From Deminuibacter soli (GTDB lineage Bacteria > Bacteroidota > Bacteroidia > Chitinophagales > Chitinophagaceae): a DNA stretch of 64,000 bases. The position numbers were made by a program, and so were the translations under genes. The stretch is from positions 1,240,001 through 1,304,000 of the forward strand of contig NZ_QTJU01000001.1 of the NCBI RefSeq assembly GCF_003412455.1, written 5' to 3'. The notes under the pieces were generated by a model. The model did not search any database. It saw nothing but the letters and a program-made list of their open reading frames with translations, and was not told where the DNA came from. This document shows positions 1 to 64,000 of this stretch, piece by piece. How positions within the stretch are numbered: position 1 is the first letter of the stretch; each line of letters starts with the position of its first letter.

Positions 1-564
1 GCCAAACGATTTCCAGGTAGGGAGTAATTCCACTTCGCCGGGCAGCAACACAAAAGGTTTTATGACTGGGTTGCCATCGCTGCCGGTAAGCGGAACACCA
101 TTGCGGGTAATGGTGCAGTTAGCGGTAAAAACTGTGGCATGCGGTGCACCGCTGGCATGCAACCACTGACCATTGATAATATAACCTTCAGCTGTAATGG
201 CTGCAGTACCGGCCTGTGCGCCGCTGCCTGCAAAACACACTGCAGGATCGGCAAAAAGTGTTTGGGCAAGTGCAGGTTGCAGAAAGCCGCCAAACCAGCC
301 GGCACCGGTGCAAAGGGTAAGCACCCACGCAACACTGCCATCGGCCCAGGCAATGGCTTCTTCAAAACGCACTACTGCTGGCAGGCTCCACTCAAGGCCG
401 CCGTATTGTTTGGGCGTAAGCAGGGTAAACCAGCGCTGCCGGTGCAGCAAGGCTACCTGTACAGGCGTTAATTGTTTGAGTTGTTCTGCCCGTGCTGCTT
501 CGCTACGCAGGATATTGATCCAGTCTGTTTGTACTATTTCCGAAGGGTGTTTAATCGCTGACAT
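1..564 (-). CDS. Acyl-CoA dehydrogenase family protein, N-terminal part (cut by window edge)
   Basis: An open frame of 188 codons runs leftward from an ATG at 564 to the window edge without a stop, so only the N-terminal part is seen. The protein has the start of an acyl-CoA dehydrogenase fold: an N-terminal helical region, a LLTPKQYGGLEW block near residue 50 that resembles the family's P-x-x-x-GG motif, then WADGSVAWVLTLC, as in HpaB/DszC-like flavin enzymes. The function would be FAD- or FMNH2-dependent oxidation of a thioester or small organic molecule. The substrate cannot be told, and the C-terminal catalytic domain lies outside. It is divergent from the amidase gene, with 45 nt between starts. 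Confidence 0.7.
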   Translation of the reverse strand, partial: MSAIKHPSEIVQTDWINILRSEAARAEQLKQLTPVQVALLHRQRWFTLLTPKQYGGLEWSLPAVVRFEEAIAWADGSVAWVLTLCTGAGWFGGFLQPALAQTLFADPAVCFAGSGAQAGTAAITAEGYIINGQWLHASGAPHATVFTANCTITRNGVPLTGSDGNPVIKPFVLLPGEVELLPTWKSFG

Positions 565-609
565 GCTGTAAAGTTATCACTCAAAACATATTTCAATTAT
601 CTTCATTTT

Positions 610-1788
610 ATGAAGCAGGCAATTAACTTACTACTGGCATTGACCATAACGCTGTGCGCAGCTGCACAAGCGTACCCCGGCAGTTTCTGGATGGGTAAAA
701 CAACCGGCAGGTTTCCTTATATGGAATATGGATTGGGCGATGATCGCCTGGGCGGCGCTAAAATGGGTTATATAGATACCAATGTAGTAATGAAAGTGGT
801 AGACAGTGTGAACACGGATTACCGGGTGCAGCTATCGCGGTTTCATTTTGCCTATATGCCTAAAACGGCTGTGAAAAGAGACAGCACGCTGCAGGCAAAG
901 CCCTATATATTGTCAGAAAATTTCCGTGTATACGGCGATGACGATTATGACTATGTAAAAATTAACCTGGAACAGAAACTGCCGTATAAGGCCATACAGG
1001 AAATACATCCTTCGCGTTTGCTCGTAGATATTTACGGGGCAACCAGCAATACCAACTGGATAACCCAGCTGAAGACTGCCAAAGAAATCAGGAATGTTTA
1101 TTACGAACAAAAGGAAGATGATGTGTTGCGCGTAACTATTGAGCTGCAGCACCAGCAACACTGGGGGCATCATATTTACTACGACAGCACGGGTAGCCGT
1201 TTGATCATCCGCATCAAACGCCAGCCGGATATTACCAGCATCCGCAACCTGCGTATTGCAATTGATGCAGGGCATGGCGGGGATAATGATGGTGCAGATG
1301 GAGTAACCAGTCATGTGCTGGAGAAAAATTACACATTGCTTATTGCCAAACAGCTGGAGAAAACACTGAAGGCTGCAGGTGTAAAACACACGTTTATGAC
1401 CCGCCGCGACGATACCACTTTAACCATGCCTGAGCGTACAGAGATGCTGTTGCAGGAAGCGCCTGATTTGCTGATCAGCATACACCTGAATTCTGCAGGG
1501 AATGATTCTGTCAGCGGTACCAGCACTTACTATCGTTATATCGGCTTCAGGCCATTGAGCACGGCTATTTTAAAACAGATGCTTGCACTCGGTTTGAATG
1601 AATACGGTAATGTGGGCAACTTTAATTTTGCGTTGAGCGGACCAACAGAATACCCCAATGCGCTGGTGGAAGTAGCTTTCCTGAGCAACCGTGCAGACGA
1701 GAAAAAAATACTGAGCCCGGCATTTCATAAAAAAGTGGCAACGCAGATTCTGAAAGGCATACAGAACTGGATTGCGGGGATGAAGTAG
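610..1788 (+). CDS. N-acetylmuramoyl-L-alanine amidase (Amidase_3), secreted
   Basis: Zinc amidase that cleaves the amide bond between MurNAc and the stem peptide of peptidoglycan; expected in the periplasm. Residues 1-22 form a signal peptide ending in CAAAQA. Residues 130-210 look like an AMIN-type targeting domain. The catalytic Amidase_3 domain follows at about 213-390, with the four expected residues: His222 (DAGHGG), Glu238, His292 (SIHLNS) and Glu354 (VEVAFLSN). The length of 392 aa is normal for an AMIN-amidase. The last 13 codons and the stop lie inside the first unit of a tandem repeat that continues downstream, so the 3' end has been copied into the spacer. Confidence 0.88.
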   Translation: MKQAINLLLALTITLCAAAQAYPGSFWMGKTTGRFPYMEYGLGDDRLGGAKMGYIDTNVVMKVVDSVNTDYRVQLSRFHFAYMPKTAVKRDSTLQAKPYILSENFRVYGDDDYDYVKINLEQKLPYKAIQEIHPSRLLVDIYGATSNTNWITQLKTAKEIRNVYYEQKEDDVLRVTIELQHQQHWGHHIYYDSTGSRLIIRIKRQPDITSIRNLRIAIDAGHGGDNDGADGVTSHVLEKNYTLLIAKQLEKTLKAAGVKHTFMTRRDDTTLTMPERTEMLLQEAPDLLISIHLNSAGNDSVSGTSTYYRYIGFRPLSTAILKQMLALGLNEYGNVGNFNFALSGPTEYPNALVEVAFLSNRADEKKILSPAFHKKVATQILKGIQNWIAGMK

Positions 1789-2200
1789 TAAGCCGTTCAA
1801 AAGTTCCAACGTTTACATGTTCCATTTGAACGCCTCTTGAACAATTGAACAATGAAACACTGGAACTTTTACAAGGTTAAAACAAACAAACTGAGTGATG
1901 CTGAAAGGCATACAGACAGATTGCGGCAATGTAAGCCGTTCAAAAGTTTCAACGTTTAAATGTTCCAGTTGAACGCCTCTTGAACAATTGAACAATGAAA
2001 CACTGGAACTTTTACAAGGTTAAAACAAACAAGTTGAGTGATAAGGAAAGGCATACAGAGCCGGATTGCGGCAATGTAAGCCGTTCAAAAGTTTCAAAGT
2101 TTAAATGTTCCATTTGAACGCTTCTTGAACAATTGAACAATGAAACAATTGAACTTTGAACTATTGGCCCCCCGGACGCTAAAACAAACAAATTGAATGA
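1750..2200 (+). repeat. Triplicated intergenic spacer between the amidase gene and tadA
   Basis: Three imperfect tandem units of about 143-151 bp fill this gap: about 1750-1900, 1901-2044 and 2045-2200. Each begins with a copy of the amidase 3' end (CTGAAAGGCATACAG and a few more bases), continues with GTAAGCCGTTCAAAAG, a TTGAACAATTGAACAATG block, and ends in AAAACAAACAAAYTGA, the sequence directly before the tadA start. Units 1 and 2 also carry an internal inverted repeat (AAAAGTTCCA or AAAAGTTTCA with TGGAACTTTT). No gene is visible in the spacer; short reverse frames there are repeat copies. Confidence 0.85.
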
Positions 2201-2648
2201 TATAATTACATACGATGATGAACATTATATGCGCCAGGCTTTAAAGGAAGCGCGGCGTGCTTATGATGCAGACGAAGTGCCTGTGGGCGCTGTGGTGGTA
2301 ATGCAGAACAGGATTATTGCGCGCGGTTATAACCAGGTAGAAACACTGAACGACCCAACAGCACATGCAGAGATGATTGCCTTAACGGCTGCGTTTAATT
2401 TCCTGGGTGCAAAGTATTTGCCTGATGCTACTTTGTATGTAACCGTTGAACCTTGTTTAATGTGTTGCGGTGCATTGTACTGGAGTAAAATTTCGCGCGT
2501 GGTGTTTGGTGCAGCCGATGAAAAAAACGGGTACAAGCATATTACGCAGGAGCAATGGCCCTTTCATCCCAAGACAGAACTGGTAACCGGTATTTTGCAA
2601 AATGAATGTGCTGAACTAATGAAATCTTTCTTCAGAAGTAAAAGATAG
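2193..2648 (+). CDS. tadA: tRNA-specific adenosine-34 deaminase
   Basis: Deaminates adenosine 34 to inosine in the anticodon of tRNA-Arg(ACG), allowing wobble decoding. The cytidine/deoxycytidylate deaminase fold is complete in 151 aa: catalytic HAE at residues 58-60 (TAHAEMIAL) and the second zinc motif PCLMC at 87-91. The C-terminal FFRSKR tail is typical of bacterial TadA. The start ATG lies immediately after the third repeat unit of the upstream spacer, so its leader is repeat-derived. Confidence 0.92.
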   Translation: MNDIITYDDEHYMRQALKEARRAYDADEVPVGAVVVMQNRIIARGYNQVETLNDPTAHAEMIALTAAFNFLGAKYLPDATLYVTVEPCLMCCGALYWSKISRVVFGAADEKNGYKHITQEQWPFHPKTELVTGILQNECAELMKSFFRSKR

Positions 2649-2792
2649 CGGTACCGTTTTTTCACCGGTTTCATGTAGTTATTTCTCACACAATATGTTG
2701 CCATAATGGTGAATTACCGTGTATGGAAGCGATAAAATGTTGTGCTATTTATCTTTAAGGATATAACAGTACGTTAATCAATGTAATCACAT

Positions 2793-2822
2793 TTTGTTTA
2801 CTGCGAAAACGGTGTAATTTTA
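2793..2822 (+). promoter_or_regulatory. Candidate Bacteroidota-type promoter for the fRMsr gene
   Basis: TTTG at 2793-2796 is followed after 18 nt by TAATTTTA at 2815-2822, one mismatch from TAnnTTTG. It lies 20 nt before the start codon. The spacing is slightly short compared with the usual 19-21 nt. Confidence 0.35.
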
Positions 2823-2841
2823 CTGCCTGATTAATATTGTT

Positions 2842-3318
2842 ATGGCAGAAGATTTACTGGTGAGTGAAGGGTCAAAAACTACACAATACGAATCGCTGAT
2901 TCCCCAAATAAAAGGTTTACTGGAAGGTGAACCTGATTTAATAGCCAACCTGGCAAACGTTACCGGTGCGTTGAAAGAACAATTTAACTGGTTCTGGACT
3001 GGTTTTTACCTTGTAAAACAAGACGAACTGGTACTTGGTCCTTTTCAGGGGCCGGTTGCCTGTACAAGAATAAAAAAAGGGCGCGGGGTTTGTGGTACAA
3101 GTTGGGCAGAGGCGCGCACCGTGATAGTACCTGATGTAGAAAAATTTCCTGGACATATCGCTTGCAGCAGCTTATCGCGCAGTGAGATTGTCTTACCTAT
3201 TATCAGGCACAATGAAGTAGTTGCAGTACTGGATGTTGACAGTGAATACCTGGACCATTTTGATGAGACCGATCAACAGTATCTGCAGCAGATTATCGAC
3301 CTGCTTGTTTTCGAATAA
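2842..3318 (+). CDS. msrC: Free methionine-(R)-sulfoxide reductase, GAF domain
   Basis: Reduces free L-methionine-(R)-sulfoxide in the cytoplasm, repairing oxidised methionine. The whole 158-aa protein is one GAF domain. The three redox cysteines of the family are present at Cys74 (VACTRI), Cys84 (GVCGTS) and Cys108 (HIACSS), with spacing of 10 and 24 residues as in the E. coli enzyme. The SRSEIVLP segment is also diagnostic. It is a single-gene unit with a probable own promoter just upstream. Confidence 0.88.
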   Translation: MAEDLLVSEGSKTTQYESLIPQIKGLLEGEPDLIANLANVTGALKEQFNWFWTGFYLVKQDELVLGPFQGPVACTRIKKGRGVCGTSWAEARTVIVPDVEKFPGHIACSSLSRSEIVLPIIRHNEVVAVLDVDSEYLDHFDETDQQYLQQIIDLLVFE

Positions 3319-3495
3319 TTAAGCCATTTTTCACCAAGAGAATGGATTTTTTTTCAGAACTTGTATCTGGAAAAACCCATCAATCCTAATATCCGTTAAA
3401 CCATTGTCCCTGTTGTATTGTCAAAACAAATAGTATCGTAATCCCCTCCATGTTTTGAAAGCTAACCTAGCTATTATTTAAACTAAACGGATTGT

Positions 3496-3915
3496 ATGGA
3501 GAATCATTCAACTGCTGATGATTTGCGTAACAGGTTAATGGATCTGTCACAGGCAATGTTGTACATTTATGATGAAGCTGGTCAGAAAATCCCGGTGGGA
3601 TTTATCCGAGAAATGGATCTGGATACTGACAGCAACATCTACTTTTCAATCATCAATTTACCCATTATCGCGAGCGACTGGTGCAGCTATGCTGCTGAAC
3701 TGTATTTCTATAAAAAGGGATCGCCTGTAAGTATCCTTGTAAGCGGAACGGCGGTGATCACTGATTATGAAACACAGCACCTGAAATTTACGATTCAGCA
3801 AATCGGGTTTCAGGGTGTGGAAGAAAAACCAGCCAAAGCATCTTACTTTAATTTCTTTAAATACCTGTTCCCGGTAAGCGGGCACCAGCAACAGCACCAT
3901 TTGAAGCTGGGGTAA
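3496..3915 (+). CDS. Conserved hypothetical, possible FMN-binding split-barrel protein
   Basis: A 139-aa soluble protein with no signal peptide. The layout (IYFSIINLP, then a Cys-containing WCSYAAELYFYKKG segment, SILVSGTAVI, then a helix and a basic tail rich in His and Gln) recalls pyridoxamine-phosphate-oxidase-like general stress proteins that bind FMN, but no decisive motif is visible. It stands alone, followed by a bidirectional terminator. I would treat the function as unknown. Confidence 0.6.
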   Translation: MENHSTADDLRNRLMDLSQAMLYIYDEAGQKIPVGFIREMDLDTDSNIYFSIINLPIIASDWCSYAAELYFYKKGSPVSILVSGTAVITDYETQHLKFTIQQIGFQGVEEKPAKASYFNFFKYLFPVSGHQQQHHLKLG

Positions 3916-3957
3916 ACTTATTAGCGGCTAATTTTTTATAGAAAGGCATCTAAAAAG

Positions 3958-3992
3958 ATAGTCCTGCAACTGTTAAACACTTGCAGGACTAT
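3958..3992. terminator. Bidirectional hairpin terminator
   Basis: Perfect 12-bp stem (ATAGTCCTGCAA pairing with TTGCAGGACTAT) around an 11-nt loop, between the convergent genes at 3496-3915 and 4011-4172. The flanks are AT-rich (AAAAAG on the left). Confidence 0.75.
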
Positions 3993-4010
3993 TCACTTTG
4001 TTTGTTTGTG

Positions 4011-4172
4011 TTAAGCCGGCTTTTTGTCCATGCTTTTATGGTCTTTTTTGCTGCAGGTTTTACCTTTCGCTTCCTTTTTGCTGCAGTCTTTGTCTTTATT
4101 TTTCTTATCCCCGGCGAAGGCAACACCCGATACCAGGACGGCCGCAATGGCCAGTAGCATTAATTTTTTCAT
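4011..4172 (-). CDS. Small secreted Lys/Cys-rich peptide (53 aa)
   Basis: Short gene read leftward from an ATG at 4172. The first 20 residues are a clear signal peptide (MKKLMLLAIAAVLVSGVAFA). The mature part is only about 33 residues, very rich in lysine and aspartate, with two CSKK elements (Cys30 and Cys40) and no other hydrophobic content. The family is not recognised. Charged secreted peptides of this kind are common in Bacteroidota; metal binding or a periplasmic buffer role is possible but speculative. A strong hairpin lies directly after the stop. Confidence 0.65.
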   Translation of the reverse strand: MKKLMLLAIAAVLVSGVAFAGDKKNKDKDCSKKEAKGKTCSKKDHKSMDKKPA

Positions 4173-4214
4173 ACAGCTTTTTTATGGTTGGTGATTAAGC
4201 AATCAATTATGCTA

Positions 4215-4871
4215 TTACCAGCTGGCCAGTACGGTTACACCGCCTTTTACCACCTGGTTCAGTTCTACTTCCACTTTGGTACCTACAGGCAACAATACAT
4301 CTACACGGCTGCCGAACTTGATAAAGCCCATTTCCTGGCCCTGTTTTACCTGCTGGTTTACTTTCAGGTAATTGCAGATGCGTTTGGCCAGTGCGCCGGC
4401 AATCTGTTTTACTAATATAACACCTTTTGCGTTCTCCAATACCACGCTGTGGCGCTCATTTTCGGTAGAAGATTTGGGGTGCCATGCCACCAGGTATTTG
4501 CCTGCATGGTACTGGCTGTATTTTACGGTTCCGCTAATGGCATTGCGGTTTACGTGCACGTTGGCCGGGCTCATGAAAATGCTTACCTGTATGCGTTTAT
4601 CTTTGAAATATTCTACGTCAACTATTTCTTCGATTACCACTACTTTACCATCGGCCGGACAAATAATCTGGCTGTCATTAACAGTGAGTGTTCTTTTGGG
4701 AATGCGGAAAAACGAAACAATAAATAACAGCAGAAACAACGTGGCAATAAATACAATAGCAGCCAGCCAGGGAAGTGAAGAGCTGAGAAATGTAAATGAT
4801 ACAAGGTTTAATACGCCAAAAATAAGGGCGGCAATACCAATAGACTTGTAACCTTCTCTGTGAATCGTCAT
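4215..4871 (-). CDS. psd: Phosphatidylserine decarboxylase family protein
   Basis: Makes phosphatidylethanolamine from phosphatidylserine at the inner membrane. Two N-terminal membrane segments (about residues 10-30 and 35-55) precede the decarboxylase domain with CPADGKVV at 71-78, FMSPANVHVNRN at 99-110 and the self-cleavage site FGSR (Gly187-Ser188) that yields the pyruvoyl cofactor. The length of 218 aa fits the short PSD-B-related bacterial type. It is the last gene of a leftward set with cdsA and a CPBP protease (78 nt after cdsA), a phospholipid grouping. Confidence 0.9.
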   Translation of the reverse strand: MTIHREGYKSIGIAALIFGVLNLVSFTFLSSSLPWLAAIVFIATLFLLLFIVSFFRIPKRTLTVNDSQIICPADGKVVVIEEIVDVEYFKDKRIQVSIFMSPANVHVNRNAISGTVKYSQYHAGKYLVAWHPKSSTENERHSVVLENAKGVILVKQIAGALAKRICNYLKVNQQVKQGQEMGFIKFGSRVDVLLPVGTKVEVELNQVVKGGVTVLASW

Positions 4872-4949
4872 GATGAAAATTTGAGCGGTAAAGATAATGA
4901 GAAGCCGTCAGCTTGCGGAAACTTGCACGGCTGTAAGTTTCAGGCTGTT

Positions 4950-5831
4950 TCAGCCTCCGATTATTTTAAGAAAAAGCCAGGCAAAGGGGGTGGCCAGTAA
5001 CAGGGAATCGAACCGGTCGAGGAAACCACCGTGACCGGGCATCATTTGCCCGCTGTCTTTTACACCAGCCATGCGTTTCAGCTTGCTTTCGAGCAGGTCG
5101 CCGGTGGTGCCCACCACTGCGGCAATAGCGGAGATGCCCACCAGGGCTGCAATATCTTTCAGGCCACATAAAAAATAACCTGCCAGCGTAACCACGGCCA
5201 CGGCCAGTATGGCGCCGCCTGCAGTGCCTTCCCAGGTTTTTTTGGGTGAAATGGGCGAGAAAGGTGTTTTACCGATAAACGAGCCTACAATGTAGGCCAT
5301 GGTATCATTGATCCAGATGGCAGCAATAAGCACTACGGGGTAAATCCAGCCAAGATCCCTGGGCAGCAGGGTATGCGTAACCGACAGGCCGTTGTTGCGG
5401 ATATCGATCATCAATGCCCAGCTTAACGAGATGTACAGCAACCCGAGTAAAGAATAACCGAGCAGCTTAAAATTCAGCTGGCGGCTCAGTACCACTTCGG
5501 CGGTAGGCAATACCACAATCATGGTTAACAAAATACCCCAGCCCAGTTCGCGCAGATGAAAATTACCGATGCTGTAGGCATCGCTCGTCATCCACAACAT
5601 AAAGCCCCAGCCCATGAGCTGTACGCCATAGCGGTGAATAGGGGTCAGTTCTTTGTAATCAGGATCAATAAGCCCTACCAGCTGCTGGTATTCTTTCCAG
5701 CAACCGAAATGGATAATGGTGAAAAGCAGCAAAAACGTCCAGTGGTTTACCAGCAAACCTGCCAGCATGATGACCACAAAAACCACGGCTGATAATGCGC
5801 GTGTTTTAAAAGTTTCGATGTTAAGGGCCAT
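4950..5831 (-). CDS. cdsA: Phosphatidate cytidylyltransferase
   Basis: Integral membrane enzyme that makes CDP-diacylglycerol from phosphatidate and CTP, the precursor for phosphatidylserine and other phospholipids. The protein is 293 aa with about eight hydrophobic segments and ends in the CdsA signature: SKLKRMAGVKDSG followed by PGHGGFLDRFD, roughly residues 249-275. It sits between a CPBP protease (17 nt upstream) and psd, so product and consumer pathway genes are adjacent. Confidence 0.93.
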   Translation of the reverse strand: MALNIETFKTRALSAVVFVVIMLAGLLVNHWTFLLLFTIIHFGCWKEYQQLVGLIDPDYKELTPIHRYGVQLMGWGFMLWMTSDAYSIGNFHLRELGWGILLTMIVVLPTAEVVLSRQLNFKLLGYSLLGLLYISLSWALMIDIRNNGLSVTHTLLPRDLGWIYPVVLIAAIWINDTMAYIVGSFIGKTPFSPISPKKTWEGTAGGAILAVAVVTLAGYFLCGLKDIAALVGISAIAAVVGTTGDLLESKLKRMAGVKDSGQMMPGHGGFLDRFDSLLLATPFAWLFLKIIGG

Positions 5832-5848
5832 TGTAAATGGTTTATATT

Positions 5849-6790
5849 TTATGCAAACGGATCGTCTGAGAAATGCACAGGCGCGGGATCAGGATACTGC
5901 AAACGCAGCTTCTGACTTTCTTTCCTGAAATACATGAACACTGCAATGATCGCCACAATGCCAACCAGGCCCCAGTAAAGCGGGTACGATTCGTTGATGG
6001 CATCTGCACTGAGCTTGCCCTGCCTGCTGAGGATATACATTTGTGTTACCACCAGTGCATTGTTGAGAAAATGCGCTAGTATGTTGAGCCAGATATTGCC
6101 ACTGTAATAAAAAATATAGCCTAGCATAAAGCCCAGAAACATCCTGGGTAAAAAGCCGTAGTACGAAATATGCACGGCGCTGAATACAATGCTGGTGATT
6201 AAAATGGCAGTAAAGGCACTTTTGGTCCAGCCGGTCATCAGCTGCTGCATACAGCCCCTGAAATACATTTCTTCTACCATGGCAGGGATAAAGGCGATGA
6301 TGAACAGGGTATAGATATAGTCGCGCAGGTTTTGCATATGGCCCAACACCATTACCTGGTCGTCGTATTCCTTTTCCATCTGTTTAAACCTGCGGGCAAG
6401 TTTATCGCCGATGGGAATGCGCTCGTTTAACTCTGCGAGTGCACCGCTTACATACAAGGCGAAAAACACCAGCAGCACAACCATAATCAGCTGTTTGATG
6501 TTGATGCGTGAAGAGAAGCGCAATTCGCGCAGCGGGAAGCGGTTAACAATTCGTGCGAAAAATAAGGCAGGCAGGCCCATACTCACGAGCGCACCGGTAC
6601 CCTGTGCCAGGCGCACGAGATCGGCGTTTTCGGGTTGGGTGATGGCCCTGGGTATATCTGCCAGCGGTATATGCCAGCCCAACGCGGCGATGCCGAAAAT
6701 TACCACAGACCCGATTATGGTGCAGCCACCAAAAAGTCCTAACAAAATGCCTAATTGTGCCCAATAACTGATTCTTGGAGGTTGATACAT
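5849..6790 (-). CDS. CPBP family intramembrane glutamic endopeptidase
   Basis: Membrane protein with about eight hydrophobic segments and the CPBP (Abi/Rce1-type) motif EEMYFRG at residues 173-179, then HISYYGF and the late LAHFLNN motif, all positions that line the active site. The start at 6790 is preferred over an in-frame TTG further up because AGGA lies 8 nt before the ATG, and homologues usually begin near a Y-Q-P-P-type N-terminus. It is first in the CPBP-cdsA-psd set and divergent from dusB. The substrate is unknown. Confidence 0.85.
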   Translation of the reverse strand: MYQPPRISYWAQLGILLGLFGGCTIIGSVVIFGIAALGWHIPLADIPRAITQPENADLVRLAQGTGALVSMGLPALFFARIVNRFPLRELRFSSRINIKQLIMVVLLVFFALYVSGALAELNERIPIGDKLARRFKQMEKEYDDQVMVLGHMQNLRDYIYTLFIIAFIPAMVEEMYFRGCMQQLMTGWTKSAFTAILITSIVFSAVHISYYGFLPRMFLGFMLGYIFYYSGNIWLNILAHFLNNALVVTQMYILSRQGKLSADAINESYPLYWGLVGIVAIIAVFMYFRKESQKLRLQYPDPAPVHFSDDPFA

Positions 6791-6887
6791 GCGATTCCTA
6801 ATAAGGGTGTAAATTTGCAACTTTCAAGGCAAGTGGCAAGTTTTCTTGCAAGGAAAACCATTTACCTGAACAATTTTGATAATCAAT

Positions 6888-7928
6888 ATGGTACGCATCG
6901 ATAATATAGAATTGCCTGATTTTCCGCTGTTGCTGGCGCCCATGGAGGATGTAAGTGACCCGCCTTTTCGTGCGGTTTGCAAAGAGAACGGGGCCGACCT
7001 GATGTACACGGAATTTATCAGCAGCGAGGGGTTGATAAGGGATGCCATCAAGAGCCGCCAGAAGCTGGATATCTTTGAGTATGAACGCCCTGTGGGCATC
7101 CAGATATTCGGTGGCGATGAAGAGGCGATGGCTTTGAGCGCGAAAATAGTCGATGCCACCAACCCCGAGCTGGTGGATATTAATTTTGGTTGCCCGGTAA
7201 AAAAAGTGGTATGCAAGGGTGCCGGTGCCGGCGTTTTAAAAGATATTGACCTGATGGTGCGCCTTACCGCAGCGGTGGTACGCTCTACCAGCAAGCCGGT
7301 AACCGTAAAAACCAGGCTGGGCTGGGATGAAGCCAGTATTAATATTGAAACCGTAGCCGAACGCCTGCAGGATGTGGGCATTAAAGCGCTCACCATTCAC
7401 GGCCGCACAAGGGCCCAGATGTACAAGGGCGAGGCTGACTGGCGGCTGATTGCCAAAGTAAAAAACAACCCGCGCATACAGATGCCTATTTTCGGTAACG
7501 GGGATATTGACAGCCCGGAAAAAGCGGTGTTGTACAAAAAACGGTACGATGTAGATGGTATTATGATTGGCCGTGCTGCAATTGGTTACCCGTGGATTTT
7601 TAATGAAATCAAGCATTTTGCAGCTACAGGCACTCATTTGGCACCACCCACCATTCAGCAAAGGGCAGCTGCCATCCGCAAGCACCTGGTAAAATCGGTT
7701 GAATGGAAAAATGAAACCGTGGGTATCCTGGAAATGCGCCGCCACTATACCAATTACCTGAAGGGCTTTCCGCACATAAAAGAATTCCGCAACCAGCTGG
7801 TAACCTTAAAAACCGTTGCAGAAATTGAGGAAGTGCTGCAGCAGATTGTTGCGCGTTACGATGGTTTTGTGCCGGAACGCAAAATTGCAGGCTTCGCTGC
7901 CTCGCAGCTGGAAGAATGTGCGTACTGA
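6888..7928 (+). CDS. dusB: tRNA-dihydrouridine synthase
   Basis: FMN-dependent enzyme that reduces uridine to dihydrouridine in the D-loop of tRNA. The TIM barrel begins with LLLAPMEDVSDPPFR (residues 14-28), contains the catalytic Cys102 in NFGCPVKKVV, HGRTRAQMYKG, and the phosphate-binding GNGDI and IGRAAIGYPW motifs. The ATG at 6888 is chosen; the longer frame needs a TTG four codons upstream. The C-terminal helical domain is complete. Confidence 0.92.
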   Translation: MVRIDNIELPDFPLLLAPMEDVSDPPFRAVCKENGADLMYTEFISSEGLIRDAIKSRQKLDIFEYERPVGIQIFGGDEEAMALSAKIVDATNPELVDINFGCPVKKVVCKGAGAGVLKDIDLMVRLTAAVVRSTSKPVTVKTRLGWDEASINIETVAERLQDVGIKALTIHGRTRAQMYKGEADWRLIAKVKNNPRIQMPIFGNGDIDSPEKAVLYKKRYDVDGIMIGRAAIGYPWIFNEIKHFAATGTHLAPPTIQQRAAAIRKHLVKSVEWKNETVGILEMRRHYTNYLKGFPHIKEFRNQLVTLKTVAEIEEVLQQIVARYDGFVPERKIAGFAASQLEECAY

Positions 7929-8030
7929 TTTTATACCGGCGGTGCAGCTAAACAGCCAGTCGTCTTTTCTTAACATAAACTCAACCAAGGGACAGCTTAT
8001 TTGTCCTATTAGTGTTATAAGTTTGACTGC

Positions 8031-8933
8031 ATGGCCCAAAGGATTGCCCGAATATTACTGCGAACAGTATTGATTTTATTTATACTGATGATTGTGCTGC
8101 TGCTGGTGTTTGACCGGCTGGTGCAATTCAGAATGGATGATAAGGAAGTAAGGACTTATTTCGAGGCGAATCACACGCCGGTTTCCATCCGTTATTACCA
8201 AACGCACGACCGCACCATGCGGTATATCAGCACTGGTTCGGATACCAGTGCCACCGTATTGTTTGTGCATGGTGCACCAAGTTCCTCCACTTATTTCCGG
8301 GATTATTTAACCGACAGCCTGCTGCTTGGCCAGGCTACGCTGTATGCTGTTGACAGGCCGGGGTATGGCTATTCGGGACTTGCAGATCCTGTTACCTCCA
8401 TTCAAACACAGGCTGCCATGATACGGCCTATTCTTGACAGTTTGCAAAAGATACATCACCCGGTGGTACTGGTGGGTGCATCGTATGGCACATCGGTGGT
8501 GTGCAGAATTGCAATGGACTATCCTGAACTGGTGGATGGCATTGTACTGGTGGCGCCTGCACTGGCACCTGGAGAAGAAAAAATTTACTGGTTTACACCA
8601 ATGATTGAAAGCCCGGTTTTTCACTGGTTTATTCCACGCATGTTTAAAACAGCGAACATTGAAAAAATCACCCACAAAAGCGAGCTGGAGAAAATGCTGC
8701 CGCTCTGGAAAAATATACATGCGCCGGTAAACTATATACAGGGATCGCAGGATAAACTGGTGTATACTACCAATGCTGCATTTGCGCAGGCACACCTGGT
8801 AAACTCACCGCATGTGAATGTGCAGTTTATTCCCAAACGCGGGCACCTGATTGCTTTTTTAGAAAGGGAACGCATCCGCAACAGCATACTCGACATGCTG
8901 CAGCGTGTAAAACATACTAAGGCTGATGAGTAA
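8031..8933 (+). CDS. Membrane-anchored alpha/beta hydrolase
   Basis: A single N-terminal hydrophobic anchor (residues 10-28) precedes an alpha/beta hydrolase domain. Visible motifs are the oxyanion VHGAPSS (79-85), nucleophile elbow GASYG with Ser151, an acid in QGSQDKLV and the catalytic His in KRGHLIAF. The serine esterase or lipase function is likely extracytoplasmic; the substrate is unknown. The 3' end overlaps the convergent gene at 8917-9435 by 17 nt, and no terminator separates them. Confidence 0.8.
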   Translation: MAQRIARILLRTVLILFILMIVLLLVFDRLVQFRMDDKEVRTYFEANHTPVSIRYYQTHDRTMRYISTGSDTSATVLFVHGAPSSSTYFRDYLTDSLLLGQATLYAVDRPGYGYSGLADPVTSIQTQAAMIRPILDSLQKIHHPVVLVGASYGTSVVCRIAMDYPELVDGIVLVAPALAPGEEKIYWFTPMIESPVFHWFIPRMFKTANIEKITHKSELEKMLPLWKNIHAPVNYIQGSQDKLVYTTNAAFAQAHLVNSPHVNVQFIPKRGHLIAFLERERIRNSILDMLQRVKHTKADE

Positions 8934-9435
8934 CAAAATTGCTGAGGTCATTGGTATAGTCACGCGCGCGTTTGGCGGCGAAAAAATCTGCACCCAACAT
9001 TATTATTGCCTGTATGCACAAGGCTAACCCCAGGCCGGAGAGCAATTGTTTTGCCGCATTGTTCCGGTACAACACAAATAAGGCAATGCCTGCCAGTGCG
9101 AGGATTATTTCAACAGCCTGGTACAGCGGAAACCTGCGTGTTACCTGCTGCATACGCGGCAGCTCTTTTTGTTTAAGCTGGCCGGGATTCATATCAAATG
9201 CATATACGTTGGCAACGCGCTGTGCATCGCTGCGCTGGTAAACTGTATAACCGGCTGCAAGCTGTATGCAGCCGGTTATCATTAATGGTATGGCTGCGCC
9301 TTTCCATGCAGGCGTTTTCCACAACAGCCAGCCCAGCAGGGCTATAATAATGGCTACTATGCCGATGATCACAAATGCCAGTGCAATTTGTTTTTCGGCT
9401 ATAAAATATTTTTCAATTACAGTTCTGCTGAGCAT
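8917..9435 (-). CDS. Hypothetical four-helix membrane protein
   Basis: 172 aa with four predicted membrane segments at about residues 18-40, 48-66, 108-122 and 131-150. The hydrophilic loop between helices 2 and 3 contains YQRSDAQRV and an acidic/basic stretch. The family is not recognised. It ends inside the alpha/beta hydrolase gene (17-nt tail-to-tail overlap) and is followed upstream by the glutathione peroxidase gene in the opposite order. Confidence 0.65.
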   Translation of the reverse strand: MLSRTVIEKYFIAEKQIALAFVIIGIVAIIIALLGWLLWKTPAWKGAAIPLMITGCIQLAAGYTVYQRSDAQRVANVYAFDMNPGQLKQKELPRMQQVTRRFPLYQAVEIILALAGIALFVLYRNNAAKQLLSGLGLALCIQAIIMLGADFFAAKRARDYTNDLSNFVTHQP

Positions 9436-9457
9436 GTTTATTTATTTTACAACGGTG

Positions 9458-10048
9458 TTACAATTGCTTCAGCGCGGTAATAAATGTATCGCTTACAGGT
9501 GAAATGGCAGGGCCAAAATAATTCATAAGTTCACCTTTGCCGTTTACCAGGTATTTGCTGAAGTTCCATTGTGGTTGCTGGTCGTTCCAGCCGTTTTTGG
9601 CTGCATCACTTAACCAGGAGAAAACCGGGTTTTGCTGTGTGCCTTTTACCACGCTGGTTTTTTGCATCAAAGGGAAAGATACACCATAATTTACCTGGCA
9701 GAAAGCAGCGATGGACTGGTCGTCGGCTTTTTCCTGTTCTTTAAAATCATTTGCAGGGAAAGCAAGAATAGCAAGGTCGGGGAATTGCTCGTGCAGCTGT
9801 TGTAATTCAGCATACTGGCCGGTGTAACCACAATCGGATGCAGTGTTTACCAGCAATACTTTTTTATGTTGAAAATCTGCAAAAGAAATGGGTTTGCCTG
9901 TATTGGCATTGGCCTGCAGGGTATAAAACGGAACAGCCGGTTTAACCGAGCGTTTGTTGCTAAAGGCTTTATTGTTAACACCGAAGAAACGGGTAAGTTT
10001 CATTATTACCGGGTACGCTTTCCGCATGAATGATTGTTTGCCTGTCAT
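9458..10048 (-). CDS. Glutathione peroxidase family (thioredoxin-type peroxidase)
   Basis: Reduces hydrogen or lipid peroxides; bacterial members usually take electrons from thioredoxin. Catalytic Cys73 sits in NTASDCGYTGQY, and the partner motifs FPANDFKEQE and WNFSKYLV are present. A cysteine, not selenocysteine, is used. The start is uncertain: an ATG at 10126 adds 26 residues and would overlap the aldehyde dehydrogenase gene, while the ATG at 10048 begins MTGKQSFMRKAYPVIMKL, similar to the basic N-terminus expected of relatives, so it is preferred. Confidence 0.85.
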   Translation of the reverse strand: MTGKQSFMRKAYPVIMKLTRFFGVNNKAFSNKRSVKPAVPFYTLQANANTGKPISFADFQHKKVLLVNTASDCGYTGQYAELQQLHEQFPDLAILAFPANDFKEQEKADDQSIAAFCQVNYGVSFPLMQKTSVVKGTQQNPVFSWLSDAAKNGWNDQQPQWNFSKYLVNGKGELMNYFGPAISPVSDTFITALKQL

Positions 10049-10101
10049 AAAATTTGCGTTTGATGTAGCCGGAGACGCGCGTCTTTCCTGCTCCTTACAA
10101 C

Positions 10102-11487
10102 TTACCGTAAAAAACGTTTGAACCATTTCATTTTACCGGCATAAGGCGGGTACTTGACCGGCGGGTCAATCCAGGTAGCGGTTTGTAAAATTGCCTTGGG
10201 GCGGGTAAACGCATCGAAGCTGTATTTGCCATGGTACTGGCCGGTGCCGCTGCATCCCAGGCCACCAAACGGCAGGTTGGGGTTACTCAGGTGCACTAAT
10301 GTATTGTTGATGCAGCCCCCGCCGAAGCCGAGGTTTTCAGTGAAATAATCCTGTGTTTTCCGGTTGTTGCTGAATACGTACAGGGATAAGGGATTGCTGT
10401 GCTGGCGCACCAGGTCTGCCGCCTCTTCATTGGTACGGTAAGTAAATACGGGCAGCAGTGGCCCGAATATTTCTTCCTGCATCAGCGGCTGGGTATGGCG
10501 CACCTGGTCCATCACCGTAGGTGCAATATATAAATCAGCTGCATTGGCCTGACCGCCAAACAGGATATTGCCTTGCGGCAGGTACGATAACAGTTTATCA
10601 AACCTGCGGCGATTGATAATGCGGCCATAGTCTGGTGAAGCTGCCGGGTCGGCGGTATAAAACCGGTGTACGTGCTGTTGTATCTGTTGCAGCAGGGCAT
10701 CACGGCAATCGTTTTTTACAAGCAGGTAATCGGGCGCCACACAGGTTTGCCCTGCATTGGTAAACTTGCCCCAGGTAATGCGTGCGGCGGCAACAGCGAT
10801 ATTAGCGGTTTCATCTACAATGCAGGGACTTTTGCCACCAAGCTCTAACGTAACGGGGGTAAGGGTTTCAGCGGCCATTGATGCAATAGATTTGCCAACC
10901 GGAATGCTGCCGGTAAAAAAAATATGATCAAAACGGTAGGCTTTCAGCAGCTGCCGCACCACAAGGGCACCATCTCCCTGCACAACCATAATATGTTCTT
11001 CCGAAAAAAAAGTTTGTATCATCTGTTCAATTACCGCTGCAGTATGCGGCGCCAGTTCGGAGGGTTTCAATACAACGCAGTTGCCGGCAGCAATGGCGCC
11101 TGCGAGTGGTGAAAGCAATAACTGGGCAGGATAATTCCACGGCGCAATAATGAGTGAAATGCCCAGCGGGTCGCGTACAATTTTGCTCGATGAAGGAAAC
11201 AGCATCAGGGGCGTGCTTACTTTTTCGGGCTGCATCCACTCGCCCAGGTGTTGCAATGCATGTGTTATTTCGGCGTATACCAAACCTATTTCGGTGGCAT
11301 AGGCTTCTTCGGGCGATTTGCGGAGATCTGCATGCAGTGCGCGTTGCAGCAGCGGTTCAAATTGTTTCACGGCATTTTTCAATAGCTGCAGCTGTTTTTT
11401 GCGGAAAGCAAGCGTACGTGTGGCGCCGCTGCAAAAGCAGTTGTGCATGGCGGCAAAGGTGGTAGCAGTTAATGGCATGGTTCGCAT
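10102..11487 (-). CDS. Aldehyde dehydrogenase (class 3 / coniferyl-type)
   Basis: NAD(P)-dependent oxidation of an aldehyde to the acid. At 461 aa it matches the short class-3 type. Visible motifs are IIAPWNYPAQLLLSPLAG (substrate and cofactor pocket), FTGSIPVGK, LELGGKSP (general base Glu), GQTCVAPDY (nucleophile Cys) and the C-terminal NPNLPFGGLGCSGTG. A fatty or aromatic aldehyde is the likely substrate. It is immediately upstream of the glutathione peroxidase gene on the same strand, suggesting joint handling of lipid peroxidation products, which is inference. Confidence 0.88.
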   Translation of the reverse strand: MRTMPLTATTFAAMHNCFCSGATRTLAFRKKQLQLLKNAVKQFEPLLQRALHADLRKSPEEAYATEIGLVYAEITHALQHLGEWMQPEKVSTPLMLFPSSSKIVRDPLGISLIIAPWNYPAQLLLSPLAGAIAAGNCVVLKPSELAPHTAAVIEQMIQTFFSEEHIMVVQGDGALVVRQLLKAYRFDHIFFTGSIPVGKSIASMAAETLTPVTLELGGKSPCIVDETANIAVAAARITWGKFTNAGQTCVAPDYLLVKNDCRDALLQQIQQHVHRFYTADPAASPDYGRIINRRRFDKLLSYLPQGNILFGGQANAADLYIAPTVMDQVRHTQPLMQEEIFGPLLPVFTYRTNEEAADLVRQHSNPLSLYVFSNNRKTQDYFTENLGFGGGCINNTLVHLSNPNLPFGGLGCSGTGQYHGKYSFDAFTRPKAILQTATWIDPPVKYPPYAGKMKWFKRFLR

Positions 11488-11679
11488 TTAGCCCGGGCAC
11501 GCATTGGCAGCAGGGGCCCGGATGGGTTAAACAACTGTAATTGACGCTGTTTGTTCGGGGTTACACACAAAGCTGGTGCATTATTTTCTAATTCAGAAAA
11601 ATAGAACTTAGCTAAATCGGTTTACTTTTTAATTTATTTACTATCTTGAAAGCTCATTGATTAACCACGATTTATTCAT

Positions 11680-13167
11680 ATGAAAAGCAAAACTCCCGGG
11701 CAAAAAGCCCAGCAGGCAGAAGAGCAAAGTTCTTCATCGCGCAGGAAATTTATCCAGCAAACAGCAACGGCACTTGCCGGTTTTTACATTGTACCAAGAC
11801 ATGTACTTGGCGGCAAAGGTTATGTGGCACCCAGCGATAAACTGCTGATTGCCGGTGTAGGTGCGGGTGGTAAAGGTGGTGACGATATCCGTCATTTCGC
11901 AGCTACCGGTCGTGCTGAAATTGCTTACCTGGTAGACGTTGATGACAGGCAGGCTAAGAACAACATTGAGAAATTTCCGAAGGCCAAATATTATCACGAC
12001 TGGCGTGAGTTATTTGAGAAAGAGAGCAAAAACTTTGACGCGGTTTCAGTTGGTATCCCCGACCACAACCACGCAATTGTTGCCTACCATGCCATGCAGT
12101 TAGGCAAACACGTGTATGTGCAAAAACCGCTTACACACGATATTTACGAAGCAAGACTGCTGGGTGAAGCGGCCAAACGTTATAAAGTAGTAACCCAGAT
12201 GGGAGACCAGGGTTCATCCAACGATGGCGTTCGCACCCTGAAAGAGTGGTATGATGCAGGTTTGATTGGTGATGTGCATACTGTGCATTGCTGGACTAAC
12301 CGCCCCGTATGGCCGCAGGGTATTGCATGGCCCAGCCAGAACAAACCCGTACCCGCCGGTCTTGAATGGGATTTGTGGTTAGGTACTGCGCCCAAACGCG
12401 AGTATGTTGACAACGTAGTTCCTTTTAACTGGCGTGGCTGGTGGGATTACGGTACCGGCGCACTGGGTGATATGGCTTGTCATATTGTAGGCCCTGTGTT
12501 TAAAGTAATGGAACTGGGCTTCCCCACAGAAGTTACCTGCAGCCAGGCAACTATTTATGATGGCAACTTCAGCCAGGCTTATTTGCCAGACAGTGGCCCT
12601 GTTGCCTCTTCAGTACACTTTAAATACAAAGGCAAAAAAGGCGAAGACATCCGTTTGAACTGGATGGATGGCGGTATTCAGCCTGAGCGCCCTGAAGAAT
12701 TAGGACCTAATGAAATAATGGGTGGCAAGGGTGATGTAGGAAACGGTGTGCTGTTTGTTGGTACCAAAGGCAAAATGATGTGTGGCGTATACGGACAGGA
12801 TCCGCAATTGCTGCCAACTGCACGTACTGCAACAGATGGCAACGTTCCGCAGAAATATCCACGCATTCCGGGTGGTGCAGAAGGTCACTACAAACAGTGG
12901 GTAGATGCTTGTATTGCAGGCTATGGCCAGCAGCAGGTAGATTCTCCGTTTATTGGCTACGCTGTACCGTTAACAGAAAGCATCCTGATGGGTAACCTGG
13001 CTATCCGCAGCTTCAACCTGCGCCAGGCACGTGCCAACGGTAAAGGCTTTACTTACCCGGGCCGCGGCATTACCCTGCAGTGGGATGGCGACAACCAGAA
13101 AGTAACCAACTTCGATCTGGCTAACCAATACGTAAAACGCGAATACCGCGAGGGCTGGAAATTATAA
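11680..13167 (+). CDS. Gfo/Idh/MocA oxidoreductase, Tat-exported
   Basis: NAD(P)-dependent sugar oxidoreductase of the Gfo/Idh/MocA fold. A twin-arginine signal (SRRKFIQQTATALAG, residues 19-33) directs it to the periplasm, where such enzymes usually carry a tightly bound cofactor. The Rossmann motif AGVGAGGKGG begins near residue 58; the usual EKP triad appears as QKP (VYVQKPLTHD), and IPDHNHAIVAYHAM follows the family pattern. At 495 aa it is longer than cytosolic members. It is the first gene of the sugar-oxidation island and ends at a strong terminator. Confidence 0.88.
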   Translation: MKSKTPGQKAQQAEEQSSSSRRKFIQQTATALAGFYIVPRHVLGGKGYVAPSDKLLIAGVGAGGKGGDDIRHFAATGRAEIAYLVDVDDRQAKNNIEKFPKAKYYHDWRELFEKESKNFDAVSVGIPDHNHAIVAYHAMQLGKHVYVQKPLTHDIYEARLLGEAAKRYKVVTQMGDQGSSNDGVRTLKEWYDAGLIGDVHTVHCWTNRPVWPQGIAWPSQNKPVPAGLEWDLWLGTAPKREYVDNVVPFNWRGWWDYGTGALGDMACHIVGPVFKVMELGFPTEVTCSQATIYDGNFSQAYLPDSGPVASSVHFKYKGKKGEDIRLNWMDGGIQPERPEELGPNEIMGGKGDVGNGVLFVGTKGKMMCGVYGQDPQLLPTARTATDGNVPQKYPRIPGGAEGHYKQWVDACIAGYGQQQVDSPFIGYAVPLTESILMGNLAIRSFNLRQARANGKGFTYPGRGITLQWDGDNQKVTNFDLANQYVKREYREGWKL

Positions 13168-13187
13168 TCGCTTTGCGATCGAAAATT

Positions 13188-13219
13188 AAAAAGGAGTTGC
13201 CGTTCGGCAACTCCTTTTT
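13188..13219 (+). terminator. Intrinsic terminator after the first Gfo/Idh/MocA gene
   Basis: Perfect 14-bp stem (AAAAAGGAGTTGCC with GGCAACTCCTTTTT) and a GTTC tetraloop, 20 nt past the stop, with a T-run in the 3' arm. Confidence 0.9.
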
Positions 13220-13228
13220 AATTTGAAG

Positions 13229-13299
13229 ATGTGCTGATTTGAAAATTTGAAAATGGAGTAGATGAGTAAAGCGCGCTTTCAAATTTTCAAATTGCCACA
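13229..13299. repeat. Long inverted repeat between convergent genes
   Basis: Perfect 16-bp arms, ATTTGAAAATTTGAAA at 13237-13252 and its complement at 13277-13292, with an outer ATGTG/CACAT pair. The TTTGAA style resembles other spacers in this window. It lies between two convergent oxidoreductase genes, next to a separate terminator. Confidence 0.8.
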
Positions 13300-14652
13300 T
13301 TAGAATTTGAAGACCTTTCCGCCGGCCATTACTTCCTGGCGTTCTTCGTCGAATGTGGCTTTTTGTCCGGTATGTACGGCGGCGTTGGTCATAATGTTGG
13401 CGATGGAGTGTGCGTAGCCGGCTTCAACCGATGCATTGGGCTGCTGGCGGCTGCGTACGCATTCGAGCCAGTTGCGCATGTGTGCGGTGGTGAGTTTATC
13501 GCCGCCGGTATTGGCAGAAGCCACTACCTGTTCGGCCTGTGACAAACTTACTTCGGGCAGCAGGTTGGGCTGCATGTTCATAGCAGCTGCTTCTTTTTTG
13601 CCGAGGCCGCCTGCAGGTGAAACTTTATTGGTGATGAGGTTTAACTCGCCGCCATTGGAATAATAGATCTCAGCAGGATGTTCATCGCCATTGTGCATGC
13701 GCGAGCTGAAGATAACCTGGAAGCCGGTTGCAGGGTCATTTGCAGGGCCATAGTCAAATACAGCCGTTGTGGTATCCCAGTTTCTGCGACCATCTTTCCA
13801 CATATAAATGCCGCCGTTGGCAACTACGCTGCGTGGATGTCTAAGACCGCTGAACCAATGCACGGTATCTATCTGGTGGCTCATCCACTGGCCTGGCATG
13901 CCCGATGAATAAGGCCAGAACAAACGGTATTCGAGATAGATGCGCGGGTTAAATGCTTCAAACGGGCGGTTAATTAAAAAGCGCTTCCAGTCTGTATCCT
14001 GCTCTTTTAACTGGGCAACCAGTTCGGGTCTGCGCCAGCGGCCGGGCTGGTTTACATTCCAGGTTAATTCAACCATGGTAATGGGGCCAAACTTGCCTTC
14101 TTTGATAAAGTCGGCTGCGGCTTTATAATTACTGCCACTTCTGCGCTGTGAACCGATCTGCACAATTTTGTTGGTTTCCTTTACCGCTTTCAGCGCAGCT
14201 TTGGCATCATCCATTGTTTCGGCAAACGGCTTTTCAACATAGGCATCACGACCGGCTTTCACGGCTTCAATGGCGTGATAGGCGTGCTGAAAATCGGCGG
14301 TGCTGATGATCACTGCATCTACATCTTTAATCTTGTACAGCGCGTCGTTGTTAACGCAGGTTTGTATATCATGCCCCAGTTTGTCTTTCAGGAATGCCTG
14401 CCCTTCATCCCTGCGCTTGTTCCACAGGTCAGATACCGCAATGATATCAAAGTTCAGTTCTTTATAATTGTTTTGAAATGCAGGGAACAGCGAGGTTCTG
14501 AAGCGGTCAGAAAAACCTACGATACCGATGTTTACCCTGTCGTTGGCGCCGAGAATGCGGCCATAGCTTTTGGCTGAAAGGCCCATGGTGCCGGCATATA
14601 CAGCAGCAGTTGCCTGTGCTGTGTTTTTAATAAAGTTTCTGCGTGAACTCAT
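13300..14652 (-). CDS. Gfo/Idh/MocA oxidoreductase, Tat-exported
   Basis: 450 aa from the ATG at 14652, where a twin-arginine signal starts at once (SSRRNFIKNTAQATAA). The Rossmann motif IGIVGFSDRF is near residue 40, the dehydrogenase triad YVEKPFAETM near residue 135, and VDAVIISTADFQHAYHA follows family pattern. It carries out NAD(P)-linked oxidation or reduction of a sugar or keto-sugar in the periplasm. It is 49 nt downstream of the double DUF1080 gene on the same strand, so the two are probably cotranscribed: a dehydrogenase beside a keto-glycoside-acting protein. Confidence 0.88.
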   Translation of the reverse strand: MSSRRNFIKNTAQATAAVYAGTMGLSAKSYGRILGANDRVNIGIVGFSDRFRTSLFPAFQNNYKELNFDIIAVSDLWNKRRDEGQAFLKDKLGHDIQTCVNNDALYKIKDVDAVIISTADFQHAYHAIEAVKAGRDAYVEKPFAETMDDAKAALKAVKETNKIVQIGSQRRSGSNYKAAADFIKEGKFGPITMVELTWNVNQPGRWRRPELVAQLKEQDTDWKRFLINRPFEAFNPRIYLEYRLFWPYSSGMPGQWMSHQIDTVHWFSGLRHPRSVVANGGIYMWKDGRRNWDTTTAVFDYGPANDPATGFQVIFSSRMHNGDEHPAEIYYSNGGELNLITNKVSPAGGLGKKEAAAMNMQPNLLPEVSLSQAEQVVASANTGGDKLTTAHMRNWLECVRSRQQPNASVEAGYAHSIANIMTNAAVHTGQKATFDEERQEVMAGGKVFKF

Positions 14653-14701
14653 ATGACAATATTTTGGAAGCAATTAAGGTATTGGTGTTATTCAATGCTG
14701 T

Positions 14702-16114
14702 TTATTTCAGCTCTTTTATTTTGATGCTGCGGTAAGATACGGTGTTGCCATGATCCTGCAGCAGGATATGTCCTTCCGTCCACTCGCCAAAGTTTTTCCA
14801 GTCTTTGTACTTGCTGATGGCTACCAGCTTTTTGAAATCGTCGGAACCTTTTACATACGAGATTACTTTGTAGCCATTGAGGTAATGTTCAACACGGTTA
14901 TCGGGGTAAACAATGATGCGGCCGATGTTCCATTCACCAATTGGTTTAAAGGCGCGTTTATCGCTTATGCTGCGCGGAATTAAATCGTACAGGGAAGACA
15001 GGGTTCTGTCACCATCGCGGCCGAGTTTGGCGTCAGGATGGCGTTCATCATCGAGCACCTGGTATTCAAGACCAATGCCTGATTTGCCCTTGGTATCGTA
15101 GCTTTCTTTTACAAAATACTTCACGCCGCTGTTGGCGCCGGGTGTGAGTTTAAATTCAAATTGCAGATCAAAAGCCGTGTATTCTTTATCGGTAATAATA
15201 TCACCGCCAAGACCTTCTTCCTGGCCATTACTGCCCTGGATAGTGAGTACACCATCCTGCATTAACCAACCTTTTTCAGGAAAATCTTTTTTGTTGATAC
15301 CACGCCAGCCCTTGCTGCTTTTGCCATCCCATAATAAAGAGATGCCATTCTTTTTTTCCTGCGGAGACAATGTGTTGGGAATAAGGTTTACTACCTCAAT
15401 ATCGTCTGGTTTGCGCGGGTGCAGGTTTTGTGTTTGAATGCGGATGTTTTTCCAATGTATCTGCTCGCCTGCTTTTTCAGTGGCGCCGATAGCATGTACC
15501 TGCAGGGCGATAAAACCTTTGGGTGTCATGTTATCAACAAGATTGGCAGTGGGGATATCATTGATCCAGGTGCGGATGCTGCTGCCGATACATTCAATGT
15601 GGTAATGATTCCATTCACCGACTTTAAATGCCTTTTGACCGCCGGGATTGTATTGCAGCGTGTATAGCCAGTCACGGCGCGCCTCATCATAAATACCGCC
15701 GCTCCATGCGCGGGTGCTGGGGTCTACCTCAACCTGGTAGCCGTGTACGCGGCCATTTTTGTAAGACGGTGTACTCTCGCTGCGTATTTGTATGCCTGAA
15801 TTCATAGATCCTACTTTAAGATCTACTTCAAGAATAAAATCGCCGTAATCTTTTTCGGTAGCAAGAAATGAATTGGGCTCACCGGAAACAGTAGTACCGG
15901 TAAGTGTGCCATCGGCTTCAACGGTGTAAATGGCTTTGCCGTTGAGTTGTTTCCAGCCGGTTAAATCTTTTCCGTTGAATAAGGAGGTCCATTCGCCCTT
16001 CTGTGCCTGTGTGGTGCATATACAGCTTAATACAATGCCAATGGCACATAGTGATCGCTGAAATGCTGTGCGGACAAAGGGGGCGGGAGTTTTAACAGGT
16101 AAAGCGTAGTGCAT
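14702..16114 (-). CDS. Two-domain DUF1080 (PF06439) protein, putative 3-keto-glycoside hydrolase/lyase
   Basis: A secreted 470-aa protein with a long signal region (about 1-37) and two concanavalin-like DUF1080 domains: residues 40-228 ([31 protein letters not shown]) and 257-469 ([46 protein letters not shown]). The family includes enzymes acting on 3-keto-disaccharides. Domain 2 resembles the single-domain protein at 26874-27560, while domain 1 belongs to a different subtype. It precedes a Tat-exported oxidoreductase and is divergent from another. Catalytic residues cannot be assigned from sequence alone. Confidence 0.85.
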
Positions 16115-16206
16115 GTCAATCGTTGGTTTAACTGATTATTCAGGTATATCACTTAAATTTAGTTTAGTTAACCATAACAAACCTCCGTTTATTTAATTTT
16201 TTTCAC

Positions 16207-16218
16207 GAAAACGTTTGC
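16207..16218. promoter_or_regulatory. Possible LacI-family operator
   Basis: CGAAAACGTTTGC contains the central palindrome AAACGTTT (16209-16216), the core of many LacI/GalR-type operators. It ends six bases before the start of the oxidoreductase at 16222 and lies in the divergent spacer shared with the DUF1080 gene. A single site, so weak evidence. Confidence 0.25.
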
Positions 16219-16221
16219 TGT

Positions 16222-17556
16222 ATGATGCACCGTCGTAATTTTCTCCGTAATGCTGCGCTCACATTTTCCGGTATGAGTATCCTGCAACAATTGCCTGCCG
16301 CTGATATCGCTTCCTTACGCAATGGTATTGCAGCTTCAGATAAAATTAATGTGGGGTTGATTGGCTGCAAGGGCATGGGCTGGGCCGATCTTTCTTCTAT
16401 ACTGAAATTACCGCAGGTGAACTGCGCTGCCATTTGCGATATTGACGACAGCATTATTGCCATGCGCAAGGCAGACCTGGCTAAATTGAACTGCACACCA
16501 ACTATTTACAAGGATTACCGCAAGCTGCTCGACAACAAAGACATTGATGTGGTGATTATTGGTACGCCCGATCACTGGCATTGCCTGCAAATGACAGACG
16601 CCTGCAGTGCAGGTAAACAGGTATATGTTGAAAAGCCGATAGCCAACAGTATTAATGAAGCACAGCAAATGGTTGCTGCTGCACAACGCTACAATACCAT
16701 TGTGCAGGTTGGCCAGTGGCAGCGTAGCCAGCAGCATTTTAACAAGGCCATTGAATTTGTGCACAGCGGTAAACTGGGCCGTATTGTAAAAACAAAAGCC
16801 TGGATGTACAATGGCGGCTCCAAAGCATTAACGCCTGTAGCCAATGCACCGGTGCCTGCAGGTGTTGATTACAATATGTGGCTGGGGCCCGCCGCACACC
16901 GCGATTTTAATAAGAACCGTTTTCATTATGACTTCCGCTGGTTTTGGGATTATGCCGGTGGGTTAATGACCGACTGGGGTGTGCACCTGATTGATATGGT
17001 GTTGCTGGGCATGCAGGTGAATGCGCCTGTTTCGGTAACGGCAAACGGCGGTAAATATTCTTTTCCCGGTGATGCACGTGAAACACCTGATGTGTTAACT
17101 GCCTTGTATGATTTTGGCAGTTTTGATATGACCTGGGAACATGCCATGGGCGTGGCAGGTGGGCAGTACGGCCAGCAGCATGGTATTGCATTTATCGGCG
17201 ATAACGGCACACTGGTATTAACCCGCGGTGGCTGGGAAGTAAGGCCTGAAAAAGACAGCAGTAAGAAGGTAGATAAAATGGAAGCTGTTGCCTGGCAGCC
17301 CTCAACCGATAATGGTTTAGATAACCACACCGTAAATTTTGTAGAAGCCATTACAAAGAAAGATGCTTCCCTGTTGCATACGCCGATACAGGCTGGTGCG
17401 CAGGTGGCAATGGTAAGCCATATGGGCAATATTGCCTTTCGTACGGGCGAGAAGATTAAATGGGATGCTGCTAAAATGCAGTTCAATCACAATGAGGCCA
17501 ATGCATTGGTAAAACCAGACTATCACAATGGCTGGAAGCTGCCGAAGTTTGCATAA
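16222..17556 (+). CDS. Gfo/Idh/MocA oxidoreductase, Tat-exported
   Basis: 444-aa periplasmic oxidoreductase. It opens with MMHRRNFLRNAALTFSG, a twin-arginine signal. Rossmann motif VGLIGCKGMGWADL near residue 50; VVIIGTPDHWHCLQM and the EKP triad in YVEKPIANSINEA follow, and WMYNGGSKAL leads into the C-terminal substrate domain. It is most similar in layout to dehydrogenases of sugar 3-oxidation clusters. It is divergent from the DUF1080 gene across a 107-nt spacer and ends at a shared hairpin with the convergent epimerase-like gene. Confidence 0.88.
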   Translation: MMHRRNFLRNAALTFSGMSILQQLPAADIASLRNGIAASDKINVGLIGCKGMGWADLSSILKLPQVNCAAICDIDDSIIAMRKADLAKLNCTPTIYKDYRKLLDNKDIDVVIIGTPDHWHCLQMTDACSAGKQVYVEKPIANSINEAQQMVAAAQRYNTIVQVGQWQRSQQHFNKAIEFVHSGKLGRIVKTKAWMYNGGSKALTPVANAPVPAGVDYNMWLGPAAHRDFNKNRFHYDFRWFWDYAGGLMTDWGVHLIDMVLLGMQVNAPVSVTANGGKYSFPGDARETPDVLTALYDFGSFDMTWEHAMGVAGGQYGQQHGIAFIGDNGTLVLTRGGWEVRPEKDSSKKVDKMEAVAWQPSTDNGLDNHTVNFVEAITKKDASLLHTPIQAGAQVAMVSHMGNIAFRTGEKIKWDAAKMQFNHNEANALVKPDYHNGWKLPKFA

Positions 17557-17561
17557 AAGAA

Positions 17562-17598
17562 AACAGCTATTCCATGCAATTCGCGTGGAATAGCTGTT
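17562..17598. terminator. Bidirectional hairpin terminator
   Basis: Perfect 13-bp stem, AACAGCTATTCCA pairing with TGGAATAGCTGTT, between two convergent genes only 50 nt apart. A-rich before and GCC-rich after, so it works better for leftward transcription. Confidence 0.75.
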
Positions 17599-17606
17599 GC
17601 CTGTAT

Positions 17607-18458
17607 TTACAGGGACAATGTTTTCATGTATTCAGCATCTGCCTTTGCACATTCAAGCGGGGTGCCCTGGTCGTAGCGTTCCTGCTCGATGATGAAGTAT
17701 TTCATGCCGTATTTTTTTGTCTGTGGCAACAGAGTGCGGAAGTCGATGCTGCCGGTACCTGCAATTACAGAAGCATCGGGCGTGGTTGCGCCTTTCTGCC
17801 TGTCTTTCACGTGGCACAAACGGAAGCGGTTGTTGTACTTTTTCATATACGCAACCGGGTCTGCACCTGCAGTAACTACCCAGTAAATATCCATCTCGAA
17901 ATCAACCAGCGAAGGATCTGTGTTTTCAATCATCACATCCTGTGGTATTTGTCCGTCAACAGACTTGAAAGAATAGTCGTGGTTGTGGTAAGCGAAGCGG
18001 ATGCCATTCTTTTTACAGATAGCACCTGCTTTGTTAAACTCATCGGCACAGCGTTTGAAATCATCAATAGATTTCTGTGGTCCTTTGTACGGGCAAATCA
18101 GGTACTTCATACCGATGGATGCTGCGTCTGCTGCCTTTTTTTCAAAGTCGGTTTTGTAGTCGCAATGGCTGCTGATAATGGTAAGACCGAGATCGCCGGT
18201 GAATTGTTTAAATTCTTTCGGCTGCATGCCCCAGAACATGCCCTGTTTGCCTTCGAAGCTTTCGATCTGCGTGTATCCGTACGAGGCAATTTGTTTCAAC
18301 ACGCCTTTGGGATCTTTGGCAATATCATCGCGTACACTGTATAACTGTAAGCCAAAGTTGCGTGATGGTTTGTAAGCTGCCAGCATTTTGCTTGCAGGCA
18401 ACAGTGCACCTGCTGCAAAGCCTGCTGCCCGTAAAAAGTCTCTTCTTGATTGTGACAT
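17607..18458 (-). CDS. PF01261 TIM-barrel sugar isomerase/epimerase-like protein, Tat-exported
   Basis: 283 aa. A twin-arginine signal (SQSRRDFLRAAGFAAGALL) is followed by an AP-endonuclease-2-like TIM barrel: FGLQLYSVRDDI, IISSHCDYKTDFEK, FAYHNHDYSFKSVDG, VDFEMDIYWVVTAG and IIEQERYDQ supply the metal ligands typical of the fold. In related clusters such proteins act as keto-sugar epimerases or keto-glycoside lyases. Its periplasmic location matches the exported oxidoreductases next to it. The exact reaction cannot be read from the sequence. Confidence 0.85.
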   Translation of the reverse strand: MSQSRRDFLRAAGFAAGALLPASKMLAAYKPSRNFGLQLYSVRDDIAKDPKGVLKQIASYGYTQIESFEGKQGMFWGMQPKEFKQFTGDLGLTIISSHCDYKTDFEKKAADAASIGMKYLICPYKGPQKSIDDFKRCADEFNKAGAICKKNGIRFAYHNHDYSFKSVDGQIPQDVMIENTDPSLVDFEMDIYWVVTAGADPVAYMKKYNNRFRLCHVKDRQKGATTPDASVIAGTGSIDFRTLLPQTKKYGMKYFIIEQERYDQGTPLECAKADAEYMKTLSL

Positions 18459-18522
18459 AGCTGATTTTCCGGTTTATTGAGTGTGTGGTGTTCGCTTGCT
18501 TTTGCAATACCCTAAACAAGCA

Positions 18523-18567
18523 TTGCGTGTTGTTATTTTACCGGTTGGATAAAACAACAACACGCAA
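18523..18567. terminator. Large stem-loop between subunit-3-like gene and epimerase-like gene
   Basis: TTGCGTGTTGTT pairs with AACAACACGCAA, and after one A/C mismatch TTTTA pairs with TAAAA around a 9-nt loop: about 17 pairs. It follows the leftward GMC operon, so a terminator is likely, though no clear U-tract follows the stem. An mRNA-stabilising hairpin is the alternative. Confidence 0.6.
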
Positions 18568-18605
18568 AGAAAGTAATGTTTTGCCTAATGGCGCGGTATA
18601 AATTA

Positions 18606-19175
18606 TTATGAAGTAGCCCAGGCCTTGTCGCCCTTTTTATAAGGCAGGTTGCCATCGTAGTGCCCGGGTGTTTCAATATAGCGCAAGGTTTTGGTGGCAC
18701 CTGTTTCTGATGTGAAGTAACCGAGCAGGGTAAGCTGTTTCATTAATTTGAAATAATGCTCCGGGTCTTCCTTTTTCTTGCTTTTATAATACGCTTTCTG
18801 TTCTGCGTCCAGATCGTTCAGCAACGCGGTGCGTTGCTCCGGTGTGCTGTCGAGGAAAGACTTGCTGTTTTTCTTTTTGCTGGCTTCATCGAGTTTGCCG
18901 ATGCCTTCGGTAAATATTTTCTGGTTCTCATCGGTATAACAATCCTTCACCATCATATTCATAAAAGCGCCGATGCCAACCGATTTTGCGCCGGGTGTAC
19001 TGGTGGTGGGAATAATGGTTTCACCTACCTCATCGAGGAAGGCAATATCATCTTTAGACAGCTCGCTGCCGCCTTTTTTATCTGTGTTTTTACAGCCACT
19101 CAAAAAGAATTCAGAACCAATCACGGTTGCGCCCATTAACAGGCCCACGCGTGAAAGTGCATCTCTTCTGTTCAT
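18606..19175 (-). CDS. Gluconate 2-dehydrogenase subunit 3-like protein (Tat, probable lipoprotein)
   Basis: Small partner subunit of membrane-associated GMC dehydrogenases, comparable to LacC of lactose/glucoside 3-dehydrogenases. Residues 1-27 combine a twin-arginine motif (MNRRDALSRVG) with a lipobox-like FFLSGC, so it is expected to be folded, exported by Tat and lipid-anchored. The body has DDIAFLDEVGETIIPTT and an acidic/lysine-rich helical region as in the family; 189 aa is normal. It follows two GMC genes that lack signals of their own, 33 nt after the last, and probably carries them across the membrane. Confidence 0.88.
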   Translation of the reverse strand: MNRRDALSRVGLLMGATVIGSEFFLSGCKNTDKKGGSELSKDDIAFLDEVGETIIPTTSTPGAKSVGIGAFMNMMVKDCYTDENQKIFTEGIGKLDEASKKKNSKSFLDSTPEQRTALLNDLDAEQKAYYKSKKKEDPEHYFKLMKQLTLLGYFTSETGATKTLRYIETPGHYDGNLPYKKGDKAWATS

Positions 19176-19208
19176 AACAAGGTGGTTTATGTGTTTAATG
19201 AAGTTTGT

Positions 19209-20924
19209 TTAAATATTTCCCTTTTTCAATTCAGCTACTGCATAATCTGCAGCCCTTGCCGTTAGCGCCATGTACGTCAGTGACGGGTTTTGGCAGGCAG
19301 CAGATGTCATGCAGGCGCCATCTGTAACAAAAACATTGGGTGCATCCCATACCTGGTTGTGTGCATTCAGTACAGAGGTTTTAGGATCTTTACCCATGCG
19401 TGCGGTACCCATTTCATGAATACCATGCCCCATGGCGTGACCGTTATCCCAGGTGCTGATGTTTTTAACGCCGGCAGCTTCAAACATGGCTTTGAGTTCG
19501 CTTACAATGTCTTTGCGCATTTCCAGCTCGTTTTGTTTCAGCTCGGCATCCATGGCCAGGATGGGTAATCCCCATTTGTCTTTTTTTGTTTTGTCGAGCG
19601 TTATTTTGTTTTCGTGGTAAGGCAGTATTTCGCCAAACCCGGTAGCGCCGATGCGCCAGCCGCCCGGTTCGGTGAGTGCTTCTTTCAAAGGCGCACCAAC
19701 ACCCATTTCTGCCACATCCCTGCTCCAGCCTTCCCTGCTGGCGCCGCCCTGGTAGCCGAAGCCGCGCAGGTAATTGCGTTTGTCGCCGTACAGGTTGGCA
19801 AACCGTGTGATATAAAAACCATTGGCACGGCGGCCGTATACATACTTGTCATCGTAACCTTCAATATCGCCCGATGCGCCGATGTTGTAATGATGATCCA
19901 TTACATTATGCCCCAATTCCCCACTGCTGCTGCCCAAACCTTCGGGCCATATATCGGTGGCCGAGTTCATGAGCACCCATGCCGAGTTAAGGGCCGATGC
20001 GCAGAGGAATACGATTTTGCTGTTAAACGTGTATGTTTTGTTGGTAGCAGCATCCAGCACTTCTACGCCTGTGGCTTTTTTGGTGTTCTTATCGTACAGC
20101 ACTTTTGTAACAATAGAATCGGGCCGTACGGTTAAGTTACCGGTGAGCACGGCTGCGGGCAGGGTAGATGACTGCGTGCTGAAGTAACCGCCAAACAAAC
20201 AACCTTCCCAGCAACGGTTGCGAAACTGGCACTGCGTGCGGCCGGGATGTGGTGCGGTAATGTGTGCTGCGCGGCCAATAATCATGTGGCGCTGGTTGTT
20301 GTAGTGCTTTTTGAGGCGGTCTGCAACATCAATTTCCACGATGTTCAAAGGCATGGGCGGCAGAAACTGTCCGTCGGGCAAATGTGGTAAGCCTTCGAGC
20401 GAGCCGCTGATGCCGGCGAATTTTTCTACATGATCGTACCAGGGAGCGAGATCGTTGTAGCGAATAGGCCAGTCAATGGCGATGCCATCTTTGGCGTTGG
20501 CTGCAAAATCAAAATCACTCCAGCGGTAACTCTGGCGGCCCCATAATGTAGAGCGCCCGCCGAGACGGTAACTGCGCCACCACCAGAAAGGTTTAATTTC
20601 TGTGTAGGGAGCATCTTCGTCGTTGGCCCATGCATCTATTACTGCTTCGGTGGCGCCCCAGGTGCGCATCATCTTGGGGTTCTTCTTCGCCTGCTCTTCG
20701 GTTACCCTTCCGCGGTGTTCAAATTCCCACGGCTTTTTAGGCGCAGTTTTATAATCCTTGATGTGTTCGTAGTTGTGGCCACGTTCCAGCATCAGTACTT
20801 TCAGCCCTTTTTCCGTAAGCTCTTTGGCTGCCCAGCCACCGCTGATGCCAGAGCCCACTACAATAGCATCGTAAGTGTTTTTGGCGGCTGCCTTGTTGTT
20901 GACGTATGTTGAATCTCCGGGCAT
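19209..20924 (-). CDS. GMC family FAD oxidoreductase (putative glycoside 3-dehydrogenase), copy 1
   Basis: 571-aa flavoprotein. FAD-binding GSGISGGWAAKELTEKG lies near residue 23, the GMC segment GGRSTLWGRQSYRW near residue 120, a cysteine cluster CQFRNRCWEGC (C-x5-C-x3-C) near residue 235, catalytic-site GIHEMGTARMG and the C-terminal TDGACMTSAACQNPSLTYMAL. This layout matches catalytic subunits of glucoside/lactose 3-dehydrogenases, which pass electrons to cytochrome c. There is no signal peptide; export with the Tat-bearing subunit 3 downstream is inferred. It starts four bases after the stop of its paralogue. Confidence 0.87.
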   Translation of the reverse strand: MPGDSTYVNNKAAAKNTYDAIVVGSGISGGWAAKELTEKGLKVLMLERGHNYEHIKDYKTAPKKPWEFEHRGRVTEEQAKKNPKMMRTWGATEAVIDAWANDEDAPYTEIKPFWWWRSYRLGGRSTLWGRQSYRWSDFDFAANAKDGIAIDWPIRYNDLAPWYDHVEKFAGISGSLEGLPHLPDGQFLPPMPLNIVEIDVADRLKKHYNNQRHMIIGRAAHITAPHPGRTQCQFRNRCWEGCLFGGYFSTQSSTLPAAVLTGNLTVRPDSIVTKVLYDKNTKKATGVEVLDAATNKTYTFNSKIVFLCASALNSAWVLMNSATDIWPEGLGSSSGELGHNVMDHHYNIGASGDIEGYDDKYVYGRRANGFYITRFANLYGDKRNYLRGFGYQGGASREGWSRDVAEMGVGAPLKEALTEPGGWRIGATGFGEILPYHENKITLDKTKKDKWGLPILAMDAELKQNELEMRKDIVSELKAMFEAAGVKNISTWDNGHAMGHGIHEMGTARMGKDPKTSVLNAHNQVWDAPNVFVTDGACMTSAACQNPSLTYMALTARAADYAVAELKKGNI

Positions 20925-20928
20925 AATA

Positions 20929-22608
20929 TTACAGGTTGCCTTTTTTTAATTCACTTACGGCAAAATCAACTGCACGTGCAGTGAGCGCCATGTAAGTGAG
21001 TGATGGGTTAACGCAGTTGGATGATGTCATACAGGCGCCATCGGTAACAAATACATTTTTGGCATCCCATACCTGGTTATTGCCGTTGAGCACCGATGTT
21101 TTAGGATCTTTACCCATGCGTGCACTGCCCATTTCATGAATGCCCATACCAAAGGTGTAACCGGCGTCGTATGTTTTTACATTTTTGATGCCTGCAGCTT
21201 CAAGCATTTCAGCGGCATCGTCCATCATGTCTTTGCGCATTTTTTTCTCATTGTCTTTAATCTCACAATCCATGCGCAATACAGGCAGGCCCCATTTGTC
21301 TTTCTTGTCTTTGTCGAGCGAGACCTGGTTTTCGTGGTAAGGCAGTGTTTCGCCAAAACCGGTTAAACCGATAGTCCATTTACCGGGTTCGCTCATGGCA
21401 TCTTTCAACGGAGCGCCGATGCCCAGTTCAGCAATTTCGCGCTGCCATCCCTGGCGGCTGGCACCACCCTGGTAACCAAAGCCACGCAGGTAGTCGCGTT
21501 TGTCGCCAAACAGGTTGCGGTAGCGTGGTACATATATGCCATTGGCACGGCGACCGAATACATACTTGTCATCATATCCTTCTGCTTCGCCGGATGCGCC
21601 TGCACGGAAATGGTGGTCAATTACATTGTGCCCCAGCTCCCCGCTGCTGCTGCCTAAACCGCCGGGCCATATATCGGTGGCTGAGTTCATGAGAATCCAG
21701 GCAGAGTTTAAAGCAGATGCACAAACGAATACAATTTTGCTGTTGAAAGTGTACGTCTTGTTGGTTTCTGCATCGATGATTTCCACACCGGTTGCTTTTT
21801 TCGTGTTCTTATCGTACACAATTTTGGTAACGATAGAGAACGGACGCAGGGTGAGATTGCCTGTTTTTACAGCAGCAGGCAATGTAGCAGACTGTGTGCT
21901 GAAATAACCACCGAACGGACAACCCAGCCAGCATTTGTTGCGGTACTGGCAATTGGTGCGGCCGTTGTGCGGTTGCGTGATATTGGCAACACGGCCTATG
22001 ATAAAGCGGCGTGCGTTTTTGTAGTGTTCTTTTACCCTTGCAGCCACATCTTTTTCAACAATGTTCATTTCCATGGGCGGCATAAACTTGCCGTCTGGCA
22101 ACTGGGGCATGTTTTCGACAGAACCGCTGATGCCTGCAAAAGTCTCTGCATAATCGTACCAGGGGGCAATTTCCTTGTAACGGATCGGCCAGTCTACCGC
22201 GATGTTTTCCTTGGCATTGGCTTCAAAATCAAAATCGCTCCAGCGGTAGCTTTGGCGGCCCCACATCAGTGAGCGCCCGCCAACATGATATCCACGGAAC
22301 CAGTCAAACGGTTTAGCTTCTGTATACGGACATTCCTGTTCGTCGGCCCAATAATCAAGGTTGGCTTCGTTAAGTGTATAGTCGCGGCTTAATACCGGGT
22401 GATCAGTTAACATTTTCTGGGTGCGCATGCCACGGTGGGGAATTTCCCAGGGGTTTTTGGTGGCATTCACGTAATCCTTGATATGCTCAATGTTACGGCC
22501 TCTTTCGAGCATCAGCACTTTCAGTCCCTTTTCGGTGAGCTCTTTTGCTGCCCAGCCGCCGCTGATACCGGAGCCTATCACGATTGCGTCGTACGTTTGA
22601 TCGGCCAT
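20929..22608 (-). CDS. GMC family FAD oxidoreductase (putative glycoside 3-dehydrogenase), copy 2
   Basis: 559 aa, a close tandem paralogue of the next gene: the segments NTKKATGVE, NKTYTFNSKIVF, LMNSATDIWP and GLGSSSGELGHN are the same or almost the same in both. It has the FAD motif GSGISGGWAAKEL, cysteine cluster CQYRNKCWLGC, GIHEMGSARMG and NPSLTYMAL. Differences cluster near GGRSLMWG and around the substrate loops after residue 60, suggesting altered substrate range. It is the first gene of the leftward set GMC, GMC, subunit 3. No signal peptide. Confidence 0.87.
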   Translation of the reverse strand: MADQTYDAIVIGSGISGGWAAKELTEKGLKVLMLERGRNIEHIKDYVNATKNPWEIPHRGMRTQKMLTDHPVLSRDYTLNEANLDYWADEQECPYTEAKPFDWFRGYHVGGRSLMWGRQSYRWSDFDFEANAKENIAVDWPIRYKEIAPWYDYAETFAGISGSVENMPQLPDGKFMPPMEMNIVEKDVAARVKEHYKNARRFIIGRVANITQPHNGRTNCQYRNKCWLGCPFGGYFSTQSATLPAAVKTGNLTLRPFSIVTKIVYDKNTKKATGVEIIDAETNKTYTFNSKIVFVCASALNSAWILMNSATDIWPGGLGSSSGELGHNVIDHHFRAGASGEAEGYDDKYVFGRRANGIYVPRYRNLFGDKRDYLRGFGYQGGASRQGWQREIAELGIGAPLKDAMSEPGKWTIGLTGFGETLPYHENQVSLDKDKKDKWGLPVLRMDCEIKDNEKKMRKDMMDDAAEMLEAAGIKNVKTYDAGYTFGMGIHEMGSARMGKDPKTSVLNGNNQVWDAKNVFVTDGACMTSSNCVNPSLTYMALTARAVDFAVSELKKGNL

Positions 22609-22679
22609 GATTGTAATTTTTTAGGAGGAGGAAATAAGGTTAGAAGGTTCAATATATGATGGTCAATATAACTCGGTAA

Positions 22680-22706
22680 GGGCTTTGTGTACAGTACGTA
22701 AAGCCC
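22680..22706. terminator. Hairpin upstream of the GMC operon
   Basis: GGGCTTT and AAAGCCC frame a 13-nt loop in the spacer between the GMC operon start and the end... of the intergenic region before the TIM-barrel gene at 22739-23623, which is read leftward into it. It probably terminates that gene. Confidence 0.5.
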
Positions 22707-22738
22707 CATGCCGTGAAGCAGCTTTGTAATAGCGTTGA

Positions 22739-23623
22739 TTAAACGTCACAGATTTCGATTGCCTTGCGCAGGGAGGCCATTTTATCTTTTGCTGCTGGAA
22801 TAAATTCCTGTGCCACAAAACCTTTAAAACCGGTTTTTACAATTGCACGCATAATGGCAGGATAGTACAGCTCCTGTGTTTCATCAATTTCATTTCTGCC
22901 CGGCACACCGCCTGTGTGGTAATGCCCGAAGTATTCGTGTTTATCCTGGATAGAGCGTATTACATCGCCTTCATCAATCTGCATGTGATAAATATCGTAC
23001 AGCAGTTTAAAGTTGGGAGAACCTACGCGTTTACACAGCTCAACACCCCAGTCGCTGCGGTCGCACATATAATCTTTGTGGTTCACTTTGCTGTTGAGCA
23101 GTTCCATCTGTAAAATCACGCCTTTTTTCTCTGCCAGGCCTACCAGTTGTTTCAAACCTTCGGCGCAGTTTTTCAAACCCGTTTCATCATCCATACCCCT
23201 GCGGCTGCCGCTGAAGCAGATTAAGTTTTTGTAACCTGCTTTGGATACGTATTCGATATGATCGTTGTAATTCTTCAAAAGCGTGGGATGGTACTGCTTG
23301 TCGTTAAACCCCTCGGTTAAACTGATTTCTGCGCCATTACACATGGAAGAAAAAAGCCCGTGTTTTTTGAGCGTGTCCCAGTCTTTCGGGCCTACCAGGT
23401 CAATGCCTGTAATACCCATGTCTTTTGCGGCTACGCACAATTGTTCTACTGAAAAATCGTCATAACACCAGCGGCAAACGGCGTGGTTGATGTTTCCTTT
23501 CAAAGTTGTTGATTTACCTGAGGTGGAAGAAAAGGATGACAGCATTGTTTGCCCTACCGCAACAGCGGCCGAACCGGCTACAATGTTTTTAATGGCAGCT
23601 CTCCTGTTTTGCTTGGTTCCCAT
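22739..23623 (-). CDS. Hydroxypyruvate-isomerase-like TIM barrel (PF01261), Tat-exported
   Basis: 294 aa. N-terminus GTKQNRRAAIKNIVAGSAAVAVG is a probable twin-arginine signal. The barrel carries NHAVCRWCYDDF, IDLVGPKDWDTL, NLICFSGSRRGMDDE, LQMELLNSK (metal Glu), YDIYHMQIDEGD (metal Asp/His) and FVAQEFIP, in the order found in Hyi-type isomerases. In this setting it more likely acts on a 3-keto-sugar or keto-glycoside than on hydroxypyruvate, which is inference. It lies upstream of the GMC operon on the same strand. Confidence 0.85.
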   Translation of the reverse strand: MGTKQNRRAAIKNIVAGSAAVAVGQTMLSSFSSTSGKSTTLKGNINHAVCRWCYDDFSVEQLCVAAKDMGITGIDLVGPKDWDTLKKHGLFSSMCNGAEISLTEGFNDKQYHPTLLKNYNDHIEYVSKAGYKNLICFSGSRRGMDDETGLKNCAEGLKQLVGLAEKKGVILQMELLNSKVNHKDYMCDRSDWGVELCKRVGSPNFKLLYDIYHMQIDEGDVIRSIQDKHEYFGHYHTGGVPGRNEIDETQELYYPAIMRAIVKTGFKGFVAQEFIPAAKDKMASLRKAIEICDV

Positions 23624-23918
23624 GTTATATTAGGCTGTGTACCGCATGCGCAGGGCTTTATGAAAAGGTGTACAATTGACAAATAATACATCACTTCTTA
23701 AAAAAGCCGCAATATTGCTGCCGGTACCGTAATAAAATCTGCTGTTGCCGAACCAACGATACGCGGGACTGTTCATTGTAAAGCGTAAAAAGAGGGAAGG
23801 TGAATTTACCCTGAAGCTTTCAAATGGCGGCGCACATATCGTTAAATTAAAATAGCTAATGAGCGATAAATGTAATTTTTTTTACTTTTAGTTCCACATA
23901 AATGGTAAACTTTTTAAC
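23624..23918. other. Divergent 295-nt spacer, no gene seen
   Basis: Separates the leftward TIM-barrel/GMC set from the rightward oxidoreductase-to-DUF1080 set, so it should hold both promoters. TACTTTTA at about 23883, close to TAnnTTTG, is the only candidate element I see for the rightward side. No operator-like palindrome or RNA structure was recognised. Confidence 0.4.
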
Positions 23919-25085
23919 ATGAGTATAAACAGGAAACTCCGTATGGGGATGATCGGCGGTGGACCGGGCGCTTTTATCGGTGCAGTTCACCGTATTGCAG
24001 CCAATATCGATGGCGAAATAGAACTGGTTTGTGGCGCATTCAGCAGCAACGCAGAAAAATCGAAACAGGCAGGCGGCCAATTGTACCTCACCCCGGAGCG
24101 CAGCTATGCCTCGTTCAGTGAAATGATTGAAAAGGAAAAAGCCCTTCCTGAAGATGTACGCATGGATTTTGTAAGCATTGTTACGCCCAACCACGTGCAT
24201 TTTGAGCCAGCCAAACTGGCCATGGAAAATGGTTTTGATGTGGTGCTGGATAAACCCATGACTTTTTCCCTTGCCGAAGCGCATGCTTTAAAACAGGTTG
24301 CTACTCAAACCGGCCGTACTTTTTGCTTAACACATACCTATACCGGTTACCCGATGGTAAAACAAGCCAGGCAGCTGGTAGCTTCGGGCGTGCTGGGTGC
24401 TATACGCAAAGTGTATGTAGAATACCCGCAGGGCTGGCTGAGCACGTTTGCAGAAGGTGAAAGCAGCAACAAACAGGCAGGCTGGCGTACCGATCCGTCT
24501 AAAAGCGGTATGGCAGGCTGCATGGGCGATATAGGTACACATGCATTTAACCTCGCAGAGTATGTATCGGGCCTGCAGGTAAGCGCTGTATGTGCTGAAC
24601 TGAATATTGTAGTACCCGGCCGTGCACTGGACGATGATGGTGCCGTACTGCTTAAATTCAACAATGGCGCTACCGGCGTGCTGATGGCATCGCAGATTGC
24701 AGCAGGTGAAGAAAACAACGTAAAAGTGCGCGTATACGGTGAAAAGGGCGGTATTGAATGGCAGCAGCAGGATGCCAATACCCTGCAGGTAAAATGGCTG
24801 GATAAACCCACTGAGATCTATCGTACCGGTACCGGTTATGTAAGTTCCTATGCAGCACACAACAGCCGCACACCCGCCGGCCACCCCGAAGGATACCTGG
24901 AAGCATTTGCCAACCATTACCGCAATTTTGCGCTTACGGTAAAAGCACGCCGCACCAACAACGAACCGAAGCCCGAATGGCTCGATTTCCCGGGCATTGA
25001 AGATGGCGTTCGCGGCATGGCCTTCGTAGAAAACGTGGTGAAAAGCGGTAAAAGCAACGAGAAATGGCTGCCGTTTACCCTGTAG
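23919..25085 (+). CDS. Gfo/Idh/MocA oxidoreductase, cytoplasmic
   Basis: 388 aa without a signal peptide: the Rossmann motif starts at residue 9 (MGMIGGGPGAFIGAVHR). The triad is DKP (VVLDKPMTFSLAEAH), with SIVTPNHVHFEPA before it and GCMGDIGTHAFNLAEY in the catalytic helix (Asp and His). Unlike the other three oxidoreductases here it stays in the cytoplasm, where NAD(H) turns over, so it could finish processing of imported keto-sugars. It is followed after about 120 nt by a signal-less TIM-barrel gene on the same strand. Confidence 0.88.
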   Translation: MSINRKLRMGMIGGGPGAFIGAVHRIAANIDGEIELVCGAFSSNAEKSKQAGGQLYLTPERSYASFSEMIEKEKALPEDVRMDFVSIVTPNHVHFEPAKLAMENGFDVVLDKPMTFSLAEAHALKQVATQTGRTFCLTHTYTGYPMVKQARQLVASGVLGAIRKVYVEYPQGWLSTFAEGESSNKQAGWRTDPSKSGMAGCMGDIGTHAFNLAEYVSGLQVSAVCAELNIVVPGRALDDDGAVLLKFNNGATGVLMASQIAAGEENNVKVRVYGEKGGIEWQQQDANTLQVKWLDKPTEIYRTGTGYVSSYAAHNSRTPAGHPEGYLEAFANHYRNFALTVKARRTNNEPKPEWLDFPGIEDGVRGMAFVENVVKSGKSNEKWLPFTL

Positions 25086-25208
25086 TGCTTGTGTTTCGGG
25101 ATGCAATGAAAAACCAGCTAAATTTTTAACCCTCTGCGCCTGCCCTGTACAATTGCGTGAATAACGCAAAAACAAAGGCGGCGACAGAGTTTAATGCCAT
25201 ATAAAACG

Positions 25209-26261
25209 ATGACAACATTAAAAGGACCCGGCATATTTCTCGCGCAGTTTATGGGCAGCGAGGCGCCGTTTAACGATCTGAAATCTATTTGCCAGTGGGC
25301 TAAAAGCCTGGGTTATATTGGTGTGCAGATACCTACCTGGGACCCGCATTATTTTGATGTGCAGAAAGCTGCTGAAAGCAAAACCTATGCAGACGAAATA
25401 AAAGGTATTGTAAACGCTGCCGGACTGGAAATTACCGAACTAGCTTCACACCCCATCGGCCAGCTGGTGGCAGTAAACCCTGCATTTGATGTGCTGTTCG
25501 ATGGCTTTGCGCCTGAAGCAGTGCGCAATAACCCCAAGGCACGTACAGAGTGGGCGGTAATGCATTTAAAAAATGCAGCAAAGGCGTCACAGAACCTGGG
25601 ACTGAATGCCCACGCTACTTTCAGCGGTTCGTTTTTATGGCATACCGTGTATCCCTGGCCGCAGCGCCCTGCCGGTTTGGTAGAACAGGGTTTTACTGAA
25701 CTTGCCAAACGCTGGACACCCATTCTCGACACTTTTGATGCAAACGGTGTAGACCTGTGTTATGAAATTCACCCCGGTGAAGATTTGCACGATGGTGAAA
25801 CCTATGAAATGTTCCTGGATTATGTGAACCAGCACAAGCGCGCCTGCCTGCTGTACGATCCGAGCCATTTTGTGTTACAGAGCCTCGACTACCTGACGTA
25901 TATCGATTATTACCATGAACGCATCCGCATGTTTCATGTGAAAGATGCAGAGTTTAACCCAACAGGTAAACAGGGTGTGTACGGCGGTTACCAGAGCTGG
26001 GTAAAACGCGCAGGCCGTTTCCGTTCACTGGGTGATGGCCAGGTTGATTTTAAAGGCATCTTCAGTAAAATGGCCGCTTACGATTACAAAGGCTGGGCTG
26101 TACTGGAATGGGAATGTGCACTGAAACATCCTGAAGACGGTGCACGCGAAGGAGCCATTTTTATTAAAGACCATATTATCCGTGTAACAGAAAAAGCGTT
26201 CGACGATTTTGCTGCCAGCGGTGCTGATGAAGCAGCCAACCGTAAAATACTTGGCATATAA
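25209..26261 (+). CDS. PF01261 sugar isomerase/epimerase-like TIM barrel, cytoplasmic
   Basis: 350 aa from the ATG at 25209 (MTTLKGPGIFLAQFMG); an ATG 15 nt upstream is possible but neither has a good ribosome site. The barrel includes VQIPTWDPHYFDV, ELASHPIGQLVAV, LCYEIHPGEDLHDG (metal Glu and His), YDPSHFVLQSLDY, FHVKDAEFNPTG and VLEWECALKHPEDG (metal Glu). There is no signal peptide, and it is paired with the cytoplasmic oxidoreductase upstream. A keto-sugar or sugar isomerisation step is likely; the precise substrate is not known. Confidence 0.85.
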   Translation: MTTLKGPGIFLAQFMGSEAPFNDLKSICQWAKSLGYIGVQIPTWDPHYFDVQKAAESKTYADEIKGIVNAAGLEITELASHPIGQLVAVNPAFDVLFDGFAPEAVRNNPKARTEWAVMHLKNAAKASQNLGLNAHATFSGSFLWHTVYPWPQRPAGLVEQGFTELAKRWTPILDTFDANGVDLCYEIHPGEDLHDGETYEMFLDYVNQHKRACLLYDPSHFVLQSLDYLTYIDYYHERIRMFHVKDAEFNPTGKQGVYGGYQSWVKRAGRFRSLGDGQVDFKGIFSKMAAYDYKGWAVLEWECALKHPEDGAREGAIFIKDHIIRVTEKAFDDFAASGADEAANRKILGI

Positions 26262-26444
26262 CATGGCTGCATGCAGGTATTTATTAGCTGAAAAAAGGAT
26301 TTGTATTACCGTTGGAACACATCTTGCAACGGCTTGTAATGCGGAAATGTCAATTTTTTTGTCATAGTTCTGTAAAAAGGTTTTAGCTTAGTTGCAAGAT
26401 TATTACTGGTTGTTTCCAGATCAATTGAAAAAAAGAAAGAGCAA

Positions 26445-26858
26445 ATGAAAAAGTTTTTAGTTATGGCAGGCTTTGCTGCCCTGCTTGTTGCCTGTGGCGG
26501 TAATAACGATAAAAAAGCGGCTGGTGATGATACTTCCGCTACCACAGCAAATTCGGGCGCTGCCGCAGGTAGCGGTGACCTTAGTTCGAACCCTGACTAC
26601 CAGAAAGGTCTTGAGCTGATTGCAAAAAATGACTGTTTAACCTGTCATAAAGTAGATGAAAAAGTAGTTGGTCCTGCCTATGCTGATGTAGCTGCCAAAT
26701 ATGAAAACACACCTGCCAATGTTACCCTGCTTGCAGAAAAAGTAGTTAAAGGTGGCCAGGGTGTTTGGGGTTCTGTACCTATGACTGCGCATCCGCAGCT
26801 GAGCCAGGCAGACGCTGAGCAGATGGTGAAATACGTGCTTTTACTGAAAAAGAAATAA
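26445..26858 (+). CDS. c-type cytochrome lipoprotein
   Basis: Small mono-haem cytochrome c, 137 aa. Signal peptide ends in a lipobox, LLVACGGN (lipid Cys17), then a Gly/Ala/Ser-rich linker to about residue 48. Haem-binding CLTCH at 64-68, GPAYADVAAKY and the axial ligand Met113 in SVPMTAHP are all present. It is 15 nt upstream of a DUF1080 gene and so is part of the sugar island; it is the natural electron acceptor for the GMC dehydrogenases, comparable to LacB, though physically in a different transcript. Confidence 0.9.
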   Translation: MKKFLVMAGFAALLVACGGNNDKKAAGDDTSATTANSGAAAGSGDLSSNPDYQKGLELIAKNDCLTCHKVDEKVVGPAYADVAAKYENTPANVTLLAEKVVKGGQGVWGSVPMTAHPQLSQADAEQMVKYVLLLKKK

Positions 26859-26873
26859 TCAATCGCTTTGCAT

Positions 26874-27560
26874 ATGAAAAACATACTGGCCGGTGCCGCC
26901 GCGCTGGCGTTTGTTACACTTACTTCTTTTGCACCGAAAGGAAAGTCGGAAGGTTTTAAGCCGTTGTTCGACGGTAAAACCACTACCGGCTGGCATACTT
27001 ACGGACAAAAAGGTGTAACGGGCGGATGGCAGGCAGAAAACGGCACGTTGCATTTTGCGCCCAATGGCAAAAAAGGCGGTGATATTGTTACCGACGGTGT
27101 TTACGGTGATTTTGACCTGAAGCTGGAATGGAAAATTTCAGCCAACGGCAACAGCGGTATTATCTTTTATGTATATGAAGATACCACCCGCTTTAAAAGC
27201 ACCTATAACACAGGTATGGAGATGCAGGTACTTGATAACGACGGCCATCCTGATGGTAAAATTCATAAACACCGCGCAGGTGATTTATACGATCTGATTC
27301 CCAGCTCAACCGAACCGGTAAAACCTGTTGGTGAATGGAACCAGGTTGAAATCATCAGCAAAAAAGGACAGCTGGAGTTTTATCTCAACGGTACCAAGGT
27401 TGTTTCTACCACTTTGTGGAACGATCAATGGAAACAACTGATCGCCGGCAGCAAGTTCAAAGACATGCCTGGTTTCGGCACATACAAGGAAGGTCATATT
27501 GCATTGCAGGATCATGGCAATGAAGTATGGTACCGGAATATTGAAATTAAGAAACTGTAA
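26874..27560 (+). CDS. Single-domain DUF1080 (PF06439) protein, putative 3-keto-glycoside hydrolase/lyase
   Basis: 228 aa; ATG at 26874 chosen over an in-frame TTG two codons upstream. Signal peptide at 1-20 (ends TLTSFA). One DUF1080 domain: KPLFDGKTTTGWHTYG, GGDIVTDGVYGDFDLKLEW, NSGIIFYVYE, MEMQVLDNDGHPDGK, LYDLIP and EGHIALQDHGN. It matches domain 2 of the larger protein at 14702-16114. Linked 15 nt behind a cytochrome c gene, it probably acts in the periplasm on the keto-glycosides made by the dehydrogenases. Confidence 0.86.
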   Translation: MKNILAGAAALAFVTLTSFAPKGKSEGFKPLFDGKTTTGWHTYGQKGVTGGWQAENGTLHFAPNGKKGGDIVTDGVYGDFDLKLEWKISANGNSGIIFYVYEDTTRFKSTYNTGMEMQVLDNDGHPDGKIHKHRAGDLYDLIPSSTEPVKPVGEWNQVEIISKKGQLEFYLNGTKVVSTTLWNDQWKQLIAGSKFKDMPGFGTYKEGHIALQDHGNEVWYRNIEIKKL

Positions 27561-27587
27561 GCCTTTACAGCAGGCTTTATACCAGTT

Positions 27588-27636
27588 GCGCCCTTTGTAT
27601 TTCAATTTGTACTACAAACTGAAAGGCAAAGGGCGC
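27588..27636. terminator. Strong bidirectional terminator closing the sugar island
   Basis: Long stem: GCGCCCTTTG pairs with the CAAAGGGCGC side, extended through TATTTCA/GAAAGGC-like and ATTTGTA/ACAAACT partial pairs. It sits between the convergent DUF1080 and pgl genes and marks the right border of the cluster. Confidence 0.8.
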
Positions 27637-27662
27637 CATGTTTTATACAGGTGATGCCTGTT

Positions 27663-28385
27663 TTATTTTAAAGCTGCTGCTGCCGCTTCATCAACAAACC
27701 AGTGCAGCTGGCCGTCGGGATTAATGATTTGTGAAGGATAACGGTCAACGTTTTTCTCCCCTTTAATTACCTCGTGCAGCACAGTCGCTTTTTTCTCGCC
27801 TGTTGCCAGGAAAGTAACACAGGCCGAGCGGTTGGCTACCGGGTGTGTAAGCGTTACGCGGTACATATCCTGGGCCTGTAACCAGAATGAAGTAACCCAG
27901 TGTTTGGTTTCATGCACCACCGGTTGAAAAGGAAACAGCGACAGTGTATGACCGTCATCACCCATGCCCAGAATTACCAGGTCGAAGGTGAACGGTTCAC
28001 CATCGAAATATTCGTGCAGCAGTTTTTCGTAAGCTGCGGCACTTTCTTCGGCAGTAATGTTTTCTGTTTGCATAATGTGAATCTGTTCTTTGGGAACAGG
28101 CACATGGTTCAGCAAAGTATCGAAAGCCATTTTTGCATTGCTGCGCTCATCTGTGAGCGGCACAAAACGTTCATCGCCCCAGAACACATGCAGTTTGGTC
28201 CAGTCAATTTTGTTTTTATACGCATCGGTAGCCAGCAGTTCGTGCAGTTTTTTGGGTGTGCTGCCGCCTGATAAGGCGATGGTAAAACGTTGCTGTTTCT
28301 GCAGCACATCCTGTATATACCCTACCAGCCAGTCGGCATAAGTAGTACTCAGCTCGTCTATATTTTTCGAGATATGAATTTGCAT
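27663..28385 (-). CDS. pgl: 6-phosphogluconolactonase
   Basis: Hydrolyses 6-phosphoglucono-lactone to 6-phosphogluconate, the second step of the oxidative pentose phosphate pathway; cytoplasmic. 240 aa with FTIALSGGSTPKKLHELL, VFWGDERFVPLTDERSN and LGMGDDGHTLSLFP, the three family motifs. It lies after zwf on the same strand but is separated from it by a perfect hairpin with a U-run, so it may be partly uncoupled from the gnd-zwf transcript. Confidence 0.93.
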   Translation of the reverse strand: MQIHISKNIDELSTTYADWLVGYIQDVLQKQQRFTIALSGGSTPKKLHELLATDAYKNKIDWTKLHVFWGDERFVPLTDERSNAKMAFDTLLNHVPVPKEQIHIMQTENITAEESAAAYEKLLHEYFDGEPFTFDLVILGMGDDGHTLSLFPFQPVVHETKHWVTSFWLQAQDMYRVTLTHPVANRSACVTFLATGEKKATVLHEVIKGEKNVDRYPSQIINPDGQLHWFVDEAAAAALK

Positions 28386-28403
28386 GGTGTTATAGTTGAA
28401 AAA

Positions 28404-28434
28404 ACTATTCCATACCGTTGGGGTATGGAATAGT
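28404..28434 (-). terminator. Intrinsic terminator between zwf and pgl
   Basis: On the leftward strand a 13-bp perfect stem (ACTATTCCATACC with GGTATGGAATAGT) is followed directly by TTTTTT. It lies 16 nt beyond the zwf stop and 19 nt before the pgl start codon, so it should cut or attenuate read-through into pgl. Confidence 0.8.
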
Positions 28435-28450
28435 GTATAAATGAGAAATG

Positions 28451-29965
28451 TTAGCCTTTTGTAGGTAAGGTTACCCAGTTGTGCCCATCCCGCGCAATAA
28501 GCGCTTCGGCATCTTCGGGGCCCCAGCTGTTGGGCGCGTAGTTCGGGAAATCAACCGGCGGGCGTGCTTCCCATGCTTCAATAATCGGCATCACTACTTT
28601 CCAGGCAGCTTCTACCTGGTCTGCACGCATAAACTGGGTGGCATTGCCTTCCATTACGTCGAGCAGCAGTGTTTCGTATGCTTCGGGCTCATGACCTGCA
28701 CCATATGCATCTTTGTAGCTGAAAATCATATCAACAGGATTCAGCGACATGGTTTGGCCCGGGCGTTTAGCCTGGAAGCGCAAACGGATATCCATATCCG
28801 GCTGGATGCTGATGATTAAACGGTTAGGCCTCCATGTATCTGCCGATTCTGAAGGGAAAGCATAGTGCGGCGGTTGTTTAAACTCGATAGATACGATGGT
28901 GGTTTTCTGGTGCATGTATTTACCGGTGCGCACATAGAAAGGAACACCCTGCCAGCGCCAGTTATCAATATAGAATTTCGCAGCTGCGAATGTTTCTATG
29001 GCTGATTTGGGGTCAACATTTTTTTCCTGGCGGTAAGCTTTTGCTTTTTCGCCTTTCATCCAGCCTTCACCGTACTGGCCGCGTACTGCATATGCATGTA
29101 CCTGGTCGCGCGATATTTTGCGGATGGCATTAAGCACATCCACTTTTTTATTGCGGATTTCATTGGCGTCGAACGATACGGGTGCTTCCATGGCCAGTAT
29201 ACACAACAGCTGCAGAATGTGGTTCTGCACCATGTCGCGCAGGGCGCCGGAGCGTTCGTAGTAACCGCCGCGGTCTTCCACGCCTACCGTTTCGGCTGCG
29301 GTGATCTGGATATGATCAATGTAGTTGCGGTTCCAGATGGGTTCAAACAGGGCGTTTGCAAAACGCATGGCCAGTATGTTCTGAACGGTTTCTTTACCCA
29401 GGTAGTGGTCAATGCGGTAAATCTGGTCCTCATCGAACAGGCTGTTGAGCAGCTGGTTCAGTTCGTGTGCGCTTTTCAGGTCATGACCAAATGGTTTTTC
29501 CACTACGACACGTGTTTTCTGTTTGTCGCCGCATTCCTGCACTTTGGCGAGTTTAACAGCAATATCGGGCACCAGTTGCGGCGCAACGGCGAGGTAGAAC
29601 ATGACATGGGGTTCCGTTTTCCATTCTGCTGCGAATTTTTTTACTTCGTCAGACATTTTGGAATAGGCTGCAGGGTTTTCTGCATCCATCTGCAGGTAAG
29701 AAATATGCTTGGAGAATGTTTCCCATATTTTGTCCTTACCGTCTTTGCGGCGGGAAAATTCCTGGATACCATCAAACAGGTGTGTGCGGAATTTATCGTC
29801 AGAGTATTCACTGCGGCCCAGGCCAATAATCTGGAACTGCTCAGGCATCCATCCGTCGATAAACAGGTTGTATAAGGCGGGGGTTAATTTCCTTTGATTG
29901 AGGTCACCACTTCCGCCAAAAATAAAGATGACGGTGGCTGGTGGTTTAACTGTTGCTTCTGCCAT
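28451..29965 (-). CDS. zwf: Glucose-6-phosphate 1-dehydrogenase
   Basis: First and committing step of the oxidative pentose phosphate pathway, producing NADPH. 504 aa from the ATG at 29965; a longer open frame upstream would run into gnd and is not credible. Cofactor motif [20 protein letters not shown] (N-terminal), active-site [13 protein letters not shown] and [13 protein letters not shown] are all present. The gene starts 31 nt after the gnd stop, on the same strand. Confidence 0.95.
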
Positions 29966-29996
29966 AATTTTTTGTTTTAAATGTTCGTCTGTTGGT

Positions 29997-31412
29997 TTAT
30001 GCGCCCCATTCTGTGTGAAAACTTCCTTCTTTGTCGATGCGCTGGTAAGTATGTGCACCAAAGAAATCGCGCTGTGCCTGGATAAGGTTGGTAGGCATGC
30101 GTTCTGTGGTGTAGGCATCGAAATAGGCCAGTGCACTCATTAAACCGCCAACAGGGATATTGTGTTCCACTGCTGATAAAATGGTTTTGCGCAGGCTGCC
30201 TTGCTTGGCTTTTACAATGTTTGCCAGTGAGCCGTCGAGCAGTACGTTGGGCAGCTGCGGGTTGGCACTGTAAGCTTTGTAAAAATCCTGTAACAACACG
30301 GAGCGGATGATACAACCGCCTCTCCATGATTTTACCACATCCTGCAGCGGTATATCCATTTTCAGTTCTGCAGAAGCATTGTGCAACATAGACAAGCCTT
30401 GTGCATAACAGAAAATGATGGCTGCATACAGCGCTTCACCAACCTGGGCAGTAATGGCTTTTTTATCACCGCTGACAGGTGTAACGTTTGGTGCATAAAT
30501 TTTAGCTGCTTCCACACGTTCGGCTTTTACGCCGGAAATAGTACGGAAGGCAACTGCTGTATCGATGGTTGGGATGGCGATGGGCAGTTCCATTGCATCC
30601 TGTGAAGTCCATTTACCGGTACCTTTAGAGCCGGCTTTGTCCAGGATAACGTCTACCAGGTCTTTACCGGTAACATCGTCTTTCTGTAAAAATATATCGC
30701 GGGTAATTTCAACGAGGTAGCTCTGCAGCTCGCCTTCGTTCCATTGTTTGAATACCTCGTGCAGTTCGCTGTTGCTGAAGCCCAGGCCGCGTTTCAGGAT
30801 ATCGTAAATTTCGCTGATCAGCTGCATAATGGCATATTCAATGCCATTGTGTACCATTTTAACGTAGTGGCCTGCAGCATCTTTACCCATATAGGCAGTG
30901 CAGGGTTCGTTGTTTACTTTGGCTGCAATGGCTTCGAGCAGTGGCTTAACATGATCGTATGCTTCTTTATCGCCGCCGGGCATCATGCTTGGGCCTGTGC
31001 GTGCACCATGCTCACCGCCCGAAACACCCATACCCATAAAATGAAATCCCTTCGGATGCAGGTAATTTACCCTGCGTAAAGTATCTGTATAGTGAGAGTT
31101 GCCGCCATCGATAACCACATCTCCTTTTTCGAGCAGGGGCAACAGGCTTTCAATTACATCGTCTACCGGTTTGCCGGCAGGTACCAGCATCATCAGTTTG
31201 CGTGGTTTTGCCAGTTGCTGCACCATTTCTTCCAGTGTGCCTACCCCTTTTACGGTTGTGCCTTTAGTGGCTGCAGCTTCAAGTGAACCTGTTTTTTGGC
31301 TATCCTTGTCAAATCCAATTACACTAAAACCATGGTCTGCCATATTCAGCAGCAGGTTTCTTCCCATCACGCCAAGGCCTATCATTCCAAAATCAAAAAC
31401 TGTCTTTTCCAT
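29997..31412 (-). CDS. gnd: 6-phosphogluconate dehydrogenase (decarboxylating)
   Basis: Third step of the oxidative pentose phosphate pathway: 6-phosphogluconate to ribulose-5-phosphate and CO2 with NADPH. 471 aa from the ATG at 31412 (a TTG four codons upstream was rejected). FGMIGLGVMGRNLLLNMADHG, VIDGGNSHYTDT, GVSGGEHGARTGPSMMPGG and KAGSKGTGKWTSQDA are diagnostic. It heads the gnd-zwf-pgl group. The neighbouring rpiB at 61 kb supplies the next enzyme but is not linked. Confidence 0.95.
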   Translation of the reverse strand: MEKTVFDFGMIGLGVMGRNLLLNMADHGFSVIGFDKDSQKTGSLEAAATKGTTVKGVGTLEEMVQQLAKPRKLMMLVPAGKPVDDVIESLLPLLEKGDVVIDGGNSHYTDTLRRVNYLHPKGFHFMGMGVSGGEHGARTGPSMMPGGDKEAYDHVKPLLEAIAAKVNNEPCTAYMGKDAAGHYVKMVHNGIEYAIMQLISEIYDILKRGLGFSNSELHEVFKQWNEGELQSYLVEITRDIFLQKDDVTGKDLVDVILDKAGSKGTGKWTSQDAMELPIAIPTIDTAVAFRTISGVKAERVEAAKIYAPNVTPVSGDKKAITAQVGEALYAAIIFCYAQGLSMLHNASAELKMDIPLQDVVKSWRGGCIIRSVLLQDFYKAYSANPQLPNVLLDGSLANIVKAKQGSLRKTILSAVEHNIPVGGLMSALAYFDAYTTERMPTNLIQAQRDFFGAHTYQRIDKEGSFHTEWGA

Positions 31413-31497
31413 ATCTGATCTCAATTTGATTATGATGCAATTTAATTATTATCGGGTTAACATTTAATTCTGCAATTTGTTAACGAATCGATACTTC

Positions 31498-32289
31498 TTA
31501 CAGTGCAATCCCGTATGCCTCCGAAAATGCAGCTACAGCATAGGCATCGCTTGCATAACCAAAACCCTTATCGCCCCATTCTGTGCCAAAGCTGTTGCGT
31601 ATAATAAAAGCATCTTCTGTATAACCTACAATGGCCACTGCGTGCGTACTGCCCAGGTTGCCTTTGTCGTATTTCTCCAGCTTACCCTTTGTTTTTGCCG
31701 CGTTGCTGAATGCATTGTCCACATCCAGGCAGGCGAGTATTGGTCCGCCGCCGCAGCCCAGCCAGGTGCGCCAGGTGGCTGCTTTATCGGCTCTTTTCTT
31801 TATCAGGTTAAAGTAACCTGATATTTTATACTGGGAGGCCAGTGCATACAGTTCTTCTTCAGGTCCCTGGTATAATTTGCCTGCATCAAAAGGCAGGTCT
31901 TTCGCCGGCACGCAGCCATATTTGCGTGCAAGATCGAGCGCAGATTTTAAACTGGTGCCTGCCCTTTCGATAAACGAGGTGGGGCGGGTGTGAAAATTGT
32001 CGGTCTCTTTAGCGCCCATCCATATAAAACGAACAGAAAGCATTTCGTTTGGCTTCAGTTGTTTCTTTTTGGTAAAATGCCAGCGTAATACACCATCTGC
32101 AGTGGCCCATCCCACACACGAACCGCTGGTGCCCTGGTTGCTGATTTTCCACTGTTTGTCGCGCAAATCAACCGTTGCAGGCAGGGTTTTACGTTGTTTG
32201 AGGTAACCGGCAGTAAAAGCATGATCTATTTCCCAGTCGCTGTGTTGATCTTTCGAAGGCAGAATGTTGAGAATCCGTTTGGCGGGCAT
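31498..32289 (-). CDS. Papain-like (C1 family) cysteine peptidase, no signal or pro-domain
   Basis: 263 aa. The core of papain is recognisable: oxyanion Gln52 and nucleophile Cys58 in NQGTSGSCVGWA, His216 in STHAVAIVGY and Asn232 in IIRNSFGTEWGDKGFGY. The protein starts with ordinary soluble sequence, without signal peptide and with only about 40 residues before the mature domain, so it appears intracellular and lacks a classical inhibitory pro-region. It stands 85 nt upstream of gnd on the same strand. Substrate unknown; a toxin or protein-processing role are options. Confidence 0.82.
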   Translation of the reverse strand: MPAKRILNILPSKDQHSDWEIDHAFTAGYLKQRKTLPATVDLRDKQWKISNQGTSGSCVGWATADGVLRWHFTKKKQLKPNEMLSVRFIWMGAKETDNFHTRPTSFIERAGTSLKSALDLARKYGCVPAKDLPFDAGKLYQGPEEELYALASQYKISGYFNLIKKRADKAATWRTWLGCGGGPILACLDVDNAFSNAAKTKGKLEKYDKGNLGSTHAVAIVGYTEDAFIIRNSFGTEWGDKGFGYASDAYAVAAFSEAYGIAL

Positions 32290-32374
32290 ACAGCAAATTT
32301 GAACTAAAATACAACAAACGCCCTCAGTTTGCTAACAATTACGTAAATCGATATAGCCCAAACGAAGAAGGTAG

Positions 32375-32382
32375 TATTTTTG
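32375..32382 (+). promoter_or_regulatory. Candidate -7 element
   Basis: TATTTTTG, an exact TAnnTTTG match, 15 nt before the start codon of the AhpD-like gene. No convincing -33 element at the expected distance. Confidence 0.35.
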
Positions 32383-32397
32383 CAAAAAATTTTTAGT

Positions 32398-32763
32398 ATG
32401 AGCAACCTGGTGAGCGAATTTAACGACTACAGGGCCCGGATGAACGAGGTTATTTTAAGTAAGAATAACCTGGTAATGAAGCGTTTGTGGAATCTTGACA
32501 CCAATACTTACGAGGCTGGTGCATTAGATAAAAGAACCAAGGAAATGCTGGGCCTGGTAGCAAGTATGGTGCTTCGCTGCGATGATTGCATTAAATATCA
32601 CCTGGGCAAATGCCATGAATTAGGCATCAAAACAGATGAAATATACGAGATTTTTTCCGTGGCCAATATTGTCGGCGGAACCATCGTTATACCGCATACA
32701 CGCCGTGCTGCTGAATACTGGGAAGCGTTGAATAATGAACAGAAAACAGGGAATAACGAATAA
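32398..32763 (+). CDS. Carboxymuconolactone decarboxylase / AhpD-like protein
   Basis: 121-aa all-helical protein. The AhpD-type redox motif CDDCIKYHLGKCHELG contains the CxxC cysteines with the following His; RTKEMLGLVASMVLRC before it is the family pattern. Members act as alkylhydroperoxidase-like disulfide reductases. The ATG at 32398 is preferred over an upstream TTG. The gene sits alone between the papain-like peptidase (divergent) and korB. Confidence 0.85.
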   Translation: MSNLVSEFNDYRARMNEVILSKNNLVMKRLWNLDTNTYEAGALDKRTKEMLGLVASMVLRCDDCIKYHLGKCHELGIKTDEIYEIFSVANIVGGTIVIPHTRRAAEYWEALNNEQKTGNNE

Positions 32764-32945
32764 CTGAACCGGAACTTTTAACCGAAAACAGCCCTGAAAC
32801 CCGGGCAAAGAAGGAAATGACGGGCCTGTGATATATTACACGGCATCAATATGTAAGTTTGCTGACCAATTGAAATACACCAGGCAACCGCAGGAAAAAA
32901 TAAGAAGATGTGATGTTCGTTCTTCGTTTTTCCGGTTGTGATTTT

Positions 32946-33131
32946 AAAAAAGAGCAGTTAACAGGCAATCAAGAAGGCTTTGAATGTTTTTATTCCTTCA
33001 AACTTCAAAATTCCTTGTTCCCTGTTCGATATTCACTAAGCATAAAAAAGAGCAGGCAACAAATAACCAGGAAGCCGCAGGAGTATTCTATTCCTTCAAG
33101 CTTCAAATTTCATGTTCCCTGTTCGATATTC
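32946..33131 (+). repeat. Two-copy tandem repeat (about 98 bp) in the korB leader
   Basis: Copies at 32946-33034 and 33044-33131. Both begin AAAAAAGAGCAG and both end in CCTGTTCGATATTC, with TATTCCTTCAA-CTTCAAA in between, similar but not identical. Copy 2 ends six bases before the korB ATG. The 373-nt gap from 32764 to 33136 shows no gene: the open frame through the repeat is in phase with korB but is not conserved-looking protein. Confidence 0.8.
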
Positions 33132-33136
33132 GAAAC

Positions 33137-34171
33137 ATGTCAACTACTACAGCCACACATCCGCAAACACTCACTGCAAAAGATTTTGCCACCGACCAGG
33201 AAGTACGCTGGTGCCCGGGTTGCGGTGATTACTCTATATTGGCACAGGTGCAGAAAGTAATGCCCGGTATTGGTGTGCCGAAAGAAAATATTGTGTTCAT
33301 CAGCGGTATCGGTTGCAGCAGCCGTTTCCCTTATTACATGAACACCTACGGTATGCACTCTATCCACGGCAGGGCTACAGCCATTGCCAGCGGTTTAAAG
33401 GCTGCCAGGCCCGAGCTGAGTGTATGGATTGTAACCGGCGATGGTGATTCACTCAGCATTGGCGGTAACCATACCATTCACCTGTTGCGCCGCAACTTTG
33501 ATGTAAACGTGCTGCTGTTTAACAACCAGATTTATGGTTTAACCAAGGGCCAGTATTCACCTACCTCCGAGCAGCAGAAAGTAACCAAGAGTACACCTTA
33601 CGGTAGTATTGACCATCCGTTTAACCCGCTGGCGCTGGCCATGGGTGCAGATGCAACATTTATTGCACGCAGTATGGACCGCGATCCCAAGCACCTGCAG
33701 GAAATGCTTACCCGCTCGCACCAGCACAGGGGCGCATCGTTCCTGGAGATATACCAGAACTGTAACATCTTTAACGATGGTGCATTTGAAGTATTTACCG
33801 ATAAAAGTTCCAAGGCAGAAGAAACTGTTTTTCTTGAACAGGGAAAACCGCTTGTGTTCAGCAACCAGCAAAAGGGCCTGCGCTTCGATGGACTGAAACC
33901 CGTGGTGGTGAACCTGGCCGATGGTTATTCAGCCGATGATTTGTGGATACATGATGAACAAGATTTTTACAAGGCACAGATCTTAATCCGCATGTTTGAT
34001 GATGCACGGGTAGAGGGACATTTTCCACGCCCGTTCGGTGTGTTTTACGAAACAGCGCGTGCCTGTTATGAAGATGCCCTGCGTTTGCAGATTGAAGAAA
34101 CCATTGCTGTAAAAGGCAAGGGCAACCTGGACAAGCTGCTGCGTGGAAACGAAGTATGGGAGATCGCATAA
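33137..34171 (+). CDS. korB: 2-oxoacid:ferredoxin oxidoreductase, beta subunit (KorB-type)
   Basis: Thiamine-diphosphate subunit that with KorA decarboxylates 2-oxoglutarate to succinyl-CoA using ferredoxin. 344 aa from the ATG at 33137 (MSTTTATHPQTL); the frame extends 51 codons further upstream through a tandem repeat and that part is rejected. VRWCPGCGDYSIL, FISGIGCSSRFPYYM, VTGDGDSLSIGGNH (TPP/Mg motif) and FNNQIYGLTKGQ are clear. No alpha subunit gene is adjacent, which is unusual for this family. It ends at a terminator. Confidence 0.9.
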   Translation: MSTTTATHPQTLTAKDFATDQEVRWCPGCGDYSILAQVQKVMPGIGVPKENIVFISGIGCSSRFPYYMNTYGMHSIHGRATAIASGLKAARPELSVWIVTGDGDSLSIGGNHTIHLLRRNFDVNVLLFNNQIYGLTKGQYSPTSEQQKVTKSTPYGSIDHPFNPLALAMGADATFIARSMDRDPKHLQEMLTRSHQHRGASFLEIYQNCNIFNDGAFEVFTDKSSKAEETVFLEQGKPLVFSNQQKGLRFDGLKPVVVNLADGYSADDLWIHDEQDFYKAQILIRMFDDARVEGHFPRPFGVFYETARACYEDALRLQIEETIAVKGKGNLDKLLRGNEVWEIA

Positions 34172-34219
34172 CCGCAATTTAACGGCAGCCCCGGCTGCGA
34201 AACAATACCAGTTTACCAA

Positions 34220-34247
34220 ATGCCGCCCTTACGGGGCGGTATTTTTT
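34220..34247 (+). terminator. Intrinsic terminator of korB
   Basis: ATGCCGCCC pairs with GGGGCGGTAT around CTTAC, followed by TTTTTT. About 50 nt past the korB stop. Confidence 0.8.
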
Positions 34248-34416
34248 ATGCCCAATGCGAAGATTTTTCGCAAAATCCTGCTCTCCCAACTGATAAAATG
34301 GCCTGCTATTACTTGATTCTGGTTTAAAAAGCAGTCTTTTTTAATGCAAAACCATTGATATGCAATGATTTAACAAGAAAATGTGGAAAATCACGCCGAA
34401 ATCGGTGTTTTTCACA

Positions 34417-34447
34417 TTGTTTTCAATTGAACATTGTTGCACTTTTG
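34417..34447 (+). promoter_or_regulatory. Promoter of the candidate small RNA
   Basis: TTG at 34417-34419, 20-nt spacer, then CACTTTTG at 34440-34447 (one mismatch from TAnnTTTG). The same 20-nt spacing is seen in the promoter at 51395-51425. Transcription would begin near 34454. Confidence 0.5.
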
Positions 34448-34453
34448 TATTGC

Positions 34454-34556
34454 TCTTAGATAGTAGTTGGTTTATCAGCTTACTATGTTAAGTTTTTTCA
34501 TTGGGGGTTATATGCTGACACAACTACGGTGGCTTTCTAGCCGCCGTTTTTATTTT
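34454..34556 (+). ncRNA. Candidate small RNA of about 100 nt
   Basis: Free-standing unit inside the 477-nt gap 34172-34648, with a promoter at one end and a perfect terminator at the other: ACGGTGGC pairs (one G-U) with GCCGCCGT at 34526-34547, then a T-rich tail. Inside, ATAGTA pairs with TACTAT, and a GTTG..TCAGC segment can alternatively pair with GCTGA..CAAC, so two folds compete. No convincing reading frame with a start signal covers it: the 61-codon frame from 34467 runs across the terminator. No known RNA family is recognised. Confidence 0.5.
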
Positions 34557-34601
34557 ATATCTATTAATCTATCTGTTATTAGGATATATAAATGCACAAA
34601 A

Positions 34602-34623
34602 AAGGCTACTTCGCGGCGGCCTT
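34602..34623 (-). terminator. Probable terminator of the JmjC-like gene
   Basis: For leftward transcription AAGGC pairs with GCCTT around a 12-nt loop, followed by TTTTTT. The stem is short, so confidence is limited. Confidence 0.45.
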
Positions 34624-34648
34624 ATATAAAGTTGTATAAGGTTGGGAT

Positions 34649-35533
34649 TTAAGCTGCGTGCATTTCCTTATCTGCCTGCTCGTATATCTTTTTCTGTTTC
34701 CATTCGTACCAGGTTTGCGGCATGGTTTTTTTCAGCAGCGTATCAATGTTGCGCATACCTACCAGGTTCCACACGCCTTTTAATTTACCTGTTACAGAAT
34801 TGTTGAGTGCGCGCAGGCTCATGGCAAAACCGCTGTCGAGGTATTCCATGTGGTGCCAGTAACCGCCCGGCATAAACAGGGTATCGCCATGTTCAAGCGT
34901 AATATCAAAGCCCTGTGCAAACTGCACGGCAGGGAACTTGTTTACATCCAGCTTGCTTTTATCGTGGTCGTAATAATTGCTGAAATCAGCAAGGCTCAGC
35001 ACTTCAAAAGGTTTGCGATACAGTTTATGCTGTTCTTTATAAGGGAACAGCAATACACGTTTGCGGCCAATAAACTGTGTGTGTAAAATATGGCTGAGGT
35101 CTATATCGAAATGCATGTGTGTGATAGAGCCTTTGCCGCCGGTAAACAGCATGGGCACGCGTTTTACAAAACCTTTCATCAGGTGGTCGGGCCAGGTAAA
35201 ATCCTGGGTGAGCTGCGGGGCATGACTGAAAATGTTGAACAGGAAAATGCGCCAGGCAGCCGGGCCCTTGCTGATCATGTCTACGTATTCGCCAAAGGTG
35301 GTGTAGTCGTCGGCCTTGTTTATTGGGGTGTAAGCATCACTTTTTACATTGTTGTAGATCCCGACTTTTTTGTCTCCCACAACTTCCTTAAAATATTCCC
35401 AGGTCCATTTGTTGTAAGCTATCCATTCTTTGCTCAGGTTACGGATAACGACCGGTTTCTGAAGGTCGTAGTAGTTTTTCTTAAAATCCTCACCTGAAAT
35501 TTCATCTACAATGTCTACCGGATGTAACTGCAT
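34649..35533 (-). CDS. Cupin-8 / JmjC-like Fe(II)- and 2-oxoglutarate-dependent oxygenase
   Basis: 294 aa. Double-stranded beta-helix with metal ligands His141 and Asp143 (HMHFDID, H-x-D) and a distal His227 or His228 in FMPGGYWHHM; LLFPYKEQHKLY is typical of the cupin-8 group. It would hydroxylate a protein or small molecule using 2-oxoglutarate. It has no signal, stands alone and is read leftward from a start just downstream of the Sua5-type gene's upstream region (divergent). Confidence 0.83.
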   Translation of the reverse strand: MQLHPVDIVDEISGEDFKKNYYDLQKPVVIRNLSKEWIAYNKWTWEYFKEVVGDKKVGIYNNVKSDAYTPINKADDYTTFGEYVDMISKGPAAWRIFLFNIFSHAPQLTQDFTWPDHLMKGFVKRVPMLFTGGKGSITHMHFDIDLSHILHTQFIGRKRVLLFPYKEQHKLYRKPFEVLSLADFSNYYDHDKSKLDVNKFPAVQFAQGFDITLEHGDTLFMPGGYWHHMEYLDSGFAMSLRALNNSVTGKLKGVWNLVGMRNIDTLLKKTMPQTWYEWKQKKIYEQADKEMHAA

Positions 35534-35689
35534 GTGGTAAGAGTTTACACAAAATTAATAGTTGCTCCGCAAGTGTGGCATAGTTAAAATCTATGAACCA
35601 TAAAAGAACCACTATTTTATTCGTTAAAACAAACTGCAAATATACCGCGTTATGTATAAAATTCCGGTCATATCTTGGTAAATTGCTAT

Positions 35690-36307
35690 ATGCTTGTAAC
35701 GATACATCCTGTAAATCCGCAGCCCAGGCAAGTGAAAATGGTGGTGGAATGTTTGCTCGACGGCGGGGTGATTATTTACCCTACCGATACCATTTACGGT
35801 CTTGGCTGCGATATATTCCAGCACAAGGCAGTAGAGCGTGTTTGCCGCATTAAACAAATTGATCCGCAGAAGGCACAGCTGAGTTTTATCTGCTGCGATC
35901 TCAGTGATCTCAGCAAGTACACCAAAAGCATTTCTACACCGCTGTATCGCATGCTAAAGAACCATTTGCCAGGCGCGTACACATTTATTTTACCGGCAAG
36001 TAAAGAGGTGCCAAAAATTCTGCAGAGCAAAAAAAGCACCATTGGTTTGCGTGTGCCCGATAACAAGATTGCCCATACTTTTCTCAGCGAGCTGGGGCAC
36101 CCTATTTTATCGGCCTCCCTGCCCGGGAATATGGTAGAAGAATACACTGACCCCGAACTGATGTATGAGAACTTTAAAAACCAGGTAGACCTGGTGATTG
36201 ATGGCGGCATGGGCGGCATGATACCCTCTACGGTGATTGACTGCACTACGGACGACGATTACACGCTGATCAGGCAAGGCCTTGGCGCGTGGGATACCGG
36301 GGACTGA
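35690..36307 (+). CDS. Threonylcarbamoyl-AMP synthase family (Sua5/YciO/YrdC)
   Basis: Makes or binds threonylcarbamoyl-AMP, the precursor of t6A at position 37 of ANN-decoding tRNAs. 205 aa from the ATG at 35690 (a TTG five codons upstream was rejected). GGVIIYPTDTIYGLGCDI, RIKQIDPQKAQLSFI and SASLPGN with the late STVIDCT motif match the YrdC fold. Short YciO-like members are not always true t6A enzymes, so tsaC is not assigned. Confidence 0.85.
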   Translation: MLVTIHPVNPQPRQVKMVVECLLDGGVIIYPTDTIYGLGCDIFQHKAVERVCRIKQIDPQKAQLSFICCDLSDLSKYTKSISTPLYRMLKNHLPGAYTFILPASKEVPKILQSKKSTIGLRVPDNKIAHTFLSELGHPILSASLPGNMVEEYTDPELMYENFKNQVDLVIDGGMGGMIPSTVIDCTTDDDYTLIRQGLGAWDTGD

Positions 36308-36337
36308 TAGAAGGCAGGTTTAAAAGTTTAAGGGTTT

Positions 36338-36373
36338 AAAAGTTCAATAGTTCAAGGTGGATATTGAACTTTT
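36338..36373. repeat. TTCAA/TTGAA inverted repeat in spacer
   Basis: Perfect 10-bp arms (AAAAGTTCAA and TTGAACTTTT) 16 nt apart, followed by TGAACAATGAAACAATCGAAC. Same sequence style as the repeats at 1.8-2.2 kb. Confidence 0.7.
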
Positions 36374-36397
36374 GAACAATGAAACAATCGAACCATC

Positions 36398-37009
36398 TTA
36401 TACGATCCCTGCTTCATCCGGTTCTTCGCCTTCGGGCAAAATGGAAAAACTTTTACGGTGGTATTTGCAAATGCCATGTTTGCTGATGGCTTCGCGGTGT
36501 TCGAGGGTGCCATAGCCCTTGTTCTGTTTCCAGTTGTAGTGCGGAAACTCGTCGTGCAGCTGGTGCATGTAAGCATCGCGACTGGTTTTGGCAAGAATGC
36601 TGGCGGCTGCAATGCTGGCGTACAGGCCATCGCCTTTTACAATGCAGGTGTGCTGAATAAAGGGGTAGTTGACAAAACGGTTGCCATCTATCAGCAAAAA
36701 TTCGGGGATAACGCGTAATTGTTCAATAGCCAGGTGCATGGCCTTAAACGAGGCTTTGAGAATATTGATTTCATCAATCACCTGCTCGCTTACCATGGCC
36801 ACGGCATAACTCAGGGCATGTTCTTCAATAATGGCGCGGGCTTCGGCGCGCTGATCGGCGGTGAGTTGTTTACTGTCTTTTACCAGCGGGTGTTTAAACT
36901 TTTTGGGCAAAATAACGGCAGCAGCAAATACAGGGCCTGCATAACAGCCCCGGCCTGCCTCGTCGCATCCGGCTTCAATCAACGTTTTCTGGTAATAGGC
37001 TTTTAACAC
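36398..37009 (-). CDS. rnhB: Ribonuclease HII
   Basis: Removes ribonucleotides misincorporated in DNA, cleaving the RNA strand of RNA-DNA hybrids. 203 aa with the catalytic acids in AGCDEAGRGCYAGPV (Asp16, Glu17), LLIDGNRF and the SRDAYM helix; LVKDSKQLTADQR is also typical. No ATG precedes the first motif, so a GTG at 37009 is the only credible start. Convergent with the Sua5-type gene and divergent from ctaA. Confidence 0.93.
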   Translation of the reverse strand: MLKAYYQKTLIEAGCDEAGRGCYAGPVFAAAVILPKKFKHPLVKDSKQLTADQRAEARAIIEEHALSYAVAMVSEQVIDEINILKASFKAMHLAIEQLRVIPEFLLIDGNRFVNYPFIQHTCIVKGDGLYASIAAASILAKTSRDAYMHQLHDEFPHYNWKQNKGYGTLEHREAISKHGICKYHRKSFSILPEGEEPDEAGIV

Positions 37010-37082
37010 GGTGTAAAGTTGCGAAGGGCGTACAAAAAGGGCAAAAAATCTTTTTCACATCAGCGGCAGGTTGGTTAGCATT

Positions 37083-37090
37083 ACCTTTGC
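37083..37090 (+). promoter_or_regulatory. Candidate -7 element of ctaA
   Basis: TACCTTTG, exact TAnnTTTG, 18 nt before the ATG. The identical octamer precedes the deoxyhypusine-synthase-like gene at 56256. No clear -33 element at the usual spacing. Confidence 0.4.
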
Positions 37091-37108
37091 ACCTGCAAAA
37101 TTCAAGGC

Positions 37109-38026
37109 ATGAACAGGGCGGATAAAAATTACCTGCATTTTACGCAGTTTGTATTGTTCTCGGTTTTCCTGGTAATAGTAGCAGGCTCAGTGGTACGTAT
37201 GACGCAGAGCGGGATGGGCTGCCCGGACTGGCCCCGCTGTTTTGGCCGCTGGATTCCGCCGGTAAATGCCAGCCAGCTGCCGCCTGATTATGAGAAGTAC
37301 CTGAAAAAGCAGGACATTGATCATACTTTCAACGTATTTCACACCTGGACAGAATACATTAACCGCCTTACCGGTGCCCTGCTGGGTTTGTGGCTGGTGA
37401 TACATGTGGGCTGGAGCTTCAAAAAATATTTCCGCACCCGCCCTTCGCTGTTCTGGATTTCTTCCCTGCTGCTGGTAATGGTGGCGTTTGAAGCATGGCT
37501 GGGCAAACTGGTGGTGGATGCCAACCTGGCCGTGGTAAAAATAACGGCACACATGCTTGCAGCGCTGGTAATTGCAGCGGTAACCATCGTTATTATCCAG
37601 CGGGTGAACAAGAAAACGCCGGTGCAGGATAAAGAGTTAAAATGGCTGGCCAATATTGCACTGCTGTGTTTGCTGGTGCAGGTAATACTGGGTACCGAAG
37701 TGCGCGAGCAAATCGATGAAATTTCGAAATCGCTCAACTATATTCAACGCGATAGCTGGATCAGCAGGCTGAACGTGTTTTTTACCCTGCACAAAAGTTT
37801 TGCCTGGGTGGCTGCGCTTGCATGCGTGGTTGTTTTCTGGAAAAGCCTTTCGTACCCTACCGTATCTAAAACCGGTGCATGGATATTTGTTACCGTACTG
37901 GCCAGCATGGGGCTTGGCCTGGCCATGACTTACTTTCACATGCCTGCGCTTGCACAGCCCCTGCATTTGCTGTGTGCCACCATTTTGTTTATGCTGGTAT
38001 TCGCGCTGCGCCTGCGTTTGAAATAA
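37109..38026 (+). CDS. ctaA: Haem A synthase (COX15/CtaA family)
   Basis: Membrane enzyme that oxidises haem O to haem A for aa3-type cytochrome oxidase. 305 aa with eight hydrophobic segments. VVRMTQSGMGCPDWPRCFGRWIP (only the first 20 quoted in part: RMTQSGMGCPDWPRC) is the typical cysteine-pair loop, and histidines on HTWTEYINRLTG, HMLAALVIAA, LHKSFAW and MPALAQPLHLL are the haem ligands. The length is normal. Followed after 87 nt by a DUF1003 gene. Confidence 0.9.
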   Translation: MNRADKNYLHFTQFVLFSVFLVIVAGSVVRMTQSGMGCPDWPRCFGRWIPPVNASQLPPDYEKYLKKQDIDHTFNVFHTWTEYINRLTGALLGLWLVIHVGWSFKKYFRTRPSLFWISSLLLVMVAFEAWLGKLVVDANLAVVKITAHMLAALVIAAVTIVIIQRVNKKTPVQDKELKWLANIALLCLLVQVILGTEVREQIDEISKSLNYIQRDSWISRLNVFFTLHKSFAWVAALACVVVFWKSLSYPTVSKTGAWIFVTVLASMGLGLAMTYFHMPALAQPLHLLCATILFMLVFALRLRLK

Positions 38027-38113
38027 GTAATAAAAACGCCTTGCACAAACTGGTACTGCCTGTACAATTTTGTACTAACTTCCCTGTATTATAAGGCTTT
38101 AACCGGGCATACT

Positions 38114-38833
38114 ATGGAGCACAGGTCAACATTTGTAAGCGATGTATCACACAAAACTTTACCCTGGTCGCAAAGGGTAACCGGCAAAGCCATCCGCCAG
38201 TGTATTCTGGAAGAAATACAGAAAGATTATCCTACGTTTAACGAGCACAGCGTAATGTCGCTGCTGGAGCTGAATGTATACAGAAATCGGTATATACAGG
38301 AATCGGTAACCAAAGAGCTGGGCACACTTTCGGGCCTGGAGCAGAAAGTGGTGGAGGCCATGCAGAACGATGAAATACTCAGTGACAAACTCAATGAAGG
38401 CGAACTGAAAGAACTGCCGTCGCACAGCCAGCGCCTTGCAGACAAGGTTGCTTCGTTTGGCGGCAGCTGGAAATTTATAATCCTGTTCACCACGTTTATC
38501 GTGATATGGATGGGCATAAATGTTGTACTTCTGTACAATAAAGGTTTTGACCCTTATCCGTTTATATTGCTTAACCTCATTCTGTCGTGTATTGCTGCAT
38601 TGCAGGCCCCGGTGATTATGATGAGCCAGAACAGGCAGGAAGAAAAAGACCGTGAGCGCGCACGCAACGATTACATGATTAACCTGAAATCGGAACTGGA
38701 AATACGGCTGCTGCACGAGAAAATAGACCACCTCGTGATTAACCAGCAAGAGAAGCTACTGGAGATTCAGCAGATACAGATGGATTTAATGAGCGATATA
38801 TTGCGGCACCTGGAAAAAAAGATGAATCATTAG
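38114..38833 (+). CDS. DUF1003 membrane protein
   Basis: 239 aa. The soluble N-terminal half holds two charged helices; the DUF1003 core (ADKVASFGGSWKFII, DPYPFILLNLILSCIAALQA, then SQNRQEEKDRERARNDYMIN) spans about 123-210 with two membrane helices and a following coiled coil (about 195-235). Function of the family is unknown; magnesium or divalent-cation links have been suggested. It ends four bases before the start of the patatin-like gene, so the two are translated together. Confidence 0.88.
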   Translation: MEHRSTFVSDVSHKTLPWSQRVTGKAIRQCILEEIQKDYPTFNEHSVMSLLELNVYRNRYIQESVTKELGTLSGLEQKVVEAMQNDEILSDKLNEGELKELPSHSQRLADKVASFGGSWKFIILFTTFIVIWMGINVVLLYNKGFDPYPFILLNLILSCIAALQAPVIMMSQNRQEEKDRERARNDYMINLKSELEIRLLHEKIDHLVINQQEKLLEIQQIQMDLMSDILRHLEKKMNH

Positions 38834-38836
38834 GAT

Positions 38837-41065
38837 ATGAAAAAATACCTGATCGGTTTTTATTATTCTCTGCCTATTCAGTTATTTCTGCTTCATTTCA
38901 GGCGTTACCAGATTTTCCTGATATTCTGGTATGTACTGTTTGCCACCATAGCAGGTGATTTTATGCAGAATTTTGGAGCCTATGCCCTTTACCTTTCACC
39001 CGAATACCTCGGAAGCGTAAACAGCATCAGTACCTCTATTGTGGGTTTCAGCATCGGTGCCTTTATTATGAGCTGGAACATTACTACGTTTATCCTGCAC
39101 AGCAAGCACATCCGTTTCCTGGCTACAACAGCACAACCTTTTTTAAAGTATTGCATCAACAACGGCATTATACCTGTTGCCTTCCTTATATTTTATTTCT
39201 ACAAGGCAGTTGAGCATAACCACTACCGCGACCTGCTGGGGGCAAGGGATATCTTTTTTCTGGCAGCCGGTTTTACCAGTGGTTTTGTACTGGCACTGCT
39301 GATTGCCTTCCTGTATTTTTTTGGCGCAGATAAAACGATCTATCACCGCATGGCCAGCATTATTACCACGGCCAACAAGCATTATGTGGAAGCGCTGAAA
39401 TTAAACCCGCTGCCGGTTGATAAAAGAGAAAAGGAAATACGGGTAGATTTTTTCCTGAGTGCAAAACTGGGGCTGCGTGTACCGCGCGATGTACGGCACT
39501 ACGCGCCTGAATTTCTCGACGTAATTTTTAAACGCCACCACTTTGCAGCGGTGATCGCGATATTTATTGCTTTCCTGTTTTTAATCACCATCGGTTTCTT
39601 TCTCGATAACCCTGTATTCCAGGTGCCGGCTGCTGCCAGCATCACCATTTTCTTTGCCATTCTCATTGCCGTGGCAGGCGCCTTTACGCTGTTTTGCCAT
39701 AGCTGGAGTTTGCCCATACTGGTAGTGATTTACCTTTCTGTAAACTGGATGTACGAGCACGATATTATTGACCTGCGCAACAAGGCTTACGGGCTTGCCT
39801 ACAACCAGAAAGAAGGGCGCCCTGAATACAGCAGGGCCACCATAGATGGCATGGCATCCCCTGAATTTGCAGAAGCAGATAAAAAGGCATTCCTGCGCAG
39901 GCTCGAAAACTGGAAGGCCAGGCAGGGGCCCGGAAAGCCCGTGATGTTTTTGATTAACGTAAGCGGCGGAGGCTCGCGCAGTGCCTATTTTACCATGAAC
40001 GTACTGCAGCGCCTCGACAGCCTTACCAATGGCCGCATTATGCCGCAAACCGTGTTAATGACCGGCGCTTCGGGCGGTATGCTGGGGGCTGCCTATTTCA
40101 GGGAATTATACTGGCTTAAACAGCGCGGTGCGCCCATTCATTTGCAGGATGAGCGTTTCAGAAACGATATTGCCCGTGATTTATTAAACCCGCTGTTTTC
40201 TTCATTTATATCAAGAGACCTGGTTGGTCCGGCAAAGAAATTCCAGATCGGTAACAAGAGTTATGTAAAAGACCGTGGTTATGCATTTGAACGCGCGCTG
40301 CGGGAGAACACGCATGGCCTGCTTGATAAAACCATTGGCGATTACACCCTGGCCGAAGACAGTGCTTTTATACCCACCATGTTTTTCAGCGCCACCATTT
40401 CGCGTGATGGCCGTAAAGTGCTGATGGGTTCAAGGCCTGCGCGTTTCCTGATGCGCTCTGTGCGTACGGGGTACCGCGTGTTCCCGGAATCGGATCCTGA
40501 TGCCATAGATTTTGCCTCGCTGTTTGCCGGGCAGGATGCCATGAAACTGCAGGTATCATCTGCCCTGCGCATGAATGCCACTTTCCCTTATGTGCTGCCG
40601 AATGTATGGCTGCCCACTAACCCTGTTATCGATGTAATGGACGCCGGCCTGCGCGACAATTTTGGGCAGGAAACAGCGCTGCGTTACCTGCGTGTGTTCC
40701 AGGACTGGGCTAAGGCCAATTGCCGGCGCGTGGTAATGATAGAAATACGCGACAGGCCCATTGGCGAATGGGAGAAACCGGGCGATAACAGCATGGTAAG
40801 CTTTTTAACCAAACCCTTCCTGCTGCTGCAGAACAACTGGTTTAAACTGCAGGATTATTACCAGACCGACCAGCTTAATTATTTATCCGAAACCATGGGG
40901 CCGCAATTTTACCGGCTCTGCTTTCAATACGTAGCCGGTGAGCATGATAATTATGCATCGCTGAGCTTTCACCTCAACGCATCAGAAAAAAAGGGCATTG
41001 CCATGGCACTGAACAACGATGGCAACAGGCTTACGTTTAATATTTTGCAGCAGCTGATGAAATAA
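38837..41065 (+). CDS. Patatin-like phospholipase with multi-pass N-terminal membrane region
   Basis: 742 aa. The first ~320 residues contain about six to eight hydrophobic segments; the C-terminal half is a patatin domain. Recognised: glycine-rich oxyanion loop SGGGSRSAYF near 375, nucleophile elbow GASGGM (Ser at about 411) and the catalytic Asp in DAGLRDN near 600. It would be a membrane-bound acyl hydrolase. Length and membrane domain are unusual for patatins. It is coupled by four bases to the DUF1003 gene. No toxin-delivery genes are nearby. Confidence 0.82.
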   Translation: MKKYLIGFYYSLPIQLFLLHFRRYQIFLIFWYVLFATIAGDFMQNFGAYALYLSPEYLGSVNSISTSIVGFSIGAFIMSWNITTFILHSKHIRFLATTAQPFLKYCINNGIIPVAFLIFYFYKAVEHNHYRDLLGARDIFFLAAGFTSGFVLALLIAFLYFFGADKTIYHRMASIITTANKHYVEALKLNPLPVDKREKEIRVDFFLSAKLGLRVPRDVRHYAPEFLDVIFKRHHFAAVIAIFIAFLFLITIGFFLDNPVFQVPAAASITIFFAILIAVAGAFTLFCHSWSLPILVVIYLSVNWMYEHDIIDLRNKAYGLAYNQKEGRPEYSRATIDGMASPEFAEADKKAFLRRLENWKARQGPGKPVMFLINVSGGGSRSAYFTMNVLQRLDSLTNGRIMPQTVLMTGASGGMLGAAYFRELYWLKQRGAPIHLQDERFRNDIARDLLNPLFSSFISRDLVGPAKKFQIGNKSYVKDRGYAFERALRENTHGLLDKTIGDYTLAEDSAFIPTMFFSATISRDGRKVLMGSRPARFLMRSVRTGYRVFPESDPDAIDFASLFAGQDAMKLQVSSALRMNATFPYVLPNVWLPTNPVIDVMDAGLRDNFGQETALRYLRVFQDWAKANCRRVVMIEIRDRPIGEWEKPGDNSMVSFLTKPFLLLQNNWFKLQDYYQTDQLNYLSETMGPQFYRLCFQYVAGEHDNYASLSFHLNASEKKGIAMALNNDGNRLTFNILQQLMK

Positions 41066-41218
41066 CTGAATGATAACTTCTTATGACAACTGAATTGTCA
41101 AAACGGGTGAATGCGTAGCAGTGGTTAATAATACATTAACAATTCCGTTACAATGCGTTAATCGTACCGTAACCTGCAGGTAACATTAGGGATGGAAATT
41201 TGAAAAACCCGCCTCTAA

Positions 41219-42103
41219 ATGGAAAAAAGATCTGTTGATGTTGTTGTGATGAGTGATTTGCACTTAGGTACTTACGGTTGCCACGCAAATGAAATTGTAA
41301 ACTACCTTAAGAGCATTCAGCCTCAAATACTGGTGCTGAATGGTGATATTATTGACGGATGGCAATTCAGCAAACGCTACTTCCCTGTAGCGCATATGCA
41401 GGTAATCAAAGAAATTATGAGCCTGCTCAGTAACGGCACCCGGGTTATTTATATTACGGGTAACCACGACGAAATGCTGCGCCGTTACAGCGATATCCAA
41501 ATGGGCAACTTACAGCTTACCGATAAATTAGTGATGGAAATAAACGGGAAAATGACCTGGATTTTCCATGGCGATGTATTTGATGCTACTACTAAGGGCG
41601 GAGCCAAAATTCTGGCTAAGCTGGGCGGGCACGGGTACGACCTGCTTATTTTAATCAACAGCTTTATCAACTGGTGCCTGAAAATAATGGGCCGCGATAA
41701 AATGAGCTTCAGCAAAAAGGTAAAAAACAGTGTAAAGAAAGCAGTGGCATGGATTGCCGATTTTGAACAAACAGCAGCCGAGCTGGCCATTCAGAAGAAA
41801 TACGATTATGTGATCTGCGGTCATATTCACCAGCCACAGAAAAGAGTAATAGAAACAAAAGATGGCAGTGTTACCTACCTCAACAGCGGCGACTGGATAG
41901 AGAACCTCACTTCGCTGGAGTACAGCCAGAACGAGTGGAATATTTACCAGTACAACGAAAAGGATTTTGAAAAGGCACAGGTAGTGAAAATGGAAAAGAA
42001 ACTGCCGCAGCTGAACGTGGTAACCGATGAGGTTGCCATGTTTATCAATTCGCTGATTTTACCGAACGAAAACGGTAATAACATAAACGCACGCGCGCTA
42101 TGA
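41219..42103 (+). CDS. LpxH-like metallophosphoesterase (UDP-2,3-diacylglucosamine diphosphatase type)
   Basis: 294 aa. Calcineurin-type motifs: MSDLHLG (13-19), NGDIIDGW, TGNHDEM, HGDVFD and CGHIHQP, the set that binds two metals. LpxH splits UDP-2,3-diacylglucosamine in lipid A synthesis, but this protein is longer than the E. coli enzyme, so the assignment is to the wider family. The stop overlaps the start of a glycosyltransferase by 4 nt (ATGA), tying it to a surface-glycan or glycolipid step. Confidence 0.82.
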   Translation: MEKRSVDVVVMSDLHLGTYGCHANEIVNYLKSIQPQILVLNGDIIDGWQFSKRYFPVAHMQVIKEIMSLLSNGTRVIYITGNHDEMLRRYSDIQMGNLQLTDKLVMEINGKMTWIFHGDVFDATTKGGAKILAKLGGHGYDLLILINSFINWCLKIMGRDKMSFSKKVKNSVKKAVAWIADFEQTAAELAIQKKYDYVICGHIHQPQKRVIETKDGSVTYLNSGDWIENLTSLEYSQNEWNIYQYNEKDFEKAQVVKMEKKLPQLNVVTDEVAMFINSLILPNENGNNINARAL

Positions 42104-43158
42104 GAATCTTTTACGCCGTACAGGCCACTGGTAACGGGCATATAGCAAGGGCTATTGAACTGCTGCCTTTTCTGCAGCAATATGGCAGTGTTGATGTTTT
42201 TTTAAGCGGCAGCAACAGCAACCTGCCTGCTGCTCTTCCCGTGCAATACAAAAGCAAGGGAATAAGCCTGTTTTATAACAAAAAAGGCGGGCTCGATTAC
42301 GGTAAAATGGTAAAGGCTTTTCAGCCCAGGCGTGTATGGAAAGAAGCGCGTGCACTGCCGGTTGACCGGTATGATTTGGTGATCAACGATTTTGAAAGCA
42401 TTACTTCACTCGCATGCTGGCTTAAAAATGTGCCCTGTATCAACTTTGGTCACCAGGCAAGTTTTCAGAGCGCTCATACGCCGCGTCCTGCCAGCAAAGA
42501 CCGCATGGGTGAACTGGTGCTGAAACGTTATGCGCCTGCTACGGATTATGTAGGATTGCATTTTGACAACTACGATAAGTTTATTTTCTCGCCTGTTTTA
42601 AAACAGTCTGTTTTGCAGGCAACACCGGTTGATAAAGGACATATCACCGTATATCTTTCACACTATGCAGATGAAATTGTTGCAGCAAGCCTGAAACAAT
42701 TGCCTGGTGTGCGTTTTGAAGTATTCTCCAAAAAAGTGAAACAGCCGGTTACAGACGGCAACATCACTTTTATTCCCATCAATAACGAAGGGTTTAACCA
42801 GAGCATGATCACCAGCCGCGGTGTAATTACCGGCGCCGGCTTTGAAACGCCTGCCGAAGCTTTATATCTTGGCAAAAGACTGCTTTGTTTGCCCATTAAG
42901 GGCCAGTACGAGCAATGGTGCAATGCCGCAGCACTGGAACAGTTCAATGTGCCTGTTGTGCCCAGTATCGGGGCTAATTTCGCTGCTGTGGTAGATGACT
43001 GGTTACAGTCGCCATTACCCAAACAATTACAACTGCGCCAGTCAACCGGCGAAATTGTACGCCATGCCGTACACAAGGGTCTTAGCCTGCGCCAGCACGA
43101 GCCCGGCTTTACCTTGAAAGGTTTGCTGGCACCGGAAGACATCCTGGCCGTAGGGTAA
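42100..43158 (+). CDS. Glycosyltransferase (MJ1255/UDP-GlcNAc-transferase-like)
   Basis: 352 aa GT-B type transferase. It begins MRIFYAVQATGNGHIARAIE, the nucleotide-sugar loop of this family, and has PINNEGFNQSM and GAGFETPAEALYLGKRLLCL in the C-terminal donor domain, followed by QYEQWCNAAAL. There is no signal peptide. It starts inside the stop of the phosphoesterase gene. The pair probably modifies a glycolipid of the envelope; the acceptor is unknown. Confidence 0.83.
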   Translation: MRIFYAVQATGNGHIARAIELLPFLQQYGSVDVFLSGSNSNLPAALPVQYKSKGISLFYNKKGGLDYGKMVKAFQPRRVWKEARALPVDRYDLVINDFESITSLACWLKNVPCINFGHQASFQSAHTPRPASKDRMGELVLKRYAPATDYVGLHFDNYDKFIFSPVLKQSVLQATPVDKGHITVYLSHYADEIVAASLKQLPGVRFEVFSKKVKQPVTDGNITFIPINNEGFNQSMITSRGVITGAGFETPAEALYLGKRLLCLPIKGQYEQWCNAAALEQFNVPVVPSIGANFAAVVDDWLQSPLPKQLQLRQSTGEIVRHAVHKGLSLRQHEPGFTLKGLLAPEDILAVG

Positions 43159-43197
43159 TACAACAACCATTAAACCATTGATCCATTAAACCATTTT

Positions 43198-44076
43198 TTA
43201 CAATGCTAATAAGACCTGCCAGGCTTTTTCTACTGCGCCTTCGCTCAGGAGTTGTTTGGCATACAGGTGCAGTTCCTTCTCCATGTCGTCGGGGTTCAGC
43301 GAATAATACTGGAATATGTTTTTGAGCTGGTCATCGTAAAAAGCGGGATCAATGGTGGGCATACTGTGCACATTGGCCAATTGCCCCAGGTTGTTACCGG
43401 TTAATATGGCGCTGTTGCGTATGGCCGGCGGCAGGTTGTCGATACCGATACCCAGCTGAACATTGGGTTTGGCCACCTGGAATAAATTGCGTTCGTTCAC
43501 GGCGCAATACCAGTCGCCGCCGAGCCTTGCCACCAGCTGCAGTTTAAGCTGGTCTATACGGCCTGCAGCATTGAGTATTTCCTCACTTACATGCATGCAC
43601 AGTATTTCGGCTAATACCAGCTGGCCGGCACCGGGTTTTTCGCCCAGGCTTTTTACTTCCAGCACCCTGCATTCCATTTTTATTTTGGCTTCTTTTACCA
43701 TGGGCGGCCGCACCAGGGTAGCGGGCTCTTTGGTAAAGCCTGCCTTGATAAATTCATCTGTGCCTTTGGGATACTCGCAGCTGGATAAACTGATTTGCTG
43801 CACCATATCGTAGTCGCAGATATGAATCACCACTTCCGGCACCTCCAGCACATTTTCCAGCGTATGTTTGGTGGTATTGTCGCGCACCCTGCGCGACGGA
43901 GAAAAAATAACCACTGCAGGATCTGTAGAAAACATATTGAAGAAGCTGAAGGGGCTCAGGTTTACCCTGCCTTCTGCGTCGATGGTACTGGCCAGGCAAA
44001 TGGGCCGCGGGGCAATGGCATATTGCAGCCATTGCTGTTTATCTGCGGCAGATAATTGCTGTATGTCTATTTTCAT
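43198..44076 (-). CDS. Flavin reductase family protein
   Basis: 292 aa FMN-binding split barrel: APRPICLASTIDAEGRVNLSPFSFFNMFS, the FMN site, is at about 26-54 (only key parts given), then SRRVRDNTTKHTLENV and ICDYDMVQQIS. In Bacteroidota such genes often accompany homogentisate degradation. It lies 16 nt downstream of the fumarylacetoacetase-like gene on the same strand, so a shared aromatic-acid role is inferred. Confidence 0.83.
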   Translation of the reverse strand: MKIDIQQLSAADKQQWLQYAIAPRPICLASTIDAEGRVNLSPFSFFNMFSTDPAVVIFSPSRRVRDNTTKHTLENVLEVPEVVIHICDYDMVQQISLSSCEYPKGTDEFIKAGFTKEPATLVRPPMVKEAKIKMECRVLEVKSLGEKPGAGQLVLAEILCMHVSEEILNAAGRIDQLKLQLVARLGGDWYCAVNERNLFQVAKPNVQLGIGIDNLPPAIRNSAILTGNNLGQLANVHSMPTIDPAFYDDQLKNIFQYYSLNPDDMEKELHLYAKQLLSEGAVEKAWQVLLAL

Positions 44077-44092
44077 GAAAGCGTGCTATAAA

Positions 44093-45112
44093 TCAGGAAA
44101 CGACCGGTTTTTTCTTCCTGGCAAGGATAGAAAAGTCTGTTTCTTCGGCAACGATATTGTTGCGTAAAGTTCCCAGGCCGTCAATGGCCATTTCTACAAC
44201 ATCGCCGGGTTGCAGCCATTGCTCCTGGTAACCGGGATCGTTGAGTTTTCCGGTGCCGTTCAGTTCCAGGAAGCACCCGGTGCCTACTGTGCCGCTGCCG
44301 ATTACTTCGCCGGGCTGCAGGTTTACCCCGTATGCACAACGTTCTATTATTTCAGCAAAAGTCCAGTCCATATCTGCCAGGTTACCCTGGCTTACCTGCT
44401 GCCCATTTACAGTGCAGGTCATGTTTAGGTTCCAGGTTTTACCGGTGTGCCCTTCACGGGCGGGTACTTCGTATTGTTCCAGTTCATCGGTGGTAACCAG
44501 CCATGGGCCAAGCACCGTGGAAAAGTCTTTGCCCTTGGCAGGTCCCAGGTTCAGCAACATTTCTTCCATCTGCAGGGTGCGTGCGCTCATATCGTTCATA
44601 ATCATAAGGCCGCCGATATAGCTGTCGGCTTCTTCTGCCGGGATATTCCTGCCGTGTTTGCAGATAACGATGGCTGCTTCCAGTTCAAAATCCAATTTCT
44701 GGAAATGATCGGGCATGCATAAAATATCGCCCGGGCCCTGGATACCGTGGTGATTGGTGAAGTAGAAAATGGGATACTGGTCAAACTCAGGTATCATGGG
44801 CACCTTGCGGTTTCTGCGTGCAGCCGCTACGTGTTGCCTGAAGGCATATCCATCGCGGCAGCTGGCCGGGAATGGTATGGGTGATAACAAGTGCACCTGA
44901 TCGGGGTTGAGTGATTTTTCGCGGCCTACATTCCCGTTTTTGATGGCTTTTTCAAGGGCCTGCAGCTGCGGAAAATAGTCTTCCCAGTAATTCAGCAACA
45001 GCTGCATGCTGCCCGGCATTTCGGGGTTCAGCGCTTCGGCGTTATACAAAAGCCCATTTACTAACAGGGCGAGCTGGTCGTGCCCGTCCTGGAGATAGGA
45101 AACCAATTTCAT
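44093..45112 (-). CDS. Fumarylacetoacetate hydrolase family protein
   Basis: Hydrolyses fumarylacetoacetate or a related keto-acid, last step of tyrosine/homogentisate catabolism. 339 aa; FYFTNHHGIQGPGD, LDFELEAAIVICKHGR (metal acids), MIMNDMSARTLQ and GSGTVGTGCFLE are the family motifs. It is the first gene of a two-gene leftward set with a flavin reductase. No homogentisate dioxygenase or HPPD is in the window. Confidence 0.88.
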   Translation of the reverse strand: MKLVSYLQDGHDQLALLVNGLLYNAEALNPEMPGSMQLLLNYWEDYFPQLQALEKAIKNGNVGREKSLNPDQVHLLSPIPFPASCRDGYAFRQHVAAARRNRKVPMIPEFDQYPIFYFTNHHGIQGPGDILCMPDHFQKLDFELEAAIVICKHGRNIPAEEADSYIGGLMIMNDMSARTLQMEEMLLNLGPAKGKDFSTVLGPWLVTTDELEQYEVPAREGHTGKTWNLNMTCTVNGQQVSQGNLADMDWTFAEIIERCAYGVNLQPGEVIGSGTVGTGCFLELNGTGKLNDPGYQEQWLQPGDVVEMAIDGLGTLRNNIVAEETDFSILARKKKPVVS

Positions 45113-45332
45113 CTGGCAGAATTTATTAATTATAGCAGTAAAAATAGTACGATTATTTGCAGCAAAACCGGAAATAATTTTGTCTGCTATTCAAGGGATT
45201 GTGGCAAAATAAACCATTTAACGGTTTGGCATAATTTTTTAGCCGTTCATTTTATATTCATACTTCAACCCGGCCGAGGAACAAGAACTACTGTTACGCC
45301 GAACGCATTTTGAGGATTTAAACAGCGCGTTT

Positions 45333-46430
45333 ATGGAGCGAACATTGAAGCCGGCTTTTGCAAAGCCATCAGAACAGGATTTATTCCGGTTATTAAGAAA
45401 GGAAGTAAACCAGACAGTACGCTTGCTGGAACCTAAGCGAAAATTCATCATCAGGCTGAAGGCCGCATTGTTTCCCACACTGTATGTGGCCCTGTACCTT
45501 GGTGCAATTACCCGGGGTGATAACCTGCGCATACTATACAGCTGTTACTGTTTGCTGGGCGTATTGCTGGTGCTTAATTTTTTAAACCTTATTCACGAAG
45601 CAGTACACAACACGCTATTCCAGCGAAAATGGATGAACAGTTTGTATGTGCATTTCTTTGACCTGCTTGGCGCCAACAGCTTTATCTGGAAAGTGCGTCA
45701 CATCAGGCTGCACCACAATTATCCCAATGTAATGGGCTGGGACAGCGATTTTGAACAGAGCCCGATGGCCCGTGTTTTTCCGCATGGTGTGTACACACGC
45801 ATGCACCAGTACCAGCACATTTACCTGCCCCTGCTGTACCCGTTGTATTTGTTTAACTGGCTGCTGGTACGTGATTTCAAAGACTTTTTTTACAAAGACA
45901 AACTGGTATGGAAAGTAACCACTATACCACGTATGGAGTATGTTAAACTGTTTTTATACAAGGGGCTGTTTGTGTTTTATATACTGGTGCTGCCGGTGTT
46001 GCTGCTGAAGATAAGCTGGGCGCAGATGATGGGTGCATTTTTGCTGATGTTGTTTACCGCGAGTATCTTTTCCTTACTGGTATTGTTAACGCCACATGCG
46101 GTACCTGACAGTGAATTTCCCATGCCCGACGGGAAGGGGAATATGCCTACTACCTGGTTTGTACACCAGTTAAACACTACCAACGATGTTACAGAAGATA
46201 CCTGGTTTACACGCTTTTTTATGGGCTGCTTTAACTACCATATTGCGCACCACCTGTTCCCTTCGGTAAACCATGTGTATTACCCTGAAGTAACCGAGGT
46301 AATCAGCCGTTTTGCAAAGGAGCACCAGTTGCCCTACCGGCGTTTTCCGCTGGCGGTATCGTTACAGAAACATTACCAGCTGCTGAAGAACAATAGTGTG
46401 CAGGAGGATATTTTTGAGGAGACGATGTAA
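45333..46430 (+). CDS. Fatty acid desaturase (membrane di-iron)
   Basis: 365 aa membrane protein with three histidine boxes: HEAVH (88-92), HIRLHH (123-128) and HIAHH in NYHIAHHLFPSVNH (about 300). These bind two iron atoms and introduce a double bond into acyl chains or carotenoid-like lipids. Hydrophobic helices flank each box. The start is preceded by a 220-nt spacer with TAATTTTG at 45175, a possible -7 element, implying a long leader of about 140 nt. Convergent with a small hypothetical gene, 12 nt apart. Confidence 0.85.
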   Translation: MERTLKPAFAKPSEQDLFRLLRKEVNQTVRLLEPKRKFIIRLKAALFPTLYVALYLGAITRGDNLRILYSCYCLLGVLLVLNFLNLIHEAVHNTLFQRKWMNSLYVHFFDLLGANSFIWKVRHIRLHHNYPNVMGWDSDFEQSPMARVFPHGVYTRMHQYQHIYLPLLYPLYLFNWLLVRDFKDFFYKDKLVWKVTTIPRMEYVKLFLYKGLFVFYILVLPVLLLKISWAQMMGAFLLMLFTASIFSLLVLLTPHAVPDSEFPMPDGKGNMPTTWFVHQLNTTNDVTEDTWFTRFFMGCFNYHIAHHLFPSVNHVYYPEVTEVISRFAKEHQLPYRRFPLAVSLQKHYQLLKNNSVQEDIFEETM

Positions 46431-46442
46431 CAGCACAGCCGC

Positions 46443-46781
46443 TCACCATTTTTCGTCGTCGGGAATGTTGGTGTTGTCGCTGCGGTATTTTCTGCGCGTT
46501 TCAATTTTCTGCAGCTGCCTTTGTATAATCAAATCAGCTATCAGCAGGCCGGCATCATTGCCTGCTGCGTTGGCCAGGGCAGTTTTCAGTTTTTTCTCCG
46601 ATACATCCAGCCGGTACAGCAGTTGTACCAACTGTGGAAAGTGCTGGTTAATGAGTGTGTGAATATAGGCTGCCAGCTGTTCCCTGAACAGTTCAAACGA
46701 GCTTACCGGCACCAGCGCTGTTGATGCAGCAATGCGGATAATCTCCTGCTGTACTTCCTGGTTTGTATCGTTGTTATACAT
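46443..46781 (-). CDS. Hypothetical helical protein (112 aa)
   Basis: All-helical, acidic-to-basic soluble protein: EVQQEIIRIAAS, a leucine-rich middle, ISDLIIQRQLQKIETRRKYR and a DEKW C-terminus. No domain recognised. Its start overlaps the end of the TIGR02757 gene by 8 nt, so the two are coupled; a role with that protein is possible. Confidence 0.6.
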   Translation of the reverse strand: MYNNDTNQEVQQEIIRIAASTALVPVSSFELFREQLAAYIHTLINQHFPQLVQLLYRLDVSEKKLKTALANAAGNDAGLLIADLIIQRQLQKIETRRKYRSDNTNIPDDEKW

Positions 46782-47553
46782 ATTTCTCCATTACGCCCAG
46801 TGCAAACAGGGCAAAGTCGTATTTAACAGGGTCTTCAGGGTCAAGTGTGCGCAGGTACCCTGTTAACTCCACGGCTGCATTCCAGTCTATCACTTTGCGA
46901 TCGAGCAGGTCAAACCTGGTGGCTACGCGTGCTACATGCAAATCTACCGGGCAAATAAGGCTGGCCGGGGTTATTCTTTTCCATATGCCAAAATCCACGC
47001 CGCATTTGTCTGCACGCACCATCCACCGCAAAAACATATTCAGGCGTTTGCAGTTGGAGTTTTTCTCCGGTGAGGCAATGTGTTTTTTGGTGCGGTGCGG
47101 GTAATCTTCCAGCGAAAAAAAGTAGTGGTGAAAATGAATCAGTCCCAATTCAACCACATTGCCGTTTGCAGCCGCCTGCAGTACTTTATCCGGGAAAAAA
47201 GCAGTTTCCAGTGAGCGGTTATGTTGGTAATGGTATTGCAAAAAGGCAATGAAATACAGCAGGTCTGTTGCATTAAAGGTGCGGTGTTTAAAACCCAGCA
47301 TGCGTTTCAGGTCGGTCTCTTCGTGGTTAACGATGAAATCGTAAGGCGCCATATCCATGAGCTGCATCAGTTCCCTGGATTTTTTGATGATGATGGTACG
47401 GTTGCCCCAGGCAAACACCGAAGCGAAAAGACCGGCAATTTCGATGTCTTGTTTTTTGGTAAACAGGTGCGGAATGCACACGGGATCATCTTTAATAAAA
47501 GACGGCTTGTTGTACTCGGTTACTTTTTTATCGAGAAAGGTTCTTACATCCAT
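46774..47553 (-). CDS. TIGR02757 family protein
   Basis: 259 aa from the ATG at 47553 (MDVRTFLDKKVTEY); extra upstream codons to 47595 enter the terminator hairpin and are rejected. Conserved pieces: DPVCIPHLFTKKQDIEIAGLF, SVFAWGNRTIIIKK, LRWMVRADKCGVDFG and LICPVDLHVARVATRF. The family is widespread in Bacteroidota and helical, with some resemblance to DNA-glycosylase folds, but no function is established. Downstream gene overlaps by 8 nt. Confidence 0.82.
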   Translation of the reverse strand: MDVRTFLDKKVTEYNKPSFIKDDPVCIPHLFTKKQDIEIAGLFASVFAWGNRTIIIKKSRELMQLMDMAPYDFIVNHEETDLKRMLGFKHRTFNATDLLYFIAFLQYHYQHNRSLETAFFPDKVLQAAANGNVVELGLIHFHHYFFSLEDYPHRTKKHIASPEKNSNCKRLNMFLRWMVRADKCGVDFGIWKRITPASLICPVDLHVARVATRFDLLDRKVIDWNAAVELTGYLRTLDPEDPVKYDFALFALGVMEKYV

Positions 47554-47594
47554 GATCACTGCTGTTGACGGCTGCCCCAGCTTTATTAAAAACA

Positions 47595-47626
47595 TACATC
47601 CTGCTGCAGCGCTGCAACAGGATGTA
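47595..47626 (-). terminator. Terminator of the trans-sulfuration gene
   Basis: TACATCCTG pairs with CAGGATGTA, extended by a mostly paired CTGCAG/CTGCA core; on the leftward strand it is followed by TGTTTTTAATAAAG. It lies 20 nt past the stop at 47646. Confidence 0.75.
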
Positions 47627-47645
47627 GTTGGAAATGCTTTGTATA

Positions 47646-48794
47646 TTAACCGATGGCCTGCTGCAGATCGGCAATCAGGTCGTTTGCGTCTTCAATGCCT
47701 ACGCTCAGGCGTATCAGTGAATCGGCCAGGCCATTGGCCATACGTTCTTCGCGCGGGATGGAAGCATGCGTCATGCTGGCCGGGTGACCGATGAGTGATT
47801 CTACACCACCCAGTGATTCGGCCAGTGCAAACAATTGTGTTTTGCTCAGCACCTCTATCGCTTTACCGAGGTTATCATCTTTTAATGTAAACGAGATCAT
47901 ACCGCCGAAAGCGCGCATTTGTTTTTTGGCAATTTCATGGTTGGGATGATCCGTAAAGCCGGGCCAGTATACCCTGGCCACTTTTGGATGGTTGCGCAGG
48001 TAGTTGGCAATTACCTCACCATTTTCGCAGTGGCGCTGCATGCGTACGTGCAGGGTTTTAATACCGCGCAATACCAGCCAGCAATCGTGCGGACCGGGCA
48101 CTGCGCCACAGCTGTTCTGGTAAAAGCGCAGTTTTTCTTCCAGCGCAGCATCATTGAGTATAACGGCACCATGCACTACATCTGAGTGGCCGCCGAGGTA
48201 TTTGGTGGCAGAGTGCAATACAATGTCTGCGCCATCATCCAACGGGTTTTGAAGGTAAGGTGAGGCAAACGTGTTATCTACAACCGTAAGTAATTTATGT
48301 GCTTTACCAATGGCGGCGACGGCGGCAATATCAACAATATTCAGCAGCGGATTGGTGGGCGTTTCCACCCATATCATGCGCGTTTTATCATTGATGTATT
48401 TTTTGATGTCATCTGCGTTCTGCATGTTAATGAAATGAAAACGGATGCCATAACCTGCATATACTTTGGTAAAAATGCGGTAAGTACCGCCATACAAATC
48501 GTTGGTAACAATCACCTCGTCGCCGGGTTGTAACAAACGTGCCACGGCATCAGTAGCAGCCATGCCGCTTGCAAATGACAAGGCATATTTACCGTTTTCA
48601 ATAACAGCCAATGCATTTTGCAGGGCAGTTCGGGTGGGGTTTTGCGTGCGTGCATATTCATAACCCTTGTGTTCACCGGGGGCGGTTTGCACATAGGTAG
48701 AGGTTTGGTAAATCGGTGTCATAATGGCGCCGGTAGAAGGATCAGGTTCTGCGCCTGCATGGATAAAACTTGTGCCGTTATTCCATTTTTTCAT
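47646..48794 (-). CDS. Cystathionine gamma-synthase/lyase-type PLP enzyme
   Basis: 382 aa trans-sulfuration enzyme, converting O-acyl-homoserine and cysteine to cystathionine or cleaving cystathionine. ATG at 48794 (MKKWNNGTSFIHAGAEPDP) chosen. Motifs: TPIYQTSTYVQTAPG, YEYARTQNPTRTALQ, DDLYGGTYRIF, the PLP-lysine in SATKYLGGHSD and SVGIEDANDLIADLQQ. Synthase versus lyase cannot be told from the sequence. No sulfur genes are adjacent. Confidence 0.88.
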   Translation of the reverse strand: MKKWNNGTSFIHAGAEPDPSTGAIMTPIYQTSTYVQTAPGEHKGYEYARTQNPTRTALQNALAVIENGKYALSFASGMAATDAVARLLQPGDEVIVTNDLYGGTYRIFTKVYAGYGIRFHFINMQNADDIKKYINDKTRMIWVETPTNPLLNIVDIAAVAAIGKAHKLLTVVDNTFASPYLQNPLDDGADIVLHSATKYLGGHSDVVHGAVILNDAALEEKLRFYQNSCGAVPGPHDCWLVLRGIKTLHVRMQRHCENGEVIANYLRNHPKVARVYWPGFTDHPNHEIAKKQMRAFGGMISFTLKDDNLGKAIEVLSKTQLFALAESLGGVESLIGHPASMTHASIPREERMANGLADSLIRLSVGIEDANDLIADLQQAIG

Positions 48795-48868
48795 ATGAGA
48801 GACAAATTTAGTTTTCAAACTTACGGTTTATTTTCCTGGGTAGCGATGCGCGTTTTACCCGATAAAAA

Positions 48869-48897
48869 AACCGCAAAAGAAACATTCTTTTGCGGTT
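48869..48897 (-). terminator. Terminator of the DUF2911 gene
   Basis: Perfect 12-bp stem AACCGCAAAAGA with TCTTTTGCGGTT; leftward it is followed by TTTTTT. Located about 20 nt beyond the DUF2911 stop. Confidence 0.85.
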
Positions 48898-48917
48898 CAA
48901 CGCTTATAATAAGCTGT

Positions 48918-49478
48918 TTATAACAAAGTAATGGGAAGGCTTGCCTTTGAATCGTCCCACATTATATTCAGGTTCGTGTTGTTTTTGCTGAGATCGTCGA
49001 AGTAGATGGTCAACGCTTCCACAGTTTCGGGCAGTTTCTGGATGGTTACATCGGTGCGCAGCACATCTTTCTTCGGGTTTTGTACGAGGCCCCAGTAGTC
49101 TTTATCGCCGTTGATAACGATGGTCCATTTGGATTCATTGCAAATGGCATACAGGGTATAACGGCCTTTGGCCAGTAGTTTGCCGCCAATTTTCACATTG
49201 CGGAAAAATTCAATTTCCGTGGCTTCATTGGCTCCCATGCGCCATACCTGGTTGTAGCGTACAATATCACCGAATATTTTACGGCCATTGCACTGCGGTC
49301 TGCTGTAAATAACACGGGCATAAGGCTGGTCACCGGCCTTGCCGCTCATTCTGAGAATGGGATAGTTTTGCGGACAATAACTGATATCCATCGGGGACTT
49401 ATCGAGTTCCGTTGGCTTTTGCTGGGCAAAACTACCCAGTGCAGATAAGGCAAACAAACAGGCGAATAGCAGCTTCAT
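48918..49478 (-). CDS. DUF2911 domain secreted protein
   Basis: 186 aa with signal peptide (MKLLFACLFALSALGSFAQ). DUF2911 motifs: MSGKAGDQPYARVIYSRPQ, GRKIFGDIVRYNQVWRMGANEATEI and WTIVINGDKDYWG. Family of Bacteroidota/Acidobacteria periplasmic proteins of unknown function, common in starvation or stress settings. No operon partner; ends at a strong terminator. Confidence 0.87.
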   Translation of the reverse strand: MKLLFACLFALSALGSFAQQKPTELDKSPMDISYCPQNYPILRMSGKAGDQPYARVIYSRPQCNGRKIFGDIVRYNQVWRMGANEATEIEFFRNVKIGGKLLAKGRYTLYAICNESKWTIVINGDKDYWGLVQNPKKDVLRTDVTIQKLPETVEALTIYFDDLSKNNTNLNIMWDDSKASLPITLL

Positions 49479-49514
49479 AAACGAGGGTTTTCAATTTGCG
49501 GGCAAAGATAATAC

Positions 49515-50111
49515 CTAACCTGTTGCGGGCAGCTGTTCAATGTGTTGCAATGCGTGTGATTTAACATTCGGGAAAAATTGCTGATAAGCATTCTGCAGGT
49601 CTTCGTAGTTTTCTTCAAAGGCCCTGTAAATGGGCTTGTAATCGCTGAGATAGGCTGCCCGGTGGGTTAATCCTTTAAAGCTGTTTTCAATACCCCATGT
49701 AAAGCGGTAATTGTACAGCCAGTCCTGGCTTTCCATGTAGGGCAGCATGTAGGCAAATTTAGCCGGCAACCATTCCCGGCTGGCTTTCAGGGTGCGGTAG
49801 GTAAAACCGGCCAGTTGTATCCATTCTGTTTCTGAATGCTGATTTTCATCGAGCGCAAGAAAATGATCGTATACTATATCCATAAACGCACCGGCATATA
49901 AGCCTGCTGCTGCCTTAAAATGTTTTTTGGCCTGTGTTGTTACGGCATGTGTATCGGTGAAGTGATCAATGGAACGGTGCAGCATAATACCCTCCTGTAT
50001 AATGGGCGGATAATCGAACTTTTGCTTTCCTTTTACAAAATCACTGATCATATTGCCCACCAGCAGCTGCGGGTAACGAAACGATAGGTATGCATGTGCG
50101 AGGTAATTCAT
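49515..50111 (-). CDS. acpH: ACP phosphodiesterase (AcpH family)
   Basis: Removes the 4'-phosphopantetheine arm from acyl carrier protein. 198 aa from the ATG at 50111 (MNYLAHAYLSFRYPQLLVGN; three upstream codons were dropped). The HD-like metal residues in NYLAHAYL, ISDFVKGK, GIMLHRSIDHFTDTH and FMDIVYDHFLA are all in place. The leftward gene stands between the DUF2911 gene and sdpI. Confidence 0.85.
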   Translation of the reverse strand: MNYLAHAYLSFRYPQLLVGNMISDFVKGKQKFDYPPIIQEGIMLHRSIDHFTDTHAVTTQAKKHFKAAAGLYAGAFMDIVYDHFLALDENQHSETEWIQLAGFTYRTLKASREWLPAKFAYMLPYMESQDWLYNYRFTWGIENSFKGLTHRAAYLSDYKPIYRAFEENYEDLQNAYQQFFPNVKSHALQHIEQLPATG

Positions 50112-50190
50112 TAAAAACAAAACGCTGCCGGCAGGTATTTGTTTTACAGTATACCATGCTTTCGGTTTTATTTGCCTGCAGGTTGCATTA

Positions 50191-50859
50191 CTACGGTTGT
50201 TGTTTTTGCAGGGAGCGGTAGTAAAAATACGAGTACCCGATGGTTAAAACACTTACCGCTACACTGATGCATACAATACATATAGTGGCCGCGGCCGGCG
50301 GTAATACCAGCCCGCAAACTATAAGCAGTATGCCGCCTATAACAAATACTACGGCGCCAAAACGATGAGTTTTACGCCAGGTGGGTTCGCTCTCCAAAGT
50401 CCACGGAGTGCGTATGCCGATAAAGTAATTGGGTTTAAGACTGTTCATTAAATTACCGAGAAATACAAACAGGCCGCCCAGCAAAAAAGGCAGCAGGCGT
50501 GTAATATTGCCGCTGCTGCCGTGTTGTGCACTGTATATTACCATCACACTTACTGCCACTACCAGCAGCAATACCGCAAGTGCTATTTTTCGTGCAACAT
50601 CTGCAGAATACTTCGCTGTTTTTTTAGGATCGATACTGGGCAACCACCTGCATAAGGCATACACACCTGCTGCAACACCGGTTAATATGCACAACACAAT
50701 TAACAGCTCGGTTTTACTGCCATAACGGTCCGGCGTGCCCTGTATGTTAAAGTGCATGGGTACGCGGGCTGGTAAAGTATTGTATACGGCAGCAAGGTAA
50801 ACAAGCGGAACGGCGAGTAAGACAAGTGCGAGCAGGTCGGTTTTGGAGAAAGTGCGCAT
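50191..50859 (-). CDS. sdpI: SdpI family membrane protein
   Basis: 222 aa with about six membrane segments: the DUF1648 part (LALVLLAVPLVYLAAVYNTLP, then HFNIQGTPDRYG) and the SdpI part (GGLFVFLGNLMNSLKPNYFIGIRTPWT). In Bacillus, SdpI protects against the SDP toxin and signals to SdpR; in Bacteroidota the trigger is unknown. It follows sdpR by 4 nt and uses the ATG at 50859, since the longer frame would begin in sdpR. Confidence 0.87.
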   Translation of the reverse strand: MRTFSKTDLLALVLLAVPLVYLAAVYNTLPARVPMHFNIQGTPDRYGSKTELLIVLCILTGVAAGVYALCRWLPSIDPKKTAKYSADVARKIALAVLLLVVAVSVMVIYSAQHGSSGNITRLLPFLLGGLFVFLGNLMNSLKPNYFIGIRTPWTLESEPTWRKTHRFGAVVFVIGGILLIVCGLVLPPAAATICIVCISVAVSVLTIGYSYFYYRSLQKQQP

Positions 50860-50863
50860 ATGA

Positions 50864-51127
50864 TTAGTTTTTAGGTGTTGAGAATTGCAGCAGCCATTTG
50901 ATGATTTCATCCATTACCGTGGTATTGAGGGTATAGGATATAAACTGGCCTTCTTTTACGGTAAGCACCAGTTTGGCCTGTTTCAGCAGGTCGAGGTGGT
51001 GCGAAACGCTGGGCCAGCTGATATCGAACTGTGCGGCTATTTCACCGGCAGTCATGTCCTTATCTTTCAGCATTTCCAGGATGGCGCGCCTGGTGGGGTC
51101 GTTTAAGGCCTTGAATAAGAGATTCAC
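50864..51127 (-). CDS. sdpR: SdpR family autorepressor (ArsR-type)
   Basis: 87-aa winged-helix regulator: LNDPTRRAILEMLKDKDMTAGEIA, then recognition helix FDISWPSVSHHLDLLKQAKLV and the wing VKEGQFISYTLN. It lacks ArsR metal cysteines. SdpR represses itself and sdpI and is released by the SdpI membrane protein. A perfect 22-bp palindrome lies 10 bases upstream, well placed as its operator. Start is the ATG at 51127. Confidence 0.9.
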   Translation of the reverse strand: MNLLFKALNDPTRRAILEMLKDKDMTAGEIAAQFDISWPSVSHHLDLLKQAKLVLTVKEGQFISYTLNTTVMDEIIKWLLQFSTPKN

Positions 51128-51136
51128 CGGCTGAAG

Positions 51137-51158
51137 TATTTAGACAAATGTCTAAATA
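51137..51158. promoter_or_regulatory. Putative SdpR operator
   Basis: TATTTAGACA-AA-TGTCTAAATA, two perfect 10-bp arms around AA, starting 10 bases before sdpR. Typical width and symmetry for an ArsR/SdpR dimer site. Confidence 0.8.
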
Positions 51159-51394
51159 TGTGGGCAAATTACCAAATAAATCGCCCGGCACCGGTTTTTG
51201 CCGTTCATCACTGCCGTTCGTCACCGTATTTCACTTTTAACCCTTTATTGACTGCTTTTAGCTTCTTCTTAAGAAATCGCCTGTAATGCAGGACTGTACT
51301 GCATTTGACGGGTATGTAAGGGGTGCCGGGCACATGGGGTGCTTACCGTTCATAACAACTGTGCGATAGGCTTCGTACAATGGTCACAATTCGA

Positions 51395-51425
51395 TTGTAC
51401 AGGCTGTTGAAGCGTTCTACTTTTG
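51395..51425 (+). promoter_or_regulatory. Bacteroidota promoter of the PepSY-like gene
   Basis: TTG at 51395-51397, exactly 20 nt, then TACTTTTG at 51418-51425, a full TAnnTTTG match. Transcription would start near 51432, leaving a leader of about 70 nt. The rest of the 376-nt gap 51128-51503 holds only the sdpR operator. Confidence 0.7.
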
Positions 51426-51503
51426 AATCGTCAAGCTGCTTAAACAACACAGCGAAACAAAAATTAAACAAACTGTTCCATACATTATTCAAACCACTAG
51501 TTT

Positions 51504-51941
51504 ATGAAAAAGATATTCTTCGCCCTTTGCCTGGCAGTAGCAATGACCACTGCTGCCTTCGCCGACGGAAAAGTAAATGCCAAAGCCCTGAACCATTTTA
51601 AAACCAATTTTAAAAATGCCGAAGGTGTAGAATGGAAAAACAATGCTGATTATACCAGGGCAAGTTTTACCTGGAACAACCAGCACATGGAAGTATTTTA
51701 TGATGAAAATGGCGAAATACTGGCCTCAAGCCGCGCCATTACCTTAAAAGAACTGCCTATTAATGCCCAGGCAAAACTCGATGGCAAGTACAGTGAGTAT
51801 ACCGCTACCGAAGCCATTGAATTAAACAGCGAAAAAGATGGCATGAGCTATTATGTATCGCTGGTGAAAGATAATACCAAGCTTGTATTACAAATTGCTA
51901 CAGACGGTAGCATGTCAATATTTAAAAAGTCTCATCTCTAG
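51504..51941 (+). CDS. Secreted PepSY/BLIP-like protein
   Basis: 145 aa with a signal peptide (MKKIFFALCLAVAMTTAAFA). The mature part is one beta-lactamase-inhibitor-like PepSY unit: ALNHFKTNFKNAEGVEWKNN, then YTRASFTWNNQHMEVFYDENGEIL and AQAKLDGKYSEYTATEAIEL. Proteins of this type are abundant in Bacteroidota periplasm; the role is unknown. It has its own promoter and a terminator that overlaps the 3' end of the opposite gene. Confidence 0.8.
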   Translation: MKKIFFALCLAVAMTTAAFADGKVNAKALNHFKTNFKNAEGVEWKNNADYTRASFTWNNQHMEVFYDENGEILASSRAITLKELPINAQAKLDGKYSEYTATEAIELNSEKDGMSYYVSLVKDNTKLVLQIATDGSMSIFKKSHL

Positions 51942-51958
51942 GTTTTACGGATTTACGT

Positions 51959-53167
51959 TTACAGTTGTGCAATTGGTTTAAAGCTCCTTTTTAAGGGAGC
52001 TTTTTCTTTTGCTGTAAACTGCGTAAACAGCAGCTGTGCAATTAACACCAGCCATACTATAAACGGCGGCAATGCTTTGAGCGAATAGGTTTTGATGGGC
52101 TTGCGCAATATGCGTGGCACCAGGTCGGTTGTGGCCAGGCTGGTAACAACCCATACCAGCAGCAATAAAGCGATTTGCCATTTGTTGATGGGCTTATCCT
52201 GCAGGCCATACCAGATAGCCACGCCGGCTACTGCAATAACAAAGGTGGCCGATTCTGATGCCGTGCTGAAAATAACTACAGTAATCAGCAACACGGCGAG
52301 GTAAGAGGCGCGGTAGGCAAAAGCAGCATATTGTTTAAAACGTAACAGGGGTAAAGCAAGCAATACAGCTGCAGGGGCCATCACCATCCAGTCTGCAAAG
52401 CCTTCGGGATGAAACAGCCTGCGTATAATGCCCATTACACACATATCCTGTGCGCTGGCAACGGCAGCGCCGCTAATGTTTTTGTTGTTCTTGATCACCA
52501 GTGCATGTATCCATTGCTGGTACGATTCTATTACGAACGAAGGTGAGGAAATAAGCATGGGCAAACAAAACAGCAACAACATCCATCCTGCAAAAAAGCC
52601 GATGAACTTTATTTTATGCTTCGAGAACAGGAAGAACAGCAAGCCCACACCTCCATAAATCTTGGTGAGCAAGCCTGCTGCAATAAACAGCGTACCCCAG
52701 ATGTCTTTTTCTTCTTCAATCAATACAAAAGCGAGTACCAGCCATGCAGCAACCATAGGGTTGAACTGGGTGTTGTGCGATGCGGTCATCATTTCAATGG
52801 CGCAGAACAGCAGTATGATTAAAAACGTTGTGCGTTCAAAAGGCATGCGGCGTAAGGCGTAGTACAACAGCCAGGCATTGGCAAGTGTCCACAGGGTTAC
52901 GCCCAGCCAATCGGGCAGTATGGCGAACGGGGCTATTAAACAGGCAAAACTGGGGCCGTAGTGAAAAATATCCAAACCGTAATTGGCATACAGGTTTTGA
53001 AAGTGCGTACTGTGCCAGAATGAATCACGGAAAATATAATAGTTCTGTATGCTGCCGCGCAGCGTTTCGGCCAGTACGGCAACGAATGCCATAACAAACC
53101 AGGCAAGTACCGGGAAAGCAATTTGTTTGGTGCGGGAAAACCGGATATTGCGCAAAAGCAGGTTCAT
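51959..53167 (-). CDS. GT87 (DUF2029) membrane glycosyltransferase, copy 1
   Basis: 402 aa with about nine to ten membrane segments, the architecture of polyprenyl-phosphate-sugar dependent transferases such as PimE. Conserved loop pieces shared with the paralogue at 54952: MMTASHNTQFNPM, LFIAAGLLTKIYG, PMLISSPSFVIESY. An acidic residue in the first external loop is expected to be catalytic. It is downstream of the deacetylase by 79 nt. Its C-terminal codons form the opposite gene's terminator. Confidence 0.78.
   Translation of the reverse strand: MNLLLRNIRFSRTKQIAFPVLAWFVMAFVAVLAETLRGSIQNYYIFRDSFWHSTHFQNLYANYGLDIFHYGPSFACLIAPFAILPDWLGVTLWTLANAWLLYYALRRMPFERTTFLIILLFCAIEMMTASHNTQFNPMVAAWLVLAFVLIEEEKDIWGTLFIAAGLLTKIYGGVGLLFFLFSKHKIKFIGFFAGWMLLLFCLPMLISSPSFVIESYQQWIHALVIKNNKNISGAAVASAQDMCVMGIIRRLFHPEGFADWMVMAPAAVLLALPLLRFKQYAAFAYRASYLAVLLITVVIFSTASESATFVIAVAGVAIWYGLQDKPINKWQIALLLLVWVVTSLATTDLVPRILRKPIKTYSLKALPPFIVWLVLIAQLLFTQFTAKEKAPLKRSFKPIAQL
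51980..52003 (+). terminator. Terminator of the PepSY-like gene
   Basis: AAAGCTCC pairs with GGAGCTTT, then TTTTTCTTTT. It lies inside the last codons of the convergent GT87 gene, encoding part of its C-terminal KEKAPLKRSF segment. Confidence 0.8.
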
Positions 53168-53246
53168 GCTGAATAGTTGTAATTAAGTGGTATGACAAAA
53201 TTATCCGGGAACTTCCTGATCGTCAAAATAAGTTCGGCCAGGTTTA

Positions 53247-54035
53247 TTACAGTGCCGGCTGCCGGCGTTGCGCCAGCATTTGCTGTATGGTTACAAAATC
53301 GCCTTCCTTGCCCAGGTCGGCAATGAGCTTGTACAGGCGTTGTTTTAACGGCTCGCCTGCCCAGCGTTTGGTATAACCGGGAATATGGTAACCATCCAGC
53401 GAAGTAAATTCCCAGGGATGAAAATACAGGCACAGGTAACCATCCTGCTTCAGCGTGCGGATGGCCAGGCTTTTAAACAGGCTGTAGGGCATGTTTTTAA
53501 AGGCCAGCCAGAACAGTGGAATACGCATACGCGGCGAAACGGCTGCCGGCAAACGCAGCATGCCTTCTTCACAGTACATGGTGCGGGGCTTGTCCCTGTT
53601 ATCGTACCTGCCCGGCAGCCAGGTGGGGTTAACAGATGAATCGTATGTATAACCTGCTGCAATAACATCGGGCATGGCTACATACCGCATGCGTGGCATA
53701 CGCAAGCCTGTTACGGAGTTGCCGGTAATGGCTTCGAGCTGCAGCCGGCTTTGCAGCAGGTGCGGCACTTCAAAGCTGGAATGGTAAAAGGTATGGGAAG
53801 CTATTTCATGCTGCTGCGCTATACGCCGCACGGCATCAGGAAATGAATTGGCAAAATGTGCTGTGGTAAAAAAGGTGCTGGTGGCACCGGTGGCATCAAT
53901 TACCTCCATGGTATCACGCAAACCTTTGTAACCAACTTCCAGCTGCTGATCCATAGGAACAGGCTGGTTGTACTCCAGCGGCATATCAAATTCTTCTACA
54001 TCAAAACTCAGCAGTATGCTGCGGTTGCGGCTCAT
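53247..54035 (-). CDS. Polysaccharide deacetylase family protein
   Basis: 262 aa, NodB-like fold, without a signal peptide. Motifs: LLSFDVEEFDMP (catalytic Asp pair, 8-19), ATSTFFTTAHFA, IASHTFYHSSFE (metal His) and GLRMPRMRYV, with LYFHPWEFTS late. It would remove N-acetyl groups from a lipid-linked or nascent glycan in the cytoplasm. Its start overlaps the GT2 stop by 4 nt (ATGA). Confidence 0.83.
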   Translation of the reverse strand: MSRNRSILLSFDVEEFDMPLEYNQPVPMDQQLEVGYKGLRDTMEVIDATGATSTFFTTAHFANSFPDAVRRIAQQHEIASHTFYHSSFEVPHLLQSRLQLEAITGNSVTGLRMPRMRYVAMPDVIAAGYTYDSSVNPTWLPGRYDNRDKPRTMYCEEGMLRLPAAVSPRMRIPLFWLAFKNMPYSLFKSLAIRTLKQDGYLCLYFHPWEFTSLDGYHIPGYTKRWAGEPLKQRLYKLIADLGKEGDFVTIQQMLAQRRQPAL

Positions 54036-54955
54036 ATATTGGATTCTTTTACAATGTAAACAGGGCGCTGTTTGCTTTGCATAAACAGTTTGCCCAGGTA
54101 AATGCCAATGATGCCGAGTATCATTAACTGCAAGCCACCAAAGAAAGCGATGGTTACAATCACCGATGTCCAGCCCGAAATGGCTTCACCAAAATAACGG
54201 CTGTACAGTGCATACGGCACATACAGTGTTGACAACAGTGAAAACAGGAAGCCGATATAGGTGGCGGCGTACAGGGGTTTTGTGCTGAACGAGGTAATGC
54301 CCTGCAGCGCAAAACGCATCATCTTTTTAAAGTTGTATTTCGATTCACCGCTTCTGCGTTCATCCGGCTCGTAGTCTACCGCGAGTTGTTTAAACCCGGC
54401 CCATTTCACCAGCCCCCTGAAAAACAGGTCATACTCCTGCAGGTTGCGCAGCACGTTTACCACGTTGCGGTTCAGCAGGCGAAAATCGGCGGTGCCTTTT
54501 TCCAGGTCAATATCAGAGAGGCCGTTGAGCAGGGAATAAAACAGGTTAGATGTTTGGCGCTTGCTGTACGAGAGGCGTTCATCTTCTTTGCGCACCGTGT
54601 ACACTACATCGTAACCTTCCTTCCATTTGCTCAGCAATAGCGGAATCAAATGCGGCGGGTGCTGCATGTCACCATCCATGCTTATTACGCAATCACCATC
54701 GGCCATATCAAGCCCTGCTTTCAGTGCAGCCTGGTGCCCGAAATTGCGCGAGAAAGTGATAAAGCGTACTTCTTCATACATAGAAGCCTGCTGCTTTAAA
54801 ACAGCGGCCGTGCCGTCGCTGCTGCCATCGTCTACAAAAATTACCTTGTAACGGTAAGGCAGGGGGCCCAGCTCCCGCTGCAGCGCCTTAATCATTACAG
54901 GAATATTATCCTGTTCATTGAATACGGGTATTACAATGGAAATAAGCTGCGTCAT
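54032..54955 (-). CDS. Family 2 glycosyltransferase, polyprenyl-phosphate type
   Basis: 307 aa. GT2 motifs VIPVFNEQDNIPVMIKAL, VFVDDGSSDGT, ISMDGDMQHPPHLIP (DxD-like) and FFRGLVKWAGFKQ precede two C-terminal membrane helices, the layout of GtrB/DPM1 enzymes that charge undecaprenyl phosphate with a sugar. That product would serve the GT87 transferases on either side. Overlaps both neighbours by 4 nt. Confidence 0.88.
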   Translation of the reverse strand: MTQLISIVIPVFNEQDNIPVMIKALQRELGPLPYRYKVIFVDDGSSDGTAAVLKQQASMYEEVRFITFSRNFGHQAALKAGLDMADGDCVISMDGDMQHPPHLIPLLLSKWKEGYDVVYTVRKEDERLSYSKRQTSNLFYSLLNGLSDIDLEKGTADFRLLNRNVVNVLRNLQEYDLFFRGLVKWAGFKQLAVDYEPDERRSGESKYNFKKMMRFALQGITSFSTKPLYAATYIGFLFSLLSTLYVPYALYSRYFGEAISGWTSVIVTIAFFGGLQLMILGIIGIYLGKLFMQSKQRPVYIVKESNI

Positions 54956-56148
54956 ACTGCAATGGCTGTTTTCGGGGTTTCACACTGCTTAAAGGCCACT
55001 TCCCCAATCAGCAGCAGCCATACTATAAAGCAGGGCAGCGATTTTAATGAATAAGGGGCCACATAGTGGTTGCGCAGGTATTTAGGGAAAAGATCAGACG
55101 GGGAAAAGCTGGTTACTGCTACTACAAATACCAGCAAGGCAATATTCCATGCACTTACCGGGCGGCGGCGCAATACAAACCAGATGGCTACACCGGGTAT
55201 GGCCACTACATAGGTAGATGATTCTGCCGATGTGCTGAATATTACCACCGACAACATTACCAGTGCCAGGTACCGCAGCCTGAAGCCAATATTATCATAT
55301 TGTTTAAAACGCAGTAATGGTAAACCAAAGGCCAGCAATGCGGGTAATAATACCATCCAGTTGCTGAACCAGCCGGGATGAAAAATACGGCGTATCATGC
55401 CCATCACGCAAATATCCTGCGCCATGGCAAAGGTGCTGCCATCCATGTTTTGCGCGTTTTTGGCGGCGAGAGACTGGTACCAGTCGTAATAGCTGTTTAC
55501 AATAAATGATGGTGAAGAAATAAGCATGGGCGCACAGAACATCACCACCAGCCAAAACACCAGCGACCAGGCGAATTTGAACTTGTCGGTTGAAAAGAGG
55601 AAGAAGGCAACGCCTGCAATGCCATAGAGTTTTACCATAAAACCCGCGGCGATAAAGAAGGTGGCCCAGAAATCTTTCTTTTGTTCTACCAGGGCAAACG
55701 ACAGCAACATCCAGCCCGAAAGCATGGGGTTAAACTGCTCGTTATGGGTAGAGGTCATCATATCCATGGTGCAGATAAGTACCATGGTGAGAAAGGTTTT
55801 CTGGTTAAACGGCAGCTTTTTTATGGCCCAGAGCAGTACAGCTGCATTGGTAAGCGACCAGAGCACCACACCCAGTTTGGTGGGGAAAATGGTAAAAGGG
55901 GCAATCACGAAACTGAAGAAAGGACCATAATGGTTCAGGTCCCAGTACTCGTTCGGGTAAGGTGCATACAGGTTTTGCTGATGCACCAGGTGTTTGAATA
56001 CACCCGTGAATATTAAGTAGTTATTAACCGGATCGCGCAGGGCTTCGGCTATTATCGCTGCCGCAGCGAGAGAAAACCAGATCAGTACGGGCAGGGGCAT
56101 ACGTTTATTACCCGGCAACCGTAGGGTGGTCGTTAATAAAAAATTCAT
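54952..56148 (-). CDS. GT87 (DUF2029) membrane glycosyltransferase, copy 2
   Basis: 398 aa from the ATG at 56148 (MNFLLTTTLRLPGNKR); upstream codons to 56223 are dropped because they contain an atypical cysteine run with no family support. About ten membrane segments; conserved MMTSTHNEQFNPM, FFIAAGFMVKLYG and PMLISSPSFIVNSY match copy 1. First gene of the leftward set GT87, GT2, deacetylase, GT87 with ATGA overlaps, so translation is coupled. Confidence 0.8.
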   Translation of the reverse strand: MNFLLTTTLRLPGNKRMPLPVLIWFSLAAAAIIAEALRDPVNNYLIFTGVFKHLVHQQNLYAPYPNEYWDLNHYGPFFSFVIAPFTIFPTKLGVVLWSLTNAAVLLWAIKKLPFNQKTFLTMVLICTMDMMTSTHNEQFNPMLSGWMLLSFALVEQKKDFWATFFIAAGFMVKLYGIAGVAFFLFSTDKFKFAWSLVFWLVVMFCAPMLISSPSFIVNSYYDWYQSLAAKNAQNMDGSTFAMAQDICVMGMIRRIFHPGWFSNWMVLLPALLAFGLPLLRFKQYDNIGFRLRYLALVMLSVVIFSTSAESSTYVVAIPGVAIWFVLRRRPVSAWNIALLVFVVAVTSFSPSDLFPKYLRNHYVAPYSLKSLPCFIVWLLLIGEVAFKQCETPKTAIAV

Positions 56149-56255
56149 TTTGCAGCAGCAACAGATTTTACTGTATACCAAACAAAAATAGATATTAAAA
56201 TGATTAGTTAACAAGCCATACAAGGCTTAAGCTAGATTTAAACAGATTAAAAAAT

Positions 56256-56263
56256 TACCTTTG
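56256..56263 (+). promoter_or_regulatory. Candidate -7 element of the DHS-like gene
   Basis: TACCTTTG, exact TAnnTTTG, 17 nt before the start codon; same octamer as before ctaA. The -33 element is unclear. Confidence 0.4.
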
Positions 56264-56279
56264 CAGCCTAAAAATTTAA

Positions 56280-57257
56280 ATGATGAGTAAAGGACCTGTT
56301 TCTCAATTTATAGAGCATCACTACAGGCATTTCAACGCTGCCGCGCTGGTAGATGCTGCTAAAGGTTATGAAACACATTTGCTGGAAGGCGGTAAAATGA
56401 TGGTAACCCTTGCCGGCGCCATGAGTACTGCCGAGCTGGGTATTTCACTTGCAGAAATGATTCGCCAGGATAAAATTGCTATCATCAGCTGTACAGGCGC
56501 CAACCTGGAAGAAGATGTGATGAACCTGGTTGCACATAGCCACTACAAACGTGTACCCAATTACCGCGACTTAACGCCCCAGGACGAATGGGACCTGCTC
56601 GAAAATCATTATAACCGCGTTACCGATACCTGCATTCCCGAAGAAGAAGCGTTCCGCCGTTTGCAGAAACACCTGGTAAAAGTGTGGAAAGATGCAGAAG
56701 CCGCCGGTGAACGTTATTTCCCCCACGAGTTTTTATATAAGGTAGTACTCAGCGGTGAACTGGAGCAGTACTATGAAATTGACCCAAAGAACAGCTGGAT
56801 TGTAGCCGCCGCACAAAAAAACATTCCGATCATCGTTCCGGGATGGGAGGACAGCACTACCGGCAACATCTTCGCCAGCTATGTTATTAAAGGCGAACTG
56901 AAAGCCAGCACCGTGAAAAACGGCATTGAATACATGGTGTTCCTTACCGAATGGTACCGCGCCAACAGCAGTGGCAAAGGCGTAGGCTTTTTCCAGATTG
57001 GCGGTGGTATTGCAGGTGACTTCCCTATTTGCGTAGTGCCGATGATGTACCAGGACTTGGAATGGCATGATGTTCCTTTCTGGAGCTATTTCTGCCAGAT
57101 CAGTGATTCTACTACTTCTTACGGTTCTTACTCAGGCGCAGTGCCCAACGAAAAAATTACCTGGGGCAAGCTCGATATTCATACACCTAAGTTTATCGTA
57201 GAAAGTGATGCTACCATTGTGGCGCCGCTGATGTTTGCGTATATACTTGGATGGTAG
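56280..57257 (+). CDS. Deoxyhypusine synthase family protein
   Basis: 325 aa, close to the eukaryotic enzyme in fold: VTLAGAMSTAELGISLAEMI, ISCTGANLEEDVMNL, PIIVPGWEDSTTGNIF, GGGIAGDFPICVVP and PNEKITWGKLDIHT with the catalytic lysine position (TWGKL). Eukaryotic members transfer an aminobutyl group from spermidine to eIF-5A, a substrate bacteria do not have; bacterial relatives are thought to make polyamines such as homospermidine. The likely role here is polyamine metabolism. Single gene with promoter and terminator. Confidence 0.87.
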   Translation: MMSKGPVSQFIEHHYRHFNAAALVDAAKGYETHLLEGGKMMVTLAGAMSTAELGISLAEMIRQDKIAIISCTGANLEEDVMNLVAHSHYKRVPNYRDLTPQDEWDLLENHYNRVTDTCIPEEEAFRRLQKHLVKVWKDAEAAGERYFPHEFLYKVVLSGELEQYYEIDPKNSWIVAAAQKNIPIIVPGWEDSTTGNIFASYVIKGELKASTVKNGIEYMVFLTEWYRANSSGKGVGFFQIGGGIAGDFPICVVPMMYQDLEWHDVPFWSYFCQISDSTTSYGSYSGAVPNEKITWGKLDIHTPKFIVESDATIVAPLMFAYILGW

Positions 57258-57302
57258 TAATGTGGCCATTGGGTGAATAGTCAATAGTGAATAATACAGT
57301 AT

Positions 57303-57334
57303 AAAAAAGGGTCCTGCTTTGCGGGACCTTTTTT
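57303..57334 (+). terminator. Terminator of the DHS-like gene
   Basis: AAAAAAGGGTCC pairs with GGACCTTTTTT around TGCTTTGCG, ending in a T-run; about 45 nt past the stop. Confidence 0.85.
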
Positions 57335-57462
57335 AATAGCATCGTGAATTGTTAGTCGGTGCGGGATTTCTTTTTGGCACAATGCCCCTGCCGGATTGTC
57401 ATTTTTGCACTGCATGCCTGCGAGGCAGGCGGACTACTTTTGAATAATAAAATCTTTTAGTT

Positions 57463-58047
57463 ATGCGAAAGTTGATCATGAAAATGTCTGTTTCTGTTGA
57501 CGGTTTTGCCGGTGGCCCTAATGGAGAAAAAGACTGGGTGTTTAAGAGCAGCGATGAACATTCGCGCGCCTGGCTGGTTGAGCATACCCGGCAGGCCGGA
57601 CTGATTATTATGGGAAGAAAGAGCTTTGAAATGATGGCGCCATACTGGGTTACGGCACATGGCCCGCTGGCTGAAGCGATGAACGAAATACCCAAAGCGG
57701 TGTTTACCCAAAATGGATTTGCAGGTGTTAGTTTTCCCGATAAAGAGCAAACGCCTGCTACTGCTTCGTGGGCAGGCGCAAAGGTATTGGATGGAGACCT
57801 TGCCGAAAGTATCAAAGCACTTAAAGCGCAGCCCGGAAAGCCCATTATAGCAATGGCCGGCGCAGGATTTATGCGCAACCTTATTGCAACCGGGCTTGTT
57901 GATGAATACCACCTGGTTACGCATCCCGTGCTGTTGGGTGCAGGCGAACCGGTGTTCACAGGTCTTGACAAACCGCTTCACCTGAAGCTGGCAGATGTAA
58001 AGTCATTCCCCGGGGGGATTGTAGTACACATGTATCAGCCGGAGTAG
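57463..58047 (+). CDS. RibD C-terminal / dihydrofolate-reductase-like protein
   Basis: 194 aa. RibD_C fold: KMSVSVDGFAGGPNGEKDWVF, LIIMGRKSFEMMAPYW, and the NADPH-binding IIAMAGAGFMRNLIATGLVDEYHL region near 130-150 (parts quoted). Family members reduce small molecules with NADPH; substrate unknown. TACTTTTG at 57434, an exact -7 match, lies 21 nt before the start. Monocistronic. Confidence 0.8.
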   Translation: MRKLIMKMSVSVDGFAGGPNGEKDWVFKSSDEHSRAWLVEHTRQAGLIIMGRKSFEMMAPYWVTAHGPLAEAMNEIPKAVFTQNGFAGVSFPDKEQTPATASWAGAKVLDGDLAESIKALKAQPGKPIIAMAGAGFMRNLIATGLVDEYHLVTHPVLLGAGEPVFTGLDKPLHLKLADVKSFPGGIVVHMYQPE

Positions 58048-58124
58048 AAGTACCTGCTTCGATCATTTACTATGCCTATTCATTACCCACTGAAGCGTGC
58101 ACACCGCGCAGCGTACCACCTACC

Positions 58125-58898
58125 CTAAAACAGCACCCCTTCGTTATACAAATCAATTAAACACGCCACCAGGTTAAATACAAAGTGAAAAATAACGCCG
58201 TACCAAAGCGTGTGGTATTTTTTGCGGAGAAAGCCAAGGAAGATGCCGAAAGGGATTAGCCAGATAAGGGAAATGAAATTGAGGTGCATGGCGGCGAATA
58301 TGAAACCGGTGATGATCATCACCAATTTTTCATCCATTACTTCGGCGAGATAACCGTACAGCACTCCGCGAAAGGCCAGCTCTTCAAACAGCGCAGGCAT
58401 TAAGGCAATAGAGTATACCATTAGCAAACGGGGTGCTATATAAATGCGGTAGCCGCGGTAAAAACTTACGTCTGAGTGAAACAGGGATACATTCAGTTCG
58501 TGCACCAGCAGGTTTACAAGGAAGGAAAATAGGATGGCGAGTAATACAATGCCTGCAGTAATAAGCGGACTAAATCCCCTGAACGACAGCAAGGGCCGTA
58601 CATTGCGGCGGTTGGCGATAGCAAATGAAACCGTGATGGCGGCGAGCAGCAGTTCTATCCAGAACAGGTGATCGTAATTGCCAAACCACTCGGTGTATTT
58701 TACCATCAGGCATATAAACAGGTACAGCGAATAAAACACAAAGGCATGGCGCAGCTGGCTGTTGTTAAACACATCAATACGCTCCCCCTCGCCGCCCAGG
58801 AAGGCGCCGCAGTTAAAGCAGAAGCGGTGATGCGGTTTTACTGTTTCGCCGCATTCACCGCAGGTGCTGTGGGTAATATGAATGTTCAGTTCTTCCAC
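58125..58898 (-). CDS. CPBP family protease with N-terminal zinc ribbon
   Basis: 257 aa from a GTG at 58898; a longer frame to 59117 is just the other frame of the upstream gene. The N-terminus has a zinc ribbon (CGECGETVKPHHRFCFNCG, two CxxC pairs, about residues 11-29), then six or seven membrane helices with the CPBP motif EELAFRG and the late FHFVFNLVA. The GTG overlaps the upstream TAG by one base, so translation is coupled. Both proteins carry the same kind of zinc ribbon. Confidence 0.8.
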   Translation of the reverse strand: MEELNIHITHSTCGECGETVKPHHRFCFNCGAFLGGEGERIDVFNNSQLRHAFVFYSLYLFICLMVKYTEWFGNYDHLFWIELLLAAITVSFAIANRRNVRPLLSFRGFSPLITAGIVLLAILFSFLVNLLVHELNVSLFHSDVSFYRGYRIYIAPRLLMVYSIALMPALFEELAFRGVLYGYLAEVMDEKLVMIITGFIFAAMHLNFISLIWLIPFGIFLGFLRKKYHTLWYGVIFHFVFNLVACLIDLYNEGVLF

Positions 58899-59509
58899 TA
58901 TAAAATGTCCAGCTCCGCTTTTATAATATCGGCCCGGTAAGCATTGCGTATGCCCCTGAGCAAAATATACAACACAATGATGGAAATAAACGAACCGTAT
59001 ACACCCTGCAGGGTGGCAAAGGTTTGGTGCAGCCGGTTTACAAATGCGATGAGTGAAAACGTGGCCACAATTACAAAGCTGATGAGTAGTGCGGTAAAGG
59101 GCTTGTGCCTGCTCCACCAGGCAAGTACGCCAAACAGTACGGCCAGCAAAGCAGCTATTACCGACATTACATAGCGCTCGTCCATTTCACTTAACAACAG
59201 TGCAACACCCGTACCGCAAAAGGCGGTGAGCAGGTACAATATTACACGGGCAGATTGAATGGGCGCCTCTGTGGCAGATAACATTTCGAGGCGTTGCCGC
59301 ATACGCAGCCTGTACAGGGTTTGCGGATGGCTTTCGGGCAATACCGGCGCGCCGCAGTTGGTACAGAAATGATAATGGGCTTCGTTTACAAAACGGCAAT
59401 GACCGCAAATAATAAAAGCAGGGTTTAAAGGCACCACAGGCAGGCGTGCATGCAGTTGTTTTGCAAGCGGCATATTAAACACCTTAAGATACTGCGCTTC
59501 TTCACCCAT
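58898..59509 (-). CDS. Zinc-ribbon membrane protein, hypothetical
   Basis: 203 aa from the ATG at 59509; the frame further up to 59566 enters the terminator of the next gene and is dropped. A zinc ribbon (CGHCRFVNEAHYHFCTNCG) at about residues 35-53 is followed by four membrane helices (about 90-110, 115-130, 140-158 and 170-190). Its function is unknown. It stops at TAG, overlapping the CPBP start by one base, so the pair probably works as one unit. Confidence 0.7.
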   Translation of the reverse strand: MGEEAQYLKVFNMPLAKQLHARLPVVPLNPAFIICGHCRFVNEAHYHFCTNCGAPVLPESHPQTLYRLRMRQRLEMLSATEAPIQSARVILYLLTAFCGTGVALLLSEMDERYVMSVIAALLAVLFGVLAWWSRHKPFTALLISFVIVATFSLIAFVNRLHQTFATLQGVYGSFISIIVLYILLRGIRNAYRADIIKAELDIL

Positions 59510-59540
59510 TAACTGCAACTTACCGATTTTAGCCCAATAA

Positions 59541-59563
59541 AAAAGCCCCTTGCGGGGCCTTTT
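59541..59563 (-). terminator. Terminator of the M28 peptidase gene
   Basis: Leftward: GGCCCCGCAAGGGGC-type hairpin (GCCCC/GGGGC around TTGC) preceded by AAAA and followed by TTTTTT. Lies about 30 nt past the M28 stop. Confidence 0.8.
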
Positions 59564-59594
59564 CAATTCAATCTGCGGTCTGTTTTACCGGCGG

Positions 59595-61115
59595 TTATTT
59601 CAGGGGTATATCCCGTTTGAGCATGTTGTCGCGGTTGCTCATTTCCCAGGCTGTGAAAAACACGAGTTTTACGCGTTTCTCCATTTCAGGGAAGTTGATT
59701 TTGTCAACCGTGTCGGTTGGCCTGTGGTAGTCGGCATGCACACCGTTGAAGTAAAAAATAACCGGTACGCCATTCTTTGCAAAGTTGAAATGGTCTGAAC
59801 GGTAGTAGAAACGGTTAGGATCTTTAGGGTCGTTAAAACGCCTGTCAAGCTCCATGTGTGCATAGGTTTTATTGATGCTGTCGCTAATGGGCAGCAGGTC
59901 GCTGCTCAGCTTGTCTTCACCAATCACATATACATAGTTGGTTGAATCGCCTTTGTAGTCAGGGTCAATACGGCCCACCATGTCAATGTTCAGGTCTACG
60001 CTGGCCTTGCTTAAATCAATCGTAGGGTGTGCGGTAAAGTATTCAGAACCCAGCAGGCCTTTTTCTTCGCCGGATACAGTCATAAATACCATGCTGCGGC
60101 GTGGTCCGTGGCCCTGTGCTTTGGCTTTGGCAAATGCCTGTGCTATTTCCAGCACGCTGGTAGTGCCCGATCCATCGTCGTCAGCGCCATAATAAATCTG
60201 GCCGTTGTTGATGCCCAGGTGATCGTAGTGGCCGGTAACAAAAACATATTCGTCTTTTTTATCGGTACCGGGTAAAATGCCGATTACATTGCTGCTCTGC
60301 AGGGTGAGTACCTGCTTTTTCAGCGTAAGGTTAATGGCAGTGGTAAAGTTGGCAGAGAGACTGTGACCGGTAGCGATCATGGTATCCGCATCTTTTGAAA
60401 GACCAGGTGTAATGGCTTCCAGCACTTTGGCAGTTACCAGTATGGTGTTGAAACCACCGGCCCTGGCGTTAACATACATTTGACCGGTACGGCCAATGTT
60501 CATAATGCGCGGCTGGTAAACAAGCACCATCGCGGCACCTGCTGCACGGGCATACATTACTTTGGCGCGCAGGTTGCCTGCACGGGACAGCTTATTGGTG
60601 CCGGAGAGCAGGTAGTTACCGTTTTCGAGTTTGGGCTCGCCATCGGCAATCAGCACACATTTGCCTTTTACGTCGAGGTCTTTGTAATCGTCGTAAATAG
60701 AATCTTTGATACCAAAACCGGCCAGTACTACTTCTTTGATAGTGGCGGTGGTATCGGTAAGTGAAGATGGATTGATGCTGATGTCTTCACCAAATTTGAA
60801 ATCCTTACCGTTTACGCTAAATGCAATCTGCGCCAGTGAATCTTCGTACACCGGGTAAAGCTGCTGGTAGCCGTTGGTAGCGCCGGGTTTAAGCCCGATG
60901 GTTTTAAAATGGTTCTCGATAAAGGCGGCAGCTTTGCGCTGGCCTGGGGAAGTGGTTTCGCGGCCCTGCATTTCTGCGCCGGCAATAATGCTGAGCTTGG
61001 CTTTTAAATCGGCTGCGGTGATGATCTCCGCATATTTGGCCGCGTTTTTATCCTGCGCCATCGCCGTAACAGATGCAGTTAAGGCAAGCACCACAGGAAG
61101 GAGTTGTTTTCTCAT
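59595..61115 (-). CDS. M28 family zinc aminopeptidase, secreted
   Basis: 506 aa with signal peptide (MRKQLLPVVLALTASVTAMA). A PA-like domain at about 130-260 precedes the M28 domain: VTGHYDHLG (zinc His), YYGADDDGSGTTS (bridging Asp), TVSGEEKGLLGSEYF (catalytic and metal Glu), LNIDMVGRID and DYHRPTDTVD (His). Would trim N-terminal residues from peptides in the periplasm. Next to rpiB, with 37 nt between. Confidence 0.9.
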   Translation of the reverse strand: MRKQLLPVVLALTASVTAMAQDKNAAKYAEIITAADLKAKLSIIAGAEMQGRETTSPGQRKAAAFIENHFKTIGLKPGATNGYQQLYPVYEDSLAQIAFSVNGKDFKFGEDISINPSSLTDTTATIKEVVLAGFGIKDSIYDDYKDLDVKGKCVLIADGEPKLENGNYLLSGTNKLSRAGNLRAKVMYARAAGAAMVLVYQPRIMNIGRTGQMYVNARAGGFNTILVTAKVLEAITPGLSKDADTMIATGHSLSANFTTAINLTLKKQVLTLQSSNVIGILPGTDKKDEYVFVTGHYDHLGINNGQIYYGADDDGSGTTSVLEIAQAFAKAKAQGHGPRRSMVFMTVSGEEKGLLGSEYFTAHPTIDLSKASVDLNIDMVGRIDPDYKGDSTNYVYVIGEDKLSSDLLPISDSINKTYAHMELDRRFNDPKDPNRFYYRSDHFNFAKNGVPVIFYFNGVHADYHRPTDTVDKINFPEMEKRVKLVFFTAWEMSNRDNMLKRDIPLK

Positions 61116-61152
61116 GATGTATGTGATTGTTTGGGATAGATAATCTGATGCA

Positions 61153-61608
61153 CTAACAGCAGGGTATTTTGTTTACGCGTGTTTCATGCCGGCCGCCTTC
61201 AAAAGCAGTATCCATGAATGTTTGTACCATTTCCATGGCAGCTTCGGTTGTTACAAACCGCGCGGGTATGCAAATAATATTGGCGTTGTTGTGCTGGCGT
61301 ATCAGCTGGGCTACTTCCGTGTTCCATGCCAGCCCGGCCCGTATGTGCTGGTGTTTGTTGGCAGTAATGGCTACACCGTTGGCCGATCCGCAGAATAAAA
61401 TACCAAAGGCGGCTTCGCCTTTTTCAACAGCGGTTGCAAGCGGGTGCGCTACTTCGGGGTAATCGACAGAGCTGGTAGATGCTGCTCCAAAATCGATCAC
61501 AGCGAACCCTTTGCCAGTGAGCCATTCCTTTACTGCCTGCTTGTATTCAAAACCGGCATGGTCGCTGCCAATGGCAATGGGTTGCTGTGTACTCGTATGT
61601 ATGTTCAT
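61153..61608 (-). CDS. rpiB: Ribose-5-phosphate isomerase B
   Basis: Interconverts ribose-5-phosphate and ribulose-5-phosphate. 151 aa with IGSDHAGFEYKQAVKEWL, VDYPEVAHPLATAV and the catalytic-loop ILFCGSANGVAITANKH. The C-terminal FMDTAFEGGRHETRVNKI is standard. It lies between tatC (18 nt) and the M28 gene on the same strand. Confidence 0.93.
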   Translation of the reverse strand: MNIHTSTQQPIAIGSDHAGFEYKQAVKEWLTGKGFAVIDFGAASTSSVDYPEVAHPLATAVEKGEAAFGILFCGSANGVAITANKHQHIRAGLAWNTEVAQLIRQHNNANIICIPARFVTTEAAMEMVQTFMDTAFEGGRHETRVNKIPCC

Positions 61609-61626
61609 TCTTGTTCTAAATTAAAC

Positions 61627-62496
61627 CTAGCTCCACTCTTCAGGCTCTTCTTCCCTGCGTTCTTCATCAGCTTTCATATAGTCTTTGTAGGCACGTACCG
61701 ATACAATAATACTCAGCTGGTATAATAAAAAGAGCGGGATAAATACAATGGTCTGGCTCATCCAGTCGGGGCTGGGGGTAATAACCGCTGCCACAATCAA
61801 TATCACCACAATGGCGAATTTCTGCGACTTCTTCAGCACGTCTGGCGTAATGAGCCCGATTTTGGTTAAGGCAAACGACAATACCGGCAGTTCAAATGCC
61901 AGGCCGCAACCCAGGATGATATTGGTAAGGTTATCGAGGTAGTCGTTAATGGTGGGTTTGGTTTCTACCAGGTTGGCAATTTTAAAGCCGCCGAGGAAGT
62001 TAAACGTAAAAGGCCCCAGCAAAAAATACCCGAACGCTGCACCCAGGAAAAAGAAGAAGGATACCCAGAATATGATAAAACGGGTGTTTTTCAGCTCTTT
62101 CGGGCGAAGGGCAGGTTTAATAAAACGCCAGAACTCCCAGAATATATAGGGAAACGAAATAATGAAGCCGAGAATGAAGGCAATGGAGATACCACTGATA
62201 AACTGACCGCCGAAGGTGGTGGTTTGCATGGTAATATGCACCGGCGGCATACACATGGCATCGCCCATATGCGCCCAGTGACTAAAATCGCACAATGCCT
62301 TGTAACTGATAAAATCGGGGTTAATGGGGCCTGCGATAATGTTGGTGAAAATCCATTCGATGTTAATGAAAATCACTACTGCCATAACCAGGATGGCGAT
62401 AACAGACCGTAAAATATGCCAGCGTAATGCTTCCAGGTGGTCTACAAAAGACATTTCGGCCGTCGCGTTCCTTCTGCTGAAAAAAGATTTTGCCAT
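61627..62496 (-). CDS. tatC: Sec-independent protein translocase TatC
   Basis: Receptor of twin-arginine signal peptides. 289 aa with six membrane helices: EMSFVDHLEALRWHILRSV is the cytoplasmic N-terminal signature, FGGQFISGISIAFILGFIISFPYIFWEFWRF contains the conserved second region (parts quoted) and GLAFELPVLSFAL and VVILIVAAVITPSPD follow. tatA/tatB are not in the window. At least six proteins of the sugar island carry RR signals and would need this machine. Confidence 0.94.
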   Translation of the reverse strand: MAKSFFSRRNATAEMSFVDHLEALRWHILRSVIAILVMAVVIFINIEWIFTNIIAGPINPDFISYKALCDFSHWAHMGDAMCMPPVHITMQTTTFGGQFISGISIAFILGFIISFPYIFWEFWRFIKPALRPKELKNTRFIIFWVSFFFFLGAAFGYFLLGPFTFNFLGGFKIANLVETKPTINDYLDNLTNIILGCGLAFELPVLSFALTKIGLITPDVLKKSQKFAIVVILIVAAVITPSPDWMSQTIVFIPLFLLYQLSIIVSVRAYKDYMKADEERREEEPEEWS

Positions 62497-62617
62497 TGAT
62501 GTATTGACTGTCGTGAGGGGGCAAAGTTAATCGGTAGCGGTATTCAACCCCCAACAAAATGATTTTATTCGGTGTGCTTTAACGATTTCCAATATACGGG
62601 TGGAAAAACGGTGCGGT

Positions 62618-63877
62618 TTAGCGCAATACTTTCATCTTCACCATTTCAATGCGCGTGTCGCTTACGTTGAGCACATCAAACTCGAAACGGTCGATGATAA
62701 TGCGCTCTTTGAGCTTGGGAATGGTTTCGTACTGGTTAATAATGTAACCTGAAAGTGTTTCTGATTCGTTTTCGGGGAAATCGAATCCGTATTTTTCGTT
62801 GAGAAAGTCCAGTTCAAGCCTGCCGGAGAAGATATATTCGTTTTCGGCCAGCTGTTTTTCTACAAACTCCTCAGTATCATATTCATCTTGTATTTCGCCG
62901 AATATCTCTTCCAGCACATCTTCCATGGTAACAATGCCGGCGGTACCGCCAAATTCGTCAATTACCCAGGCAATGCTTTTGCCCTCTTTGGAGAATTTGT
63001 TGATAAGGTCGGTGGCGCTCATGCTTTCGGGAACTGCCGGGATGGGCAGCATCACCGAACGGATGGTGGCGGGTTTTTTAAAGAAATCCAGCTGGTGTAT
63101 AAAACCAAGAATATTGTCGATGTTTTCCTCGTACACCACCAGCTTGCTCAGTTTGCTTTCCACGAAAATGCGCAGCACTTCATCTACCGATGATTCAATA
63201 TCAACGGCTTCAATCTCGGTACGGGGCACCAGGCACTGGCGTATTTTCACCATGGGCAGCGACAACGCGTTCTCGAACAGCTCGGTATTCAGTTCAGAAT
63301 TGTCTTCATCCTGCTCCTTGGTTTGCTGGAAAAAATGCTCCAGGTCAACCTTGGAGAAGGCCGCATTTGTCTCTTTTACGCGCACGTTGAAGATGTTTTT
63401 CAGTATCCATTCGGAAATAGACACGAAAATAGTGGCGATGGGATAGCATATTTTGTAGAAGAAGTTCGATACTCCGGCAAAAAAGTTCAGCAGTACATCG
63501 TTCTTGGCCCTGAAAATGGCTTTGGGAATAAACTCGCCCAGCAGCAACAGTATGGCAGAGCTGAGTACGGTATCGAACAGCAGTTTCAGGTATTCGTTGT
63601 GAATTTGCAGCGGGTTCCAGAGCGAGCGTTTCATGAGATCGCTGAACAGCAGGCCGTATACCACCATGCAGATATTGATACCTACCAGGCAGGTGCCGAT
63701 AAAGGTAGCCGGCTGCTCCATAAAGCGGGATAAGATACGGCCGCTGCGTTTCCCCTGTTTCTTCTTCAGTTCAATATTTAAACGGCTTGCGCTGACAAAC
63801 GCTATTTCTATACCGGCAAAAAAACCGATGAGGATGAGCGTACAACCAATCAGCAGAAAAGTGTATAAATTGGTCAT
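62618..63877 (-). CDS. CNNM/CorC-type hemolysin family protein
   Basis: 419 aa. N-terminal DUF21 membrane domain (four segments to about 150), two CBS domains (about 195-310, with VPRTEIEAVDIESSVDEVL), an acidic linker and the CorC_HlyC domain at the C-terminus (FSGRLELDFLNEKYG). Family members act in magnesium or cobalt efflux. A phenylalanine-rich start (MTNLYTFLLIGCTLILIGFF) fits an N-terminal membrane helix. Confidence 0.88.
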   Translation of the reverse strand: MTNLYTFLLIGCTLILIGFFAGIEIAFVSASRLNIELKKKQGKRSGRILSRFMEQPATFIGTCLVGINICMVVYGLLFSDLMKRSLWNPLQIHNEYLKLLFDTVLSSAILLLLGEFIPKAIFRAKNDVLLNFFAGVSNFFYKICYPIATIFVSISEWILKNIFNVRVKETNAAFSKVDLEHFFQQTKEQDEDNSELNTELFENALSLPMVKIRQCLVPRTEIEAVDIESSVDEVLRIFVESKLSKLVVYEENIDNILGFIHQLDFFKKPATIRSVMLPIPAVPESMSATDLINKFSKEGKSIAWVIDEFGGTAGIVTMEDVLEEIFGEIQDEYDTEEFVEKQLAENEYIFSGRLELDFLNEKYGFDFPENESETLSGYIINQYETIPKLKERIIIDRFEFDVLNVSDTRIEMVKMKVLR

Positions 63878-63934
63878 ATATCGAAAATAATATAAATCGG
63901 TAACCTGTGCAAATAACCTCTGCGTAGCAGGCGC

Positions 63935-64000
63935 TTACACAAACATACCGTTTGGTTGGGGGATGTATGTTTTAAAACTCGGGTAAAACGGGTTTGGTGC
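63935..64000 (-). CDS. Possible C-terminal fragment of an unidentified gene
   Basis: The last 66 bases can be read leftward as an open frame ending in TAA at 63935, encoding APNPFYPSFKTYIPQPNGMF plus V. Proline/aromatic-rich, not recognised. Only a fragment is visible, so it may be chance. Confidence 0.3.
   Translation of the reverse strand, partial: APNPFYPSFKTYIPQPNGMFV

Follow-up and report, generated by a model that had tools for sequence, protein, structure and literature searches.

The two half sites of a CRP operator are 6 bp apart. The FopS small RNAs (sRNAs) of Bacteroides act at or near start codons, according to the available text of PMC11697453. For Pseudomonas putida, the available part of PMC2689224 gives a ColR consensus ending in TTTTT(C/G)AC, with one ColR site that reads TTTTTTTCACATTG, and it reports that regulators of the OmpR type bind direct repeats.

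The locus described here appears, from its own letters and those of its relatives, to be a conserved sRNA gene, whose expression and role we infer. The sRNA family of Chitinophagaceae to which it belongs is apparently undescribed; its kind, the bacterial sRNA, is known. A literature search that mostly did not reach subscription journals, and so does not prove absence, found nothing on small RNAs in Chitinophagaceae, and the letters of the core were not found in print within the same scope. The operator 12-mer was printed in one cancer paper, and TTTTTCACATTG in three others including the ColR paper.

Genomic context

The window (the whole stretch of DNA analysed, 64,000 nucleotides) is part of the 5.83-Mb genome of Deminuibacter soli (G000). 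The features around the locus are as follows.

33137..34171, plus strand: PorB/KorB-type 2-oxoacid oxidoreductase beta subunit, upstream neighbour (Pfam/NCBIfam match)
34383..34394, no strand: upstream operator-like site GTGGAAAATCAC, which differs from GTGAAAAATCAC at one position, the best site of the window unit
34404..34415, no strand: proximal degenerate operator-like site GGTGTTTTTCAC (alignment A1, relatives with the same geometry)
34417..34419, plus strand: predicted -33 element TTG (sequence, promoter pattern in relatives)
34440..34447, plus strand: predicted -7 element CACTTTTG (strict promoter pattern in relatives)
34453..34557, plus strand: candidate sRNA gene with T-rich tail (predicted start after the -7 element; terminator; conservation)
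34455..34492, plus strand: modelled 5' hairpin (fold model; z -2.1 for the 5' part in the window)
34495..34520, plus strand: conserved core TTTTCATTGGGGGTTATATGCTGACA, as in the closest group (pattern search, alignments)
34526..34547, plus strand: intrinsic terminator stem-loop with 9-bp stem (terminator scan, T-rich tail following, covariation)
34649..35533, minus strand: Cupin_8 protein, convergent neighbour (domain match)
35675..36307, plus strand: Sua5/YciO/YrdC gene (domain match); elsewhere, in 10 of 37 units, a Sua5-like gene follows the sRNA on the same strand

The upstream gene matched TPP_enzyme_C (3.6e-28) and the NCBIfam model PorB_KorB (1.3e-74), the latter match with 251 bits and yet below the cut-off of 262. 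It was followed by a hairpin and T-run of its own near 34222-34249, recognised by eye, and the Cupin_8 gene was convergent. The sequence-only reading had placed the sRNA in a gap between a finished korB transcript and a convergent gene, and these neighbours bear it out. An ORF of 61 aa overlaps the sRNA locus mechanically.

Conserved core and members of the family

Conservation supports a sequence constraint on the core of about 26 nt. A 24-nt core pattern with up to three mismatches matched 14 of 244 family genomes, the own genome included, and its reversed control gave one match. Ten of these 14 were units with a terminator (eight exact and two with one mismatch), and the remaining four, with three mismatches each, were judged by eye to be chance. 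The exact 19-nt core was found in 10 stretches of the species-genome collection, in two Filimonas, a Parafilimonas MAG, Chitinophagaceae bacterium DXS, a 'Bacteroidetes bacterium' MAG and three contigs of Foetidibacter luteolus; the matches in a Lactobacillus MAG and a Methanoperedens MAG were judged to be chance. Foetidibacter and Filimonas are Chitinophagaceae, and the collection added new units from Foetidibacter luteolus only. The viral contigs contained no exact 19-nt core. BLAST with a 221-bp query matched five of 59 relative genomes, own included; the matches in G015 and G013 were genuine units, and those in G014 and G043 were rejected as 24-base matches without the core.

Model R1 matched 128 of 394 family genomes at E<=0.01, many of them by the terminator only, and this count was set aside as a family size. 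Model R2 matched 65 of the 394 at E<=1e-4; at E<=1.3e-8 it gave 34 matches in 30 genomes, and only four of these matches were outside the model's own rows (G224 twice, G271 and the second G134 unit). In the order-wide search, R1 matched 40 of 198 genomes at E<=0.01 with a best value outside the family of 1.8e-4, and the one outside-family match that was read (L060) had no terminator. The phylum-wide search with R2 matched 20 of 345 genomes, 18 of them outside the family; one match was read from each of six genomes (L153, L155, L156, L157, L158 and L160), and none had core and promoter. No convincing member was present among the matches read outside Chitinophagaceae, and the sRNA family was found here only in Chitinophagaceae.

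Through the reading of model matches, 37 related units were compiled, 34 from the Chitinophagaceae genomes and three from Foetidibacter luteolus. Among the weaker matches, L183 and L192 were left out as doubtful, and G085b, G173 and the second G134 unit were kept. Seven weaker family matches (L181, L182, L186, L187, L188, L189 and L191) were judged to be ordinary terminators. The matches of g7 (L050-L052) were dropped for their different core, and that of G117 (L046) was dropped as doubtful.

The common anatomy comprised the palindrome GTGAAAAATCAC (in many units), a -33/-7 promoter, a variable 5' part, the core and a covarying terminator. The copies were free-standing, tandem or dispersed, and some genomes had two or three: three consecutive units with operator-like sites in G013, two tandem units in G134, and three dispersed copies in Foetidibacter luteolus. 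R2 gave second matches 83 nt further on in G075 and G224, at the place where L047 has a related G-run element.

A second G-run element (for example GATGGGGGTTTTGCTTT-loop-AAAGCAAA and terminator) was observed 3' of the sRNA in several genera (L036, L043, L047, L049, L034 and L180). It is located about 25-100 nt past the first terminator, with scant space for a promoter of its own; the related element read in L047 had its own terminator.

Judged by termini, the left neighbour had a KorB-like C-terminus in 10 of 37 units. The next gene was on the same strand in 14 units, Sua5-like by its N-terminus in 10, and convergent in 23 including the window. The KorB-like and Sua5-like genes therefore suggest that the old position of the sRNA was between them. 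The interval between these two genes also contains the Cupin_8 gene in several lineages, as it does in the window. An RNA acting in cis, as leader or attenuator of the downstream gene, would be in line with the same-strand units, but it does not agree with the convergent majority or with downstream genes that differ; the same-strand homologous gene directly downstream that would characterise a cis attenuator was not found in the window or in most of the other units. At the window locus an attenuator is already unlikely.

Promoter and operator-like sites

The promoter TTG-N20-CACTTTTG of the sequence-only reading was found in place, as a predicted promoter. The strict pattern, which would give the sRNA the own promoter expected of a trans-acting bacterial sRNA, occurred in 19 of 37 units against 0.2 expected and was absent in 18; a looser pattern occurred in 20 against 2.2 expected. 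Expected counts for promoter, operator and promoter-linked clusters were taken from mononucleotide shuffles.

Just upstream of the promoter we found two operator-like sites that had not been noted before. The proximal site GGTGTTTTTCAC is about 22 bp from the upstream one and abuts the -33 element. Within 150-50 nt 5' of the core, the exact operator was found in 19 of 37 units (0.0 expected). The numbers rose to 21 with up to one mismatch (0.02 expected, 16 units being without such a site), 24 with up to two (0.58 expected) and 27 with up to three (5.0 expected). In the genera g25 and g60 the palindrome was missing or changed (GGGAAATTTCCC, or the proximal GGTGTTTTTC(A/C)C alone).

In this phylum, transcription generally starts 4-6 nt past the -7 element. 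With such a start the proximal site would be centred near -41 and the next one near -63, and the position near -41 points to an activator.

Operator arrays and putative regulon

The 12-mer GTGAAAAATCAC occurred 142 times in 13 sRNA-bearing genomes, the sites of the sRNA promoters themselves included, against five occurrences of the reversed pattern. Forty operator clusters were read and 37 were used, coming from seven of the 13 genomes; L116, L137 and L138 were dropped because the operator site was inside an ORF. Successive exact sites in the 37 clusters were 22 bp apart in 31 cases, 21 bp in five and 33 bp in one. One array was present three times (L105, L142 and L143), and its two extra copies account for six of the 22-bp intervals. 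Ten of the 37 clusters (0.26 expected), or eight of 35 distinct ones when the threefold array is counted only once, had an operator half that runs directly into TTG-N19-21 followed by a -7-like element.

Arrays of two to six GTGAAAAATCAC at a 22-bp step, abutting -33 elements, were observed 5' of genes (L140 1501-1578, L141 1501-1600 and L142 60-181, for example; genomes G230, G171, G163, G081 and others). Because the arrays abut -33 elements and precede protein genes, the sRNA seems to belong to a regulon under an activator, and the arrays may be taken to define a putative regulon in Chitinophagaceae. In G163 a gene for an RpoD-like sigma factor was preceded by operator sites, as was an HU gene in the genome of the window.

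At six loci (L129, L135, L140, L145, L098 and L122), the operator was flanked on one side by an aminotransferase gene and on the other by a divergent gene for a small protein of about 120-143 aa, which is followed by a membrane protein predicted by eye. The small protein had no Pfam match at the one of the six loci that was tested, and several operator-adjacent proteins belonged to no Pfam or NCBIfam family. In L141 (G230:C681), a minus-strand gene starting near 1109 had an N-terminus that looked Cas9-like by eye; an array of five operator sites is located about 390 bp away.

Terminator and RNA structure

The terminator with T-rich tail was located as described before, and it covaries in the relatives. 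In an alignment of 33 units, in which rows G254 and G109 were misaligned at the terminator, 98.9% of cells were paired, seven of nine pairs were changed on both sides, and 38 cells were changed on both sides against 7.6 in shuffles. This covariation is that of a conserved terminator and nothing more special; it provides the intrinsic terminator expected of a trans-acting bacterial sRNA. The loop TTTCTA of the sRNA terminators was also observed in terminators of some ordinary genes (L054, L057 and L069), and may simply be widespread in this lineage.

The terminator scan of the window found two terminators against 2.0 expected, which is chance level by itself. Together with the similar loops of ordinary genes, this would suit promoter- and terminator-like letters that met by chance in a gap containing no gene. 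However, different genera share the combination of core, promoter and operator, so that conservation extends beyond the terminator, and we consider a chance origin extremely improbable.

None of 200 dinucleotide shuffles folded as well as the predicted RNA 34453-34554 (z -3.5), an advantage to which the terminator contributes. The 5' part is variable in sequence. Twenty-nine of the 37 units were given to the 5' fold scoring and 28 were scored, G060 being left out because the script placed no -7 element; the -7 placed by the script was wrong at least for G078. A z below -1 was obtained for 13 of the 28, and strong 5' folds were found in the window, G015, G118, G163, G081 and the three Foetidibacter copies. 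The mean unpaired probability of the core was 0.50 in the 28 units, with no conserved structure and no clearly unpaired state.

Competing folds, as proposed earlier, do exist in the model. In the window the local 5' hairpin (-28.6 kcal/mol) and a forced long-range fold (-27.6 kcal/mol) are just 1 kcal/mol apart, and in G207, G134a and G013b the minimum-energy folds pair the 5' part with GCUG; both would be favourable to an attenuator. But the long-range fold is a minor one in the window (pairing probability 0.07-0.09), and in 18 units the mean probability of pairing between 5' part and GCUGA was 0.39 against 0.48 with shuffled 5' parts, so the relatives gave no enrichment over shuffles. Selection for an RNA switch is not supported by these models, and we regard a cis-acting leader or attenuator as very unlikely.

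Coding potential and known RNA families

The G-run was soon followed by an ATG in 30 of 37 units, so that GGGGG and AUG might serve as the translation start of a short ORF or leader peptide. Frame and peptide are, however, not kept: nine of the 30 frames end at the stop in the loop, about the one in three of a random frame, the lengths differ, and two congeneric species, G163 and G081, are separated by an indel of 1 nt on the 5' side of the terminator. Translation of this kind is therefore very improbable. The core-to-terminator frame was not kept in the relatives, in agreement with the earlier call of a non-coding locus, and the lack of a conserved reading frame is what a trans-acting bacterial sRNA should show.

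The locus had been assigned to no known family, and Rfam, whose families include 6S, tmRNA and riboswitches, likewise gave no match in the window at gathering scores. All 16 matches up to E 10 were below gathering and none was credible; the FopS model was not among them, which is informative only if the Rfam copy holds FopS. In 20 loci, Rfam gave four tRNA matches and nothing else, and the tRNA/tmRNA search found none.

Proposed function

The best explanation, to which we give a probability of about one half, is a trans-acting sRNA gene that is controlled by an activator and whose core pairs with mRNAs. Of the two functions offered by the sequence-only reading, the trans-acting sRNA is favoured by promoter, core and terminator conserved together, and the attenuator is disfavoured. 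An activator would bind the GTGAAAAATCAC-like sites and turn on the sRNA together with other genes of the regulon. Less certainly, the sRNA would act in trans by pairing of the core UUUUCAUUGGGGGUUAU with C-rich stretches of target mRNAs. The start-codon complement CAU was located 1-4 nt before the G-run in many units and was absent there in G060, G150, G153, G085, G271 and others; this complement suggests that the sRNA may block the start of translation.

A screen for extended complements in eight genomes gave at least 332 matches against at least 282 for the reversed control, a difference that is partly due to the sRNA genes themselves being counted and is no clear excess. In the own genome the screen gave 21 matches against 23, and the 10-mer TAACCCCCAA gave six against five, one of the six being the sRNA gene. 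No target emerged from these screens. As complements were not in clear excess, the target step is one that we infer only.

A core kept as sequence while extended complements lack a clear excess would also suit an RNA that binds protein through its G-rich core, as a sponge like CsrB or 6S RNA, and does not pair with mRNAs. The RNA-binding RRM protein RbpB of Bacteroides is described as binding multicopy sRNAs in the available text of PMC11697453. No known sponge family matched, however, and pairing would account equally well for the length of the core and for the complement to the start codon that many members carry; we consider a sponge rather unlikely.

A decoy site for translation start is far less probable still. 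There, GGGGG-UUAU-AUG would mimic a Shine-Dalgarno sequence and start codon that open no conserved frame, and the sRNA, under the array-binding activator, would trap those ribosomes, a minority, whose anti-Shine-Dalgarno is exposed. Ribosomes of this class are reported to hide the anti-Shine-Dalgarno, in the available part of PMC9976891.

If the trans-acting sRNA is right, the locus stands for a multicopy sRNA family specific to this lineage, and the arrays for the site at which its activator binds. Both the activator, through the array, and the RNA partners, through the conserved core, could be tested.

Comparison with known systems

For FopS/GibS of Bacteroides thetaiotaomicron, as given in the available text of PMC11697453, action at the start codon resembles the pairing proposed here and would be a precedent within the phylum. 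FopS has a conserved seed at its single-stranded 5' end, whereas the core of the present RNA lies behind a 5' part that is variable and often folds into a hairpin.

The ColR site TTTTTTTCACATTG is like the proximal site of the present locus, but ColR sites are direct repeats in the available part of PMC2689224, and the sites here are palindromic arrays. As few letters are common to the two, ColR is only a lead.

The class II activator promoters of the CRP type likewise have a palindrome directly upstream of the -33 element and further sites on the same helix face. Unlike those of CRP, the half sites GTGA..TCAC of the present operator are 4 bp apart, and as many as six operators follow one another in an array with a 22-bp step.
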